Source of the DNA: Veronia nyctiphanis
GTDB lineage: Bacteria; Pseudomonadota; Gammaproteobacteria; Enterobacterales; Vibrionaceae
Assembly (NCBI RefSeq): GCF_004116385.1
Contig: NZ_PEIB01000013.1
Coordinates: forward strand, 1-64,000
Direction of reading: 5' to 3'
DNA: 64,000 nucleotides
Position numbers and translations under genes: made by a program. The first letter of the stretch is position 1; each line of letters begins with the position of its first letter. Below the pieces are notes generated by a model that saw only the letters and a list, made by a program, of their open reading frames with translations, was not told the origin of the DNA and made no database searches. Shown here piece after piece: positions 1-64,000 of this stretch.

Positions 1-54
1 GCGCCGATGGTAGTGTGGGGCTTCCCCATGTGAGAGTAGGACATCGCCAGGCTT
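1..54 (+). rRNA. rrf: 5S rRNA, 3' end (partial)
   Basis: The first ~54 bases match the last half of a gammaproteobacterial 5S rRNA, including the conserved GATGGTAGTGTGGGG segment and a CCAGGC ending. The rest of the rRNA operon lies left of the window. A tRNA-Asp follows 40 bases later, the usual distal tRNA of such operons. The exact 3' end is estimated. Confidence 0.9.
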
Positions 55-94
55 CAAATTTAAGTTAGCGTTTTGAACAGACGTTAATTTGAGT

Positions 95-171
95 GGAGCG
101 GTAGTTCAGTTGGTTAGAATACCGGCCTGTCACGCCGGGGGTCGCGGGTTCGAGTCCCGTCCGCTCCGCCA
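95..171 (+). tRNA. tRNA-Asp (anticodon GTC)
   Basis: A 77-base cloverleaf with encoded CCA. The acceptor arm GGAGCGG pairs with CCGCTCC, the anticodon loop is CTGTCAC with GTC, and the T loop is GGTTCGAGTCC. It sits directly after the 5S rRNA and is probably co-transcribed with the rRNA operon. Confidence 0.97.
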
Positions 172-182
172 CTTCTTCGAGA

Positions 183-210
183 AACCTCAGCAAACATGCT
201 GAGGTTTTTT
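183..210 (+). terminator. Terminator of the rRNA-tRNA-Asp operon
   Basis: AACCTCAGC and GCTGAGGTT form a stem with a short loop, followed by a run of T. It is correctly placed to end the rRNA/tRNA transcript. Confidence 0.9.
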
Positions 211-289
211 GCTATTTGCACGCCTGAAAAGTGCTTTAGGCACACTCTTTTTAATAACTTTATATTTTGCCTTGAGCCATTGATTGACG

Positions 290-1159
290 TTAGTTGAGTA
301 ACTCCATCATTGCAGCCAAGAGCGGCTCCCCTGAACGGCTTTTTCGACAGCAAAGGCCAAGCTCTAATGCCTCAACAACAGGAACATTTAGCTTCTCCAC
401 TTTATCTTTGACCGGGCTGTTGTCGATCACCACATCGGGCGCAATGCCGATACCACACCCGAGTGCTACCATACTGACGATACCTTCATGGCCTGCGATT
501 TGAGCGTAAATGTTTGGTTTTCTGGTATGGCCTTTTAACCAGTTATTGGCATTCTCTCTGGCCCTTCCTGATTCGGGTAAGATCAACGGCACTGTATCCC
601 ATTCGACTCCCGCTCGGCTGAATCCCGGCACATTACTTCCGATACTTGGTGCAATCACGGACATACTGACTTTATCCCACACTTTAAAATACAGGTCGGC
701 AGGCAGTTGGCCGGGTTTTGCACTGATGGCAATGTCTGCCGTGTCATCCATGATATGGCTGATACTCTGCGCAGGGTCACCGGTTTGTAGCTGGATTTCA
801 ATCTGAGGGTAGTTCTGACGGAAGCGATTCAATAGATCGGGTAAGTGGCTATAGCTTGCGGTGACGGAGCAAAATACCGTGAGTTTACCTTTAAGGCTCG
901 GGTCTTCTTCTCGAATAGCACTAACCGCGGTTTGCCACTCGGTCACAATTTGCATGGCCACAGGTGCAAGTTGTTTTCCTGCCGCTGTCAGGCTGACATG
1001 TCGGTTTGTCCTGATGAGTAATTGCTGGCCTACATCTTCTTCCAGTCTCTGAATAATGCGGCTTAGCGCCGACGGGGAGATATGCATCGATGTGGCCGTT
1101 TTGCTGAACGACTGGCTGTCACAGAGGTGTAAGAAGTATTGAAGGTTTTTTATGTGCAT
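290..1159 (-). CDS. ilvY: HTH-type transcriptional regulator IlvY (LysR family)
   Basis: A LysR-family activator of ilvC that senses the acetohydroxy acid substrates. The N-terminal ~60 residues are a winged HTH (ISPSALSRIIQRLEEDVGQQ), and the rest is a type-2 periplasmic-fold effector domain. It is divergent from ilvC, the diagnostic arrangement. The longest frame starts four codons earlier (1171). I prefer the internal Met at 1159 because E. coli IlvY begins at the same place relative to the helix (MHIKNLQYFLHL here), which gives 289 residues. No strong Shine-Dalgarno sequence marks either start. Confidence 0.9.
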   Translation of the reverse strand: MHIKNLQYFLHLCDSQSFSKTATSMHISPSALSRIIQRLEEDVGQQLLIRTNRHVSLTAAGKQLAPVAMQIVTEWQTAVSAIREEDPSLKGKLTVFCSVTASYSHLPDLLNRFRQNYPQIEIQLQTGDPAQSISHIMDDTADIAISAKPGQLPADLYFKVWDKVSMSVIAPSIGSNVPGFSRAGVEWDTVPLILPESGRARENANNWLKGHTRKPNIYAQIAGHEGIVSMVALGCGIGIAPDVVIDNSPVKDKVEKLNVPVVEALELGLCCRKSRSGEPLLAAMMELLN

Positions 1160-1172
1160 GCTGTCGCCCATG

Positions 1173-1223
1173 TTGCGTTTTCTGCAATGTATTGTTGTTA
1201 ATATATCACTTTGAGCAATTTGC
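1173..1223. promoter_or_regulatory. ilvY-ilvC divergent regulatory region with candidate IlvY sites
   Basis: The gap between the two starts holds TTGC-N7-GCAA at 1173-1187 and a second GCAA/TTGC cluster at 1212-1223. IlvY is known to bind two sites between the divergent genes, and LysR sites are typically inverted repeats with a T-N11-A core. The assignment is inferred from position and symmetry. Confidence 0.4.
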
Positions 1224-1306
1224 TGCCTGTTCTATGATGAACCCAATTCGCAGGAACACCTTTATATACCTGCGACACAGGATAATGACAAATAATGGAG
1301 CCTGAG

Positions 1307-2791
1307 ATGTCTAACTACTTCAATACATTAAATTTACGCGAGCAACTGGCGCAACTAGGCGTTTGCCGCTTTATGGACAGAGACGAATTTGCGTCTGAAG
1401 CCGATTACCTGAAAGGTAAGAAAGTGGTTATCGTTGGTTGTGGTGCTCAAGGCCTGAACCAGGGTCTTAACATGCGTGATTCCGGGTTAGATGTCTCTTA
1501 TGCCCTCCGTCAAGCTGCCATCGACGAGAAACGTCAGTCATTCAAAAATGCGTCTGAGAATGGTTTTAACGTCGACAATTATGAAAACTTGATCCCTCAG
1601 GCTGACTTGGTTGTTAACCTGACCCCAGACAAGCAGCATACCTCTGTCGTTAATGCAGTTATGCCTTTGATGAAAGAAGGCGCAGCTCTGGGTTACTCAC
1701 ATGGCTTCAACATCGTTGAAGAAGGCATGCAAATCCGTTCTGACATCACTGTAGTCATGGTTGCACCTAAGTGTCCAGGTACGGAAGTTCGCGAAGAATA
1801 TAAGCGTGGATTTGGTGTTCCGACACTGATGGCGGTTCACCCAGAGAACGATCCAAAAGGTGAAGGCCATGAGATCGCGAAAGCATGGGCTGCTGCAACG
1901 GGTGGTCATCGCGCCGGTGTTCTGGAATCTTCTTTCGTTGCCGAAGTGAAATCTGACCTGATGGGTGAGCAAACGATCCTTTGTGGCATGCTGCAGGCTG
2001 GTTCTATCGTTTGTTATGAGAAGATGATTGCTGACGGTGTTGATGCAAGTTACGCAGGTAAACTGCTGCAGTTTGGTTGGGAAACCATTACTGAAGCGCT
2101 GAAGTTTGGCGGTATCACTCATATGATGGATCGTCTGTCTAACCCAGCAAAAGTAAAAGCATTCGAGCTGTCTGAAGATCTGAAAGACCTGATGCGCCCG
2201 CTTTACAACAAGCACATGGACGACATCATCTCTGGTCACTTCTCATCAACCATGATGGCAGACTGGGCGAACGATGATGTTAACCTGTTGGGTTGGCGTG
2301 CTGAAACCGCTGAAACTGCATTTGAAAACTACCCAGACTCTGACGCTAAGATCAGCGAACAGGAATATTTTGATAACGGCATTCTGATGGTTGCTATGGT
2401 TCGTGCAGGTGTTGAGCTTGCCTTTGAAGCAATGACAGCGTCTGGCATCATTGATGAGTCTGCATACTATGAATCACTGCACGAGCTGCCACTGATCGCT
2501 AACACGATTGCCCGTAAGCGCCTGTATGAAATGAACGTCGTTATTTCTGATACTGCGGAATACGGTAACTACCTGTTCGCAAACGTTGCAACGCCACTGC
2601 TGCGTGAGAAGTTCATGCCGGGTGTTGAGACTGACGTAATTGGTCGTGGTATCAATGAAGAAAGCAACCAAGTTGATAACGCGACCTTGATTGCGGTTAA
2701 CGAAGCATTGCGCACTCACCCGGTTGAGTGGATTGGTCAGGAGCTGCGTGGCTACATGACTGACATGAAACGTATTGCTGTTGGTGATTAA
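1307..2791 (+). CDS. ilvC: Ketol-acid reductoisomerase (NADP+), class II
   Basis: Converts acetolactate and acetohydroxybutyrate to dihydroxy acids using NADPH and Mg2+, the second step of valine, leucine and isoleucine synthesis. The long form (494 residues, E. coli 491) has an N-terminal Rossmann site ([20 protein letters not shown]) and two knotted helical domains. The C terminus ([11 protein letters not shown]) matches E. coli. The frame opens at 1295, but the Met at 1307 ([14 protein letters not shown]) aligns with the E. coli start and has a GGAG upstream. Expression is presumably induced through IlvY. Confidence 0.97.
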
Positions 2792-2812
2792 TCACCGAAA
2801 CATTGAAAGAAA

Positions 2813-2837
2813 AACCCGGCGTTTGCCGGGTTTTTTT
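2813..2837 (+). terminator. Terminator between ilvC and ubiK
   Basis: AACCCGGCG and TGCCGGGTT form a GC-rich stem followed by seven T. It closes ilvC. The A-run on the left side means it may also serve ubiK from the opposite strand. Confidence 0.9.
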
Positions 2838-2840
2838 GTC

Positions 2841-3110
2841 TCAGTCTTTGCTGTCTTCTTCTGCTGCACTGAACTTCTTCTCCAGTGCTTCCATTTTCTG
2901 TTCCATCTCTGTCAGCTTTTGGCGGGTACGCAGCAGTACCTGAGTCTGCACATCAAACTCTTCACGGCTGACGACGTCCAGCTTTTCCAGCTGAGACTGG
3001 ATGACTTCACGGACTTTCTTTTCGACATCTGCACCGAGCTCTTTGACGGGCTTAGGCATCGAGTCCTGAATTTGGCGGACAACCTTATCAAGCTTCTTGG
3101 GATCAAACAT
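2841..3110 (-). CDS. ubiK: Ubiquinone biosynthesis accessory factor UbiK (YqiC/BMFP family)
   Basis: A small factor that helps late, oxygen-dependent ubiquinone synthesis by working with UbiJ in a soluble Ubi complex; it also binds membranes. The 89-residue protein has the family signature [19 protein letters not shown] in its centre and a C-terminal coiled coil ([14 protein letters not shown]) that makes trimers in E. coli UbiK. It is convergent with ilvC and shares the terminator region. Single gene, ordinary length. Confidence 0.92.
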
Positions 3111-3304
3111 GTAAAACTCCTTAGGTAACTGACGCTATTCTATTCAATCCTCGAAATTTTGTCGAAGAATCACTGAGAAAACGCTTGAAAGTGTCGACTC
3201 AATTCTGCGCTTTACCATATGGCTTGCTCGGGGAGAGATAGACATCACTGAGTTTCCTTCTACAATGCTTTGTTCACTACGCGCGATTATCCAAAGAGGC
3301 CCAA

Positions 3305-5325
3305 ATGAAACTGAATCCTGCCCAGAATGACGCAGTCCGCCATGTCTCCGGACCTTGTCTGGTGCTTGCGGGCGCGGGCTCAGGTAAAACCCGGGTGATC
3401 ACCAACAAAATTGCTTATCTAGTCCAGCAGTGCGGCTACAAAGCCCGAAATATCGCCGCAGTGACTTTTACCAACAAAGCTGCGCGTGAAATGAAAGAGC
3501 GGGTCGGCCAGACCATGGGTAAGCAGGAAGCAAGAGGCCTGATGGTGTCGACGTTTCATACCTTGGGCCTCAATATTATTCGCCGGGAATATAAGGTCTT
3601 GGGCCTTAAAGCTGGGTTTTCGCTGTTTGATGATCAAGACCAGATGGCGCTTTTGAAAGAGCTGACTGAAGAACAGCTTGATGGCGACAAAGATCTGCTG
3701 AGTCAGTTACTGCATACCATTTCCAACTGGAAAAATGACATGTTGACGCCGATGCAGGCCGAGTCCGCGGCGATGGGAGACCGAGATAAGCTGTTTGCGC
3801 AGTGTTATGCTGCGTACCAGAAACAAATGAAAGCCTACAATGCGCTGGACTTTGACGACCTAATCTTGATGCCCGTCCTGCTGCTTAAGACCAACGAAGA
3901 GGTCAGACAGCGTTGGCAAAGTCTTATTCGCTATTTGCTGGTTGATGAGTATCAGGATACCAATACCAGCCAGTATCAATTGGTTAAGTTACTGGTTGGC
4001 GAAAGGGCGAGGTTTACAGTTGTGGGGGACGACGATCAGTCCATATATAGCTGGCGTGGCGCACAACCCAAGAACCTTGCACTGCTCAATCAGGACTTTC
4101 CCTCTTTGAAAGTGATCAAGCTTGAGCAGAACTATCGCTCAACCAGCCGCATTTTGCGCTCGGCCAATATCCTGATTGCTAATAACCCCCATGTGTTTGA
4201 GAAGACCTTATTCTCTGCGCTGCCTGATGGCGAAATGTTGAAAGTGCTGAAAGCAAATAATGAAGAGCATGAAGCAGAGCGCGTAGTGGGGGAAATTATT
4301 GCCCATCGCTTTATGAATCGTACTGATTACAAAGACTATTCGATTCTATATCGGGGCAATCACCAGTCGAGATTATTTGAAAAAGCCCTGATGCAAAACC
4401 GCATCCCCTACAAAATCTCTGGCGGCACGTCTTTCTTTGCCCGAGCGGAAATTAAAGACATCATGGCGTACCTTCGGCTCCTGACTAATCAGGATGACGA
4501 CAACGCGTTTCTGCGTATTGTAAACACGCCAAGGCGTGAAATAGGTCCTGTGACACTTGAGAAGCTCGGTAGCTACGCCAATATGCGTGGGAAGAGCCTT
4601 TTTGCTGCAAGTTTCGAGCTGGGTCTTCAGCAGACCTTAACAGGAAGAGGACTGGAAGCCCTGCAAGGCTTCACACGTTGGATAGTCGAGCTATCGGATA
4701 GATTTGAGCGAGAAGACACTGTAGAAGCCGTTAGGTCGCTTGTCAGAGACTCTCACTATGAGGATTGGCTTTATGAGACCTCTCCCAGCCCGAAAGCGGC
4801 TGAAATGAGGATGAAGAATGTCTCAGACCTTTATGGCTGGATTGTGGCTGATCTGGAAGGTGACAACTACGATAATGAGCCCAAAACGCTGAGAGAAGTG
4901 GTACAGAGATTGACGCTCAGAGACATGATGGAGCGTGGTGAAAACGATGAAGATGCCGATCAGGTACAACTGATGACACTTCACGCCTCGAAAGGTCTCG
5001 AATTTCCCTATGTATTTCTCATTGGTATGGAAGAGGGACTCCTTCCTCATCAATCCAGTATTGATGAAGATAACGTAGAGGAAGAGCGCCGTCTGGCCTA
5101 TGTGGGGATCACCCGTGCGCAAAGAGAAATGACGTTTACTCTTTGTAAAGAGCGACGCCAATACGGCGAGCTAATTAAACCATTGCCGAGCCGATTCCTC
5201 GAAGACTACCCCAGGATGACCTTGAATGGGAAGAGAAAAAGAAACCGCAAAGCCAGCAGGAGCGAATGGAAAAGGGCCAAGCTGCAATCGCAAACTTAAG
5301 AGCAATGCTGAATAAAGACGAATAA
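3305..5325 (+). CDS. rep: ATP-dependent DNA helicase Rep (apparent frameshift near the 3' end)
   Basis: A superfamily 1A 3'-5' helicase that clears proteins ahead of replication forks. Walker A (GAGSGKT) is at residues 23-29, motif II (DEYQDT) near 215, and motif VI ([13 protein letters not shown]) near 600. The reading frame as given stops at 5299 with an unnatural tail after PSRFLED. Around 5203-5207 one base seems lost; in the next frame the expected end (LPQDDLEWE..., then [21 protein letters not shown]) continues to a stop at 5323-5325. Repaired length is about 673 residues, equal to E. coli Rep. Start ATG 3305 follows an AAAGAGG-like site. Confidence 0.93.
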
Positions 5326-5329
5326 AGTA

Positions 5330-5356
5330 AAGGCTACCCTTTGGTAGCCTTTTTTC
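5330..5356. terminator. Bidirectional terminator between rep and cytochrome c5
   Basis: AAGGCTACC and GGTAGCCTT form a perfect stem, followed by T6 rightward and preceded by A-rich sequence. The two flanking genes converge on it. Confidence 0.88.
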
Positions 5357-5371
5357 ATGCGAGGATGATAG

Positions 5372-5821
5372 TTATTGGGTGAGCATATGCTCAATGGCAG
5401 CAATAATTTCATCATCCGAGCAATCCATACAGGTGCCTTTTGCAGGCATGCCGTTAAAGCCTTGGATTGCATGCTTGTAAAGTGTTTCCTTACCTTGTGC
5501 TAGTCTCGGCTCCCAGGCTGCTGCATCACCCGTTTTAGGTGCACCAGCGGCGCCTGTAGAGTGGCATGCCAGACAGAAAGTGTTGTAAACCGCATCTCCT
5601 GTACGCGGGCCTGATGGCGCTGCCGCTGTTTTAACGGGGGCCTCACCATCTTTGTACACGCTCCCGACTGGTGCGATGCGTTTGGCAATTGCGTCGTCAG
5701 ACATATCGGTGGCTTGTGCAACACCGACTAATGACATGGCAGCAATGGCAGATATTGCTATGCGTCGAAAAGAACTTCCCTTTGCGCTCACTGTTAAACT
5801 CCCAGTTTGTGTTGGCATCAA
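5372..5821 (-). CDS. Cytochrome c5 family protein
   Basis: A periplasmic monohaem c-type cytochrome. A basic and hydrophobic signal segment (RRIAISAIAAMSLVGVAQA) precedes the mature part. The haem site CLACH lies near residue 83, and the distal ligand Met is in the FNGMPAKGTC segment; the CMDC pair near the C terminus is typical of c5. Length is 149 residues; a later start (the GTG before SAKGSS) is possible because the signal peptide begins there. Known c5 proteins carry electrons to terminal oxidases or serve anaerobic chains; the partner cannot be told here. Confidence 0.85.
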   Translation of the reverse strand: MMPTQTGSLTVSAKGSSFRRIAISAIAAMSLVGVAQATDMSDDAIAKRIAPVGSVYKDGEAPVKTAAAPSGPRTGDAVYNTFCLACHSTGAAGAPKTGDAAAWEPRLAQGKETLYKHAIQGFNGMPAKGTCMDCSDDEIIAAIEHMLTQ

Positions 5822-6083
5822 TAGATTTGACGTCTGTTTTTATATATTTAGTCTGTTTTTGCGGTGATAAAACCAGCTAATAGCTATTTTTAAGCATAAT
5901 GCCATAAAATGTAGTGGCTAACTTTGGCCTACCGCAACTTATCATTGTTAATGATATGTAAACATACGGTGAGTATAACGCTTTAGATTGTTGCGAGAAA
6001 CCGTTATGATTGCAGGTCTGTGCTGTGATTTTGTCCCGATTGTTCAAAAACGGAGCGGTCAGAAAAAAAATTGAAAAAAAGAC
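5822..6083. other. Gene-free stretch upstream of cytochrome c5 and the tRNA operon
   Basis: AT-rich sequence holding the cytochrome promoter on the left and the upstream part of the tRNA promoter on the right, including an A-tract at 6063-6079 that may act as an UP element. I see no supported coding sequence. Confidence 0.5.
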
Positions 6084-6112
6084 TAGACGGCAGGGGCCCA
6101 TATCCGTAATAT
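6084..6112 (+). promoter_or_regulatory. Candidate sigma-70 promoter of the tRNA Arg-His-Pro operon
   Basis: TAGACG at 6084-6089 and TAATAT at 6107-6112 are separated by 17 bases. The next bases, GCGACTCCGCC, form a GC-rich discriminator as in stringently controlled stable-RNA promoters. A-tracts lie just upstream. The first tRNA begins 22 bases after the -10 element. Confidence 0.55.
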
Positions 6113-6134
6113 GCGACTCCGCCGACAGGGGCAA

Positions 6135-6211
<77 letters not shown>

Positions 6212-6254
6212 GAAGGTCCAAGCAAAATCGGAATTGTTGGCAAAAAAAATCAGT

Positions 6255-6331
6255 GGTGGCTATAGCTCAGTTGGTAGAGCCCTGGATTGTGATTCCAGTT
6301 GTCGCGGGTTCAAGTCCCGTTAGCCACCCCA
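6255..6331 (+). tRNA. tRNA-His (anticodon GTG)
   Basis: The cloverleaf has the extra 5' G (G-1) encoded and paired to C73, the identity element of histidine tRNA. The anticodon is GTG in TTGTGAT, and CCA is encoded. It corresponds to E. coli hisR. Confidence 0.97.
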
Positions 6332-6333
6332 CT

Positions 6334-6410
<77 letters not shown>

Positions 6411-6417
6411 CTTTCAG

Positions 6418-6447
6418 AAAAAGCCCGCTCAATGAGCGGGCTTTTTC
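6418..6447 (+). terminator. Terminator of the tRNA operon
   Basis: AAAAAGCCCGCTC and GAGCGGGCTTTTT form a long perfect stem with a very short AAT loop, ending in a T run, seven bases after tRNA-Pro. Confidence 0.93.
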
Positions 6448-6548
6448 GCATCTGTTTTCAGGAAAACTGAAGTTCGAATAAAAGATGTCAGCCAACTAAA
6501 AACACCTCGTATTTAGGCTTTGCTCTTCGACGCCATTCAACCATCAAA

Positions 6549-7049
6549 CTACCGAAGCGGTAATGCGGTAGTATATTTAAGTGGCTCCATAGCAAATGTT
6601 GACGTGACGTTGGTTAGGCCATCAATGCTATTGACCAGTTTTTTATAAAAGTGATCGAAAGCAGGCATGTCTGCCACCTGAACTTTCATCATGTAATCAT
6701 ATTCTCCCGCCATTCGATAACACTCCATGACCTCGTCAAAGGGTTTTTCCGCATAAACAAAGCGCTGATACCAGTCTTCACTATGATCGGCGGTTTTTAT
6801 GTGTACAAACGCCGTAAAAGAGAGCCCGATTGCCGCCGGGTCGAGAAGGGCAACGCGTTTACGTAATACGCCACACTCCTCCAACCGTTTTAGCCTTTTC
6901 CAGCATGGTGTTGTGGTGAGATTGACAGCCTCAGCAAGGTCAGAAAGAGACAAGCTGGCATCCTCTTGCAATTTTGCAAGGAGAGCCTTATCAACGTTAT
7001 CTAATACAATTTTCTCCAAAACAGCCTCACTAAGTAAAAGTTTTCTCAA
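6549..7049 (-). CDS. Lrp/AsnC family transcriptional regulator
   Basis: A 166-residue feast/famine regulator. The N-terminal winged HTH spans about residues 18-70 ([20 protein letters not shown], then [18 protein letters not shown]) and is followed by an RAM-type ligand domain (residues ~80-160, with [20 protein letters not shown]). Such proteins bind amino acids and act as octamers. It diverges from the peptide-type ABC importer across a 636-base gap, so control of that importer is a reasonable inference. It is not global Lrp, whose sequence differs; the ligand is unknown. Confidence 0.85.
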
Positions 7050-7685
7050 CGGTATGGCGAAGATGAAAACAAATCAAGATGTGACAAGCAAGTTTGGTAT
7101 GCGCAGTAGCGAGCTTGGGATAAAGGCATGGCTGCGATTCCTTAATGAATCCTATTGGGTAAAACTTCGCCGAGTATTTTTGCGCAAGGGTTCACGCTTT
7201 TACCCATTTCCTGCATTTAAGAGCAAATTTTTTACATATTTTCTCAAAAAAAATAACTTTAGCATATGGTGTGTTATGTATTATTTCCCGTTAAAAGTGT
7301 TGGATGGAAAATGGAAATTAGTACTTTATATCGCTATTGTGTTTTTCATTGGTCTAAATAGCTCAGATAATTGAATAATTATCTAACTGACTAAAAATAT
7401 TATCTGCAAAGTTGCTTTAATTTTTAAGATTATGAAATTTATAAGTTTTATTAATTTTAATGCCATGTTTTGTGAATTTTATTTTGTTTTTAGTGAATGA
7501 AATAGCATGTGGTGTGGGCCCGATCGCCTCTTCAGAGCACTATGTTGATCTTTTGTTAATTGTTTGACAGATTAGCCTTCCAACCACCGTTTGTATTGGC
7601 AATCCCGTATCAGAAAGACGAAATAATGTGACTTAACTGACTAAGTTGTATAGAAAAACTACGAAGGAAGACAGAGGTAGAATTA
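7050..7685. other. Long AT-rich divergent intergenic region
   Basis: A 636-base stretch between the Lrp-type regulator and the ABC importer. It is markedly A+T rich from about 7200 to 7500, with runs such as CTCAAAAAAAATAAC and repeated TTTTAA motifs suited to Lrp-family or H-NS binding. Open frames here lack a ribosome site and protein-like composition, so I call none. The importer promoter probably lies in 7550-7670. Confidence 0.5.
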
Positions 7686-9409
7686 ATGGCTTTGCTGGAA
7701 GTAAAAAACCTGAGAATTGAATATCCTTCACGGCATGGTGTACATGCAGCCGTTAAGTCGCTGTCATTCACTATTTCGCGGGGCGAAATAGTGGGGGTTG
7801 TCGGAGAGTCAGGTGCGGGAAAATCTACAGTCGGTAATGCGGTTATTGATTTGTTGAGCCCGCCAGGAAGAATTGCCAGTGGTGATGTCTTTCTTGATGG
7901 TGAGAAAATTTCCAGTCTTCCTCGTGACGAAATGAGAAAGGTGAGAGGCGCAAAAATTGGGTTTATTTTCCAAGACCCTATGACCTCGTTGAACCCTCTT
8001 TTTACTGTCGAACATCAGTTGGTCGAAGCGATTCAAATCAATCTTGGCCTTAATGATACGGATGCAAAAGCCCGTGCTCTCCAACTGATGGAGCAGGTCG
8101 GTATTCCGCAGCCAGAAAATCGCTTGAAGCAATACCCTCATCAATTTTCCGGTGGTATGCGTCAGCGTGTGGTCATTGCGATTGCACTTGCTGGTGAGCC
8201 TGACCTCATTATCGCCGATGAACCCACCACGGCGCTGGATGTGTCTATTCAAGATCAAATCCTAAACCTCATCCGTGAGCTTTGCGTGAAGAAAAACGTG
8301 GGCTGTATGTTGGTGACTCACGATATGGGTGTGGTTTCTAACGTCACAGACAAGGTGGCGGTGATGTACCGGGGTGATTTGGTTGAGTTTGGACCCACAG
8401 CGAAAGTACTCGGGACACCCGAGCATGCCTACACGCAAAGCTTGATATCTGCGGTGCCCCGCTCTGATATCAAACTGGATCGCTTCCCACTCGTTAGCTA
8501 CATCGAAGAAGCCACAGAAATGAAGCCTCTCGATGTGAAAAATCATTGGCTTGGACAGAGTGAAGATCAGCGAGATTATGAGGGCCCGCTGCTGAACGTT
8601 GAAAATGTACATCTGCGCTTTGTCACTCGTGATTCGTTTTTTGAAAGTCGCCGTGAATATGTTCAGGCAAATGAAGATGTGAGCTTTGAAATTCATGAAG
8701 GGGAGACGTTTGGCCTTGTTGGTGAGTCCGGTTCGGGCAAATCAACCATTGCCCGCGTGATCACTGGGCTTTATCCGCCTAACTCAGGGAAAGTCACTTT
8801 TGAGGGCATTGACCTTACGGCACTCAAAAGTGAAGCTGAACGAAGACCGCTTCGACGTCAAATGCAGATGGTGTTCCAAAACCCCTATTCGTCGATGAAC
8901 CCTCGGATGAGAGTCAAAGACATTATTGCTGAGCCTATCCGATTCCACAAACTTGCTGAAAATGAACAACAGACAACGTCGATAGTTAACGACCTTCTCG
9001 ACCATGTTGCTTAGGCCGCGCATCTGGAGTGAAGTATCCCCACGAATTTTCCGGCGGTCAGCGCCAACGTATTTCAATTGCCAGAGCGCTGGCGACACGC
9101 CCACGTTTGCTGATTTGTGATGAACCGACATCAGCGCTCGATGTCTCTGTTCAGGCACAAATTCTTAACCTTTTGAAAGACCTTCAGCAGGAATTGAACC
9201 TGACCATGCTGTTCATCAGCCATGACTTGCCCGTGATTCGACAAATGTGTGATCGCATTGGCGTGATGCAAAAAGGAAAACTGCTTGAGGTGGCACCGAC
9301 TGAAGAGCTGTTCAAGTCAGCCAGTCATGAATATAGCCGTCAGCTTATCTCATTAATGCCTGAGTTTAAGGGTGTGGATCTGACGAAACAATCAACTGTA
9401 ACGAGTTAA
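7686..9409 (+). CDS. Peptide-type ABC importer, fused double ATPase (apparent frameshift)
   Basis: Two nucleotide-binding domains in one chain, like a DppD-DppF fusion. Domain 1 has Walker A GESGAGKS (res ~39) and signature FSGGMRQR; domain 2 has GESGSGKS and, past the break, FSGGQRQR with CDEPTSALD. The given frame stops at 9014 after LLDHVA and resumes at 9029 in the next frame. One missing G at about 9008-9010 restores [20 protein letters not shown]. Repaired length is about 574 residues. It powers uptake with the binding protein and permeases downstream, which follow in the same direction. Confidence 0.9.
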
Positions 9410-9496
9410 TCCGTCCGGAGACAGGTTGTGCCGGGTGGCTTCTATGCCAAAACACAACAACGTCGGGAGTTTCTCCCTGCATAAGGAGTAATGCAA

Positions 9497-11050
9497 ATGA
9501 AAACCGTTAAATCGAAACTGGCCCTGGCATTGTTTGCTGCTGGGCTGAGCTTTTCAGCCGCGGCTGCAGACATCACTGTTGCTTACGATGCAGACCCTGT
9601 TTCGCTTGACCCACATGAGCAGCTTTCTGGCGGTACACTTCAGCTCTCTCATATGGTGTTTGATCCACTTATCCGCTTTAACCAGAACATGGAGTTTGAG
9701 CCTCGCCTTGCTGAAAAGTGGGAGAGACTGAATGACACGACTGTCCGTTTCCATCTCCGTAAAGGTGTGAAATTCCACTCAGGTAATGATTTTACCGCTG
9801 ATGATGTTGTGTGGACCTTCGACCGACTCAAGTCTTCTCCTGACTTCAAAGGCATCTTCACGCCGCTTACAGCGTTGAATAAAGTTGATTCTCATACTGT
9901 TGATATTGTGACTGATGGTTTGTATCCATTGGTGGAAAATGTTGCGACTTATATCTTTGCAATGGACAGTAAGTACTATTCAGGCACGACAGCTGACGGT
10001 AAAGACAAAGCTGAGCTGAAGAAAAATGGTTCAACGTTCGCTTCAACGAACCTTTCAGGTACTGGTGCGTTCAAAATTGCTGATCGCGAACAAGGCGTGA
10101 AGGTTGAGTTTGAGCGCTTTGCAGATTACTGGGATAAATCATCGAAAGGTAATGTCGACAAGTTAACGCTGGTACCAATCAAAGAAGATGCCACCCGCGT
10201 TGCTGCGCTGCTTTCTGGCGATGTTGATATGATTGCTCCGGTATCACCGAATGATTACAAGCGTATCAAAGGTAATGACAAGCTTGATCTTTACACCATG
10301 CCAGGTACTCGAATCATTACGTTCCAGCTCAACCAGAAAGTGTCTGAGCCTCTGCAAAACGTGAAAGTTCGCCAAGCGATCGTGCATGCTGTAAACAATG
10401 AAGGTATTGCCAAGAAGATTATGAAAGGCTCGGGTACCGCAGCAGGTCAACAGAGCCCGGTAGGATATGCTGGATACAATGCCGATCTATCTCCACGTTA
10501 TGATCTGAATAAAGCTAAAGCACTGATGAAAGAAGCGGGTTATGAGAATGGCTTTACGCTGACCATGATTGCGCCAAATAACCGTTATGTGAATGATGAG
10601 AAGATTGCACAGGCTGTTGCGGCGATGCTGGCTAAAATTCAAATCAAAGTAGACCTACAGACCATGCCAAAAGCGCAATACTGGCCTGAGTTTGATAAGT
10701 GTGAATCAGGCATGCAGATGATTGGTTGGCACCCGGATACTGAAGATTCAGCGAACTTCACTGAGTTTTTGGCGATGACGCGTAACTCTGATACGGGTAA
10801 AGGCCAATATAACTGTGGTCACTACTCAAATACCGAAGTTGACAAGCTGGTTGAAGCAGCAAACGGTGAAACAGACCTGAACAAACGTAATCAAATGCTA
10901 CGTGATGTTGAAGCGATGCTTTACAACGACGCTGCGTTTGTTCCTCTTCACTGGCAAGACCCATCCTGGGCAGCTAAGAAAAGCGTTAATATTCAGCCAA
11001 TTATCAATGGTATGAATTTCCCTTACTTCGGCGATCTGGTCGTTAACTAA
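9497..11050 (+). CDS. ABC transporter substrate-binding protein, family 5 (peptide/solute)
   Basis: The periplasmic receptor of the importer. A signal peptide (KSKLALALFAAGLSFSAAAA) leads into the family-5 fold with VSLDPHEQLSGGTLQLSHMV, the typical FEPRLAEKWE and DVVWTFDRL motifs, and a C-terminal cleft region. Two Met codons lie at 9491 and 9497; AAGGAG at 9483-9488 is properly spaced only for 9497, giving 517 residues. The ligand could be oligopeptides, dipeptides or another solute; sequence reading cannot decide. A stem-loop follows the gene and probably stabilises its abundant mRNA. Confidence 0.88.
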   Translation: MKTVKSKLALALFAAGLSFSAAAADITVAYDADPVSLDPHEQLSGGTLQLSHMVFDPLIRFNQNMEFEPRLAEKWERLNDTTVRFHLRKGVKFHSGNDFTADDVVWTFDRLKSSPDFKGIFTPLTALNKVDSHTVDIVTDGLYPLVENVATYIFAMDSKYYSGTTADGKDKAELKKNGSTFASTNLSGTGAFKIADREQGVKVEFERFADYWDKSSKGNVDKLTLVPIKEDATRVAALLSGDVDMIAPVSPNDYKRIKGNDKLDLYTMPGTRIITFQLNQKVSEPLQNVKVRQAIVHAVNNEGIAKKIMKGSGTAAGQQSPVGYAGYNADLSPRYDLNKAKALMKEAGYENGFTLTMIAPNNRYVNDEKIAQAVAAMLAKIQIKVDLQTMPKAQYWPEFDKCESGMQMIGWHPDTEDSANFTEFLAMTRNSDTGKGQYNCGHYSNTEVDKLVEAANGETDLNKRNQMLRDVEAMLYNDAAFVPLHWQDPSWAAKKSVNIQPIINGMNFPYFGDLVVN

Positions 11051-11057
11051 GGTTGTT

Positions 11058-11088
11058 CGCGGGTACCAGAAACAATCTGGTACCCGCG
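11058..11088 (+). terminator. Intercistronic stem-loop after the binding protein gene
   Basis: CGCGGGTACCAG and CTGGTACCCGCG form a perfect 12-base stem with a 7-base loop, followed by TTGTTTTGTTG. It lies inside the importer operon, so partial termination or mRNA protection after the binding-protein cistron is more likely than a full stop. Confidence 0.8.
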
Positions 11089-11129
11089 TTGTTTTGTTGT
11101 TGTAGCCTTAGGGTTTTAGTGAGGTATGC

Positions 11130-12107
11130 ATGATTACGTTTCTTGGAAAACGTGTTTATCAGGCGTTGATTGTAATGTTTGTGATCAGTCTGGTCGCGTT
11201 TTCTATACAGGATAACTTGGGCGATCCCCTTCGTGAGCTTGTAGGGCAGTCTGTTTCTGAGGCAGAACGAAATGTTCTTCGTGAGCAGATGGGCTTGAAT
11301 GACCCGTTTTTGGTCAAATATGGACGATTCATCAAAGACGCCGTACAGGGTGATTTGGGGACTTCTTATTTCTATAAGCGCCCGGTTGTTGATGTCATTT
11401 TAGATAAGTTGATAGCGACATTAGAGCTCGTTGTGGCGGCTACGCTCATCATCATTGTGGTATCTATTCCTCTTGGTGTGTACTCAGCAATTAATCCAAA
11501 TAGCAGGCTGACAAAAGTGATTATGGGTTTCAGTATTGTGGGTATTTCGATACCTGTATTTCTGACCGCCATCATGTTGATGTATGTCTTCTCCATCGAA
11601 CTTAACTGGCTGCCGTCATACGGCCGGGGTGACACTGCTAATGTGCTCGGCTGGGAGTCTGGCTTTTTCACTTTAGATGGGCTTTCGCACCTTATACTGC
11701 CGAGTATTGCCCTTTCGTCCATCATGCTGCCGCTGTTTATCCGCCTTGTGCGTTCTGAAATGCTTGAGGCGCTAAGCACTGAATACGTAAAGTTTGCTCG
11801 TGCAAAGGGTTTGCCGGATAAGCAGGTTTATTATCAGCATGCTTTGAAAAACACTATGTTACCTGTGGTCACAGTCGGTGGTGTGCAGATAGGTACCATG
11901 GTTGCCTACACAATATTGACTGAAAGAGTATTTCAGTGGCCGGGTATGGGCTTTATTTTCCTTGAGGCGATAAACCGTGTAGATACCCCTCTGATTACCG
12001 CCTATGTCATCTTTGTTGGCTTGATATTTGTGGTGACCAATACCTTGGTTGACCTTTTGTATGGTGTGATCAACCCCACTGTAAACCTTACAGGCAAAGG
12101 AGCTTGA
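11130..12107 (+). CDS. ABC transporter permease, DppB-type
   Basis: A 325-residue inner-membrane permease with six predicted helices, starting MITFLGKRVYQALIVMFVIS. The N-terminal half has the usual ERNVLREQMGLNDPFLVKYG motif of the OppB/DppB group. The EAA loop (EYVKFARAKGLPDKQVYYQH) that docks on the ATPase lies near residue 220. Its stop overlaps the leader of the next permease gene. It forms a heterodimeric channel with the DppC-type protein. Confidence 0.92.
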   Translation: MITFLGKRVYQALIVMFVISLVAFSIQDNLGDPLRELVGQSVSEAERNVLREQMGLNDPFLVKYGRFIKDAVQGDLGTSYFYKRPVVDVILDKLIATLELVVAATLIIIVVSIPLGVYSAINPNSRLTKVIMGFSIVGISIPVFLTAIMLMYVFSIELNWLPSYGRGDTANVLGWESGFFTLDGLSHLILPSIALSSIMLPLFIRLVRSEMLEALSTEYVKFARAKGLPDKQVYYQHALKNTMLPVVTVGGVQIGTMVAYTILTERVFQWPGMGFIFLEAINRVDTPLITAYVIFVGLIFVVTNTLVDLLYGVINPTVNLTGKGA

Positions 12108-12109
12108 GG

Positions 12110-13051
12110 ATGAATGATACAACCGCAACGACTCCTTCTCGCTGGCAGCGTTTTTTGGAATCAGATTTTTTCTACTTTTTTAAACGCGACAAGGTGGCAA
12201 TAAGTAGCTTTATTGTTTTTGTCCTCTTTGTTTTAGCCGCTGTTTTTGCGCCAGTGTTATCGCCTACAAACCCCTATGATCTTGCTTCTATCGATTTGAT
12301 GGATTCTGAGTTACCTCCTGCGTGGCTTGATGACGGCGAGACGCGCTTTCTGCTGGGGACAGACAATCAGGGACGAGATATTGTCTCTACCATGATGTAT
12401 GGCCTTCGTATCTCATTGATTATTGGCCTTGGCGCGGTCGCTTTGCAGCTGTTGATAGGTATCGTCATTGGATTGGCAGCCGGCTACTATGGAGGCCGTA
12501 TCGACAGCTTCCTGATGCGGATTGCTGACGTTCAGTTGTCCTTTTCGACCATGATGGTCGCAATCATTGTATCGGCTATCTTTAAAGCCAGTTTTGGCAG
12601 TGACTTTTACAGTCAGTATGCGATTTTGATGTTGGTGGTGATTATCGGGGTGGCTGAATGGCCGCAATACGCAAGAACCGTTCGCGCTTCTGTGTTGGCT
12701 GAGAAAAAGAAAGAGTATGTCGAAGCGGCACAGGTGATGGGCTTTAAGTCTCCGCGTATCATGTTCAGGCATATTTTGCCAAATTGCCTGTCGCCGATAT
12801 TGGTCATTTCGACCGTTCAGGTGGCCAATGCCATTATGTCAGAGGCAGCGCTTTCATTCCTCGGCTTGGGAATGCCAGTTGATAAACCTTCACTGGGGTC
12901 GTTAATAAGTATAGGATTTGATTACATATTCTCCGGATCTTGGTGGATGAGTGCCTTCCCGGGTATTGTGTTAGTGCTTTTAGTTCTGGTCATTAATTTA
13001 CTGGGTGACTGGTTGCGGGATGTCTTCAACCCGAAAGTCTATAAAGGGTAA
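12110..13051 (+). CDS. ABC transporter permease, DppC-type
   Basis: The partner permease, 313 residues, with the OppC N-terminal extension (WQRFLESDFFYFFKRDKVAI), a first helix, and the EAA-like loop KKEYVEAAQVMGFKSPRIMF near residue 210. The frame also contains a TTG at 12104, but ATG 12110 has AAAGGAG seven bases upstream and is the better start. Last gene of the importer operon; a terminator follows at once. Confidence 0.92.
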   Translation: MNDTTATTPSRWQRFLESDFFYFFKRDKVAISSFIVFVLFVLAAVFAPVLSPTNPYDLASIDLMDSELPPAWLDDGETRFLLGTDNQGRDIVSTMMYGLRISLIIGLGAVALQLLIGIVIGLAAGYYGGRIDSFLMRIADVQLSFSTMMVAIIVSAIFKASFGSDFYSQYAILMLVVIIGVAEWPQYARTVRASVLAEKKKEYVEAAQVMGFKSPRIMFRHILPNCLSPILVISTVQVANAIMSEAALSFLGLGMPVDKPSLGSLISIGFDYIFSGSWWMSAFPGIVLVLLVLVINLLGDWLRDVFNPKVYKG

Positions 13052-13060
13052 ACGTCTAAA

Positions 13061-13094
13061 AACAAAAAGCGGCATATGCTGCTTTTTGTTTTTT
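13061..13094 (+). terminator. Terminator of the ABC importer operon
   Basis: AACAAAAAGCGGCAT and ATGCTGCTTTTTGTT pair almost perfectly (one G-T) and end in a T tract. Confidence 0.9.
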
Positions 13095-13255
13095 GGGTGA
13101 CACCTGACTCATCTTTTCGCCGCTCTGGGGCCTATTTCAACCGAATCTCGCTGAATTTTCTGCTTTCTATAGCATCTGAGACACGTCAAGACTTGTTAGT
13201 ATTGCCCATTTAGTCATAAGCTTACCTAGGTATGTTAAGCACAGAGGCGTAAGCT

Positions 13256-13723
13256 TTGTTTCGGGTTATCTTTTTAACTATTGCATTATTAGGCTTTTCG
13301 TTTTCAGTAAATGCGTCACCATCATGTCAGGCTAGCGAAGGTGAGTCTGGTTGGTTGATGCTATCCAGCGATTGTGATGTGGGTGAGGGGCTTTGGGGGC
13401 GCACACCGTCAAAAGATGCAGAGCAGTTTTGGGTCCAATGTAGTATGACTGATCGCGTGCCACCTCCTTGGTTTGCCCAGTTATTGCGCATATCACTCGA
13501 TAATTCACCGCTTTTCTTACGAAAAGAATCTGAGTTGTATCGTTGTCTGGTGGGGCCGTTTGATGATTTTAGGCTTGCGATGGATTCACGAGACAGATTG
13601 AGGCAGCTCCATCCATGGTCAGAAACGTCGTTCATTCGTCAGTTACGCACAGAGCAAGAATCTGCTGAGCCGGAAAAAGGCCCAGCGACAAATGAAGGAA
13701 CGCTACTAAGTCAAACTCGATAG
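13256..13723 (+). CDS. Secreted SPOR-domain-like protein
   Basis: A 155-residue protein with a signal peptide (residues 1-20, ending VNAS). The second half has the pattern YRCLVGPFDDFRLAMDSRDR followed by LRQLHPWSETSFIRQL, resembling a SPOR repeat, which in other proteins binds denuded septal peptidoglycan. Three Cys residues could form disulphides. The start is a TTG with a GAGG-like site upstream; no ATG fits. Its own long-stem terminator follows. No specific function is claimed. Confidence 0.65.
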   Translation: MFRVIFLTIALLGFSFSVNASPSCQASEGESGWLMLSSDCDVGEGLWGRTPSKDAEQFWVQCSMTDRVPPPWFAQLLRISLDNSPLFLRKESELYRCLVGPFDDFRLAMDSRDRLRQLHPWSETSFIRQLRTEQESAEPEKGPATNEGTLLSQTR

Positions 13724-13750
13724 CTAACCTTAAGTCATTGTCATGAAGTC

Positions 13751-13800
13751 GACGCAAAACTGAAGCAGAACGTTAATGCTGTAGTTGTGCGTCTTCTTTT
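13751..13800 (+). terminator. Branched terminator after the SPOR-like gene
   Basis: GACGCA pairs with TGCGTC, then after one mismatch AACT pairs with AGTT, and an inner AGCA/TGCT helix closes the apical loop. TTCTTTTTAT follows. It ends the SPOR-like gene 30 bases after its stop codon. Confidence 0.75.
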
Positions 13801-13911
13801 TATATGATGGTGATTTGTAACAGCTCTCCTCGCTGTCATTTTAGGTATTTCTTATTTCCCTGTCTTTATTTGCTATTTTCTAACCGTTTTGCCAGTCATT
13901 AATTTTCCTAC

Positions 13912-13971
13912 CTGTCACATTGAAGTTGCGACCTTTCACCAATAACTGTTTGACTGTAATTGAAATGTAAA
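13912..13971 (+). promoter_or_regulatory. Possible Pho-box-like half sites upstream of alkaline phosphatase
   Basis: CTGTCAC at 13912-13918 and CTGTAATTGAAATGTAAA at 13954-13971 resemble the PhoB consensus CTGTCAT-N4-CTGTCAT only in part; the second heptamer of each is degenerate. The distance to the nearest -10-like TATATC (13994) is longer than usual. Phosphate control is expected for the family, but this site is a weak candidate. Confidence 0.25.
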
Positions 13972-14048
13972 GTATCGGAAATGAAACATTAATATATCTT
14001 ACCTAACCTTGCGGCGATTTTATTTCGACGTATTTTAGGGAAAGAACG

Positions 14049-15683
14049 ATGAAAAAAACGCTGATGGCAGTCGCTGTATCTTCTGCTGTACTTGCGGGTT
14101 GTGCAAACAACTCGGCAGACGACACTGTAGCGTCAGCTCAGAATACACAGGTTAAAAACGTTATTCTGATGATTGGTGATGGCATGGGCCCACAACAAGT
14201 GGGTTTGCTTGAAGAGTACGTTCGTCGTGCACCGCAGTCTGAACTTGAAAGACAAACAGCACTGTCAAAATTGGCCAATGAAGGTCGCCTTGGACTGTCG
14301 TTAAATGCCCCTCATGGACCACATGGCAAGTTGGTGGTTGATTCTGCTTGTTCGGCAACACAGTTGGCAACAGGTGTGGCAGCGGGCTCAGAAATGATTG
14401 GTCTTGATTATCAAGGTAATGTTGTTGAAACCATTCTGGAGAAAGCTAAGAAAGCGGGTAAAGCAACGGGTCTGGTATCAGATACTCGTATTACGCACGC
14501 AACACCAGCCGCTTTTGCTTCGCATCAGCCTCATCGTTCTTTTGAAGCCAATATTGCTGCAGAGCTGATTGAAAGCGGCAACGTTGACGTCATGCTTTCT
14601 GGCGGCGCACGTGTTTTCCTGCCTTCAGACATCAAAAAGGACAGTGCTGATCAGCAAGTAATGGCAGATTTGGGCGCACCGAAGTCGGTCTACAAAAAGT
14701 CAAAGCGTAAAGATGATCGCAATCTGGTGGTTGAAGCGAAAAGTCAGCACGGTTACGCGCTGGCCTTTGACAAGACGCAGCTAAATGCGGCATCAAGCGA
14801 CAAGCTGCTCGGCTTATTCGCTAACTCGGGTATGGACGACGGTATCGCATACTCGGCGTGTAAGAGAGATGACTCATGTACTCAACCATCACTGCGTGAA
14901 ATGACGCTTAAAGCGCTGGATGTTTTGTCGAAAGATGAAGACGGCTTCTTCCTGATGATTGAGGGTGGCCAGATTGACTGGGCGGGTCATGCAAACGATG
15001 CAGGTTGGATGCTGCATGAACTGCTGAAATTCGATGAAGCTGTTGATGCGGTCTATGAGTGGGTGAAAGAGCGCAATGACACATTGGTGATTGTGACTGC
15101 TGACCATGAAACCGGAAGTTTCGGTTTCAGTTACTCTCGCAAAAATACACCAACGGCCAAGACCCTTCCGGGTGCGGGTATGAAAGGCAACGATTATAAG
15201 CCTAATTTCAACTTTGGTGATCTGGCGCATCTGGACAGACTTTATAACCAAAGTGGTACCTTCTATGACATGCTGAATGCAGCAAGCCCAGACTGGAATT
15301 TTGATGAAGCGTCAGCGAAAGACTGGCAGGAAGCCATCAACCAGTTCAGTGACTACAAAGTTACTCTCGATCAGGCTGCGTCTGTGGGTGAGCGTGAAGA
15401 GAATACTTACTATCAAGCTGACCACAAATACCAGAGCGCGAAGGTAGTACCTCAGTTTGATGACTTTAAAGAGTTTTATGTTTATGCGGATGAGGATCAT
15501 ACTGCGAAAATTGGTCGTGCACTCGCAGCGGATCAGAACGTTGTTTGGGGTACCGGAACGCACACGGCTGCACCTGTACCTGTCTATGCGTTTGGCCCAG
15601 CAGGTTTAACCGAGCAGTTCTCTACCATGCAACACCATGTTGAGGTCGGACAGAAGATGATAAAGGCGCTTGGCCTGAACTGA
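14049..15683 (+). CDS. Alkaline phosphatase, lipoprotein form
   Basis: A PhoA-superfamily phosphomonoesterase. Metal-binding residues sit in LMIGDGMGP (res ~41), the nucleophilic Ser in DSACSATQLATG, and further ligands in FFLMIEGGQIDWAGH and VTADHETGSF. The N terminus is a lipoprotein signal (VLAGC, lipidated Cys about residue 18), so the enzyme should be membrane-anchored on the periplasmic or outer face, unlike soluble E. coli PhoA. Length is 544 residues, longer than E. coli (471), with inserts in the C-terminal half. It stands alone between two terminators. Likely role: release of phosphate from organic esters. Confidence 0.9.
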   Translation: MKKTLMAVAVSSAVLAGCANNSADDTVASAQNTQVKNVILMIGDGMGPQQVGLLEEYVRRAPQSELERQTALSKLANEGRLGLSLNAPHGPHGKLVVDSACSATQLATGVAAGSEMIGLDYQGNVVETILEKAKKAGKATGLVSDTRITHATPAAFASHQPHRSFEANIAAELIESGNVDVMLSGGARVFLPSDIKKDSADQQVMADLGAPKSVYKKSKRKDDRNLVVEAKSQHGYALAFDKTQLNAASSDKLLGLFANSGMDDGIAYSACKRDDSCTQPSLREMTLKALDVLSKDEDGFFLMIEGGQIDWAGHANDAGWMLHELLKFDEAVDAVYEWVKERNDTLVIVTADHETGSFGFSYSRKNTPTAKTLPGAGMKGNDYKPNFNFGDLAHLDRLYNQSGTFYDMLNAASPDWNFDEASAKDWQEAINQFSDYKVTLDQAASVGEREENTYYQADHKYQSAKVVPQFDDFKEFYVYADEDHTAKIGRALAADQNVVWGTGTHTAAPVPVYAFGPAGLTEQFSTMQHHVEVGQKMIKALGLN

Positions 15684-15701
15684 TTTTTGACCTTAAAAAG
15701 T

Positions 15702-15726
15702 AAGCCGCCTTTGGGCGGCTTTTTTG
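15702..15726 (+). terminator. Terminator of the alkaline phosphatase gene
   Basis: AAGCCGCC and GGGCGGCTT form a GC-rich stem with a T tract, 18 bases after the stop codon. Confidence 0.92.
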
Positions 15727-15738
15727 TTCATCACTCTT

Positions 15739-15759
15739 CAGTTTTGATGGCCAAAACTG
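15739..15759. promoter_or_regulatory. 21-base dyad, candidate enhancer for the sigma-54 promoter
   Basis: CAGTTTTG and CAAAACTG are perfect 8-base inverted arms around ATGGC. The dyad lies about 110-130 bases upstream of the sigma-54 promoter at 15869-15885, the usual position of an activator-binding site. It has no T tract, and the previous gene already has a terminator. Binding by the activator at 17124-19415 is inferred. Confidence 0.5.
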
Positions 15760-15868
15760 TCCGTCTACTTCTTTAAATCACACCAAGGTGGCCAACTTCG
15801 GTCGCAATTTTTTTGTTATTTCTCTGTTCACTCACCATTTTTTGCGATAAAAACTTCATTAACGCTCT

Positions 15869-15885
15869 TGGCGCTATTTTTGCTT
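15869..15885 (+). promoter_or_regulatory. Sigma-54 (-24/-12) promoter of the kinase-fold gene
   Basis: TGGCGC-N5-TTGCTT matches the sigma-54 consensus TGGCAC-N5-TTGCA/T, with the invariant GG and GC exactly ten bases apart. Transcription would start near 15895, leaving a ~98-base leader before the ATG at 15993. A sigma-54 activator gene lies on the opposite strand just beyond. Confidence 0.7.
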
Positions 15886-15992
15886 ATATACTAGATGGTT
15901 ACGGGGGCGGCTCTCTGGTGGTGGGGATATGGCGAGCCTTTTCCGGCGGGTAAACAGTATTACCCGAGAAACAGAAACTGGGAGACGGTGAA

Positions 15993-16868
15993 ATGGATTT
16001 TCAGCATACATTCAAAGAGAGCTTATTTGATTCACATCCTGGCCGCTTAAGTGTCAGCCTCGCACAATATTACAGAGAGCATCAGAAATTTTGCAATATG
16101 GCGGCGTCTTTGACGGGCCAACAGTTAGCAGTTTGCCATCAACTCTTGACCTCCAACATCCGTTTCATGAGTAATGATCTCATGGCTCGCGATGCGAAAG
16201 TACCTACTTTCGACCCCTATAAACTTGATACTGCCTCGTCGTTCAGTCCGGCCCAACAAGAGATGAATGACTTAATTGTCAACAATAACGAGATGTGCCA
16301 GGCGCTGGAGTCTCTTCAAGATATGTGGACAGTAAACGGCTTCATTCACAGTGATCTACGGCTGGAAAACTGTATGTTGCAATTGGAGTCGAGTTCAAAC
16401 AGTAAACCTAAAAATGTCACCTTTCTTGACTGGGAGAGTTTTCAGACCGGCGATGTCGCGTGGGATATTGCTGGTGTGATGGCAGGCTTTTTGAGCATTC
16501 TTTCTCTCGGTAATGTTAACGACTCCTATACCGGTAAAGAGCTTAACAACAGTGCAGTGACCTACCGAAAAAAGAGCGAGCATATTACCCAGCAAATGCG
16601 CTCGTTTTGTCTCTCTTACCTGCAGCAAGGCAAGATAGGTTCTTTGCATGTTAAAACGCTTTTGAACCGGGTGATTAACTTCAGTGCGGCCCGGCTTCTT
16701 TCCTTGTCTCTCGATAGCCTGTCTGGAAAAGAGGAAATGACACTTGATGGCCTTCTTCATCTCCAGTTGGCGCAGAATATTCTTGAAGACCCAGAGAAAA
16801 GCCGTAAAACTCTTCTCGCTGGTGACGGCCAACCCATGCCATCAACAAGATCAGATGTTTGTTGTTGA
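15993..16868 (+). CDS. Short phosphotransferase (APH/choline-kinase fold), function unknown
   Basis: A 291-residue protein with a kinase-like catalytic lobe. FIHSDLRLENCML (res 117-129) matches the HxDxxxxN catalytic loop, and FLDWESFQTGDVAWDIAGV (144-162) matches the metal-binding DWE...GDxxWD segment of aminoglycoside phosphotransferases. The ~115 residues before it are too few for a complete N lobe, and no Gly-rich loop or conserved Lys is evident, so it may be degenerate or need a partner. The start has GGGAG upstream. It is driven by a sigma-54 promoter and converges on the activator gene. Substrate unknown. Confidence 0.65.
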   Translation: MDFQHTFKESLFDSHPGRLSVSLAQYYREHQKFCNMAASLTGQQLAVCHQLLTSNIRFMSNDLMARDAKVPTFDPYKLDTASSFSPAQQEMNDLIVNNNEMCQALESLQDMWTVNGFIHSDLRLENCMLQLESSSNSKPKNVTFLDWESFQTGDVAWDIAGVMAGFLSILSLGNVNDSYTGKELNNSAVTYRKKSEHITQQMRSFCLSYLQQGKIGSLHVKTLLNRVINFSAARLLSLSLDSLSGKEEMTLDGLLHLQLAQNILEDPEKSRKTLLAGDGQPMPSTRSDVCC

Positions 16869-17019
16869 TGGCAGATTATCCTCTCGAAACTTGCGCCTGA
16901 TGTGACCCACTCAGTCTGTTTATCTAATTCACCAAGTCCTCACTATTCTCAGTCTCTCTTCGAATACAGTCTCTAGGCTGGTAAACACTCAATCACTGAA
17001 AAGGCCTATCGAAAGGAAT

Positions 17020-17048
17020 GCGTTGGTGCTAGGAGCAACGCTTTGTTT
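17020..17048 (+). terminator. Weak candidate terminator after the kinase-fold gene
   Basis: GCGTT/AACGC with an inner GCT/AGC helix, followed by TTTGTTT. It lies in the 255-base gap between convergent genes, in which I see no other gene. Confidence 0.35.
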
Positions 17049-17123
17049 GATGGCATTGGTTGATTGCAAAGAAAAGGGACTGAAATGATCAGCCCCATTG
17101 CATGGTGTAGGGTAAAGACTGTA

Positions 17124-19415
17124 TTAAGCGATAACTTCAGTATGGTGATTGAGAGCATTGAGAAACGCGTTGACTCTTGGATGCTCAGAGTCATCATGAA
17201 AGTGCCTTTTAAGGACCTCAAACTCAGCGAGTTTAGATTCTGAGATTGCTTGATGTTGCTGAAGGTACTGCGTGCCAATTTTTACCAACATTAGGCGAAA
17301 GTTATTACTTTTTGCCAGACGCCAGGCCCTATCAAGCTGTTTATTCGCTTCGTCATCGAGGCCCTGATGCGAAAGAGCCCTTGCGTTTAACTCAAGAGCT
17401 AGCGGCGTGAACAAAGTTTCCCCGTTACTTTCAATCAGGTTAAGGGCATGATCAATCGTTGCTAACATCAGAGGACTGGCTTTCTCAGGGATCTCGGTAT
17501 TTCCAGCCAAAAGGCAAAGATACGCGCTCAAGCGCAATGCGTTGGCGGGTTGGAATTCCGCGGCGAAATGCTCCATGGCGGTATTAAAGCTGATTTGATT
17601 GTTATCGAGCAGATAGCGTTGTTCTGCTTCAAATAATCGCGCCACACTGAAGTAGTCCGAAAATCCATGTTGTTCGCTCAATGCCTTCAGGCTAGAAATC
17701 GCGCTTGTCAGCCCTGACTTATCGGCCAGCAAATGGCTTGTCCAGATCAAAGCATGTAACCCTGCTGATTTCGCAAAATCGCTACTTGTGCGGTTTGTAA
17801 ATCCATTGAGTGCTGACTTCGTCAAACTTGCCTGCTTCAGTGTACCGAGCGAGATCTCCAGCAAACATTTCACTTCAAGACAGTAAGGGTAGGGGTCGAA
17901 ATCTATTATGGGGGAATACTTAGACTGGTAACCACGAAAATAGAAATACTCCTCAATAGCGCCGCTTGTTTTCTCTACGTCGCCCCGTAAAAAAGCTGTT
18001 CTTGCCGTCGCCATTAATCCAAGAGCGATAATGTCGTCGTTATTTGATTTCGTGCCCAATAGATACAACGCCTGTGCAAGCTGCGCAGCATGGACCAAAT
18101 CGGATGTCGACAGGGCAACCCACCACTTACCCAACAATAGGTGAGCATGATGTGTGGGCTCACTTTTCTCACAGATAAGCTTTGCCGCTTCGTTCAAGGC
18201 TTCGTGCGTTTTGCTTGAAGACCACCCTTCTATCTTGCTGGTATTAGCCGCCAGTTTAATGCTGATGCTGTAATTGAGTTGCTGCACCTCGTCAGTAGGC
18301 GGCATTTTGAGGACTGCCTCCTTAGCTTCTGACAAGGTATGAATCGCTTTTTTGTATTGGTTGGCAAGGATGAACTGATCTGCTTCTGACAGTAAATCAA
18401 CGACTGTTGCTGATTGGTCATTAAACGCTTTCAGCCGTCTTTCGAGGCTCTTCCTGTGGATCCCCAAGACTTTTGCGGCAGCCTGCTTATTACTGTTGTT
18501 TTCAGCAAAGGCCTCGGTTGCCAGAACATGCTCAACAAGGGACATGATGTTCTCTGAGCCCAGTGAAAGCAGCTCTTTAGCGATCACTCTGACTTTCTCC
18601 TCATGAGAAGAGGGGGCAGTGTCTGTTGACTGTTGAACAAAACTTGCATCAATGACGTCGTGGTTCGAGAAAGCCGAAAGTTTGAAAACGGTGTTCCTAA
18701 GCTCCCGGATATTGCCCGGCCAGTCTCTGTTTTTTAACAGCCTGACAGCGTCATCTGAAAACACTTTGTTTTGCTCTTTTGCAAAGTGTGCAACAAGCGC
18801 TGGAATGTCTTCTCTTCTCTCTGCTAACGATGGCACGTTCAGCGTGATCACATTGATTCGATGGAAGAGGTCTTGTCGGAATGTGCCGTCGGCGACCATT
18901 TTTTCCAAATTGCGATGAGATGCCGTGACGATTCGTCCATGAAATGCTTTTGACTGGCTTGAGCCCAATGGTCTGAATTGCCCCGTCTCCAGTACCCTGA
19001 GGAGTTTGGGTTGCAGGCTTAGGGGTAACTCACCAATCTCATCGAGAAACAGTGTGCCGTCTTTAACAAGGCTGAAGTAACCCTCTTGCGCATGCACAGC
19101 ACCTGTAAATGCCCCTTTCTCATGACCGAAGAGGATTGACTCAATGAGATCTGCAGAAATTGTGCTGCAATTCACATCGAAAAACTCAGCAGTGGGGTGT
19201 TGCCCCGCGCTGTGAAGAAGATTCGCTACCCACTCTTTTCCTGCGCCAGTTGGTCCTGAAACGTGAACAGAATATTGCTTGGGAGCAATATGAAGTACTG
19301 TCTCGTAAAGCTTCTGAATCGCTGATGACGAGCCCAGAATAATGTTATCCGGTAAATGGATCGGCTGAGGGTGCGAAGTTGCTGATTGCAATGCGTCAGG
19401 GAAAGTAGTGAACAC
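17124..19415 (-). CDS. Sigma-54-dependent activator with C-terminal TPR-like domain
   Basis: A 763-residue enhancer-binding protein. Walker A GPTGAGKE is at 54-61, the sigma-54 contact loop GAFTGA at 101-106, Walker B TLFLDE at 121-126, and a Fis-type HTH at about 308-331. Only ~28 residues precede the AAA+ domain, so there is no receiver, PAS or GAF input; instead ~430 helical residues follow the HTH, resembling the TPR-like sensor arm of MalT-type regulators. This inverted layout is unusual. The start is GTG with GAGGAG upstream. The intact GAFTGA means it should activate sigma-54 promoters, most plausibly the one at 15869 and perhaps its own. Confidence 0.85.
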   Translation of the reverse strand: MFTTFPDALQSATSHPQPIHLPDNIILGSSSAIQKLYETVLHIAPKQYSVHVSGPTGAGKEWVANLLHSAGQHPTAEFFDVNCSTISADLIESILFGHEKGAFTGAVHAQEGYFSLVKDGTLFLDEIGELPLSLQPKLLRVLETGQFRPLGSSQSKAFHGRIVTASHRNLEKMVADGTFRQDLFHRINVITLNVPSLAERREDIPALVAHFAKEQNKVFSDDAVRLLKNRDWPGNIRELRNTVFKLSAFSNHDVIDASFVQQSTDTAPSSHEEKVRVIAKELLSLGSENIMSLVEHVLATEAFAENNSNKQAAAKVLGIHRKSLERRLKAFNDQSATVVDLLSEADQFILANQYKKAIHTLSEAKEAVLKMPPTDEVQQLNYSISIKLAANTSKIEGWSSSKTHEALNEAAKLICEKSEPTHHAHLLLGKWWVALSTSDLVHAAQLAQALYLLGTKSNNDDIIALGLMATARTAFLRGDVEKTSGAIEEYFYFRGYQSKYSPIIDFDPYPYCLEVKCLLEISLGTLKQASLTKSALNGFTNRTSSDFAKSAGLHALIWTSHLLADKSGLTSAISSLKALSEQHGFSDYFSVARLFEAEQRYLLDNNQISFNTAMEHFAAEFQPANALRLSAYLCLLAGNTEIPEKASPLMLATIDHALNLIESNGETLFTPLALELNARALSHQGLDDEANKQLDRAWRLAKSNNFRLMLVKIGTQYLQQHQAISESKLAEFEVLKRHFHDDSEHPRVNAFLNALNHHTEVIA

Positions 19416-19498
19416 GTCTTATTCTCCTCAGTTATTTTACAAATAATGGGATATACGACTATCCAGTTGCTTTGTAAGGGGGTAGAAGCAGTGCTTAC

Positions 19499-19515
19499 GG
19501 CTAAATGACTGCCAA
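19499..19515 (-). promoter_or_regulatory. Candidate sigma-54 promoter of the activator gene
   Basis: On the minus strand TTGGCAGTCATTTAGCC has GG and GC ten bases apart, with five of six matches at -24 (TGGCAG) and a weaker -12 (TAGC). It lies about 85 bases before the GTG start and would allow self-activation. Weaker than the 15869 site. Confidence 0.35.
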
Positions 19516-19651
19516 TAAGTACAACTCACGGTAAAAGGAATGGCATATTGCTTCTATTACGTGGGATTACACGAAATATGACTTTTATGTGTAAGATTTA
19601 TAAAAGCGTATATATATCTGTCGGTTACGATTTTTCTGTTAGGGAAAGAAA

Positions 19652-19699
19652 ATGACGCAGGGAAATGTGATTGACAAGATTGTGATCAGAGGCGAATAA
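19652..19699 (+). CDS. Possible 15-residue leader peptide or short ORF
   Basis: ATG with AGGGA upstream opens a 15-codon frame (MTQGNVIDKIVIRGE) that ends at the foot of the gor terminator. The arrangement would make a very short transcript. No homolog is recognised, and it may be chance. Confidence 0.2.
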   Translation: MTQGNVIDKIVIRGE

Positions 19700-19724
19700 A
19701 AAGGGCTTCGTTTTGAAGCCCTTT
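19698..19724. terminator. Terminator of gor (bidirectional)
   Basis: AAAAAGGGCTTC and GAAGCCCTTTT form a stem with A and T tracts on either side. It ends gor from the right, and could also end any rightward transcript from 19440-19697. Confidence 0.88.
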
Positions 19725-19733
19725 TCTTGTTCG

Positions 19734-21088
19734 TTACCTCATAGTAACGAACTCCTCTGAGCCCGTTGGGTGAATTGCGACCACGCTGTCGAAGTCTTCT
19801 TTGGTGGCACCCATCTTCATGGCGACACCGAAGCCTTGGATCATTTCATCAACACCGTAACCAATACCATGCAGACCGACCACTTTCTCGTCAGGGCCTG
19901 CACATACCAGCTTCATCTTACAAGGCTGACGATGCTCAGTTACCGCAGTGTACATGGCGGTGAAACCGGAAGAGTAGACCTTCACGTTATCTTCGCCATA
20001 TTTCTCAATCGCTTCAGGTTCAGTCAAGCCAATGGTGCCGATAGCAGGGTGGCTGAAGACCACGGTTGGTACCAGGCTGTAATCCATCTTGGCGTCAGGC
20101 TTGTTGTTAAACAAACGCTCTGAAAGGAAGCGACCCGCTTTTACCGCCACAGGCGTGAGCTCGATGCCGCCCTGAATGATGTCGCCAACACTGTAGATGT
20201 TTGGTGTCGACGTGGTCTGATATTCATCAACGATGATGTAACCGCGCTCGTCTGTTTTAACGCCTGCCGCTTCAAGGTTCAGGCTTCCGGTTGCAGGTCT
20301 GCGTCCAACAGCCCAGACAATCGTGTCTGTGTTGTGGGTGTGGCCATTTTCAAAGTGAATGGTCAGGCTGCCATCGTCTTCTTTCACCACTTCTTTTGGC
20401 ACGCACTCGTTGTGCAGTGTGAGACCTTCGTTATCCATGATGTCGACCAGCGTATCGACAATGGTTGGATCGAAGCTGCGAAGTGGCTTACCTTTGCGTA
20501 CGAACAGGTGAGTGTCGGTACCTAAGGCGTTCAGTACGCCTGCAATCTCAACGGCAATGTAGCCTGCGCCAATGACGGCTGCACGCTTTGGCTGCTCTGG
20601 CAAGTCGAAGAAACCGTCTGAGTCGATACCGTATTCTGCACCAGGCAAGTTTGGAACGATAGGTCCACCGCCAACGGCGATAAGGATGTGGTCAGCGGTA
20701 TACTGTTCACCCATGACCTCAACGGTTTTAGCATCAACAAACGTCGCGTAGCCATTGATCACTTCGACCTGATTTTTACCCAGCACGTTGTCGTATGACT
20801 GATGAATGCGGCCGATGTAGGCCGAACGGTTCTCGATCAGCTTGCTCCAGTCGAATTTGTTGAGCGTTGTGTCGAAACCATATGACGGACCATATTGCTT
20901 AATGGCCTCAGCACCTGTGCGCCGTACCACATGACTTTCTTCGGCACGCAACCCACGTTTACGCAGGTACCACCCATGTGTTTCGCTTCAATCAGTGCGA
21001 CTTTTGCACCGTGCATGGCTGCTCGGTTAGCAGATGCGATACCACCGCTACCACCACCGATACAGATATAATCGAAATGCTTGGCCAT
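19734..21088 (-). CDS. gor: Glutathione reductase (apparent frameshift)
   Basis: NADPH-dependent FAD enzyme that reduces glutathione disulphide. The FAD site GGGSGG is at residues ~11-16, the redox pair is in [13 protein letters not shown], the NADPH site is [14 protein letters not shown], and the C-terminal [11 protein letters not shown] supplies the catalytic His. The frame breaks near 20911-20914: as read, GAQV is followed by LRPLSN, but adding one base gives [19 protein letters not shown]. Repaired length is about 451 residues (E. coli 450). It is followed leftward by a terminator and lies beside rlmJ and prlC as in Vibrio. Confidence 0.94.
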
Positions 21089-21178
21089 TTTTGTTCTCCG
21101 TTTTAAAGGGCCGCCTATTTGGCAAACTGTTGTATTTCACTCTATGTATATGGGGGACAGATGTGAAGCCTACAAGGG

Positions 21179-22018
21179 CTACTCAGGAACAACCCACTTA
21201 ACAAAATGATGACCTGTCTCAGGAGCGATGACACGTTGCAGCCATGGCAGTATTGATTGCATATGGCTCTCGAGCTTCCAAGGCGGGTTGATCACTATCA
21301 TCCCGGATGCTGTCATGCCGCGTTCCTGTGAGTCTGGGTCGACGCCAAGCTCAATCTGCAATACCTTTCTGATCCCAAGCTGTTCAAGCCCCTGAGTGAT
21401 CAGATCGATATTTTGACGATAGACGACGGGATACCAGATTGCATAGGTACCCGTCGCCCAGCGTTTAATACTTGCACCAATGGCATCAACTACGTCCTGA
21501 TATTCATGTTTTAACTCGTAGGGCGGGTCAATCAGTACCATACCACGGCGTTCTTTCGGAGGAAGACTGGCTTTAAGGCGCCCAAAGCCATCCTCTTTAA
21601 ACATTTTCACCTGACGGTCACCACGAAATTCCTGCAATAACAGCGGGAAATCGCTGGGGTGAAGTTCTGTCAGTACGGCTCTGTCTTGTTCACGAAGTAA
21701 CGTCCGCCCCATTTTGGGGGAGCCGGGATAAAAACGCAGTTGTTCGGTGTCATTCAAAGAGCGAATAACATCAATGTAGGGCGCCAGAGCATCAGGAATA
21801 TCATCACGTTGCCACAGCTGGGCAATGCCATCTTTATATTCGCCTGTCTTTTCTGACCACTCGTCATGCAGGTCATAGCGGCCAGCGCCGCTGTGCGTAT
21901 CGTGATACACAAAAGGCTTTTCTTTTTCCTTCAGAGCTTCAATGATAAGGGACTGGACGATGTGTTTAAGCACATCGGCATGGTTGCCGGCATGGAAGCT
22001 GTGGCGGTAACTGAGCAT
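21179..22018 (-). CDS. rlmJ: 23S rRNA (adenine2030-N6)-methyltransferase RlmJ
   Basis: SAM-dependent enzyme that methylates A2030 of 23S rRNA. It starts MLSYRHSFHAGNHADVLKH, the family signature, and has the DPPYE catalytic motif (VLIDPPYELKHEY) near residue 165. Length 279, E. coli 280. It diverges from prlC across a 148-base gap. Single domain, nothing odd. Confidence 0.95.
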   Translation of the reverse strand: MLSYRHSFHAGNHADVLKHIVQSLIIEALKEKEKPFVYHDTHSGAGRYDLHDEWSEKTGEYKDGIAQLWQRDDIPDALAPYIDVIRSLNDTEQLRFYPGSPKMGRTLLREQDRAVLTELHPSDFPLLLQEFRGDRQVKMFKEDGFGRLKASLPPKERRGMVLIDPPYELKHEYQDVVDAIGASIKRWATGTYAIWYPVVYRQNIDLITQGLEQLGIRKVLQIELGVDPDSQERGMTASGMIVINPPWKLESHMQSILPWLQRVIAPETGHHFVKWVVPE

Positions 22019-22166
22019 CTTGGGTATCCACTACGTAATTAGTTATATGGCTCGCATTATCGCTGATTGTTGGGTTTGATGCAGCATGAATGACCGATAG
22101 CCCAATTGAAAAGGGTGAGATGTGACTCCATAAAAAGACAAGCATTAACAAGAAAGGAATTGGCTG

Positions 22167-24209
22167 ATGGCTAACCCACTACTGACATTTACCGATCTAC
22201 CGCCATTTTCGGCGATCAAACCTGAGCACGTTCAACCTGCGGTTGAGCAGGCATTGGCCGATTGTCGCAAGGCGGTTGAGACTGTGCTGGAGAACGATGC
22301 AGCGCCAAGCTGGGCAACCATCGTTGCACCCTTGGCAGAAACCGACGACAGACTGAATCGTATCTGGTCGCCGATTGGCCATATGAACTCTGTCGTTAAC
22401 AGTCAGGAGCTGCGTGAAGCTTATGAAGCTTGCCTTCCTTTGTTGTCTGATTACTCGACCTGGGTTGGTCAACACAAGCCGCTTTACGACGCTTACAAGG
22501 CGATCAAAGCCAGCGATGAATTCGGCACGCTGACACAGGCGCAACAAAAAACTATTACCGATGCACTGAGAGAATTCGAACTCTCTGGCATTGCGCTCAA
22601 CAGTAAAGACCAGCACCGCTTTGGTGAGATCAGCAAACGTCTTTCTGAGTTGTCTTCGAAGTTCTCCAATAACGTGCTTGATGCCACCATGGGTTGGAGC
22701 AAGCTGGTGGAAGATGAGGCAGACCTAGCGGGTTTACCTGAATCTGCGCTGGCGGGCGCCAAAGCTGCTGCTGAAGCGAAGGGTGAAAAAGGGTATCTGC
22801 TGACGCTGGAAATGCCGTCTTACATTCCGGTTATCACTTATTGCGACAACCGTGAACTGCGTGCTGAGCTTTATGAAGCATTTTCAACCCGCGCGTCTGA
22901 CCGCGGACCGGGTGCAGGTGAGTGGGACAATACAGACCTTATCCACGAAACGTTGCAGCTGAAGCATGAAATCTCAAGACTGCTTGGCTTCAATAGCTAC
23001 AGTGAGCGCTCACTTGCTACCAAGATGGCGGAAAGTACCGAACAGGTAATGACTTTCCTCAACGAGCTTGCGGAGAAGGCACATCCGCAGGGTCAAAAAG
23101 AGTTTGAAAACCTGCAGGCGTTTGCCAAAGAGACATACGGCATCGACAAGCTTGAGCCATGGGATGTCGGTTACTACGGCGAAAAACTGAAACAACATCA
23201 GTACAGTATTTCTGACGAAGAACTTCGCCCTTACTTCCCAGAGAGCAAGGCGGTATCTGGTCTGTTTGAGGTACTGAACCGAGTGTTTGGTATGACCGTT
23301 AAGCAGCGCGATGACGTCGACGTTTGGCACGAGTCTGTGTCTTTCTACGACATCTTTGATGCCAAAGGTGACTTGCGTGGTAGCTTCTATCTCGACCTGT
23401 ATGCCCGCGAGAACAAGCGTGGCGGTGCGTGGATGGACGAGTGCCGCGTGCGGCGTGTAACAGAAAACGGTGACCTACAAACGCCAGTGGCCTACCTGAC
23501 GTGTAACTTCAACAAGCCGGTTGGTGATAAGCCTGCACTGTTTACCCATAACGAAGTGGTTACGTTGTTCCATGAGTTTGGTCATGGTATCCACCATATG
23601 CTGACACAGGTTGAAGCGCCTGCCGTCTCCGGTATCAACGGTGTGCCGTGGGATGCGGTTGAACTGCCAAGTCAGTTCCTTGAGAACTGGTGCTGGCAGG
23701 AAGACGCGCTGGCATTCATCTCCGGCCATTTCGAAACTGGCGAGCCACTGCCGAAAGCGATGCTTGACAAGATGCTGGCGGCGAAAAACTTCCAGTCGGC
23801 GATGTTTATCCTCCGTCAGCTGGAATTCGGACTATTCGATTTCACGCTATTTACCCGCTTTGATCCTGAAGAAGGACCAAAAGTACTGGACACCTTGGCT
23901 GAAGTGAAAAGCCGTGTGTCGGTTGTGCCATCTCCAGAGTGGAACCGCTTCCCACATGCATTCAGCCATATCTTTGCTGGCGGCTACAGCGCGGGTTACT
24001 ACAGTTACCTGTGGGCCGAAGTACTGTCATCAGATGCTTTCAGTCGCTTTGAAGAAGAAGGTATCTTTAATACAGATACAGGCGCGTCGTTTCTTGAGAA
24101 CATTCTTGAGCGAGGCGGCAGTGAAGAGCCGATGGAACTGTTCAAACGCTTCCGTGGCCGCGAGCCATCACCAGATGCGCTCTTGCGTCACAGTGGTATT
24201 GCTGGCTAA
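22167..24209 (+). CDS. prlC: Oligopeptidase A (M3 zinc metallopeptidase)
   Basis: Cytoplasmic endopeptidase that degrades signal peptides and other short peptides. The zinc site HEFGHGIHH is near residue 470 (TLFHEFGHGIHHML), with the third ligand Glu downstream, in a mostly helical M3 fold. Length 680, identical to E. coli PrlC. The start MANPLLTFTDLPPF is preceded by AGAAAGGAA. A terminator follows. Confidence 0.97.
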   Translation: MANPLLTFTDLPPFSAIKPEHVQPAVEQALADCRKAVETVLENDAAPSWATIVAPLAETDDRLNRIWSPIGHMNSVVNSQELREAYEACLPLLSDYSTWVGQHKPLYDAYKAIKASDEFGTLTQAQQKTITDALREFELSGIALNSKDQHRFGEISKRLSELSSKFSNNVLDATMGWSKLVEDEADLAGLPESALAGAKAAAEAKGEKGYLLTLEMPSYIPVITYCDNRELRAELYEAFSTRASDRGPGAGEWDNTDLIHETLQLKHEISRLLGFNSYSERSLATKMAESTEQVMTFLNELAEKAHPQGQKEFENLQAFAKETYGIDKLEPWDVGYYGEKLKQHQYSISDEELRPYFPESKAVSGLFEVLNRVFGMTVKQRDDVDVWHESVSFYDIFDAKGDLRGSFYLDLYARENKRGGAWMDECRVRRVTENGDLQTPVAYLTCNFNKPVGDKPALFTHNEVVTLFHEFGHGIHHMLTQVEAPAVSGINGVPWDAVELPSQFLENWCWQEDALAFISGHFETGEPLPKAMLDKMLAAKNFQSAMFILRQLEFGLFDFTLFTRFDPEEGPKVLDTLAEVKSRVSVVPSPEWNRFPHAFSHIFAGGYSAGYYSYLWAEVLSSDAFSRFEEEGIFNTDTGASFLENILERGGSEEPMELFKRFRGREPSPDALLRHSGIAG

Positions 24210-24230
24210 TTATTCAGCAAGTGTAAAAAT

Positions 24231-24258
24231 AAAAACGCACCGAAAGGTGCGTTTTTAT
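24231..24258 (+). terminator. Terminator of prlC
   Basis: AAAAACGCACC and GGTGCGTTTTT pair around GAAA, a stable tetraloop, then a T-rich tail. Confidence 0.93.
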
Positions 24259-24371
24259 TTTGTATCTATTAAAAAAGCCTTGATTTGACTCGAAAAAGTT
24301 ACGTCGATAAATCTGTTAGTCCCTCAAAGCGGTCACAATTGCGCCAATGACTTGCATGGGGGAATTTAACA

Positions 24372-25556
24372 ATGAAAAAAACTCAATTAGCGGCCGCGTT
24401 ATCGCTGTCTGCAATCTCGCTACCCACACTCGCTATGGTGGGTACTGATGCTCGATCTGCAGGAATGGGGGGAACGGGTGTTGCCTCAGCTGATCACATT
24501 ACGGCACCTTTTTACAACCCTGCTCAAATGAAGAAGTTCGAGGCAAATGATGACTTTGGACTCCTTCTGCCCTCGGCTTTCGTCGGCGCTAATACGACAG
24601 AAGATTTAGACAGTAAAATTGATCAATTCCAATTAGCGAACAAGGAGCTAAAGAGTGCTCAACAAGCTGCCGTGCCTAATGCTGCGAGATTGGAAGCGGC
24701 TGCCGATAACTGGAAGGTAAAGCTTAAAGGCCTAGATAATAGCGGTTTTTCTATGGGCCTCGGGGTGAATTTTGCGGTTGCTATCCCTAACAGCCTGATG
24801 CCCGTCAATGTGTTTAGCAAGAATGATGTTCATACCGAGTTTTTGATTGATATAGACACCGAACAACTCGATAAAGATGACGATCAACTTGATGCGGGTA
24901 CCTCTAACGTTCAGTTAGTCGCAGGCTCGGTGTCAGATATTGGCGTTTCCGTTGCCAGAGATGTCTTAGTTCCCTATGTGAATGAGACAATCTCTTTAGG
25001 CTTCTCGCCAAAAATTCAACGCCTGACGGTTTATAATGCTTTTGAAAATCTCGATACGTTCGATAACGATTCTTACGAGTTGTCGAGCGAATATCAGCAA
25101 AAGACTACTTTTAATGTCGATTTTGGTGCCAGCTATCGCCCTATCACGCCTGTAACGGTCGCATTATCAGCAACTAACCTCATTCCTCAGGAGTTAGACT
25201 CACTGAATGATAATGGCTCTGTGGCAACGTTTAGGGTTGAGCCTTCTGTTACGGCGGGTGCGGCTTATGATAACGGCTGGCTGCTTGCGGCTGCTGATAT
25301 TGATCTGACTGAAAAGCGTTTGTTTAAAGATGTCACCAAGGGCGAGCAATACGCGAGATTGGGTGTTGAGTTCGATGCACTCAATTGGGCGCAACTGAGA
25401 GCGGGTTATAGCATTAGCATGGTAGATGGTTCTGAGGACTTGGTAACGCTTGGTGTAGGTTTTTCGCCATTTGGTGTACTGGGTGTTGATGTGGCAACTC
25501 AAGTGGCCGGAGACAACGAGTTTCATGTTGCTGCTGAGCTGAGGCTTTCACTGTAA
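24372..25556 (+). CDS. TraF-like/FadL-like outer-membrane beta-barrel protein, copy 1
   Basis: A 394-residue exported protein with signal peptide (res 1-21, ending LAMV). The mature start, GTDARSAGMGGTGVASA followed by ITAPFYNPA, is the FadL/TodX-like hatch pattern found in chromosomal proteins annotated as conjugal transfer protein TraF. The rest alternates polar and hydrophobic residues and ends in a beta-barrel style VAAELRLSL. There are no other conjugation genes nearby, so a transfer role is unlikely. It has a tandem paralogue 200 bases downstream. Likely an outer-membrane channel of unknown substrate. Confidence 0.7.
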   Translation: MKKTQLAAALSLSAISLPTLAMVGTDARSAGMGGTGVASADHITAPFYNPAQMKKFEANDDFGLLLPSAFVGANTTEDLDSKIDQFQLANKELKSAQQAAVPNAARLEAAADNWKVKLKGLDNSGFSMGLGVNFAVAIPNSLMPVNVFSKNDVHTEFLIDIDTEQLDKDDDQLDAGTSNVQLVAGSVSDIGVSVARDVLVPYVNETISLGFSPKIQRLTVYNAFENLDTFDNDSYELSSEYQQKTTFNVDFGASYRPITPVTVALSATNLIPQELDSLNDNGSVATFRVEPSVTAGAAYDNGWLLAAADIDLTEKRLFKDVTKGEQYARLGVEFDALNWAQLRAGYSISMVDGSEDLVTLGVGFSPFGVLGVDVATQVAGDNEFHVAAELRLSL

Positions 25557-25566
25557 CAATTTCTTG

Positions 25567-25593
25567 AAGTGCACCTAACGTTGGGTGCACTTT
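25567..25593 (+). terminator. Stem-loop between the two TraF-like genes
   Basis: AAGTGCACC and GGTGCACTT form a perfect stem with a TAACGTT-like loop; the following T tract is short. It may only partly stop transcription into the second copy. Confidence 0.7.
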
Positions 25594-25770
25594 AGGTCGC
25601 TCATAGTAAAAATGAGTGTCTCCCCTTATGCAACTAAGACTGATCGTCTGCTACTGAGTGTCTCAATACCGATAAAACGAGACCTTCTACCATAGTGAAA
25701 AAAAGTAGTAGTGATTAATTTTATTTCCTGATGAAAAATGCAGAAATATATTTTCTCAGGAAAAAGTCAT

Positions 25771-26922
25771 ATGTCTTCATTAAGAATCACTTTTATCTCT
25801 ATCCCTTTTTTAGTGGCGGCACCCGCAATGGCTTTGTCAGGCAGTGATGCGCGCTCTGTCGCAATGGCTGGTACAGGGGTTGCCTCTGCGTCTTACCTTA
25901 CCGCGCCGTTTTATAACCCCGCTCAGTTAACCAACCATGTCGGCAGTGATGATTTTGGGTCACTGTTACCTTCGGTCACGCTTGGAGCAAACGACGAAGA
26001 GGACTTGTTTGGAAAAATTAAGGCTTTTCAGGCAGCTGACCGTGCGTGGCGTGAAGATCAAACAAATGTTGTAAAAGGGCTGAATCGGAGAGCTAAGTTG
26101 CTGGAAGTCGGGACGGGCCATGTTGATGTCAGTGCGTCCCTCGGTTTTGCTGTGGCTGTCCCCAACGACTTTCTCCCGATAAATGCCTACTCAAAAACGA
26201 CTGCGGTATCGCGAATAGAAGCCTCTGTGGCTCCCGAGGATTTTTTTGGCACACAACCTTTAAAATCCTACGTGCATGCCGTATCCGGTGCGACGGTTGA
26301 ATTTGGTTTAGCAATGGCACATGCGTTCACTTTGCCGTATCGGGACTATGTGTTTTCTGTAGGCCTGACACCTAAAGTGCAGCAGCTTGCTGTCCACAAC
26401 GCCAAAGAAACCTTGGATGCGTTTGAGGATGACAAGTATCAGATCCCAAGTGATTATCAATCTGCATCGGTATTTAATGCGGACATGGGGATGAGCTATA
26501 AACCCTCTCAATTTGTGACAGTTGGCTTTGTTGTCCAAAACGTTATTTCTCATGAACTTAAGAGTCATACCTCAAAAGGCGTACAGGTTACCTATCTCGT
26601 TGAGCCAGATTACAACGTGGGTATCGCGTTTGATAATCATTGGCTATTACTGAGTGCTGATTTAGATATCAATGAGACAAGACAGTTTAAAGAATTTGAG
26701 CCTGAGGGTCGTGAGTTGAAGCTGGGCGCCGAAGTGAACGCGTGGGATTGGGCACAGTTTCGGGGTGGCTACACCATGAATGTGTCAGGCGAAGAAGAAC
26801 TGAGCCAGTACTCTGCAGGGATTGGTTTTACGCCTTTCGGTGCTGTGGGTGTCGATCTCGGTGTTCAGTATCAATCGGAGCGCGACCTGGCTGTTTCCGC
26901 GCAATTTTTGATGACGTTTTAA
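25771..26922 (+). CDS. TraF-like/FadL-like outer-membrane beta-barrel protein, copy 2
   Basis: Paralogue of the preceding gene. Shared blocks include GSDARSVAMAGTGVASAS, LTAPFYNPAQL, DDFGSLLPS and a barrel-like end. The open frame begins at 25738, but the Met at 25771 (MSSLRITFISIPFLVAAPAMA) begins a proper signal peptide and has AGGAAAA upstream, giving 383 residues. The two copies have diverged strongly outside the conserved blocks, so the duplication is old. Function unknown, as for copy 1. Confidence 0.7.
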   Translation: MSSLRITFISIPFLVAAPAMALSGSDARSVAMAGTGVASASYLTAPFYNPAQLTNHVGSDDFGSLLPSVTLGANDEEDLFGKIKAFQAADRAWREDQTNVVKGLNRRAKLLEVGTGHVDVSASLGFAVAVPNDFLPINAYSKTTAVSRIEASVAPEDFFGTQPLKSYVHAVSGATVEFGLAMAHAFTLPYRDYVFSVGLTPKVQQLAVHNAKETLDAFEDDKYQIPSDYQSASVFNADMGMSYKPSQFVTVGFVVQNVISHELKSHTSKGVQVTYLVEPDYNVGIAFDNHWLLLSADLDINETRQFKEFEPEGRELKLGAEVNAWDWAQFRGGYTMNVSGEEELSQYSAGIGFTPFGAVGVDLGVQYQSERDLAVSAQFLMTF

Positions 26923-26925
26923 AAA

Positions 26926-26955
26926 AGAACGCGGTGTTGAACACCGCGTTTTTCG
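26926..26955. terminator. Terminator between copy 2 and gppA
   Basis: AACGCGGTGTT and AACACCGCGTT form a perfect stem flanked by A6 on the left and T5 on the right, so it can serve both convergent genes. Confidence 0.92.
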
Positions 26956-26969
26956 TTAGGTGATCTGGG

Positions 26970-28450
26970 TTAACTGATGGTCGTTGGCCAGCCCATATCG
27001 GATTGTTTTTGTGCTTCCTGTGCGAGTTCAACTGCCATGAGTGGATTTTTATCTACCAGCCGGCTTCCAACGTTAACGACAATGCATCTTCATCAGACTC
27101 CAACGAGAACATTGGTACTGCCTCTGATTGCCTTCGATGGCACAGAATGACAGCAAGGCGAAGCAGACGAAGCAGGCGATCAGCACTGACCGATGAGACC
27201 GCGTTCTGGTTACTCACTGACGATAAAGTATCTCGATAGCGACGGACCAGCTCGCAAAGCAGTTTTTTCTGCGCTCGTGTGAAGCCCGGTAAATCGGAGT
27301 GCTGCAGAATATAAGCCGCGTGCTCACCGTCTTGTTTGAAGCTTAAGGTGAGGCCTACTTCATGCAACTGTGCAGCACATTTGAGCATCTCATCACTAAC
27401 ATTTTCTGTCATCCATTCATTTTGTGTTTGCGATAGCAATCTACTGGCGACGTCAGATACGGATTGGGCATGAATTTCATCAAGCGAAAAACGGGTGCGT
27501 ATGCTTTGAATCGTACGGCTACGGATATCTTGCTGACGCATTGTATCCATCATTTCATACACCATGCCTTCACGCAGCGCGCCACCTGCCAGTGTCATTT
27601 CATCGATATCAAATGCTTCAAAGATAGCAATCAGAATTGACAAGCCACTTGGGAAAACCAGCGCTCGCTCAAGGGTAAGGCCTTCTATATCCAGCTCTTC
27701 AAGCTGACCACAGCCAATGGCTTGCTTGCGGAGTCGATGAAGCTTTTCCAGTGTAATGACTTCATCCATGCCCTGCGCAACCATAATTTCCTGTAATGCC
27801 TGCACAGTGCCGCTGGCACCCACGCACACATCCCAGCCAAGTTGCTTATATTGCGAAAGGATAGGAGATAAAACCTGCTTCGCGCCTGCGATGGCATTGT
27901 CGAAACTTTGTTTAGTCAGTGCGCGATCTTTAAAATGGTTTTCAAGCCAGGTGACACAGCCCATATTCAGACTATTAAGCGCAGCAGCATTAAAGCCTTC
28001 ACCGATGATTAGCTCAGTGCTTGCACCACCAATATCAACAACAAGACGCTTTCCTGTGCCGCCCGAGGTGTGCGCGACACCTTGGTAAATCGTGCGTGCT
28101 TCTTCCTGACCGCTGATGACATCAACGTTATGGCCGAGTATGGCGTCGGCTTTATGAATAAAATGATCGGCGTTTTTTGCGCTGCGAAGTGCAGCAGTAG
28201 CGACGATACGGATGTTGTTTGGGTCGATATCTTGCAGTCGTTCGGCAAACAGCGACAGGCAATCCCAACCGCGCTGCATGGCCTCTTCACTGAGATTCAG
28301 CTTGTCATCAAGACCTGCTGCGAGGCGAACTTTACGTTTAATTTTTGCCAGTATTTGTACACTGCCAGCAACCTCTCGAACAACCAACATGTGAAAGCTG
28401 TTCGAGCCAAGGTCAATGGCGGCATACAGGGGCGACGGCGAGTGTTCCAT
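26970..28450 (-). CDS. gppA: Guanosine pentaphosphate phosphohydrolase GppA (apparent frameshift)
   Basis: Ppx/GppA-family enzyme that converts pppGpp to ppGpp. The N-terminal actin-like domain has [14 protein letters not shown] and the second phosphate loop [13 protein letters not shown]; an HD-like domain follows. As read, the frame ends at 27053 after LEAGW. One base missing near 27057-27062 restores a tail ([16 protein letters not shown], then [11 protein letters not shown]) to a stop at 26970-26972. Repaired length is about 493 residues (E. coli 494). It lies just downstream of rhlB in the same direction, as in E. coli. Confidence 0.93.
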
Positions 28451-28471
28451 GCTGTGTTACCCCTGAGATGC

Positions 28472-29782
28472 TTAGGCTTTGTTTGCCGGACGACGGCGAC
28501 CACGGCCACGTTGCTGACCGGAAGATTGTCGGTTAGACGAGCCTGTATTACGTCGACTGTTAACTTGACGTGGCTTTTGAACGCGGATTGGCGGTGGTAG
28601 GTCATCAAGCAGTGCTGTTGCGTCGTAATCAGACACAGGGATAGCGTGCTGAATGTACTCTTCAATAGATGGCAAGTTAATGGCGTACTCTTCACAGGCG
28701 AAGCTGATGGAGTGACCACTTGCACCAGCACGACCTGTACGGCCGATACGGTGAACATAATCTTCAGAATCGTCAGGAAGATCGTAGTTGAAGACGTGTG
28801 TTACCTGAGGGATATGTAAGCCACGCGCGGCAACATCGGTTGCGACCAGAATGTCGACCTGACCTTTTGTGAATTCTTCGAGGATCCTCACACGTTTCTT
28901 CTGCGGTACATCACCTGTCAGAAGCCCAACACGGTGTCCGTCGGCAGCAAGATGTCCCCAAATGTTTTCACAGCGGTGCTTGGTGTTAGCAAAAATAATT
29001 GCGCGCTCAGGCCAATCTTCTTCAACCAGCGTTTGCAGTAAACGCATTTTGTCGCTGTTCGATGGATAGAACAATTCTTCCTGAATGCGGTGACCTGTTT
29101 TTTGTTCAGGTTCAACAACAACATGTTCTGGGCTTGTCATGTGCTCGAAAGCCAGCTCCTGAACACGGTACGACAAGGTCGCAGAAAACAGCATGTTCAG
29201 GCGTTCCGCCGGTGCTGGCATTCTGCGGAATAGGAAACGGATATCTTTAATGAAACCAAGGTCGAACATACGGTCGGCTTCATCCAATACAACAACCTGA
29301 ATCGATTTGAAGTCCAAAACGCGCTGTTTGTAGAAATCAATAATACGGCCTGTGGTACCGATCAGGATATCAACGCCGTCTTCAAGCTTCTTCTGTTGCT
29401 TTTCATACGCTTCACCACCATAGGCAAGGCCTGCGGTGATCGACGTTGATGCCAGCATAGGTGCTGCATCATTGTAAATCTGAATCGCCAGTTCACGGGT
29501 TGGCGCCATGATAATGGCCCGTGGGTGGTTCTGACGTCTGCCCTCAGGTGCCTCAGTGGTTAGAAGGTGATTAAAAGTTGCAGTCAAGAATGCCAGGGTC
29601 TTTCCTGTGCCTGTCTGGGCCTGTCCTGCGATGTCTCGGCCGGTGAGCAGGACCGGCAATGCCTGAGCTTGGATAGGGGTACAATTATGAAACCCTTTTT
29701 CATCCAATCCCTTCAAAACATCGGCGTGAAGACCGAGTTCGGCAAATTTCTGCTCTGTGATATGAGTCATTTTCATTCGCAT
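28472..29782 (-). CDS. rhlB: ATP-dependent RNA helicase RhlB
   Basis: DEAD-box helicase of the RNA degradosome. Q motif TPIQAQALP, Walker A AQTGTGKT, the DEAD motif [14 protein letters not shown], and motif [13 protein letters not shown] are all present; the tail is basic and Arg/Gln-rich. Length 436 (E. coli 421). Three in-frame Met codons open the gene ([13 protein letters not shown]); alignment favours the third, but no clear ribosome site decides. It diverges from trxA, the standard arrangement. Confidence 0.95.
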
Positions 29783-29888
29783 AGAATATCAGCTTAGACT
29801 TGCAATACGATAGTGAATACATTCAAATAGTGCGATGTTTTGCTGGTTGGTTATTAACCAGCGACGAAAATTATCATTGGAGTGGAAG

Positions 29889-30215
29889 ATGAGCGACAAG
29901 ATTTTGCAGCTGAGCGACGACAGTTTTGATACTGATGTGATCGGTGCTGCTGGCCCTGTACTGGTAGACTTTTGGGCAGAATGGTGTGGCCCTTGTAAGA
30001 TGATTGCACCGATTCTGGACGAAATTGCCGACGAGTACGAAGGCAAAGTGACCATCGGTAAGCTGAACATCGATCAGAACGCAGGAACGCCACCAAAATT
30101 TGGTATTCGTGGTATTCCAACGCTGCTGCTGTTCAAGGATGGCTCTGTTGCTGCGACCAAGGTAGGCGCTTTGTCAAAGACTCAGCTGAAAGAATTCCTG
30201 GACGCGAACCTGTAA
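29889..30215 (+). CDS. trxA: Thioredoxin 1
   Basis: Cytosolic dithiol reductant. The active site WCGPC lies in [12 protein letters not shown], and the cis-Pro in [12 protein letters not shown]. The frame extends upstream to 29835, but ATG 29889 ([13 protein letters not shown]) has GGAGTGGAAG directly before it and gives 108 residues, close to the E. coli protein. Confidence 0.97.
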
Positions 30216-30401
30216 GTGTGATGATGAGTCGCGTACAAATTTGCACGCGGCTCAATCTTTATCCATTTCCTAGACAGTCAGAAGATCTAGTGCTACCTTA
30301 ATGCACGTAGATTGTTCATATCCACTTCTGACCACTGACCAGCTCAATGGCTCCTAACTTTTAATCAGACCTCAACTTTGACAGACAAGACACTCACCAC
30401 T
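30216..30401 (+). other. trxA-rho intergenic leader
   Basis: A 186-base leader with a stem GAGTCGCGT/ACGCGGCTC at 30226-30253 that may end trxA, though no strong T run follows. In E. coli, rho is autogenously attenuated within such a leader. No leader peptide with a ribosome site is obvious here. Confidence 0.5.
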
Positions 30402-31667
30402 ATGAATCTTACCGAACTGAAGAATCAGGCAGTTTCTACCCTGGTTTCCCTGGGCGAAAGTATGGGCCTCGAAAACCTTGCTCGCCTGAGAAAACAAGAC
30501 ATTATTTTTGCTATCCTCAAGCAACACGCGAAAGGTGGCGAAGATATATTCGGCAATGGTGTCCTTGAAATTCTTCAGGATGGTTTCGGTTTCTTGCGGA
30601 GTGCGGACAGCTCGTATTTGGCAGGACCGGACGACATTTATGTCTCACCAAGCCAAATTCGTCGCTTTAACCTGCGAACGGGTGATACGATTTCCGGCAA
30701 AATTCGCCCACCGAAAGACGGCGAACGCTATTTTGCCCTGCTGAAAGTTAACGAAGTAAACCACGACAAACCTGACAACGCCCGCAACAAAATCCTCTTC
30801 GAAAACCTTACCCCACTTCATGCCAACGAACGTATGGTCATGGAACGTGGTAATGGTTCAACCGAAGACATCACGGCGCGTGTACTGGATTTGGCATCGC
30901 CAATCGGTAAAGGCCAGCGCGGTCTTATCGTGGCACCGCCAAAAGCGGGTAAAACTTTGCTGCTGCAAAACATTGCACAGAGCATTGCCCACAATCACCC
31001 AGAGTGTGAGCTGATGGTACTTCTGATTGACGAACGTCCGGAAGAAGTTACCGAAATGCAACGTCTGGTGAAAGGCGAAGTGGTTGCCTCAACGTTCGAT
31101 GAGCCAGCAAGCCGTCACGTTCAGGTAGCTGAAATGGTTATCGAAAAGGCAAAACGTCTGGTTGAGCACAAAAAAGACGTGGTTATCCTGCTGGACTCGA
31201 TCACGCGTCTGGCCCGTGCATACAACACCGTGGTGCCAAGTTCAGGTAAAGTCCTGACCGGTGGTGTTGACGCCAATGCACTGCATCGCCCTAAGCGTTT
31301 CTTCGGTGCTGCGCGTAACGTAGAAGAGGGCGGAAGCCTGACCATCATTGCAACAGCGCTGGTTGATACTGGCTCTAAGATGGACGAAGTTATCTACGAA
31401 GAATTCAAGGGTACAGGTAATATGGAACTGCACCTGTCTCGTAAGATTGCTGAGAAGCGCGTCTTCCCAGCTATCGACTTTACCCGTTCAGGTACTCGTC
31501 GCGAGGAACTATTGACTAAAGCGGACGAGCTTCAGAAAATGTGGATCCTGCGTAAGATTGTACATCCTATGGGTGAAATCGAAGGCATGGAGTTCCTGAT
31601 TGATAAGCTGGCCATGTCGAAAACGAACGACGACTTCTTTGAAGCGATGCGTCGCCAAAAATCGTAG
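30402..31667 (+). CDS. rho: Transcription termination factor Rho
   Basis: Hexameric RNA-dependent ATPase. The N-terminal OSB fold holds [14 protein letters not shown]; the P-loop is [13 protein letters not shown]; Walker B is [16 protein letters not shown]; and the R-loop region follows. The frame can be read from a TTG at 30378, but the ATG at 30402 ([14 protein letters not shown]) aligns with E. coli Rho, giving 421 residues (E. coli 419). There is no clear Shine-Dalgarno sequence. Confidence 0.98.
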
Positions 31668-31691
31668 TTTGACGTAAGCCTGCGTTATCAT

Positions 31692-31720
31692 AAAAGCACT
31701 GCCTCTGGCGGTGCTTTTTC
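31692..31720 (+). terminator. Terminator of rho
   Basis: AAAAGCACTGCC and GGCGGTGCTTTTT form a stem with a CTCT loop and a T tract. Confidence 0.92.
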
Positions 31721-31762
31721 GTGTCAGACGTTTAAAAACTACAGGATGTTCAGGGATACACA

Positions 31763-32761
31763 ATGAGGATGAAGTATCTTCAAGTAGCACTTTTACTGGC
31801 CACAATGTGGGTAAGCCCCTATGTAACGGCGACAACGCTGAATGTAGATGCCGTTAACGCTGAGCTAGCCAGTTATCATTACAAGACCGCAACGCAAAAC
31901 GCGGCTTCCCTTTTTCATGCCAACAACTTCAAGCAGTTGGATTTATACCTTGCCGAGTTGCCTCTTCTTACTCAAGAAGCTGTTTTTGACTTTCTATGTC
32001 GTCAGACAACCGACCTGTCGACAATGACACCGGAGCGTGAGACGTTTTTGGTCAAGCTCAGTCATCTTCAGCCTACCTATTTGGTGAAAGAAAGTATTGG
32101 TACTTATTGGGTCACGAAACCTGTCTTCAATTATTCCGGTAGCGCCCGCTGGATACTCAATCGCTGGCAAATCAAATTGCTCGCTGACGAGGCCGCCACC
32201 CAACTGCTTTACGATAATCTCATTTTGTCGAAATGGATGTCTTTTGGTGGTAAGGACTACACGCTTCGCCGCGCAGCGATCGTTTCTTTGATTGAAAATC
32301 AAAGTATTGAGAAGGTTCAGGTGCTGAAAGCACTGTTTATTGATGATGAGGGGATGATGTGGTCGCCTGATAATGCGGTATTGGCTGCGCTGGCCGTCAG
32401 ACTTCAGGATGCTAAACTGATGCATCAGCTTTGGAGTAGCAAGTCAGACAATTACAGTCTCGAAGCGCTGGAACAATTTGATAAACCTGAGCTCTCTGAG
32501 TTTGCCGCGCAGATGCTGATTGATGCGACTGCCAATTCGACGCTTCGCAGCCATGCGCTTGAAATACTGGCTGGTGTAAATCCAATGCCAGACATAGTGC
32601 GTAACTATCTGGCTAAAGAGCTGAGCCGACGCTGGAAGGGCGAAGAAATTGCAAAGCTGATGATAGAGGAGGGCAATGTTGCACTCCTTGACGACATTGC
32701 GGCGAAAGCCAATGCAATAGCCCAAAGAAACGTCGTGAAAGCCAAGTCACTTTCACAATAA
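31763..32761 (+). CDS. Exported helical-repeat protein of unknown function
   Basis: A 332-residue protein with a signal peptide (MRMKYLQVALLLATMWVSPY, cleavage near VTA-TT). The mature chain is nearly all helical, with spaced Leu/Ala patterns (DNAVLAALAVRLQDAKLM, then STLRSHALEILAGV) resembling HEAT-like repeats, so a periplasmic scaffold or binding role is possible. I do not recognise a named family. It lies between rho and ubiD with its own upstream gap; the start has AGGGA eight bases upstream. Confidence 0.7.
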   Translation: MRMKYLQVALLLATMWVSPYVTATTLNVDAVNAELASYHYKTATQNAASLFHANNFKQLDLYLAELPLLTQEAVFDFLCRQTTDLSTMTPERETFLVKLSHLQPTYLVKESIGTYWVTKPVFNYSGSARWILNRWQIKLLADEAATQLLYDNLILSKWMSFGGKDYTLRRAAIVSLIENQSIEKVQVLKALFIDDEGMMWSPDNAVLAALAVRLQDAKLMHQLWSSKSDNYSLEALEQFDKPELSEFAAQMLIDATANSTLRSHALEILAGVNPMPDIVRNYLAKELSRRWKGEEIAKLMIEEGNVALLDDIAAKANAIAQRNVVKAKSLSQ

Positions 32762-32857
32762 GCTGTGATGCTGGTCAGTCCCGCTCATCAGAGTCGGCGC
32801 TGCTAATCATCTTTGTTGCCGTTATAATCGGCACATCCTGAAAAACCTGAGCAGGCT

Positions 32858-34735
32858 ATGAAATTTTCCGATTTACGTGATTTTATTGAATACCTTGAGT
32901 CCATCGGTGAACTCAAGCGCATTACCCATCCTGTCGATCCACATCAGGAGATGACAGAAATCAGTGATCGTGTGCTGCGCGCTGGTGGTCCGGCGCTACT
33001 GTTCGAAAATCCGGTGGGGTACGACATACCCGTGCTGGCAAACCTATTCGGTACACCCAAACGTGTTGCCATTGGTATGGGGCGCAGTGATGTTTTGGAG
33101 CTGCGTGATGTCGGTAAGCTGATGGCTTACCTGAAAGAGCCTGAGCCCCCACAGGGATTCCGGGATGCACTGGATAAGCTGCCCGTATTCAGACAAGTAT
33201 TGAACATGCCAGTGAAACGGCTTCGAAAAGCGCCGTGCCAAGAGATTGTCTGGCAGGGAGATGAGGTCGACCTTGATAAAATCCCTGTGATGGGTGCTGG
33301 CCCGGTGACGTCGCACCGCTGCTGACATGGGGCCTGACCATTACGAAAGGGCCCTCGAAAAAACGCCAGAACATTGGTATTTACCGACAGCAAAAAATTG
33401 GTAAGAACAAAGTCATCATGCGTTGGCTCGCTCACCGTGGCGGTGCATTGGATTTGCGAGATTGGATGGAAACCCACCCTGGTGAACCATTCCCGATCTC
33501 TGTCGCCTACGGCGCTGATCCCGCAACCATTTTGGGAGCTGTGACCCCTGTGCCGGATACGCTATCTGAGTATGCGTTTGCAGGCCTGTTGCGTGGCAGT
33601 AAGACGGAGGTGGTGAAAAGCCTCAGCAACGGGTTAGATGTGCCGGCAAGTGCCGAAATCGTCATGGAAGGCTATATCGACCCGAGTGAATACGCTGATG
33701 AAGGGCCATACGGCGACCATACTCTACTACAACGAGGTAGAGCGCCATCATGTTTTCACCATTACCCATGTCAGCATGCGTCAGAAACCGATTTATCACA
33801 GCACTTACACGGGTCGTCCGCCCGATGAGCCTGCCGTACTCGGCGTTGCGCTTAACGAAGTGTTTGTGCCGATACTGCAAAAGCAGTTTCCAGAGATTGT
33901 CGATTTTTATCTTCCGCCTGAGGGGTGTTCATACCGCGCGGCGGTAGTAACCATGAAGAAACAATACCCGGGTCATGCCAAGCGGGTGATGATGGGGGTA
34001 TGGTCGTTCCTTCGCCAGTTCATGTACACCAAATACGTTATTGTCTGTGATGAAGACGTGGATGCCCGCGATTGGGCGAGTGTCGTTAACGCCATGACGA
34101 CGCGCATGGATCCGGTAAGAGATACCTTGCTTATCGAGCATACACCAATAGATTCGCTTGATTTTGCTTCGCCAGTCGTCGGCTTGGGCTCCAAAATGGG
34201 GCTGGATGTGACGAAAAAGTGGGAAGCTGAGCTGGCTGGGTATGCCAATGATGCAGCGCGCGTTACCAATCAGTCAGAAATCGATGATTGCGTGGCGGTA
34301 CTTAAAGCGAATCACCCCGAGTTTGCTGATATTTATCTTCCGCCAGAAGCCCACCAACATGGCATGGTGATGGCTACCATTAATAAGCAATCGGCTGGTG
34401 ATGGCCCTCGCCTGATAGAAGCGATTTGGTCAACGCTGGATAAGGTCGCTGATGTGAAATTTGTGATGCTCTTTGATGATGAAGACGTCAACATCCGCGA
34501 TTGGAACGATGTAATTTGGGCAATAACCACCCGAATGGATCCGGCTCGTGATACCCTGTTGCGCGAAAACGAGCAGAGCGGTGATCCGCAGGCTCTGCGT
34601 CCCGGGTCTAAAATGGGCTTAGATGCCACAAATAAATGGCCGGGTGAAACACAGCGTGAATGGGGAACGCCCATCACCAAAGATCCCGACACTGTGTCTC
34701 GTGTTGACGCAATGTGGGATAAATTAGGGATTTAA
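32858..34735 (+). CDS. ubiD: UbiD 4-hydroxy-3-polyprenylbenzoate decarboxylase, long form (two apparent frameshifts)
   Basis: prFMN-dependent decarboxylase of ubiquinone synthesis. N-terminal [20 protein letters not shown] and central [19 protein letters not shown] match E. coli UbiD. The frame breaks near 33293 (one base lost; MHCWP-type segment) and near 33722 (two bases lost within GDHTGYYNEVE), and these together restore the original frame. The repaired protein is about 626 residues against 497 in E. coli. The extra length is a second copy of the C-terminal domain: [11 protein letters not shown]...[10 protein letters not shown]...TTRMDP recurs as [11 protein letters not shown]...[10 protein letters not shown]...TTRMDP. 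It overlaps the ferredoxin gene by one base. Confidence 0.93.
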
Positions 34736-35001
34736 TGTTGTTTACCGTGCACCTGATGCCAAGTGATGAACAGTTTATGGTCTCAGAACATCAGACCATT
34801 CTTGCTGCTGCGCTTGAAGCAGGTGTCCGGTTTCCTAACCGCTGTCAGATTGGTGCTTGCGCGACCTGTCTGTGTCAGATGATTGAGGGAGAGGTTCAAT
34901 ACCGTCTCGATCCGGTTATGACGGCAGAAGAGAAAGCACAGGGATGGGTATTTACTTGTCAGGCTTACCCAAAAACGGATCTTGTGCTGCAGTTAGATTA
35001 G
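34735..35001 (+). CDS. 2Fe-2S ferredoxin
   Basis: An 88-residue plant-type ferredoxin. Cluster ligands are in RCQIGACATCLCQ (C-x4-C-x2-C) and the last Cys in VFTCQAYP. Its ATG overlaps the ubiD stop (TAATG), so it is translationally coupled, and fre follows nine bases later. Fre-type flavin reductases resemble the reductase part of ferredoxin-containing oxygenases, so a small redox pair serving the UbiD/prFMN pathway or a ubiquinone hydroxylase is plausible but unproven. Resembles YfaE-like stand-alone ferredoxins. Confidence 0.88.
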   Translation: MLFTVHLMPSDEQFMVSEHQTILAAALEAGVRFPNRCQIGACATCLCQMIEGEVQYRLDPVMTAEEKAQGWVFTCQAYPKTDLVLQLD

Positions 35002-35010
35002 AGGAAAACA

Positions 35011-35729
35011 ATGCCAATCAATTGTGAAGTGACGTCAGTAACCGCACTGACCACCAATACATACCGGATACTACTAAAACCGGAACATGCTGTGACGTAC
35101 AAGGCTGGTCAATACCTTCTGGCCGTGATGGGCGAGAAAGATAAGCGTCCATTTTCTATTGCCAGCAGCCCATGTCGCCAAAATGGTCATGAACTGGAGC
35201 TGCACATTGGCGCAGCGGAAGAAAATCCTTACGCGATGCAAGTGGTCGAAGCAGCGAAAGCGGCGTTTGAAAAAGGCGATGCGTCTTTTCTGATTGAAGG
35301 CCCTGAAGGTAATGCATGGCTTCGTGAGGAAACACAGCGTCCATTGGTATTGATTGCTGGTGGTACAGGCTTTTCGTATGTCCGCAGCATGCTTGACCAT
35401 TGTCTGAGCCAAAATGTCGACGTACCGATTTTCCTTTACTGGGGTGGTCGTGGTATAGAGCAGCTTTACGCGAATGAAGAGCTTGAAGCGCTGGCACTCA
35501 AGCACGCAAATTTGACCTATGTACCGTGGTTCAGGACGCTGTTGAAGGCTGGGCGGGTAAGACAGGTACGGTTTTAGACGCGGTGATGGAAGACTTTATT
35601 TCCCTGTCTACCTACGATATCTACATCGCAGGCCGATTCGAAATGGCAGGTGCTGCCAGAGAGTTATTCAGCACTGAGCGTGGTGCTTCTCGCAGCAGCA
35701 TGTACGCAGATGCGTTCGCCTTCCTGTAA
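35011..35729 (+). CDS. fre: NAD(P)H-flavin reductase Fre (apparent frameshift)
   Basis: Reduces free FMN/FAD with NAD(P)H. The flavin site [10 protein letters not shown] and nucleotide site [14 protein letters not shown] are intact. The frame as given ends at 35577 after [10 protein letters not shown]. One base missing at about 35526 restores [20 protein letters not shown] and the C-terminal [16 protein letters not shown] to a stop at 35729. Repaired length is about 239 residues (E. coli 233). Third gene of the ubiD-ferredoxin-fre operon; could supply reduced FMN for the prenylated cofactor. Confidence 0.93.
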
Positions 35730-35746
35730 AAAAGCGCTTCCTAATA

Positions 35747-35774
35747 AAAAACACCGCGAACCTCGCGGTGTTTT
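35747..35774 (+). terminator. Terminator of the ubiD-fre operon
   Basis: AAAACACCGCGA and CGCGGTGTTTT form a perfect stem with a T tail. Confidence 0.92.
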
Positions 35775-36211
35775 CAGTTGTATAAAGCCTAGTTACTCGC
35801 TTCTCTCTACAACCTGAAATCGATTACATCTGGTTTCTGAAAACAAATCACATCTTATGTATTAAGTGTATTATCCCAATTTATTTCAATAATCCAGTTT
35901 TTTATACAACCTCTGGTTGCACCTCATGAGTTGTAGAATAATTCCCAACCCAGCTTATTTACAGTTACTAATATCAGTATTCGTTGTTTTTACGTCGTGT
36001 GATACGCAAAATCTTATTTTGTAAAACAATTAATGTGTCCGATTAATCTCTATTACGTTAAGGGCGCAATGATTGCGTAGACTTTCTACCTTACCACGGC
36101 GGGACGTATTGATACTTTGAAGGGGCAGGGCGAAAGTATCCGATAGTCAGATTTAGATAAAAGCTCGCCCAAAACAGTCAGGAATACAAAGAAACTGGGT
36201 GATGAATGGAG
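35775..36211. other. Intergenic region between fre and uspA
   Basis: About 440 bases without a supported gene. The left half (35775-36050) is A+T rich. The right half is more G+C rich and contains several strong inverted repeats, described as a separate ncRNA candidate at 36065-36170. Confidence 0.5.
36065..36170. ncRNA. Candidate structured RNA with a possible H-type pseudoknot
   Basis: CGCAAT/ATTGCG pair at 36065-36077. GATACTTT (36111-36118) pairs with AAAGTATC (36133-36140). The loop of this hairpin contains GGGCG (36128-36132), which can pair with CGCCC at 36166-36170, an H-type pseudoknot. There is no coding frame and no T run. It matches no riboswitch I recognise, and the strand is undecided: it could be a 3' UTR of uspA or a rightward sRNA. 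Confidence 0.3.
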
Positions 36212-36636
36212 CTATTTATCCAATGGTATCAGCAGTATATCGATTGGCGCTTTATTGATTAACTGGTTGACGGAGGATAAAAGACTACGCCAGAAATCCT
36301 GATGATGGCCAAGAACCACCAAATCAATGTCGCACTCGGCGATCGTATCAACAACCTCCTGCGCCATGCTTCCCCCGCCGACAAAGCTATGCGTGACCTC
36401 AACACCTGCTTTGTGTGCAGTTGAATAAGCTGATGTTGCGCTTCTTCGACTATTCTGTGGTGGGCTTCTGCGATATTGATGTCGAGCATCCCTGTGTAAA
36501 GCCCGACATAACTGGCGTCGATATGAATGAGTGAAAGTTTTGTATCCATTGCTTGCGCGAGTGAAGCACCCTTCGCCAACAAAACATTACTTTCTTTTGA
36601 CAGGTCAACAGCAACAAGGATGTGTTTATAGATCAT
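36212..36636 (-). CDS. uspA: Universal stress protein UspA (apparent frameshift)
   Basis: A stress-induced cytoplasmic alpha/beta protein. It starts MIYKHILVAVDLSKESNVLL; GGAG lies seven bases before this Met, so the frame start at 36651 is rejected. As read, the second half is nonsense after LIQLHTK. One base missing near 36406-36411 restores AGVEVTHSFVGGGSMAQEVV and the family end GHHQDFWRSLLSSVNQLIN to a stop at 36212-36214. Repaired length is about 141 residues (E. coli 144). It diverges from ftnA; uspB lies beyond ftnA, a common Vibrio grouping. Confidence 0.92.
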
Positions 36637-36709
36637 AAACGGCTCCATCAACGTATATCCTTTCAGGTTAGCATTGTCTCATTGACAAGAACATCGTTAG
36701 GTTCGTACT

Positions 36710-36725
36710 GATTACGATCGTAATC
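36710..36725. promoter_or_regulatory. Perfect 16-base palindrome between uspA and ftnA
   Basis: GATTACGATCGTAATC is a perfect palindrome in the 172-base divergent gap. It has no T tail and lies where promoters are expected, so a dimeric regulator site is likely. It does not match the Fur consensus well. Which regulator binds is unknown. Confidence 0.5.
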
Positions 36726-36808
36726 AAACACCACTTTGTAGTAAAAGTTGAAAATAGCAGGCTAGCCAGACAAAATGTCCCAACTTTAATGAAATAAGGA
36801 ATTTTAGA

Positions 36809-37336
36809 ATGTTAGCCGAAACCATGGTTGCTCAGCTTAATGAGCAGATAAACTTGGAGTTTTTCTCATCAAACCTATACTTACAAATGAGTGCTTGGTG
36901 TGAAGACAAAGGTTTCGAAGGTGCCGCTGAGTTTCTTCGTGCCCACGCACAAGAAGAAATGGAGCACATGCAAAAACTATTTACTTACGTGAGCGAGACA
37001 GGTGCGTTGCCTATCCTTGGCACCATCGAAGCACCACAACACGAGTTTGAAACCTTGGGTGAAGTGTTTCGCGAAACGTACAAGCACGAACAGTTTATAA
37101 CCAAAAAAATCAATGAGCTCGCTCATGTCGCGTTTACCACGCAGGATTACTCGACGTTCAACTTCCTGCAATGGTATGTCGCAGAACAGCATGAAGAAGA
37201 AAAACTGTTCAAGAGTGTACTTGATAAGATCGAACTTGTAGGGGAAGACGGTAAAGCATTGTTCTTTATCGATAAAGATTTGGCAGCGATGGCCAAACAA
37301 GAATCGACCTCTGTGATGGATACGCCAGCCGCGTAA
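36809..37336 (+). CDS. ftnA: Non-haem ferritin FtnA
   Basis: 24-subunit iron store. Ferroxidase residues are visible in [27 protein letters not shown] and [16 protein letters not shown]. Length 175, with a four-helix bundle plus short helix. ATG 36809 has AAGGAA upstream. It is divergent from uspA and followed by uspB after 60 bases. Confidence 0.95.
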
Positions 37337-37396
37337 CGCCATATATGTAACCTGCGTCTTCGCGCTGGCTTCCCGAGGTAACTGGGAGGACAAACT

Positions 37397-37735
37397 ATGA
37401 GCGGAGACGCGATAATTGTTGCAATTTTCTTTGTACTATCAGTAAACATCTTGCGCTATTTCAGTTCGTTGCGCGTGCTCCTGTGCATGATGCGCGAAGC
37501 CAACCCTTTGCTGTACCAGCAAGTCGCCAGAGGAAACAACTTCTTTGCGCCACAAGGTGATATCAGCAAACAAAAACGTCTCTACCATTACATACGCAGC
37601 CAAGAATACCTTCACCATCACGATGAAGCCTTTATTGCCAAGTGCAACAAAGTTCGCCACTTGTTCGTGCTCTCTGTTGGTCTCAGTGCCGCTCTCGTTG
37701 CCACCCTCTTTTTTGTCGCGTTTTCTGGCATGTGA
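37397..37735 (+). CDS. uspB: Universal stress protein B
   Basis: A 112-residue integral membrane protein with one helix at each end (residues ~4-22 and ~88-110) and a charged middle (KQKRLYHYIRSQEYLHHHDE). The RYFSSLRVLL and DPLLYQ-like segments match E. coli UspB (111 residues), a stationary-phase protein linked to ethanol tolerance. It follows ftnA in the same direction, with GGGAGGA upstream of the start. Confidence 0.92.
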   Translation: MSGDAIIVAIFFVLSVNILRYFSSLRVLLCMMREANPLLYQQVARGNNFFAPQGDISKQKRLYHYIRSQEYLHHHDEAFIAKCNKVRHLFVLSVGLSAALVATLFFVAFSGM

Positions 37736-37757
37736 GCAAATCCTGTTAAATCCCTAA

Positions 37758-37789
37758 AACACTGGCTACGGCTGGTGTTTTTTTTGTTA
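37758..37789 (+). terminator. Terminator after uspB
   Basis: AACAC/GTGTT with an inner G-T-containing helix and a run of eight T. Confidence 0.8.
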
Positions 37790-37832
37790 CTCTGCCGACA
37801 TATTCAAGTGTTGATTTCGCGTGAGGATCGTT

Positions 37833-38957
37833 ATGCAGCAATTTTTGGCCAGTATCCACAAATTGATGGTGGAATACGATTTGGTTTGGCTGGAGACATG
37901 TCTTTATTTACTGCTTCTTTCAACCATAGTGTGGGCCATTTGGCGAGTGGTATTGAAAAAGCTCGAGGCAGTAGTGGTCAAAACCCGCACAGCATGGGAT
38001 GAGATTCTTGTCTCTGCTGCAAGCACGCCGATCAGCGTTATTATCTGGGTCTTTCCGTTTACCATTGCCATCGCAGACATATTTAAAGCTCTGACAGGGA
38101 ACGACCCACATTGGGTTGGCCAACTGCGAGAGTTTGCTGCGCTGGCCATTTTTGTCTGGTTTGTTTTGCGCCTGATTAACCGCGGCGAAGAAGAGCTGCT
38201 TACCTCAGAAAAGCGCGATAAAACCACTGTTGCGGCAATATCCAACCTGCTACGCATGGTGATCACTGTCTTTGTCGTCCTGTCAGTATTGCAGGAACTC
38301 GGGATAAGCCTGACCGGTCTGCTTACCTTCGGTGGTGTCGGTGGCCTGATCGTCGGTCTCGCCGCGAAAGATTTGCTGTCAAACTTCTTCGGCGGAATGA
38401 TGATTTACTTCGACCGCCCGTTCAAAGTCGGTGACTGGATCCGCTCACCAGATAGAAAAATCGAGGGCACAGTAGAGAAAATAGGGCTCCGCGTGACTAT
38501 TATCCGCACCTTTGATAAGCGCCCTCTTTATGTCCCCAACTCAGTATTCAGTAACATAGTTGTTGAGAACCCTTCCCGGATGTCAAACCGACAGATAAAG
38601 GAAAGCATGGGGATTCGCTATGAAGATGCCGGAAAAATGCAGGTGATCATTGAAGATGTCAGGTCAATGCTGGCATCTCACCCTGAAATTGATAATCGAC
38701 AGACACTGATTGTGAATTTCGATCACTTTGGCGACTCGTCACTCAACTTCTTTATCTACACCTTCACCAAAACCGTCAACTGGATTCATTTCCATGAAAT
38801 TAAGCAGGACGTCATGCTAAAAATTGTTGAGATTGTTCATCAACATGGCGCTGACTTCGCTTTCCCGACCCGAACGCTAATGATGGAAAGTGGAGCGTCC
38901 GAAGCACCAAGAGACATGGATGGACTTGATGGTGCAGATCTACCGCTACAATCATAA
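37833..38957 (+). CDS. Mechanosensitive channel, MscS family (YnaI-like)
   Basis: An inner-membrane osmotic release channel. Helices fill the first ~175 residues; the pore helix and its Gly-rich face are in LLTFGGVGGLIVGLAAKDLL, followed by the beta domain (FDRPFKVGDWI) and a C-terminal alpha/beta domain ending in FAFPTRTL. Length is 374 residues from ATG 37833, which has GAGG upstream; the frame also allows GTG at 37821. The extra N-terminal helices suggest the YnaI type rather than three-helix MscS. Confidence 0.92.
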   Translation: MQQFLASIHKLMVEYDLVWLETCLYLLLLSTIVWAIWRVVLKKLEAVVVKTRTAWDEILVSAASTPISVIIWVFPFTIAIADIFKALTGNDPHWVGQLREFAALAIFVWFVLRLINRGEEELLTSEKRDKTTVAAISNLLRMVITVFVVLSVLQELGISLTGLLTFGGVGGLIVGLAAKDLLSNFFGGMMIYFDRPFKVGDWIRSPDRKIEGTVEKIGLRVTIIRTFDKRPLYVPNSVFSNIVVENPSRMSNRQIKESMGIRYEDAGKMQVIIEDVRSMLASHPEIDNRQTLIVNFDHFGDSSLNFFIYTFTKTVNWIHFHEIKQDVMLKIVEIVHQHGADFAFPTRTLMMESGASEAPRDMDGLDGADLPLQS

Positions 38958-38978
38958 ATACTGGCTCATCCAGCAAAG

Positions 38979-39005
38979 GGCGGCTACAATGCCGCCCGTT
39001 TTTGT
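38979..39005 (+). terminator. Terminator after the MscS-type gene
   Basis: GGGCGGC and GCCGCCC form a stem around TACAAT with GTTTTTG after it. Confidence 0.9.
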
Positions 39006-39039
39006 TATTGGGCGTGTGAAGTCGGAGTAGTGCAGAGAA

Positions 39040-40222
39040 ATGACCCAGTTTGATGTAATCGTTATAGGTGCGGGAGCCGCAGGCTGATGTGCGCAGCGCA
39101 AGCAGGAAAGCGCGGACGCTCAGTGCTGGTGGTCGACAACGGCAAAAAGCCTGGCCGGAAAATCCTGATCTCAGGCGGCGGGCGTTGTAACTTCACCAAC
39201 TATGATGTCACGGCAGCAAACTTCGTTTGTAACAACCCTCATTTCGCGAATCTGCATTGGCGCAGTATACCCACTGGGATTTTATCTCTCTGGTGTCAGA
39301 ATACGGTATCGACTTTGAAGAGCGGGACCACGGCCAATTGTTTTGTCTCGACTCAGCCAAAGATATTGTTAACTTATTGCTGAAAGAATGCGACCAGCCC
39401 ACCATCAGCCAGCGTTACCGCTGCGATGTGCATGATATCGAAAAGACAGAACAAGGCTTCACGCTCAAGCTCGACACCGATACGGTCACTTGCCAGTCAC
39501 TGGTTGTCGCCACGGGCGGTCTTTCAATGCCGAAACTCGGCGCGACGCCTTATGGTTATCAGGTTGCCGAGCAGTTTGGCTTAAAGCGTGTTCCAACGAG
39601 AGCGGGGTTGGTTCCCTTTACCTTGCACAATAGCGACAAAGAAGCCTTTGCTGACCTATCAGGTATTGCGATTCCGGTAACCATTGATGCTGAGGACGGT
39701 ACCCGATTTAAAGAAAACCTGCTGTTTACCCACCGTGGCTTATCAGGGCCGGTTGTTCTACAAATTAGCTCTTACTGGACACCGGGCCAGAAAGTCACTG
39801 TCGATTTACTGCCAGATCTGACGTTGCTTGATACCTTAGTGACCATGGCCGATAAACACCCGGGTCAAAGCCTGAAAAATAGCCTTTCGCGCTTGTTACC
39901 CAAACGCTTTGTTGAAGCCTTAATTGAGCGCGGTGACATCACCGACAAGCCGCTAAAACAGTTTACGCCGAAAGAGCTGCAAGCACTGTCTGACTATTTC
40001 CATGCGTGGACTATCGCGCCAAATGGCACAGAGGGTTACCGTACAGCGGAAGTTACTCTTGGTGGTGTCGATACCGACGAGCTGTCATCCAAAACGATGG
40101 AAACCAAATCTGTACCCGGTCTTTATTTCATCGGTGAAGTGATGGATGTGTCCGGTTGGTTGGGAGGCTACAACTTTCAATGGGCCTGGAGCTCTGGCTG
40201 GGTGGCTGGTCAGCACGTCTAG
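39040..40222 (+). CDS. HI0933/YhiN-family FAD-dependent flavoprotein (two apparent frameshifts)
   Basis: A flavoprotein of the BaiN/HI0933 group. The true start [15 protein letters not shown] is at 39040; the frame hits TGA at 39085. One base missing near 39084 restores [20 protein letters not shown] with [20 protein letters not shown] second missing base near 39248 links NNPHF to [19 protein letters not shown]. The C-terminal [20 protein letters not shown] is the family signature. Repaired length is about 394 residues (E. coli YhiN 400). Redox substrate unknown. Confidence 0.9.
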
Positions 40223-40291
40223 TGGTGTTTTGGAACAATAAAGTTTGCCCGTAAAAGCGTTTTGAGACAATAAAGATGGTCCGTTAACAAC

Positions 40292-40325
40292 TAAAAAAAG
40301 CCTGCATTTTCGCAGGCTTTTTTGT
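40292..40325. terminator. Terminator between the flavoprotein and the PLP enzyme
   Basis: AAAAAAAGCCTGC and GCAGGCTTTTTTT pair perfectly with A and T tracts on both sides, so it serves both convergent genes. Confidence 0.93.
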
Positions 40326-40326
40326 T

Positions 40327-41478
40327 TTAGGGTGCCAGTGCGTGTTTGAGGTCATCCATCAAATCATCGCCGTCCTCAATACCAATCGATAGGCGAAGGG
40401 TTTCGAAATAAATCCCCATCGCTTCGCGCTCTTTTTGAGGGACAGAGCCATGAGACATACTGGCAGTATGGTTGACCATACTTTCCACGCCACCGAGCGA
40501 TTCCGCAAGCACAAACAGCTCTAATCGGCCGATGAAGCGTTTTACTGTGTCTTCATTGCCTTTAAGGCGTATGGTGACCACGGCACCGCCTGCGCGCATC
40601 TGGCTTTTGCATAACGCATGTTGGGGATGTGAAGGAAGCCCCGGGTAATGGACTTCTAAAATTTCACTGTGGCTTGATAGATATTCTGCAATCTTAAGGG
40701 CATTGGCACACTGACGTTCCATTCTGACATCCAGTGTCTTCAGCCCTCGGAGCGCCAGATAGGCATCAAACGGAGAAGCTATCGCACCAACAGTGGTTTT
40801 GAGCTTATCGAGTGAGATGGCCAAATCGTCGCGTGCGGTGATCAGTGCACCGCCAATCAAATCTGAATGCCCGCCTATATATTTGCTGGTGGAGAGCATC
40901 ACGATATCTGCGCCATGGGAGAGCGGACGCTGATTCCACGCCGTTGAAAAGGTGTTATCGACACAGGTCAGAAGGTTGTTGTCTTTGGCGACGTTGCAGA
41001 TGGCTGACATGTCGACCAGTTCAAGCAGTGGGTTGGTCGGTGTCTCAATCCAAATCATGGCGGTATTGCTCTGAATGGCGGAGATAACGGCTTGTGTATC
41101 GTTGAGATTGACATAAGTGAACGTGAGGCCGGATGTGCGGGTGCGAAGGTCTTCAAACAGGCGATAGGTGCCGCCGTAGACACTCGACATCACAATTAGG
41201 TGCGCGTCTTTGGGCAGAAGTTCAAGCACGAGCGATGTGGCTGCCATGCCGGATGCGGTTGCAGTCGCATAAATGCCGTCTTCCAGCGCAGCGAGGGCAG
41301 ATTCGTAAGCCTGCCGGGTGGGGTTGTCGCAGCGCGAGTAACTGAAATCACCCCCTTCACCAAGATTGGGTTGGACAAACGAGCTCGCAGTGGTGATGGG
41401 CGGGAAAATGGCATTATTCCCCTTGTCCTGTTGGTTGCCTCCGTGGATAGCAATGGTCGCAATTTTTCTGGTTGTCAT
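40327..41478 (-). CDS. Cys/Met metabolism PLP enzyme (cystathionine gamma-synthase or gamma-lyase type)
   Basis: Fold-type I PLP enzyme of 383 residues. The PLP-binding Lys is in VMLSTSKYIGGHSDLIGG; the Tyr/Arg pair of the family is in FSYSRCDNPTRQAYE; the C-terminal LSIGIEDGDDLMDDLKHAL is standard. Family members make or break cystathionine or release methanethiol; reading alone cannot tell MetB from a gamma-lyase. It stands alone and is not next to metL or cysK, and no MetJ box is seen, so assimilation or sulphur-amino-acid breakdown are both open. Confidence 0.85.
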   Translation of the reverse strand: MTTRKIATIAIHGGNQQDKGNNAIFPPITTASSFVQPNLGEGGDFSYSRCDNPTRQAYESALAALEDGIYATATASGMAATSLVLELLPKDAHLIVMSSVYGGTYRLFEDLRTRTSGLTFTYVNLNDTQAVISAIQSNTAMIWIETPTNPLLELVDMSAICNVAKDNNLLTCVDNTFSTAWNQRPLSHGADIVMLSTSKYIGGHSDLIGGALITARDDLAISLDKLKTTVGAIASPFDAYLALRGLKTLDVRMERQCANALKIAEYLSSHSEILEVHYPGLPSHPQHALCKSQMRAGGAVVTIRLKGNEDTVKRFIGRLELFVLAESLGGVESMVNHTASMSHGSVPQKEREAMGIYFETLRLSIGIEDGDDLMDDLKHALAP

Positions 41479-42077
41479 TTTGATGTTCTCAACACTGCTT
41501 GGTTAAAAAAGGTTTGGTCTATCAACCTATCTTTGTGTGACTAATCAGTGCAAGTTATCTATTTCAATAAGTGATGAGTGACGATGTTCTATATTTGATT
41601 TTTAAATGATGGGTGTTTCTTTACAAGAGAGTGATGGCCTTAATTAAACGTATGGTTATTTTGACATGCCTGAATTAAATAATAAGTGAGCACTTTCCTG
41701 AGGCCACTGAAATAGCGTATTTCTCCCTTTCGCCTTATTTACTTACGACCTAAATAGTGAATTGAAATATAGGCATATAAAAAATTTAACGGCGAAAAGA
41801 GTCTGCGCTGACGTCTTTTAGGCCTTTGAGGATCGGCGTTTAGCCCTTCTTTTTTAAGTTTTAATGAATCACTGTAAATATAAGTTAATGATAAATAATG
41901 CATATTTCTGCGTTTGTATTTATGGTGCAGATATTAGTCATGATGAATATGCTGATAGCAATATCAATAAAAGGTGACCTGTTGCCAATTTTTAACCTAT
42001 CGGGGTTTAATTGTTTCGGGAAAAAACATTTGATAAGCATCTATTAGTTTGAAATTTATCTTTGAGGTCTGAAATTA
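41479..42077. other. AT-rich gene-free region upstream of the haem-protein/cyclase pair
   Basis: About 600 bases, poor in G+C. It contains the promoter of the PLP enzyme on the left and that of the haem-protein operon on the right. I find no ORF with a ribosome site and no recognised riboswitch. Confidence 0.5.
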
Positions 42078-42635
42078 ATGATGGTAGGGAAAGTGAAGCA
42101 AGCGTGGATGTCCCGTCTTTACTTTTTGGTGGCAGGGTTCTCTTTTTCTGCTGTTGCCGAGTCCATTGCGAGTTTTCCCAAAGGGTGGGAAACATGGCCT
42201 GTCGTTAAACTCTCAGAGACCTTACCTGCAGACACGGTTTTACCCCCTGATGCCTCTTTGTTTATCCAAGAAGCCGTAGAGGCTTATTCATGGATAAATA
42301 ATGGCGAGGGATCACCGCTAACCATCAGGGTTAATCCGAAAAAAATCGAGGAATACAAAACCCATGGCCCTTATAGCGATGGCCCAACGGCCGTCGCTGT
42401 ATCAGAGATCCCCGGTATGATTTGGGTAACCGAGCATTTATCAGGGTTTCCTGTCTATGGCACCTACGATAGGCAAGGCAATGATATCAGCCACACTCAC
42501 CCGAGCCTTGACCCGGACTTTTGCGATAAGTGCCACCAGACTTATCAGGAGATATGCCGAAACGGTACCTGCACTGATTTGGTGATGAAAAGCTATTCGT
42601 CGTCGGGGGGCAAACAGCAAACAAACGATGAATAA
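42078..42635 (+). CDS. Periplasmic cytochrome P460-like haem protein
   Basis: 185 residues with a signal peptide (SRLYFLVAGFSFSAVAES). FPKGWETWPVVKL, then the HGPYSDGPTAVAV and GMIWVTEHLSG segments and a C-terminal CDKCH haem motif (DPDFCDKCHQTYQEIC) fit the cytochrome P460 pattern. P460 proteins bind a modified c-haem and in other bacteria act on hydroxylamine or NO. Here its end overlaps the diguanylate cyclase start by eight bases, so it is probably a ligand-sensing partner rather than an enzyme. The family call is by pattern only. Confidence 0.6.
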   Translation: MMVGKVKQAWMSRLYFLVAGFSFSAVAESIASFPKGWETWPVVKLSETLPADTVLPPDASLFIQEAVEAYSWINNGEGSPLTIRVNPKKIEEYKTHGPYSDGPTAVAVSEIPGMIWVTEHLSGFPVYGTYDRQGNDISHTHPSLDPDFCDKCHQTYQEICRNGTCTDLVMKSYSSSGGKQQTNDE

Positions 42636-44121
42636 ATTTGCGTCGAAATTATTGTCTGTTAACCAAATGCTCTTTTTTTCTCATCTGTTTTTGGTGATGG
42701 TTATCATTATCGGGATGAGTTTTTCCCGGTATGAAAGTGAGTGGAATACACGGGTTGAAAGTGCAGGCCTGATTGCGCAGCAATCTCTGTCTTCAATGAT
42801 CAATGATATTTCTTTATCGGTAGCTGGCCGTAACTACACGAAATTGACCATGCCCAGTCAGTTGAATCACCTTCAAGGCATTGAGAACCTTCTGTTTATG
42901 GAGATCAGAGGGCAGTCGGACTACAGTGGTTTGCCCGTGGGTGTCCGTTTTTCTCATGATGAGGATATTATTTGGCGCACTGACGTCAGCGCCGAGGACA
43001 TTATTCGGGCCAAGCAAACCCTGCATGGACTGAGCCAGTCTCTGGTTGACTCATCGGGTGATAAACGGGTCAAGCTGCAATACCTGTTCAATAAATCCAG
43101 CGAAGACCTGCGTATGCTGGAACGAAGTATGGTGCTGAAGAACGAAACGCGTTTCGAGGTACGTCTGGCCTCAGACGACGATCATCCTTTTGTGTTGGTA
43201 CCCAAGACCCAAAGCCTGCAGATTCATATTCCTCTTGTTAATAAAAGTGGTGGTAGCCTGTTTGCGGTGTTTGATGCCAGTGCACTGTATCAACTGCGAA
43301 GTGACATTGTCCGCTCTTTGGCCGTTGAAGCTGTTGTCGCAATATTGGTATCGATATTGATCATCTTGTCGGTGACGTATTGGATAGTTAAACCTATTCG
43401 CCGTATGGCCAGTTATATGAGTCAGGATATCGAGAAGATGAACTTCTCGACGTTGCCGGAGTTAGATAGACGGGATGAAATCGGGTCACTGGCCAGAATG
43501 CTGAAGATGCTAGCGGAAAAGGTACAGGCGCAACTGAAAGAACTCAGACATAAGTCAGATACCGATGCGCTAACGGGACTTGGCGGTAGACACAGCTATA
43601 ACACCTCAGCTGAGGTGTTTTACCGTCATACGATGGCCAGTAAGCGTTATTTTGGCCTGATCATTTGTGACATCGACAACTTCAAGCTGTTCAATGACAA
43701 CTTCGGCCATAGCCGGGGCGACGAGGTGCTGAAAATTGTCGCTGATGCCATTAATTCCGCCTTGCTGGGCGATGAGTTGGCGTTTCGAATTGGTGGTGAA
43801 GAGTTTGTGGTGATGGCCTCCTGTTGCCACTGCGACGAGGTGCATCGATTGGCAGAGAGAGTAAGAAATCATGTTGCAAACAGAAACCTTCCTCATGCCC
43901 GTCAGATGGGTACAGTGACGATTTCTGTCGGCGCGGTGTGTGTCTCGCCGGGGCAGTCTGTTAGCTACCGTGAGGTTTTCGAGCAAGCTGACAGCTTATT
44001 GTATGATGCAAAGACGGCAGGCAAGAACCGTATCAGGCTTTGTCGTTTTTCAGATCGCAATAACGACCCGAGTGCCCTATTCGAAATGCCAATTTGCAAA
44101 GAGTTTGCCAGTCGTAAGTGA
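42628..44121 (+). CDS. Membrane diguanylate cyclase with periplasmic sensor, HAMP and GGDEF
   Basis: 497 residues. A first helix (res ~14-32), a periplasmic domain of ~195 residues, a second helix (~228-250, AVVAILVSILIILSVTYWIV), a HAMP domain, then GGDEF from DTDALTGLGGRHSYN to GKNRIRL. The active-site motif is GGEEF (RIGGEEFVVM, res ~388), with ICDIDNFKLFNDNFGH supplying metal ligands, so it should make c-di-GMP. No RxxD inhibitory site is evident at the usual position. Coupled to the upstream P460-like gene by overlap. Confidence 0.88.
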   Translation: MNKFASKLLSVNQMLFFSHLFLVMVIIIGMSFSRYESEWNTRVESAGLIAQQSLSSMINDISLSVAGRNYTKLTMPSQLNHLQGIENLLFMEIRGQSDYSGLPVGVRFSHDEDIIWRTDVSAEDIIRAKQTLHGLSQSLVDSSGDKRVKLQYLFNKSSEDLRMLERSMVLKNETRFEVRLASDDDHPFVLVPKTQSLQIHIPLVNKSGGSLFAVFDASALYQLRSDIVRSLAVEAVVAILVSILIILSVTYWIVKPIRRMASYMSQDIEKMNFSTLPELDRRDEIGSLARMLKMLAEKVQAQLKELRHKSDTDALTGLGGRHSYNTSAEVFYRHTMASKRYFGLIICDIDNFKLFNDNFGHSRGDEVLKIVADAINSALLGDELAFRIGGEEFVVMASCCHCDEVHRLAERVRNHVANRNLPHARQMGTVTISVGAVCVSPGQSVSYREVFEQADSLLYDAKTAGKNRIRLCRFSDRNNDPSALFEMPICKEFASRK

Positions 44122-44126
44122 GGCTG

Positions 44127-44154
44127 ACGGTATGTTTTATATGAAACATACCGT
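44127..44154. terminator. Inverted repeat between convergent cyclase and ALDH genes
   Basis: ACGGTATGTTT and AAACATACCGT form a perfect 11-base stem with a 6-base loop. There is no T tract on either side, so it may act by blocking readthrough or decay rather than as a classic terminator. Confidence 0.6.
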
Positions 44155-44158
44155 ACGG

Positions 44159-45594
44159 TTAACGAAGTAATATTCCCAGAATTAGACGCTGCCACCATCG
44201 CCGATAGGGGGGCTGCATCAACTGACCCAGATTGAACCCTTTTCGACGAAATATGGTTCGCTTCTGGCTGAGTGTTTTAAAGCCCTGCTTGCCATGATAA
44301 TGCGCAACACCAGACGCACCAATACCGCCGAACAAGGCATCATCAATCGCAAACTGTGCCAACGTGTCGTTAACGACCATCGCCTGTGATTGTGTTTGGG
44401 AAACGATGCGCTTAATCGTCAGCTCTTTCTGGCTCATTAGATATAGAACCCTGAGTTGTTGAGTGCGCAATTCGTCAATGACGGTATCCAGTTCGTCATA
44501 GGTTTTTATTGGCAATATGGGGCCAAACACTTCTTCTTGCATTACCAGTGCGTCAACGGGCGGATTGATAATCAAATGAAGGGCGAGACGCTGCTGCTTT
44601 GGGTTAACGGCGGGTTCAGTAACGGGCACAATTTTAGCGCCTCTGCGTCTGGCATCATCAATCATGGCAATCAGCCGTTGATAGTGCTGTTCGCCGTTAA
44701 CCGATGTCCAATCTCTGTTTGATAGCCCTCCGGGATAGGCTTTATTCCACCCCATCGCCAGCGCTTCTATCAGGTTTTCTACACTGGACTCATGTGCATA
44801 ACAAAGGTCGGGCGCTACACAAAGCTGCCCACTGTTGAGGCTTTTCCCGAACAGCAATCGCTGTGCTGCTTGCTCGGGTGGCATATCAGGTGTTATCACC
44901 GCAGGCGAGCGACCGCCGAAGTCGAGGGAAACGGGCGTCAGCGACTGCGACGCGGCGCGCATCACCTGCTTACCCGCTTCACCTGTACCTGTAAATTGAA
45001 GATGGGCAAACGGAAGTTCACAAAACGCGGTGGCCAATGCCCGATCGCCTTCCACCAGACACACCTGATCATCAGGAAACGTCTCCGAGAGCATGTTCTT
45101 GAGCGCTTCATTGGTGCGTGGTGTTTGCTCACTGGCCTTAATCATCACCCGGTTTCCGGCGGCTAACGCGGTAATGAGCGGCACTAAACTTAAAGAGATG
45201 GGGAAGTTCCAGGGCACCATGATGCCTATCACTCCAAGGGGTTGGTACTGAATCTCAACGTTGCTTGATGAAGGGAGGAAAGAAGGGCCTTTTAGAGGTT
45301 TCATCCAGCGTTTGAGGTGGCGCTTTGCGTGCTTGATGGCCCGAAGGCTTGGCAGGATGTCCGCCAGCAAGGTTTCGTAGCTTGAGCGGTAGCCATAGTC
45401 CTGCGACAGTGCGGTAATCAAATGTTGTCGATAGGCAGAATAGATTGATGCAGGCGCTTTAGGTCATTCTGCCTTTGTTTGTAACCGCGCAGAGGCTGGC
45501 TGTCAAAAGCGTCACTTAACGTTGAAAACTTTCTCTCCAGCACTTTAAGCTGCTGGGCAACGGGAATGCGAGTAGCGAGTGAAACAACAGTCAT
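44159..45594 (-). CDS. Coniferyl-aldehyde-dehydrogenase-type ALDH (apparent frameshift)
   Basis: NAD(P)-dependent aldehyde oxidation. Catalytic Cys is in NSGQLCVAPDLCY, the Glu region in VSLDFGGRSPAV, and the substrate/cofactor pocket in GVIGIMVPWNFP. Read directly, it starts at 45421 without its N terminus. Upstream, ATG 45594 (MTVVSLATRIPVAQQLK) has GGAGGGG and opens the missing part; one base lost near 45437-45441 joins LKRLHQSIL to AYRQHLITALSQDYG. Repaired length is about 478 residues. Its natural aldehyde is unknown. Confidence 0.88.
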
Positions 45595-45675
45595 ATTTTC
45601 TTACCCCTCCTTGAGACAAGGCACACCTATACAATATGGCGCGATTTTTGGGGCGGCAAGAGAGATTTATCAGAC

Positions 45676-46284
45676 TTATGTGGCAGGCAGTGACATGTGT
45701 TGACGGTCGGCATCAAAGGTTGTCATAAATTGCAGAAAGTACTGAGACAATAATTCAGCGTTTTCTGATTCACCCATTGCGCTTAACAGGGCGATGCCGG
45801 CCTCACAGGTACAGAGGTTGCCCGGTTGCTGGTTTCGCCTGAGGGTGTACTGTGAGGGCGGCAGAGAGCTGAACGTTGCTGTGCCCAGACTCTGTAACCA
45901 TGGGCTTTTTCGGACCATCTTTTTGGCTTGCTGCCAGGTGGCATCAATCATGATGAAGTGCGCCTTTCGGTCGTCGTTATGGCCCTCAGGCAGACATTTT
46001 ACGTCTGTGGCATTTTCGTCAGGAAACAACAGCCAGCTCTTTATCTCTGGGTCTGCGATAACAGCCAGTAAATCTCTGGGTGGCTCTGTTCGTCGCCAAA
46101 CATGCTGATGACAATGGGGGAAAGTCTCCCGCAGTAATTTTCCCGTATTACTGGCTTTATCAACTTCTGTTTCGTGCATCAGCAGATCAATGCGTACCGA
46201 CGTATTCAACGTCGGTACATGTGCGCAAAGGCAGTTGTAATGAAAACCACAACCTTTGCAGGCGGGCGGTTTGATGATAGTCAT
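45676..46284 (-). CDS. DTW-domain protein, tRNA aminocarboxypropyltransferase (TapT-like)
   Basis: Adds an acp group from SAM to uridine 47 in tRNA in characterised members. Cys residues in PPACKGCGFHYNCLCAHVP suit a zinc site; the DTW-type motif is FIMIDATWQQAKKM. The frame extends upstream to 46383, into the lipoprotein gene, but MTIIKPPACKGCG at 46284 is the family start (202 residues). It follows the lipoprotein gene by 25 bases in the same direction. Confidence 0.82.
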   Translation of the reverse strand: MTIIKPPACKGCGFHYNCLCAHVPTLNTSVRIDLLMHETEVDKASNTGKLLRETFPHCHQHVWRRTEPPRDLLAVIADPEIKSWLLFPDENATDVKCLPEGHNDDRKAHFIMIDATWQQAKKMVRKSPWLQSLGTATFSSLPPSQYTLRRNQQPGNLCTCEAGIALLSAMGESENAELLSQYFLQFMTTFDADRQHMSLPAT

Positions 46285-46309
46285 GCGCTTTTTCGATAGC
46301 TCTGCGGTG

Positions 46310-47350
46310 TCATAGATTGATGAGGCTTTGGTTGACCAATCGCAGCTGCAGTCCACCGCCAGCCAGCGGTAAGGGCTGACCATTCAACTCTTCGGTATCA
46401 GCAACCAGCAGGTCACCTTCACGGCGAAATACGCGTTTGCTATCGAACGGCGCGGCGCGGCTTTTCATCACAATCACTTTTACTTTGCCATCTTTCATGG
46501 CCTGCCAAATCCCCGTTTCTTCTGTGGCTGGCTGATATTTTCGAATATAGCGGGTGACCACCCTGTGATCGGGGTAGAGGGTCATCTCCGTGGTCAAGGT
46601 ATCTTTGTTTTCCTCTATCTCACCTTGGTACCGTCCCACCCATTCAGAGTCGATGTCGTTATTGGGCATCGCAGCGCAGCCGCTGAATTCCTCATCACCG
46701 AGAACCAGCGTGGCTGTCCAGCCAAATTTGGCGTTACTCACACTGTCTTTACAGCTCGCCTTGTTAACGGACAGGCTGTAATCCTGAGTTTGATATGATT
46801 GCTGACGATCGGCGATGGCTGAAAGGTCGATTTTTTCGCGGCGATCAAATGATTCAGAGTGGCGGAGCACCAGGTAGTCATCAGAAACACGCGCATACCA
46901 GTAGGGCTCGTGACCCGCGGCAGTGAGTTTCATCGTATCGATGCGGCACTGTTTGAGGTTATTGCTGCGAACGTTAACACCCGTGACGGCAAAAGCGTAG
47001 CGAGATTGCTGACCTGAATTTGCCTCGGTCATGTAGCCTGATAGTTCAGCGTAGACGGGTTCAGAGGGCTCCCCGGTGAATGTTTGCTTGGTGTTTTCAT
47101 CTAGATAGAGGGCGATCGGGTTGTCAGTGTCGCAAGGAACCAGCGCGATATAGTCAGCAATTTGCTGAATCTCGCCCCGAAGCACATAGGGTTCGCTGGT
47201 TGGCTGAGGTAGAGATGCCAAGGCCGTGTTACTATCGCCAAGCTCAACCGGGTCTGATGAAAAGACATCAAAATTAATGCTGCTACACCCCGCCAGAAGA
47301 CAGAGTGCTGCGGCTGACAGAATGAGTGAAGGCTTATTACTTTGGCTCAA
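46310..47350 (-). CDS. Envelope lipoprotein with HslJ/NlpE-like features
   Basis: 346 residues with a lipobox (CLLAGC, lipidated Cys ~22). The mature chain is beta-rich; the HEPYWYARVSDDYLVLRHSE segment resembles COG3650-type lipoproteins, and the last third (WVGRYQGEIEENKDTLTTEM) resembles NlpE-like copper/envelope-stress domains. Function unknown. It is first in a two-gene unit with the DTW gene and divergent from the EVE gene. Confidence 0.7.
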   Translation of the reverse strand: MSQSNKPSLILSAAALCLLAGCSSINFDVFSSDPVELGDSNTALASLPQPTSEPYVLRGEIQQIADYIALVPCDTDNPIALYLDENTKQTFTGEPSEPVYAELSGYMTEANSGQQSRYAFAVTGVNVRSNNLKQCRIDTMKLTAAGHEPYWYARVSDDYLVLRHSESFDRREKIDLSAIADRQQSYQTQDYSLSVNKASCKDSVSNAKFGWTATLVLGDEEFSGCAAMPNNDIDSEWVGRYQGEIEENKDTLTTEMTLYPDHRVVTRYIRKYQPATEETGIWQAMKDGKVKVIVMKSRAAPFDSKRVFRREGDLLVADTEELNGQPLPLAGGGLQLRLVNQSLINL

Positions 47351-47432
47351 TGGGACTCTCTCTTTTGCGCTAATTTCTGATTATTTTATCAGTAATAAAT
47401 TTGACGACCAGTTTACATGAAAAGAGGAGATC

Positions 47433-47912
47433 ATGGCGTATTGGCTAATGAAAACCGAACCTGACACTTTTTCCATCGATACACTAAAAGAGATGGACGT
47501 GTCGTGCTGGGAAGGTGTCCGTAATTATCAGGCGCGGAATATGATGCGTGATCAGATGAAAAACGGTGATCTGGTACTGATTTACCATTCGTCTTGCAAG
47601 AAAGTCGGTGTAGTCGGTATCGCTGAGGTGGTGAATGAAGCGTACCCTGATCATTTCCAGTTTGATCCGGAGAGTCACTATTTTGACCCTAAAAGCGACC
47701 CTGATAATCCGCGATGGATAATGGTCGATGTGGCTTATCGAGAGCACTTGCCCTTAGTGCCATTGGCAAAAATAAAAGCCCGTCCCGAATTAGAAAACAT
47801 GCCTTTGGTAAAAAAGGGTAACCGCCTCAGTATCATGCCAGTGACTGAGCACGAATGGGATACGGTACTTGCGATGGCAGGAAGAGAGCCTGTGAGATCT
47901 TATGAGTCTTGA
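47433..47912 (+). CDS. EVE-domain protein
   Basis: 159 residues, nearly all one EVE (PUA-like) domain: MAYWLMKTEPDTFSIDTL, WEGVRNYQARNMMRD and GVVGIAEVVNEAYPD are the signatures. EVE domains bind modified bases in DNA or RNA, like human THYN1. Stand-alone bacterial members have unknown roles. Divergent from the lipoprotein gene; convergent with yigL. Preceded by AGAGGAG. Confidence 0.9.
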   Translation: MAYWLMKTEPDTFSIDTLKEMDVSCWEGVRNYQARNMMRDQMKNGDLVLIYHSSCKKVGVVGIAEVVNEAYPDHFQFDPESHYFDPKSDPDNPRWIMVDVAYREHLPLVPLAKIKARPELENMPLVKKGNRLSIMPVTEHEWDTVLAMAGREPVRSYES

Positions 47913-47922
47913 AAGGTAACGA

Positions 47923-47952
47923 TGAAAAACAGAGGAGAAGTATCTTCTCCTC
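47923..47952 (-). terminator. Terminator of yigL
   Basis: GAGGAGAAG and CTTCTCCTC form a perfect 9-base stem; on the minus strand it is followed by TGTTTTTC. The EVE gene converges from the left. Confidence 0.82.
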
Positions 47953-47968
47953 AGGTTTACGCGCAAGG

Positions 47969-48769
47969 TTATTTGAGCAGGTGTTGGTCAAGGTATTTGG
48001 CTACAGACTCGTCTGCATTACTACCAATAACTTCATGGTCTGGCAGTGCCGCTTTTACTCTATCTTGTGCGGTTGCCATCACCAGCCCTTTCCCGGCGGC
48101 TTCCAGCATTTCGACATCATTCATGCCATCACCGAACGCCACACAATCATCCAGCGTGTAGCCTTTCATCTTTGCTACCGCTTCAAGTGCTATGCCTTTT
48201 GATACACCCGCGCCCATTACTTCGAGACAGAAAGGGGTCGAGAAAGCCACACTGATGCGATCACCAAAGGTCTCTTTGAACAGCTTCTCGTAGCGGGTGA
48301 GGTATTCGTGGTCGTGTCTGATAAAAAACACCTTTGCGACGTTCTCGACAGGGGGGGTATCAAGATCAAAGTGCGCAAAACTGAAGCCTGATTCGGTATG
48401 GAACTTCTCAAGCTCTTCATCAACACGACTGAGCAGCCAGTCGTGGTCACGGTACATATGGCAGGTTAGCGTCGTATCGTCTTTGACCAGCGCAATAATT
48501 TGAGAAACCAGTTCGGGTTCAACATTGGCACTGAAGACCAGATTGTCGTCGGCATCATGCACACGGGCACCGTTGGAGGTGATCATGAAGGCTGGGATCC
48601 CGACGTTCTCACGAATTCCAGCGACATCAACATGGTGACGGCCAGTCGCAAAAACAAAATGCTCGCCTTTAGCGTGAAGGCGTTGAAGGACATCGCGGGT
48701 GTAGGGGGCTATCTGGTGATCAGGAGTTAACAGTGTGCCATCCAGATCTGATGCGACAATTTTAAACAT
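47969..48769 (-). CDS. yigL: Cof-type HAD phosphatase YigL
   Basis: Mg-dependent sugar-phosphate/pyridoxal-phosphate phosphatase. HAD motif I is ASDLDGTLLTPDHQI, then FATGRHHVDV, Lys in GVSKGIALEAV, and motif IV GDGMNDVEML. Length 266, equal to E. coli YigL, with a matching C-terminal segment EVIGSNADESVAKYL. It is next to pldB, as in E. coli. Confidence 0.92.
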   Translation of the reverse strand: MFKIVASDLDGTLLTPDHQIAPYTRDVLQRLHAKGEHFVFATGRHHVDVAGIRENVGIPAFMITSNGARVHDADDNLVFSANVEPELVSQIIALVKDDTTLTCHMYRDHDWLLSRVDEELEKFHTESGFSFAHFDLDTPPVENVAKVFFIRHDHEYLTRYEKLFKETFGDRISVAFSTPFCLEVMGAGVSKGIALEAVAKMKGYTLDDCVAFGDGMNDVEMLEAAGKGLVMATAQDRVKAALPDHEVIGSNADESVAKYLDQHLLK

Positions 48770-48901
48770 GCATACCTCTTTTACGTGAAACGACCACGCT
48801 GCTTGCTCAGGTGGCGCTATGTTCAGGCTTACAGTCTATGGTCTTTATCAGGAAATAAAAGGGTAAACTTGTTACCGCCAGACTTCCTTATTTTGCAGGC
48901 A

Positions 48902-49891
48902 TTAAAGCTCAGCGTGACGTTTGAAAAATGCCAGTGTTGCCGATAACGCATCCTGACGTATTGGGTCGACTTCGAACAGGATTTCATGGCGTGAGCCCGC
49001 CATGGGGGCAACGTCTATCTGGAATCCGGCATTTTGACGACGGGTAACGAAACGACTGATCGCATCGTTAGACACGATAGAGTCCGACATTGCCTGTAGC
49101 AAGAGCATCGGCAGGCTGACTTCCTCCGCCGCTTTTTGGCAGCGTCTGCATGCTTCCAGCGATTGCCACACCCAGCGGGGTGTCGGTCCGCCGACTTTGA
49201 GTGAACTGTCTACTTCATACAACTCACGAAACCAGTGATAACGCACTTCAGAATGGGTCAGCACATTGTCGGTGAACGACTTGTTGTCGTAAGGCCCCTG
49301 ACCTAAAGCATAGCTTGGTGGGTGTTGAAGAGAGCTGTGAAGCCATGCCGCGGGTTGGGCAATCCAGCGAGTTGGTGCCGGAATTTGGATACCAAACATG
49401 GGTGCGCTCAATACAATCGCATCGATATGGGCAGGTTTTCGGATGCCGTAAAGCGTCGCAACAGCGCCACCCATTGAGTGACTCAGCAGAAAACGGTGTG
49501 AATAGTCTTTGGCGGAAACGATGTTATTGATGAAGGTATCCAGATCGTCGACATAGTCATCGAATCTGTCGATGTGCCCGGCATCGCTTTTGAGTAGCAG
49601 ACGTTCACTGTGCCCTTGCCCGCGATGATCGTGGCTATACACATCATAACCTTGACGGAAAAGGTCAAACATCAGTTCCTGATACTTTACCGTGCTCTCT
49701 GCCCGGCCGTTAACGATGATCACTGCCTGCGTGTGGCTGGGATCGGTCATTGAGCACCAGTGAATACGCAGTCCGTCTTTTCCTGTAAAGAAGCCTTTGT
49801 CGCGTTGATGCCAGAATGACTCAATCGACGAGGCCATGGTTGACAGGAAATCCGCTTCGGACGTGAAAAGTGGTTGTGGAGACGTTGTCAT
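48902..49891 (-). CDS. pldB: Lysophospholipase L2 (PldB-type alpha/beta hydrolase)
   Basis: Hydrolyses lysophospholipids at the inner membrane. Nucleophile Ser in LLSHSMGGAVATLYG, acid in a late DS or D turn and His in GSRHEILFEVD, as in E. coli PldB. The frame begins at 49927; the Met at 49891 (MTTSPQPLFTSEADF) with GGGA upstream is more natural, giving 329 residues. Upstream of yigL in the same direction with a 132-base gap. Confidence 0.9.
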   Translation of the reverse strand: MTTSPQPLFTSEADFLSTMASSIESFWHQRDKGFFTGKDGLRIHWCSMTDPSHTQAVIIVNGRAESTVKYQELMFDLFRQGYDVYSHDHRGQGHSERLLLKSDAGHIDRFDDYVDDLDTFINNIVSAKDYSHRFLLSHSMGGAVATLYGIRKPAHIDAIVLSAPMFGIQIPAPTRWIAQPAAWLHSSLQHPPSYALGQGPYDNKSFTDNVLTHSEVRYHWFRELYEVDSSLKVGGPTPRWVWQSLEACRRCQKAAEEVSLPMLLLQAMSDSIVSNDAISRFVTRRQNAGFQIDVAPMAGSRHEILFEVDPIRQDALSATLAFFKRHAEL

Positions 49892-50007
49892 GGTGATCCC
49901 AGTGGTTACTCTTAAAAAGCATATCACGCAGCAGGCACTCGCGCGCGAGTCGGTGCAATTTTAGGTGGGATACCAATGAAATGACAGCAGAAAGGTGGGA
50001 TTTGCAG

Positions 50008-50043
50008 CGAAAAATGAATGCGCAGCCTGCTCTGAGGCTGCGC
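50008..50043 (-). terminator. Terminator of the AbgT-family gene
   Basis: GCGCAGCCT and AGGCTGCGC form a perfect stem; on the minus strand TTCATTTTTC follows. Confidence 0.82.
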
Positions 50044-50054
50044 GGATAAGGGCG

Positions 50055-51656
50055 CTAAGGCAACATTTCGAAGTAAGTTGCTGATCCTGGACCAACAGGA
50101 AAACCAAGGCCAAATACCCAGACAAAGAAAAACAGGCTCCAACCCACCAGAAAGACGAGGGTGTAAGGCAACATGGTCGCAATCAAGGTACCGATACCAA
50201 GGTCTCTTTTGTATTTGGTGGCTACAGCCATGATGAGTCCGAAATAGCTCATCATTGGCGTGATGAGGTTAGTCACAGAGTCACCAATGCGGTAGGCCGC
50301 CTGAATGGTTTCCGGGGCATAGCCGACCAGCATCAGCATAGGAACAAAAATCGGTGCGGTGACAGCCCACTGTGCCGAGGCTGAGCCCAACGACAGGTTA
50401 ATAATGCCGCAAATGACAATAAAGGCGAAAAACAACATCGGGCCCGTCAGACCAATGCTTTGCAGCATATCCGCGCCGCTAACGGCAATCACCTGACCAA
50501 AGTTAGTCCACTTAAACAGTGCGACAAATTGAGCCGCAAAGAAAACCAGAACGATGTAAAGCCCGAGTGAGCCGATGGACTTTGCCATCGCATCAATCAC
50601 ATCGCGGTCGTTTTTCATGGTGCCGACGGTTTTGCCGTACACAAAGCCAGGAATGGCAAAGAACACCACAATCATCGCCACAATGCCTTTCAGAAAGGGC
50701 GAACCCGATACTGCGCCGGTTTCCGGGTGACGGAGAATGCCCCATTCCGGCACGATAGTCAGTGCCAGGACAGCGCAGACAACCAGTGCCGCTACCCCTG
50801 CGTTGCGCATCCCTTTGCGCTCAAGCTCGGTGACCGCCTGAGCTTCTTCCGGAACGAAATCTGCTGACGCATCTTCCGGGTTGTATGGCCCCAATTTCGG
50901 CTCGACGATTTTTTCCGTCACCAGTGTCCCCAGCAGGGTGACGATTAAGGTCGAAGCGGCCATGAAGTACCAGTTAGCTTCCGGACCAACCTGATAGTGT
51001 GGGTCAATCATCTGTGCAGCGGTCTGGGTGATCCCTGAAAGCAGAGGGTCGACGGTGCCCAAGAGAATATTGGCGGAATAGCCACCCGACACACCAGCAA
51101 ATGCAGCAGCGAGTCCGGCGAGTGGGTGACGACCCAGCGAGTGGAATATCATCGCGGCCAGAGGGATAAGCACCACATAGCCAAGTTCCGAGGCGGTGTT
51201 AGATACGATAGCGGCAAACACAATGGTCATGGTGACCAGACGCTTTGACGCGCCCAGTACCAGTGAACGCATTACCGCAGAGAGGAGCCCAGAGTGCTCA
51301 GCAACGGCTACACCCATCATCGCGACCAGTACGGTTCCCAGTGGCGCGAACCCGGTGAAGTTTTTCACCATCTGGGTCACAATCAACTGAACACCTTCTG
51401 CGTTCACCAGGCTGTTTACAGCGATAATGCCGTCGGCTGCGCGTCCTGCAGCACCTTCTGGCCGAGGATCTGCGACCGAAAGTTCAAAGTACCCTGCAAT
51501 ACCGGAAGCGACAAAAAGTGCGAGGCAGAGTGAGGCGAAAAGGGTGACAGGGTGAGGAAGCAGGTTGCCCAGCCACTCCACCGTATCCAGAAAGCGGGTA
51601 AAAGGGGACTTTTTCCCCGGTGGCGCGGACGAATGATGCGATACCGATGATTGCAT
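50055..51656 (-). CDS. AbgT-family transporter
   Basis: An inner-membrane protein of the AbgT family: E. coli AbgT takes up p-aminobenzoyl-glutamate, and other members export sulphonamides. About 12 hydrophobic helices; conserved GVAVAEHSGLLSAVMRSLV, SNTASELGYVVLIPL and the late PMMSYFGLIMAVA are present. The frame starts at 51722, but the Met at 51656 (MQSSVSHHSSAPP) has AAAGGAG upstream; 533 residues. It stands alone, divergent from an acyltransferase. Confidence 0.9.
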   Translation of the reverse strand: MQSSVSHHSSAPPGKKSPFTRFLDTVEWLGNLLPHPVTLFASLCLALFVASGIAGYFELSVADPRPEGAAGRAADGIIAVNSLVNAEGVQLIVTQMVKNFTGFAPLGTVLVAMMGVAVAEHSGLLSAVMRSLVLGASKRLVTMTIVFAAIVSNTASELGYVVLIPLAAMIFHSLGRHPLAGLAAAFAGVSGGYSANILLGTVDPLLSGITQTAAQMIDPHYQVGPEANWYFMAASTLIVTLLGTLVTEKIVEPKLGPYNPEDASADFVPEEAQAVTELERKGMRNAGVAALVVCAVLALTIVPEWGILRHPETGAVSGSPFLKGIVAMIVVFFAIPGFVYGKTVGTMKNDRDVIDAMAKSIGSLGLYIVLVFFAAQFVALFKWTNFGQVIAVSGADMLQSIGLTGPMLFFAFIVICGIINLSLGSASAQWAVTAPIFVPMLMLVGYAPETIQAAYRIGDSVTNLITPMMSYFGLIMAVATKYKRDLGIGTLIATMLPYTLVFLVGWSLFFFVWVFGLGFPVGPGSATYFEMLP

Positions 51657-51906
51657 GCATTTTCTCCTTTTTTTGGACTTATTTATCATTTTTTCATTTT
51701 GTAGGGCGGCGATATTAGTCATTATAACTTGCTAAATGCAAAGTAAAATACCGAATAGTTGTGCATATTTTTGATTTCATAAAGGGTTTTAATGATTTGA
51801 CCAGTGTTTTTTTCTTTTTCGGGGTGTCTGTGTTTGACACCTTGTTGAACGGTTTTGATGCACAAAGAAATGAGAAGGAAATCAGAATAAGGGAGGTCGT
51901 CAGGCT

Positions 51907-52920
51907 GTGATTGAGAATACCTTTAAACGAGACATGCATTTGGACGTTTTGCGTTGTGTGGCGGCGTTCTCCGTGGTGATGGTCCATGCTTTGTGGCCAT
52001 ACCGCGAGGCGTTGGGAGTGGTGCCTGATGCAGACTGGTTAGCCGCGGTACTGTTCAACAGCCTTAATCGATGGGGCGTGCCTATATTTATTATGATCAC
52101 CGGTGCGCTAATGCTTTCTGATACTCGCCCGTTTGAGCCGACCGTGTTTTTTGTCAAACGTGCAGGGAAGGTACTCGTGCCGTTTGTGGTTTGGTCCCTA
52201 TTGTATGCGATATTTTCTGGTGTACATGCTGACGGGGTTAACGTCGATGTTATCAGGGAAAAGCTTGCAGCTTCTGCGAATACGGAGACCTACTACCACC
52301 TCGGTTTTTTTTACTATTTTTTGCCACTTTACTTCGTTATCCCTTTTTTGCGCCCACTGGTGCAAAGAAGTGATACACAGTCGCTGCTCGCGCTCAATGC
52401 CTGTTGGCTATTGCTTTGTGGATTACGCATCAATGGCTTTGACCTCGGCATACTGACCGACCTGATTTACTATTCCGGTTACTTGGTATTGGGGTATACC
52501 CTCAAGCGTTACGCGTATGGTCTGCCGCTTTGGTTACTGGCTGGGGCACTTTCAGGATTATTGACGTATTATCAGGTGGTCACCGCGAGCTTGCCTGAGG
52601 GAAGCTATCAACCGGGTAACTGGCTGTCTTACCAAACACTAAATACGGTACTGGTTTCTGCTGCTGTCTTTATGTCAGCCAGTAAGCTGGTAATTGATGA
52701 TAAAGGCAGAGCGTCACATGCCATACAGGTTATCAGCCGTTACAGCTTGGGCATTTATTTGGTGCACCCTCTGTTTTTGTCTTTTTTTCATCAAATTGAC
52801 CCAACACCACCGCATGCATGGTTGGTCATACCTATATTAAGTCTGGTGGCGTTTGGTTTATCGCTGGGACTGACTTGGCTGTTGGCGGCCAAGTGTCGTC
52901 TGAACTGGCTTGTTCCCTAG
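51907..52920 (+). CDS. Membrane acyltransferase (acyltransferase-3, WecH-like)
   Basis: 337 residues with ~10 hydrophobic helices. It opens LDVLRCVAAFSVVMVHALWP with the catalytic-type His of the acyltransferase-3 family, and has WGVPIFIMITGALML and SRYSLGIYLVHPLFL. These enzymes acetylate glycans. WecH of E. coli O-acetylates enterobacterial common antigen, but no ECA gene is near, so the acceptor is unknown. The start may be the GTG at 51907 or the internal Met at 51934. Confidence 0.85.
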   Translation: MIENTFKRDMHLDVLRCVAAFSVVMVHALWPYREALGVVPDADWLAAVLFNSLNRWGVPIFIMITGALMLSDTRPFEPTVFFVKRAGKVLVPFVVWSLLYAIFSGVHADGVNVDVIREKLAASANTETYYHLGFFYYFLPLYFVIPFLRPLVQRSDTQSLLALNACWLLLCGLRINGFDLGILTDLIYYSGYLVLGYTLKRYAYGLPLWLLAGALSGLLTYYQVVTASLPEGSYQPGNWLSYQTLNTVLVSAAVFMSASKLVIDDKGRASHAIQVISRYSLGIYLVHPLFLSFFHQIDPTPPHAWLVIPILSLVAFGLSLGLTWLLAAKCRLNWLVP

Positions 52921-52954
52921 ACGTTCAAAGGTCAAAAAAACCGGAACTCGAATT

Positions 52955-53290
52955 TTAGAAACGTTGTAACTTAGCAAAGTGCATGAATTGATTGCCTTTA
53001 TAGGTCAGTGTGCCGCAGTCGCCGGGAGACAGAGCATGGTAGTAATGCACGCCGACCTGAAACTCGCGTTTTGGACCACCCTCCATGGGCTCAACATAAA
53101 TCCAGTATTCTTCCTGTTCTTCATGCTCAGCAGCGAATGTTTTGCTGACCACCTGTTTATCAAGGATTTTGATATCAATGGTTTTAGACGTCGCGCCCTC
53201 GCCCAAGGTGTGCTTTTTGAAGGTCATAAAAAAATACGTGGCGGATACTGCAATCAGTGCTGTGATCAAAACGATCAGAATTATGGGCAT
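52955..53290 (-). CDS. DUF2500 membrane protein (YhhM-like)
   Basis: The open frame reaches 53392, but the Met at 53290 (MPIILIVLITALIAVSATYF) starts a single N-terminal helix as in E. coli YhhM, giving 111 residues; AGGAAGG lies upstream. The rest is a beta-rich DUF2500 domain (EEYWIYVEPMEGGPKREF, then YHALSPGDCGTLTYKG). Function unknown. The YhhN-type gene lies ~1.4 kb away, as a neighbour pair in E. coli. Confidence 0.85.
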   Translation of the reverse strand: MPIILIVLITALIAVSATYFFMTFKKHTLGEGATSKTIDIKILDKQVVSKTFAAEHEEQEEYWIYVEPMEGGPKREFQVGVHYYHALSPGDCGTLTYKGNQFMHFAKLQRF

Positions 53291-53473
53291 AGTCAATGGC
53301 CTTCCTTGTTTGTCTCTTTCCTGAGTGTACGTAACGTGGGGAGGCGGATAAAGACGAGTTGAGGAATTTTCGTGATCTGTCCCACTATTCATAAGCTTGA
53401 GGTCAGTTAGGCTAGAAAGAGCAGGGCGAAGATTCTGGAGAAAAGGAAACGTCGCAGGTAACCATGTTAGGCG

Positions 53474-53860
53474 ATGGATGACATTTTAGGGGATAACATG
53501 GACGACATTGGACGCGTAGTTAGATATAGCAGACGGCTGGAGCGGCTACTAAAAGAGCACTACCACGCAGAGGGAAAAGGCCTCCATCAACTGGTGACAA
53601 GCTGTGAGCAGCGGTTGCCTCATGATTCCATCAAGCAATTACGATTTGTGGCGACAGTGAGAAATAAAGCCGTTCATCAGGATGGTTATGAAGTCGATGA
53701 TATTCGGGGTTACGAACGCACCTGTATCAAGTTGGAGAAGCAGTTGGTGCCCCGAGCAACCAAACGTATCTGGTGGCTGGTGGTGAGTCTCATCGTGGCA
53801 ATGACAGGCTTTGCGATGGCGTTCTACATATTCCACTGGGGATTATTCATCGAAAACTAA
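53474..53860 (+). CDS. Tail-anchored small protein of unknown family
   Basis: 128 residues. The first ~95 are helical and charged (RRLERLLKEHYHAEGKGLHQ, and RFVATVRNKAVHQDGYEV, a DUF4145-like pattern); the end is one hydrophobic helix (WWLVVSLIVAMTGFAMAFYI). Two Met codons open the frame (53474 and 53498), and the second follows AGGGGA, so it may be the start. The HEPN-like helix pattern RNKAVHQ is suggestive but not enough for a claim. Confidence 0.6.
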   Translation: MDDILGDNMDDIGRVVRYSRRLERLLKEHYHAEGKGLHQLVTSCEQRLPHDSIKQLRFVATVRNKAVHQDGYEVDDIRGYERTCIKLEKQLVPRATKRIWWLVVSLIVAMTGFAMAFYIFHWGLFIEN

Positions 53861-53862
53861 AA

Positions 53863-53888
53863 AAGCACCTGATAAGGGGCTTTTTTGT
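53863..53888 (+). terminator. Terminator after the tail-anchored protein
   Basis: GCACCT and AGGGGC pair with one mismatch and are followed by six T. Confidence 0.65.
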
Positions 53889-53910
53889 CGGTTTTCCTAG
53901 CGTTTATCCG

Positions 53911-53988
53911 TCAATAAAGGATAGGAAGGCTCATTAAGCTGACGACAACTGCGATTATCATCAGACCTTGCTTCTGCCCACTACTCAT
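53911..53988 (-). CDS. Small membrane peptide, 25 residues
   Basis: ATG at 53988 on the minus strand has GAGGAG eight bases upstream. The product MSSGQKQGLMIIAVVVSLMS plus five residues has a polar start and one hydrophobic segment long enough to span a membrane. It is too short for ordinary gene finders. I do not recognise a family; the strong ribosome site is the main support. Confidence 0.5.
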   Translation of the reverse strand: MSSGQKQGLMIIAVVVSLMSLPILY

Positions 53989-54410
53989 TGTCGTCACTCC
54001 TCTATATGCGCTCTTTTTTGTAATCCTAATTTGTTTTTTTAGGCTCTTCAATAAGAAATGTGTCTAAAAGTTGTTTAAATGTATGTTTGTTTGTGTTTTT
54101 TGACGGTTTAAAGCTCTTTTCTATATTTTAAATATTTAAGTTAGACTTGGATTGATTTTTAAGTATCTGTTAATTATTGGCTTTTCTGGTTTGGTCATTG
54201 AGTATTACTTTTTTCGGTGCTTATTTTCGGTAATTCATGCATTGGTTGAAAAAGTACTGTTCGAAAAGTATTTAGATACCTACTAACAGAGTGTGCGGCT
54301 GAATAGTCATCAATAGTGAGTTTGTAGAAAAGATATCGCTATCACAGCTTGTCTTTGGGGGAATACCAGCGCGTACTTGTTGTGTTTGCGACAAAAAGGA
54401 AAGGTTGCAA
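53989..54410. other. A+T-rich gene-free region
   Basis: About 420 bases with runs such as TTAAATATTTAAG and long T-rich stretches, consistent with nucleoid-protein binding or a past insertion. It presumably holds the promoter of the small ORF at 54411. No other gene is supported. Confidence 0.45.
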
Positions 54411-54521
54411 ATGCATGCTATTGATAATATTAAACTTAGTGGTTTTGTTTTTTTATTTCTTTCCGTGTTTATTGCTTACTATGTCGTGATTTTTGTTATA
54501 AAAATCTGGTTTTTATCATGA
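54411..54521 (+). CDS. Small membrane peptide, 36 residues
   Basis: ATG 54411 with GGAAAGG just upstream opens a 36-codon frame, MHAIDNIKLSGFVFLFLSVF followed by IAYYVVIFVIKIWFLS. About 27 of its residues are hydrophobic in one block with a Lys near the end, a typical single-span small protein. It lies in A+T-rich DNA, which raises the chance of a spurious hydrophobic frame. No family recognised. Confidence 0.4.
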   Translation: MHAIDNIKLSGFVFLFLSVFIAYYVVIFVIKIWFLS

Positions 54522-54684
54522 AGATGAAAAATTAAACCATGGTTGATTCTGTGACCGAGGATTGCTGACGGGGTATCCAGTTGTGACAAACAGTATTGTA
54601 TGATGTTTGGGTTCAGGACTTTCTGCATGGTTTGCAGAACATCTGCCATAGGTATGGTGGAGTATCACGTTTAGGGAGAAATTG

Positions 54685-55304
54685 ATGTTGAGCTGGTTAG
54701 CAGTCTGCTGCTCGGGGATACTGCATATCAATGCGGCATATCGCGGCCCCAGATGGCAGTATTACCTTTTCAAACCCTTGACTATCTTGTGCCTAATAGC
54801 CATTGCCTTTTTTCTCGGCGAGCCGGAGAATATCGAAATCTAATTTTGGCCGGTTTGGCCTTTTCGCTACTGGGCGATGTTTGCCTCATGTTGCCCAACG
54901 AAAAGTTCGTTGGCGGATTGTTCAGCTTTCTCCTGGCTCACCTTTCCTACAGTCTTGCGTTTTGGCAGCAAAACGACGCTGCGATTATGCTCTGGCTTCC
55001 TTTCCTGATTGCCGCTGTAGCCATCATTATTTTTTTACTTTTGTTGCCTAACCTTGGCAAGCTATTGGTCCCCATTGGTTTGTATATCGCCGTTATTTCA
55101 CAAATGGCTTGGGCATCGGGACAGGTATGGCTCGGCTCGCAGACAGAAGCAGCAGGTTTGGCATTCTCGGGGGCGTTGCTCTTTGTCTTTTCCGATGCAT
55201 TTTTGGCATTCAATAAATTCAAAGGACCATTTCGCTCCTCGACCCTTATGGTGATGGGGAGTTATTTTCTGGCACAGGCTCTGATCACTGCGTCGGTGTT
55301 ATAA
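54685..55304 (+). CDS. yhhN: YhhN-family membrane protein, lysoplasmalogenase type (apparent frameshift)
   Basis: Integral membrane protein related to TMEM86 lysoplasmalogenases. The real start MLSWLAVCCSGILHINAAYR is at 54685 with AGGGAGAAA upstream. The frame then meets TAA at ~54841; one missing G near 54825 joins FFLGEPGEYR to NLILAGLAFSLLGDVCLML, the conserved core with the catalytic-type GD. Repaired length is about 206 residues (E. coli 208), with eight helices. Followed by the DUF2007 gene after 28 bases. Confidence 0.88.
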
Positions 55305-55332
55305 GTGTTAATCCGTATCAGGGAGGAAAGGC

Positions 55333-55647
55333 ATGAGCCAATGGGTAGAAGTCTATAAAGCGGGAAACTCTCTCGAAGCCCATAGCCTTAAAGGGATGCT
55401 GGAGGCTGAGGGAATAGAGTCGCACCTCAAAGGAGAAAGCTTGTCTTCTGCGGCAGGTGAATTACCTGCTGACGTTGTTGCGGTGACATTGTGGGTCGAA
55501 AGTCGTTTGGAAGACAAAGCCCGAAAAGTGCTGTTTAAATACGAAAACCAGCGACACGAAAGCTGGCTATGCCAACAATGCCATGAAGAAAATGGCGGTA
55601 ATTTCGAGGTGTGTTGGAATTGCTCTGCCGAGCGTGTTGAAAAGTAA
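55333..55647 (+). CDS. DUF2007 protein with a C-terminal zinc ribbon
   Basis: 104 residues. The N-terminal ~70 form a DUF2007 domain (VEVYKAGNSLEAHSLKGMLE), related to PII-like signal folds. The tail WLCQQCHEENGGNFEVCWNC carries two CxxC pairs, a RanBP2-like zinc ribbon. Function unknown. Same direction as yhhN. Confidence 0.85.
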   Translation: MSQWVEVYKAGNSLEAHSLKGMLEAEGIESHLKGESLSSAAGELPADVVAVTLWVESRLEDKARKVLFKYENQRHESWLCQQCHEENGGNFEVCWNCSAERVEK

Positions 55648-55674
55648 AAAGGTGGGTTTACCCCACCTTTTTTG
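55646..55674. terminator. Terminator between DUF2007 and yhgN genes
   Basis: AAAAAGGTGGGG-like AAGGTGGG and CCCACCTT stem, T6 on the right and A5 on the left; serves both convergent genes. Confidence 0.9.
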
Positions 55675-55701
55675 TTTGCGTCTGTGCTGTTTTGTCTGGC
55701 A

Positions 55702-56304
55702 CTAGTAGCCGCTCTTAATGTGCTCAAAGTAGCTGACCAGTCCGTTCAAGAACATCTGCACTGAAATCATCATCAGTAACATGCCCATCAAGCGCTCTAT
55801 CGCTGCAAGGCCTCGATCGCCGACCAGCTTTTCGAACAGCTCACCGAACATCAGAATAAACGCCGACGCGCCCCACGCTATCAGCAGCGCTAATGTCCAG
55901 TCCAGCATTTTATCCGGTGACTGGTGCGCAATCAGGATCAGGGTGGCGAGTATTGACGGGCCTGCCAGCATAGGAATGGCCAGCGGCACAATCAGCGGCT
56001 CTTCGCCTGCAGCAAGGCTGGTGGAGCTCTCATGAGAGGGAAAGATCATTTTCAGCGCAATGAGGAATAGGATGATAGAACCAGAAATAGAAATCGCCTC
56101 GCGCTGAAGCGAGAGAAAATTCAGAATGACCTGTCCGGCATAGAGAAACAGCATCATCACCGCTAGGGCAATGAGTAATTCTCTGATCAGTATTTTTCGG
56201 CGACGTTTTTTCTCTATATGCCGGAGAATCGATGAAAAGATGGGAAGGTTTCCCATGGGGTCCATGATAAGAAACAGCATTACTGCGGCTGAAACCATAT
56301 CCAT
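55702..56304 (-). CDS. yhgN: MarC-family membrane protein YhgN
   Basis: 200 residues, six helices. The conserved start FLIMDPMGNLPIF, the central ISISGSIILFLIALKMIFP and AGEEPLIVPLAIPMLAGPSI match E. coli YhgN (197). Role unknown; MarC itself is not involved in multidrug resistance as once thought. Reads left from a 213-base gap that also contains the TelA operon terminator. Confidence 0.92.
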   Translation of the reverse strand: MDMVSAAVMLFLIMDPMGNLPIFSSILRHIEKKRRRKILIRELLIALAVMMLFLYAGQVILNFLSLQREAISISGSIILFLIALKMIFPSHESSTSLAAGEEPLIVPLAIPMLAGPSILATLILIAHQSPDKMLDWTLALLIAWGASAFILMFGELFEKLVGDRGLAAIERLMGMLLMMISVQMFLNGLVSYFEHIKSGY

Positions 56305-56455
56305 GCGTGGTATCCCTTACAAAAGGCTAAGTAAACAAAGATTCCATTCAACGTGATTTCAGGGGTGGATACAATTCGATATTCAAAATCGCATGAACCA
56401 AATGTGAAAACATGGCTCGCTGTCAGATTTTGCCATCAATAAGCATAACGGTGGG

Positions 56456-56486
56456 ATAAGAAAAGCCCGCTATGGGGAGCGGGCAG
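56456..56486 (-). terminator. Terminator of the flotillin-ATPase-PLD-TelA operon
   Basis: GCCCGCT and AGCGGGC stem around ATGGGG; on the minus strand TTTTCTTAT follows. It lies 30 bases after the telA stop codon. Confidence 0.85.
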
Positions 56487-56517
56487 GTGTTTACGTTGTT
56501 GGCCTGTGCTTCGCGGT

Positions 56518-57585
56518 TTAGAGCGTTTGTTGCAGGGCGGCTTTCAGCTCCTGCTCGGCTTTCTCTATCACCAGTTGCGCGGCTTCACGCTGGCCTCGGC
56601 CTTCTTTCACACGTGATAGCGTGTTGTTGAGGGTCTCGATGGTCAGCTGGTTAACGGTTTGCAGCGATTCCAAATCAAGAATACCGCGCTGATAGTTCTC
56701 GGCGATCTGCTCTTCCAGTACCTTAAGCTTCTCCGCATTCTGCACATATTGCTTATTGGTGTAGTCTTTCACCGCTCGGGTGACCTTCAGAGCTTTCTCT
56801 TTCTCATAGTTGGAGATAGCAATCAGGAACTGACGTTTCCATAGCGGGAAGGTGTTGTGAACGATGTCCTGAATGTCTTCCATCAACATCTTATTGCCCT
56901 CCTGCGACAAGCGGATTTGTGGCGCAGTCTGAATGGCCGCCAGCCTTGTCAGTTCAAGGTTATGAATACGCTTTTCTAATCTGGCGACAGCTTGTGTTGC
57001 ATCGCGGTATTTTTGTGCATCCAAGGCATCACCGCTGCTCTCTGACAGGCTGAGAAGTTCAGGAAGTACTGTCTGGTTTAACGCGTTAAGTTTGTATTTA
57101 CCGGCGGCGATAAACTCGTCCAACCCTTTTAATAGCGCGAGATTGTGGTCATAAAGCGCATCCAGCTGGTTGATGTCGTGGGCGAGCTTAACTTCTTGCG
57201 CTTCGAGTTGAGATGAGAGTCCGTCAAGCTGTGCCTTCACCGAATCGAAGCTCGCGGAGAATGTCTTGAACGAGTTGAACATTTCACCAATTAACGGGAG
57301 TTTTGACAGCAGACTGTCTTTACCCAGTTGATCAAACTCCGCACTGTCCATTGATGAGACCATAGATTGAAGGATACCGCCGGCCTCACCGCTGTCACGG
57401 ACTCGGATTTGACCGAGCACGTCATCGGAAAAAGCGGTAATTTGCTCCAGCGCTTCTTTACCGAAGGTGATAGTGGCAACCGTATCGAATGGGTCAAACT
57501 GCTCAGCTATATCAATAATGCGCGGCGTGATATCGGCTTCGGCCAAAGGCGTGAGCGTGGTTTGGGTTTTCGTCAGTTCAGTCAT
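56518..57585 (-). CDS. TelA-family protein (toxic anion resistance family)
   Basis: 355 residues, almost all helix, in the TelA/KlaC family. Recognisable segments are QFDPFDTVATITFGKEALEQ, MFNSFKTFSASFDSVKAQLD and IQDIVHNTFPLWKRQFLIAI. Family members are tied to tellurite and other envelope stress, often near Ter or PspA genes, but the biochemical role is unknown. Last gene of the operon; only nine bases separate it from the PLD gene. Confidence 0.88.
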   Translation of the reverse strand: MTELTKTQTTLTPLAEADITPRIIDIAEQFDPFDTVATITFGKEALEQITAFSDDVLGQIRVRDSGEAGGILQSMVSSMDSAEFDQLGKDSLLSKLPLIGEMFNSFKTFSASFDSVKAQLDGLSSQLEAQEVKLAHDINQLDALYDHNLALLKGLDEFIAAGKYKLNALNQTVLPELLSLSESSGDALDAQKYRDATQAVARLEKRIHNLELTRLAAIQTAPQIRLSQEGNKMLMEDIQDIVHNTFPLWKRQFLIAISNYEKEKALKVTRAVKDYTNKQYVQNAEKLKVLEEQIAENYQRGILDLESLQTVNQLTIETLNNTLSRVKEGRGQREAAQLVIEKAEQELKAALQQTL

Positions 57586-57594
57586 ACCTTGTCC

Positions 57595-58305
57595 CTATCG
57601 TTGCGAAGGTTGATGGCAGGGAAATTTCTGCCACAACTTGTCGAATTGTCTCGAGAAGGCATCCACGAAACGGCGATCATCGGTTAGCGTAATGTCTTCC
57701 TGATTATATTTGGTCGCGCTTCGTGTCCAGTTGAAGCTGCCATTAATCAGACGCTTGTTGTCGAATATCGCGAACTTGTGGTGCATGTGATACGGCGTGG
57801 TATCAATCTTTACCGCAATACCTTGTTCTGCGAGGTATTCAATGTCGCTGCCCTTGTCGTCCATTTTATCGTTGTCGGTAATGATCCTGACAGCAACGCC
57901 TCGCTTGTGAGCATCAAGAATTTGCTTTGTCAGGTCGTTATCGGCAATGGTGAACACACAAATATCAATTGATTGACGCGCCAGTTTCAGCTGCTCGGTG
58001 ATCCCGGCAATACAGGCTCTCCCGGGGGAGAACCAGCTGGTCGCGGTATCAGAGACAGCGGCGCTTCTGACGTTATCCAGCACCTTAACGACCCGCTCAA
58101 GCCAGCGTAATGTCTGGCCAGCATCGGCGTTATCAGACACGGCCTTTTGTGCCATTTTGAAGCTGACATTGCGCAGATACGCTCTGTCTTCCTCAGACAA
58201 CGTGGCTTCTGTCAGCTCTGCCTGAAGCTCTCTTTTTTCCTGATCGTCAAGCCGCGCATCTTCCAGCGAGGCCTCAAGCCAGTTGGTCCATTTTTGTCTA
58301 TTCAT
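57595..58305 (-). CDS. PLD-superfamily protein with a helical N-terminal region
   Basis: 236 residues. The first ~90 are helical and charged (KWTNWLEASLEDARLDDQEK); the rest is a single HKD domain, MHHKFAIFDNKRLINGSFNW, with the H-x-K-x4-D triad. A single-HKD protein would act as a dimer, as Nuc and mitoPLD do, on DNA, RNA or cardiolipin. It starts two bases after the ATPase stop and is followed nine bases later by telA, so it is translationally linked. Confidence 0.85.
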   Translation of the reverse strand: MNRQKWTNWLEASLEDARLDDQEKRELQAELTEATLSEEDRAYLRNVSFKMAQKAVSDNADAGQTLRWLERVVKVLDNVRSAAVSDTATSWFSPGRACIAGITEQLKLARQSIDICVFTIADNDLTKQILDAHKRGVAVRIITDNDKMDDKGSDIEYLAEQGIAVKIDTTPYHMHHKFAIFDNKRLINGSFNWTRSATKYNQEDITLTDDRRFVDAFSRQFDKLWQKFPCHQPSQR

Positions 58306-58307
58306 TG

Positions 58308-61300
58308 TTACTCTCTCCCTGACGACGGCTCGCCAAAACGGGCGATATGTTGGTTAAGCGTGACCAGCTGTTGGACGACTTGTCCTGCTCTGTCATCGGT
58401 GTCACCCATCATTTGCTGACGCTGATACCCTTCTTTGATTTCCTGCCAGCGTGCTTGTTGCTCGGCGGTCATATTGCCGCGCAGCTGCGCCAGTTTGAGC
58501 AGGTTTTCCTCTGTGCCCGCCGCCAGTGTCTGGGCTTCGCCCTGATAATGGTCTTGCAGCATGGTGTTCAGCTCGTCATCGGTCATGACAGCAGAGATTT
58601 TCTCTGACAGCTTGTTCATGTTGCGGTATGAGCCTTGCAGTTTGAACGGTGGTTCAACGCGATATTGGTCTGCGGTGGCGGCCGATTTGATGTACTGCTG
58701 GTTCACCTTGAGCACGATTTGCTGCGCTTTGGCGAGTTTTTGCAGCGTTGTGACAATTTCATTGGCTTCCGTTGAGGAGTAAGCGTGCGACATTTCGCTT
58801 AGCGCAATACTTTCGCCTTGCGCCATTTGGACGAACCGATAAAGGTCATTAAGGTCGCGGGTCGCGAGCGGGGCAAGTACGCTGTTCGAGGTTAAGGAGT
58901 TCTCGATAAAGCTCAGCTCAAACGCCTGCTTCTGGTCGGACAGCATGTCACCGAGGTTATAGATATCCGCACGGTTTGACAGCATGTCAGGGATACGGAA
59001 AGCCTCACCAGTCTCGGTATAGGGGTTGCCAGCCATCACCACGGCGAACTTCTTGCCGCGCATGTCGTAGGTTTTGGTTTTGCCCTGCCAGGTGCCTTCA
59101 ATACGACGGGTACCGTCACAAAGAGAGATGAATTTTTGCAGGAACTCCGGGTGAGTGTGCTGAATATCATCGAGATAGAGCAGAACATTGTTGCCCATCT
59201 CGAAGGCGAGGTTAATTTTCTCAATTTCACGGGCGGCGTTCTGGTCAGGGGCTTCTGACGGGTCGAGCGATGTTGCCTGATGCCCAATAGACGGCCCGTT
59301 TATTTTCATAAACACCAGCCCAAGCTTGTGGGCCACGTATTCAATCAAGGTGGTTTTTCCGTAGCCCGGCGGTGAAATCAGCAGCAGCATACCCATGAGA
59401 TCGGTGCGTTTTTTGTCACCCAGTGTTCCCATCTGTTTGGCAAAGTTATCACCAATCAAAGGCAGGTAACTTTCACTGATGAGCTTGTTACGGACAAACG
59501 ATGTCAGCGGACGTGGCTTGAATTCACTCAGCCGCAGTGACTCTTTGGCCGATTGCAGCAAGGCGGTCCGTTGTGTCAGGTAGCGCTCGAGCGCAGGCAC
59601 AGTGACGCTGCGGTGGAATTCTGCCCGCTGCAAAAAGTCATCAAGGACCAGTGACAGCCCGCCTTTTTGAATACGGTTGTGCTCACCCAGTAGCTCTTTC
59701 ACCTCAAAAGCGAGCGAGAAGTCTGCGCTATCGAGCGGAAATTCAGCATGTGTTTTCAGGACGGCGACAACGGCAGCTTCGGTGATGAATTCACTGCCGT
59801 AGTCTTTCTGCGCCGTATACGCCGCAAGCCATTGCTTGTGATCGGCAAACGCACTGTCTGGTGAGCGAGTGTCTGCCTGCCAACCAAGGCTTTGGCGGAA
59901 TTGAAGGTAATCGTTACAAAGTGCCTTTGCATCTTTACTGACCGTAATACGCAATGATTCATCGGCAGCAGACAAAACCTGAATCAGATAATCGGCGCTT
60001 TCCAGACCATAGGTGCCGTTCAGGCTGTCAGCCAGTTGCTGTTGCAAAGTCAGGTAGGCGTTACTGGCGTTGAGATGCTCTCTAAGCAGCTGCGCATTTT
60101 TGGCCTCCGTTTGGAAACCGTTGCGTTGCTCATTGCTGACAGATAACAGCCAGAGCAAGGCCTCAGCCCTTGCTGTTTGGCTGAAACGCAGTAACCCCGC
60201 TTGCTGGTAAACAGGCAAAAGTGCAGCAAGGATGCGGGTGGCATCATTGTCATGAATCCCTTTTACGTACCCCTCTTTGTATCTCGGCGCGGCAAATCGT
60301 TGAACGATATCAGATAACTGTCCTTGTTCATTGGCGGCCAGCAGGCTTTCAATGGTTTCGTCGCCGCTGTTTTGCTGCGCGCCTTGTAAAATCAGGTAGG
60401 CGAGGTATTCACTGCGATAAAGCGCTTCTGTCTCTGAGGCGACATCGAGGTGCGCCATGGCCTGAAGTTCAAGAAATTCAGTATCATCAACAGGCTGATA
60501 AAAATCTGTTCCCGAGATGTGTGAACACAAAGTATTATCGTGTTCGACCAGCGACACATCAAGGGTTTGCTGGTTAACACTGAACTTGTGTTTGCCGAGG
60601 CGAAGGACTTTTCCGCCTTGCTCAAAGATATCCTGATTATCGCGAAGTGAGCGCAGCGATTGGTCTTGCAGTGACTTGAGCTTGGCATCAAGGCTGTCGG
60701 CTTTCACGCTGTCGTCCAATTCACGAATCGTCTTAGACAGCTGATGCAGCTTCAGCACCATGGCGTCGGTGGCAAAGTAGCTGTTTAGCGCCGCCACATC
60801 GTCAAAACGCTCAACACGTTTTTCGATACTGGCCATAGTGACCTTGGCTGCTTGCATCAGGTTTTGTACGCGTCGCTGCTGAGCGGAAATGAGCTGCTGT
60901 TTGTGGTTATCCAGCGTGGACTGAATTTCATCGCGCTTGGCATAAATTTCGGCAAGGAACTGATCAAAATCAGCAAAGCGGGATTCCAGTTTATCCAGCT
61001 GACCAATCAGTTTTGCCAGCTGATTGTCACACTCATCTGGCGTCGTGGCTTGCTCCATAGCGCTGCTAACTGACTGACCGAGCAGTTTAAATTGCGCACT
61101 GAATTCCGCCTGAGCTTCGTCGCTTTGCAAGCCTTTGGCTTTGCCACGTAGTTTGGCAGAGACGGTATTGAGCAGTGAAGAAACTTCGGTCGTGAGGTCA
61201 AGAATACGCGTTGACTGCGTCGGGTCATCGGTTTCTATGTCGGTGACTTCTTCGGTCACCAACTGAAGCTCGCCTCTGAGGGTGTCGACAGCTTCCTGCA

Positions 61301-63178
61301 GCTTCTGAATTTCACTGGTTTTCGTTAGAGATTGCAGCGTTTCTTCAATCTGATGTATCTGCTGTTTGAACGGCTGATAGGCCTTTTCATCCTGAAGCAG
61401 TTTTAGAAGCCGAACATTGAGGTTTTCACGCTCGGCCTGCAAAGTGTTCAGTAGTTGCTCGACCTGATTGGTATCGATGTAATGCTGCTGCCGCAACGCC
61501 ATCACTGCACCAACCTGACGTTTGACGTCTGCAAGCAGGCTCAGCAGGGTGTTGGCTTGATCTTTCGGTGCCAGTTTTATTCTGCCGACGAGTTCTGCCA
61601 CTAAGTCTGACTGCGCGACAAGGCTTGCGGCTGCGTGTGATTGCAGTTGCTGCACCTTGGCAAATTCATCAATGATCTTGTCGGCGGTTTCCATCAACTG
61701 ATTGATGGCATCCCCCATGCCCAGCGCATACTCATGTGCCAGCCATGTGTAATGGTCGAGTGTCGACTGACATTGCTTAAGTAACGTTTCGAAAGCGGCC
61801 TGAGTGACATCGTCGGTCTGTGCCAAATGGCAGATTGTCAGCACAGATGACAGGGCGCGCACCAGCTCAGTATTGCCTAAGTTGAACAGCGGCTTCCGCC
61901 ATCTGACATCGCATTAACCTTGGCATAGTGCTCTGGCGTCGAGAAGGGCGTATCCCAGATGCGCAGCGGATGAATGGTTGAGGCTTCAGCATTCTCCGAC
62001 AGTTGGAAAACCAGCATCCGGCCATCAGGGTAGAGGCTGTAGCCGTGGCTCTCCATCGGCGCTTCAAAGCGCTTTTCGATGAGGTTGTAGGCGTAAGAAA
62101 TGTAGTAGCCATTTTCCGCATCGAAAAAGAAAAACAGTATGTCTTCGCCGTTCGGAGAAATGATTTTCTGGAAAAACTTCAGGTGCTCAGTCGGAAAATC
62201 AAAGCGTTTGTGTTCACCGTTGGCAAGGACATAACCATTGGCATACAGCAGACCATGTTCTTCGGGCAAAGCTTTGAGGCTCTGGCCCAACGCATCGGCG
62301 CGGACAACCGATTGGTTCAGCGGATTGTAAACAAAATAGCGGCTGTGCTTTTCGCGGTTAGGCTTTACGCGCAGCGCAATTAAATCGCCGATAAAGGCAT
62401 AGTCGATGTGAGCGTCGGCAAGACTTTGGTGCGGATCTTCCACCTCTTCACGGTAAATACCTTTGCCGTCTGTGGTGTTATCTTCGACCTTGATGGTCAG
62501 ATCGCCACCCACGCATTCGATAAACAACTTGTCGCGGATTGAGACGTGCGGGTGATCGCCCAGCACATGGTCATCACGGGTGGTTGGGGTCCACTCAATG
62601 TCTTGCTGCACCGTGTTCTCAAGTGAAGCATGACCGAACGAATCGAGATACTCCACAGAGTCCGCGTTGAGCTGAAAGCGGAAGACTTTGCGGTCTTCCG
62701 GCCGCATCCCTATCTGGAAGGCAATATAGAGAATGCTTTCCTGTCGAGAGATCTGCAGTAATTTAGCGTCACGGTAGTAGGTGAATAGCTCGGTGAATTC
62801 GTGAACAAAACGGTTGTCACTGAGAAAGCTGCTTTCAATGGCTACCGGCTCAACCCGGAAGGTGCCGTCATTCTCGTGCAGTTGATAAAGGCCGAATACG
62901 TCGTTGAGGCTGGGCGCAGCTTTCATGCCCACCTGAACATGGTAGCCAAACAGCAGTTGCTGATTCACCTGCGCCATATCGATGGGAATGCAGCGGGCGT
63001 CGGTTTGCACATTGGCTTTGCCGACCAGAGAGAGTTCCTGACCGCCGAATACCTGCTGACGTGTTTGATTGAATGTCTGGGAGAGGGATTTTAGGTGTTC
63101 GCCCTGATGTGTGAGGCGTGATTTAAGAACCTCATAAGCGCCACCCTCAGCCACAGCTTGTTGCGTTGTGTCTGACAT
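58308..63178 (-). CDS. Giant DUF3686-AAA+ ATPase ('DNA repair ATPase' type, apparent frameshift)
   Basis: Two abutting frames (61877-63178 and 58308-61862) read as one protein: one base missing near 61888-61892 joins VNAMSDG to RKPLFNLGNTELVRALSSVL. Repaired length is about 1623 residues. Residues ~1-430 form a beta-rich DUF3686-like domain; ~450-1000 is long coiled coil (EQLLNTLQAERENLNVRLLK and similar); a MoxR-like AAA+ domain has Walker A SPPGYGKT near 1265, Walker B NVLLYLDD, and sensor-1 VVMAGNP. The DNA-repair label is inherited from databases and not proven. It is the core of a four-gene operon. Confidence 0.85.
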
Positions 63179-63193
63179 ATTTATTCCTGTTTA

Positions 63194-63215
63194 CCCCGCC
63201 TCCGATGAGGCGGGG
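63194..63215. promoter_or_regulatory. Intercistronic stem-loop between flotillin and giant ATPase genes
   Basis: CCCCGCCTC and GAGGCGGGG form a perfect 9-base GC stem around CGAT, in the 56-base gap. There is no T run after it on the minus strand, so processing, mRNA protection or attenuation is more likely than termination. Confidence 0.65.
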
Positions 63216-63234
63216 TGCAAAAAGAGAGGTGTGG

Positions 63235-64000
63235 TTAGGCGTCCGTTTGTGGTGCTCCAGACATTGAACTTTGAATCTTCTTGAGAAGTTCAGTAGCGCC
63301 GCCTTGTGTGTTGAGTAGGCTGGCCAACGCGACATTACTCAGGTCGCTGCTTTTCAGGTCAGTATTCTCAAGGATTTCTTTTATGTCGGCTGGCAGGCTT
63401 CGATTGCCGTCCATGTATTCAGAAACCAGTGGGTTCAGCACATCAGACTCTTGGAACTTGGTGTCCATGGCGGCGGCATCCAGTACCGTGCGACGCAGCT
63501 GCTCCATGCCTTCACCACCAAACAGTTTGATGTCCGCTTTGCCCAGTGCTTCCGCAAGCGCTTTGGCATTTTCACTGACCACAGATGTCTGTGCAGTAAT
63601 ACGTGCCAGTTCCAACTCTTTGTGTTGCTGCAGCTGCATAACCCACTTGTCGTGTTCACGGGTATGCTCATCATACTGCTGCGCGGCTTCAAAGCGAGCA
63701 GTTTGAGATTCTGCTTCAGCAAGCCCTTTTGCACGCAGCGCTTGAGCTTCTGCTTCACCCGCACTTTGCAGGGTGAATGCATGCGCTTCGCCAGTTTCTT
63801 TAATAGCTTGCGCACGTTCGCGTTCAACTTCCACTTCAGCAAGGCCCGTCGCGCTGATGAGCTCTCTCTCAGCCTGTGCCATACGCTCTTTGGCCGCGGC
63901 TTCACGGTCTTTAGTGACGTATTCAGCTTCAGCAAGTTTGGTCATCACCACCTGATCGGCTTCTGCCTGACGGGTCTTCACCGCCAGATCGTTTTCAGCG
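63235..64000 (-). CDS. Flotillin/SPFH-family protein, C-terminal part (continues off the right edge)
   Basis: The frame is open through the last base, so the N-terminal SPFH domain lies outside. What is visible is the Ala/Glu-rich flotillin coiled coil (AEAEYVTKDREAAAKERMAQ, then SAGEAEAQALRAKGLAEAES) and a C-terminal domain (GKADIKLFGGEGMEQLRRTV). A GTG at 63981 is internal, not a start. Flotillins build membrane microdomains and scaffold partner proteins. First visible gene of the operon with the giant ATPase. Confidence 0.85.
   Translation of the reverse strand, partial: AENDLAVKTRQAEADQVVMTKLAEAEYVTKDREAAAKERMAQAERELISATGLAEVEVERERAQAIKETGEAHAFTLQSAGEAEAQALRAKGLAEAESQTARFEAAQQYDEHTREHDKWVMQLQQHKELELARITAQTSVVSENAKALAEALGKADIKLFGGEGMEQLRRTVLDAAAMDTKFQESDVLNPLVSEYMDGNRSLPADIKEILENTDLKSSDLSNVALASLLNTQGGATELLKKIQSSMSGAPQTDA

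Follow-up and report, generated by a model that had tools for sequence, protein, structure and literature searches.

Several systems related to the operon studied here have been described. In the operon type reported by Ravi et al. (2024; PMC11237479), a YqiJ-flotillin-AAA core occurs with CesT-PspA as a PSP-associated operon, and a PLD gene is present in some Proteobacteria; the beta-propeller in the AAA protein is also taken from that work. The Pseudomonas aeruginosa bacABCDEF operon has been studied as well: its genes are co-transcribed, and it has been linked to biofilm and rhamnolipids (PMC10948618). Its first four genes as described there (DUF2170, PspA, short NfeD and flotillin) match the core-type order, and by synteny with P. 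composti (L034) bacE and bacF may encode the TerB-like protein and the AAA. Deletion of paFlo3, the matching P. aeruginosa flotillin, reduced biofilm by about 20% with no other clear defect (PMC13086221). Escherichia coli yqiJK and Shewanella oneidensis SO1376-SO1377 resemble the first two genes of our operon in content and order but lack AAA, PLD and TelA; without the yqiK-type SO1377, S. oneidensis showed altered iron metabolism, greater sensitivity to peroxide and more mutation (PMC1468410). PspA of Bacillus subtilis is brought to the membrane by an SPFH protein (PMC8581546). The B. subtilis pspA-ydjGHI operon likewise combines an SPFH protein with a helical membrane-stress partner, but the partner is PspA and not TelA, the SPFH protein belongs to another subfamily, and AAA and PLD are absent (PMC8581546).

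The Veronia nyctiphanis operon analyzed here belongs to the type of Ravi et al.: a YqiK-type SPFH/flotillin gene lies beside a gene for a YqiJ-type membrane protein (the YqiJ match being moderate), and the HKD phospholipase D, an optional part of that type, is present. It differs in that CesT-PspA is absent and TelA, unmentioned in the main text of that paper, is present (PMC11237479). No paper on a TelA-bearing set was found among the main texts of open-licence papers. The TelA-bearing operon is an addition to the known YqiJ-flotillin-AAA operon type, whose core with PspA and PLD had already been described. An earlier note on this DNA knew of no characterized joint function for these families; most of the set has been published as a core with PspA and PLD (PMC11237479), and bacABCDEF has been studied (PMC10948618).

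Operon layout and frame integrity

The window, a stretch of 64,000 nucleotides, is part of a contig of 127,144 bases (C33) in a draft genome of 5.29 Mb and 127 contigs. The operon consists of five minus-strand genes, from right to left yqiJ-like, yqiK-type flotillin, DUF3686-DUF7902-AAA, PLD and telA (Table 1). The intergenic gaps are 56 bases between the flotillin and AAA genes, 2 bases between AAA and PLD and 9 bases between PLD and telA, and a single terminator follows. The earlier note had described four same-strand genes with these gaps and one terminator, all of which were recovered, including the hairpin with its T-run at 56484-56465. The tight same-strand set stood, but not its limit to four genes: when the locus was extended rightwards, most of the flotillin gene and the yqiJ-like gene were found beyond 64000. 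Pfam agreed with the proposed families for TelA, PLD, DUF3686 and DUF7902 + AAA, and the N-terminal half of the flotillin, outside the window, scores above the Band_7 cut-off. The operon is surrounded by genes for MarC, YhhN, FtsEX and an RpoH-like sigma factor. A sigma-54 promoter has been proposed for bacABCDEF (PMC10948618); no match was found at the operon here, where the sequence scores no better than shuffles.

Table 1. Features of the operon (window and contig coordinates coincide)
Feature	Position	Strand	Remarks
yqiJ-like gene	about 65966-65355	-	contig coordinates, outside window
yqiK-type flotillin	65327-63235 (65327 approximate)	-	window holds C-terminal part only, 63235..64000
DUF3686 + DUF7902 coiled coil + C-terminal MoxR-type AAA (by predicted model), about 1620 aa	58308..63178	-	Pfam
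pld, single-HKD PLD protein, 236 aa	57595..58305	-	PF13091 (PLDc_2) E 1.8e-32
telA, TelA-family all-helical protein, 355 aa	56518..57585	-	PF05816 E 4.6e-75
intrinsic terminator closing operon	56465..56484	-	7-bp stem, 6 G-C pairs, T-rich tail

The E. coli YqiK sequence matches the flotillin family profile with 99.8% probability (E 6e-29), and E. coli YqiJ matches the YqiJ-like family moderately (probability 89%, E 2e-6). By these profile comparisons, homology is strong for YqiK and moderate for YqiJ. A Pfam scan of the YqiJ-like protein gave no match. The order of E. coli yqiJ and yqiK is that of the operon's first two genes.

The giant DUF3686-AAA gene of the earlier note has its domains in place, with DUF3686 at 61877-63178 (E 3e-144) and DUF7902 + AAA at 58308-61862, but it is read in two frames, the single change falling at about 61892. 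The flotillin gene also changes frame once, at about 64251-64266. Both frames are intact in relatives. The neighboring ftsY is spread over three frames (contig C33 about 67318-68845; L002:4318-5845) and the genome's own pspA (contig C95) is also frame-split, so that assembly or sequencing indels are the simplest shared cause. Both operon frameshifts are almost certainly assembly errors, and a true loss of function was judged unlikely on the same grounds. Since the draft has many indels, broken genes in the window should not be read as pseudogenes unchecked.

A portable core with optional modules

We gathered 111 distinct DUF3686-AAA loci, derived profiles from them and used these for a six-frame scan of the same loci. 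DUF3686 is patchily distributed, being present in 8/398 genomes of a phylum sample, 26/197 Vibrionaceae genomes and 13/99 genomes of one other genus. YqiJ was found in 103 of the 111 loci and flotillin in 108, most gaps being short contigs; the complete YqiJ-Flo-AAA core is present in 103/111, and YqiJ always precedes Flo. Where the contig is long enough, the core is absent in one weak case only, a Moraxella boevrei locus (L087), in which room is available upstream yet no profile matched. The optional modules are PspA (50 loci, usually with CesT), CesT/DUF2170 (49), PLD (47), TelA (31), rhomboid (22), a TerB-like small protein (13) and XanX (7). PspA and YjfI/DUF2170, for which a co-occurrence check had been suggested, both recur beside the core, among the 111 loci and on pQBR103. 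The recurrent rhomboid protease and TerB/EF-hand-like small protein (examples L032:15317-15871 and L034:9512-9787) are unmentioned in the main text of Ravi et al. (2024; PMC11237479).

Copies of the core are also carried by Pseudomonas (pQBR103), Deinococcus and Streptomyces plasmids and by a Planctomycetota locus, and there is no copy in 50,697 phage records. On pQBR103 (L188, 84437-97641), yjfI-pspA-rhomboid-DUF2491-DUF350-DUF1190-glutathionylspermidine synthase-yqiJ-SPFH-AAA form a single gene run in which polyamine and PspA-type genes are linked with the yqiJK core. The YqiJ-YqiK-AAA core is a portable set in several bacterial groups, and its accessory modules are optional.

The shared neighborhood is not a matter of chance: among 25 further Vibrionaceae loci the gene order recurs in 24 for TelA, which follows the AAA or PLD gene on the same strand, and in 23 for PLD. 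One Vibrionaceae locus (L125) is without TelA, and its genome is also without any TelA. With the window counted, there are 12 different contexts upstream and 16 downstream, indicating that the gene set moves as a unit, TelA included. On the AAA tree, three changes account for the distribution of TelA: its presence in the Vibrionaceae clade (support 100), its presence in a Xanthomonadaceae-type clade (support 95) and a single loss. It is not clear that the operonic TelAs of these two groups form one clade (p-AU 0.042, a borderline value with long branches present), and the Xanthomonadaceae operonic TelA is probably of separate origin. In the Xanthomonadaceae-type operons, TelA is preceded by XanX, a protein of about 223-268 aa with no Pfam family (examples L056:8072-8743, L074:15331-16038 and L081:15282-16088). 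XpaC was considered for XanX and gave no match.

Proposed function of the operon

We propose, with a probability of about 0.6, that the five genes specify a YqiJ-YqiK-AAA machine for maintenance of the inner membrane, with PLD and TelA as accessory parts. The YqiJ-like membrane protein and the YqiK-type flotillin would together build an inner-membrane scaffold. On it the large ATPase could dock through its N-terminal DUF3686 and coiled-coil part, while its C-terminal MoxR-type AAA ring would remodel or extract a client, possibly TelA. The PLD protein would act as a mitoPLD-like hydrolase at the membrane, with lipid a likelier substrate than nucleic acid. TelA may serve the SPFH scaffold as a long-helix partner that was added to the operon in Vibrionaceae and again, separately, in Xanthomonadaceae. 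An envelope role is the most likely one because PspA, YjfI, polyamine and rhomboid genes lie around the core and because the B. subtilis SPFH protein recruits PspA (PMC8581546). Points against the maintenance reading are the mild effect of the paFlo3 deletion (PMC13086221), the lack of DUF2170 in the genome itself, the moderate YqiJ-like match and the low confidence of the TelA model. The membrane-attached SPFH/AAA machine suggested in the earlier note gains from the conserved neighborhoods with PspA and YjfI, but most of the set had already been published (PMC11237479, PMC10948618).

The Walker A motif is present in 110 of the 111 AAA sequences. The predicted AAA model is closest to CbbQ/NorQ (Z 15.0-17.2), with dynein at Z 14; it aligns to CbbQ over 250 residues with Z 17.2 and rmsd 3.8, and to NorQ with Z 15-17. 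Judged from the model, the AAA is MoxR-type, nearest to the CbbQ/NorQ remodelers and not to RuvB.

The PLD protein has one HxK(x4)D(x6)GS motif in a short PLDc_2 domain, as do the single-HKD enzymes mitoPLD and NucT, and HxK(x4)D(x6)GSxN is kept in 47/47 operon PLDs. The nearest solved homologue of its catalytic domain is mitoPLD/Zucchini (9lkx, E 3.9e-30), and the matches to the bacterial structures Nuc (E 2e-11) and NucT (E 5e-9) are weaker. The operon PLDs (L034:15772-16461; window 57595-58305) are nearer to mitoPLD/Zucchini than to these, and a PLD from a PspA-type operon likewise has mitoPLD as its nearest solved relative. For mitoPLD itself, both cardiolipin hydrolysis and endonuclease action on RNA have been discussed. 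The bacterial PLD shares the catalytic domain and adds an N-terminal part of its own of about 90 aa; a TerB-like domain was tried for this part and did not match.

TelA scores 253 bits against a curated PF05816 cut-off of 30, and its predicted model (pLDDT 66) is a long helical hairpin. In a class-wide sample, TelA occurs in 28/274 gammaproteobacterial genomes. All 19 core-type TelAs in this sample have an XpaC neighbor, and 13 of the 19 have a YdjI-type SPFH with a GYF_2 domain (L159-L177). The presence of SPFH beside unrelated TelAs in 13/19 cases makes TelA look like a general SPFH partner. In gammaproteobacteria, the XpaC-TelA-SPFH arrangement recalls pspA-ydjGHI of B. subtilis, TelA being at the position of PspA.

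Alternative readings and wider meaning

It is possible, if rather unlikely, that TelA replaces PspA. In that case TelA would be a helical polymer that binds membranes, is positioned by the SPFH scaffold and is recycled by the AAA, and the operon would be an ESCRT-like machine with an unrelated filament. We are equally doubtful of the related proposal that TelA partners SPFH scaffolds as a helical, membrane-remodeling protein and is for SPFH-AAA machines the functional counterpart of PspA/ESCRT-III. TelA and PspA occur together in just 1 of the 80 loci having either beside the core, five Xanthomonadaceae-type TelA genomes have neither PspA nor DUF2170 anywhere, and in the 12 tested PspA-type genomes no TelA scored above the cut-off. 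TelA also takes the place of PspA in the XpaC-TelA-SPFH loci that parallel pspA-ydjGHI. Fisher's test over loci gives p 5e-9 for TelA versus PspA, a value to be read with the dependence of the loci in mind; functional replacement is treated here as a hypothesis, since the loci are not independent and the tree permits two or three events. Strict exclusion is ruled out by the six-frame scan, which shows the TelA and PspA modules in one operon at L060; both are probably also in one operon in G601, broken there by contig ends. With no more than 3 changes of TelA on the tree, exclusion is without independent statistical support, and an independent-pairs test has too few events. The tested Vibrionaceae carriers keep PspA elsewhere in 16/16 cases and CesT (DUF2170) in 11/16. 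Our operon has no PspA gene; that of the genome lies on another contig (G000 C95). Profile comparison detects no similarity between TelA and PspA and gives no support for homology of the two. In fold comparison of the low-confidence TelA model, Vipp1 is at rank 20 (E 0.18), and the Foldseek and VIA matches, led by ClyA-type helical bundles, are below the level that would exceed a common helical arrangement.

Action on nucleic acid, by a DNA-repair ATPase with a Nuc/NucT-like nuclease, is improbable. The idea follows the Pfam and RefSeq names ('ATPase involved in DNA repair', 'DNA repair ATPase'), the resemblance of the Walker A to that of RuvB and the relationship of the PLD to Nuc and NucT. 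However, a literature search found no experimental source of the name, and searches on DUF3686 and on 'DNA repair ATPase' with flotillin found no papers. The membrane partners YqiJ and flotillin are constant and the recurrent modules include no repair genes. The AAA fold is nearest to MoxR-type remodelers, and remodeling thus fits better than DNA repair.

Anti-phage defense, a possibility raised in the earlier note, found no positive support; in the form considered here, with the PLD as a nuclease effector and TelA/AAA as a sensor, it is very improbable. The patchy distribution in Vibrionaceae and in the phylum sample, the movement as a unit, the plasmid copies and the resemblance of the PLD to DrmC and DpdK would suit such a system. 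However, mitoPLD is a far better match than DrmC, the operon has housekeeping neighbors, the phage records hold no copy, and the core is tied to PspA, polyamine and rhomboid genes. No complete PADLOC system and no PADLOC family for the core was found in the operon, where the matches amount to PLD similarity of a generic sort and a weak JetC match of the AAA through its coiled coil. Of 92 proteins in the flanks of other Vibrionaceae loci, a few match PADLOC strongly, a count without a baseline for comparison. In the flanks of L022-L125, single proteins match the CARF-PDDEXK/Csx1 and PDC-S26 defense models very strongly.

Resistance to tellurite or toxic anions, suggested by the TelA family name and by the TerB-like small protein in some core operons, is highly improbable, as the operon has no Ter genes (neither TerC nor TerD accompanies its TelA), most core operons are without TelA, and the proposed Ter link was not borne out: operonic TelA is separate from the TelAs beside TerD-like genes in the same genomes, as in G456, one carrier genome examined closely. 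At that separate G456 locus (L131:290-1468), two TelA genes in tandem precede a pair of genes that look TerD-like by eye.

The inner-membrane maintenance reading would unite SPFH, AAA, PLD and PspA-type proteins as one modular membrane machine and would correct the 'DNA repair ATPase' name. The closeness of the operon PLDs to mitoPLD/Zucchini may bear on the origin of mitoPLD. The TelA family, found in about a tenth of sampled gammaproteobacterial genomes, is named after tellurite work. Its two separate placements by flotillin-AAA operons and its frequent SPFH neighbors suggest a testable role with membrane scaffolds. If TelA were indeed a counterpart of PspA/ESCRT-III, this would be the first mechanism for this widespread family.
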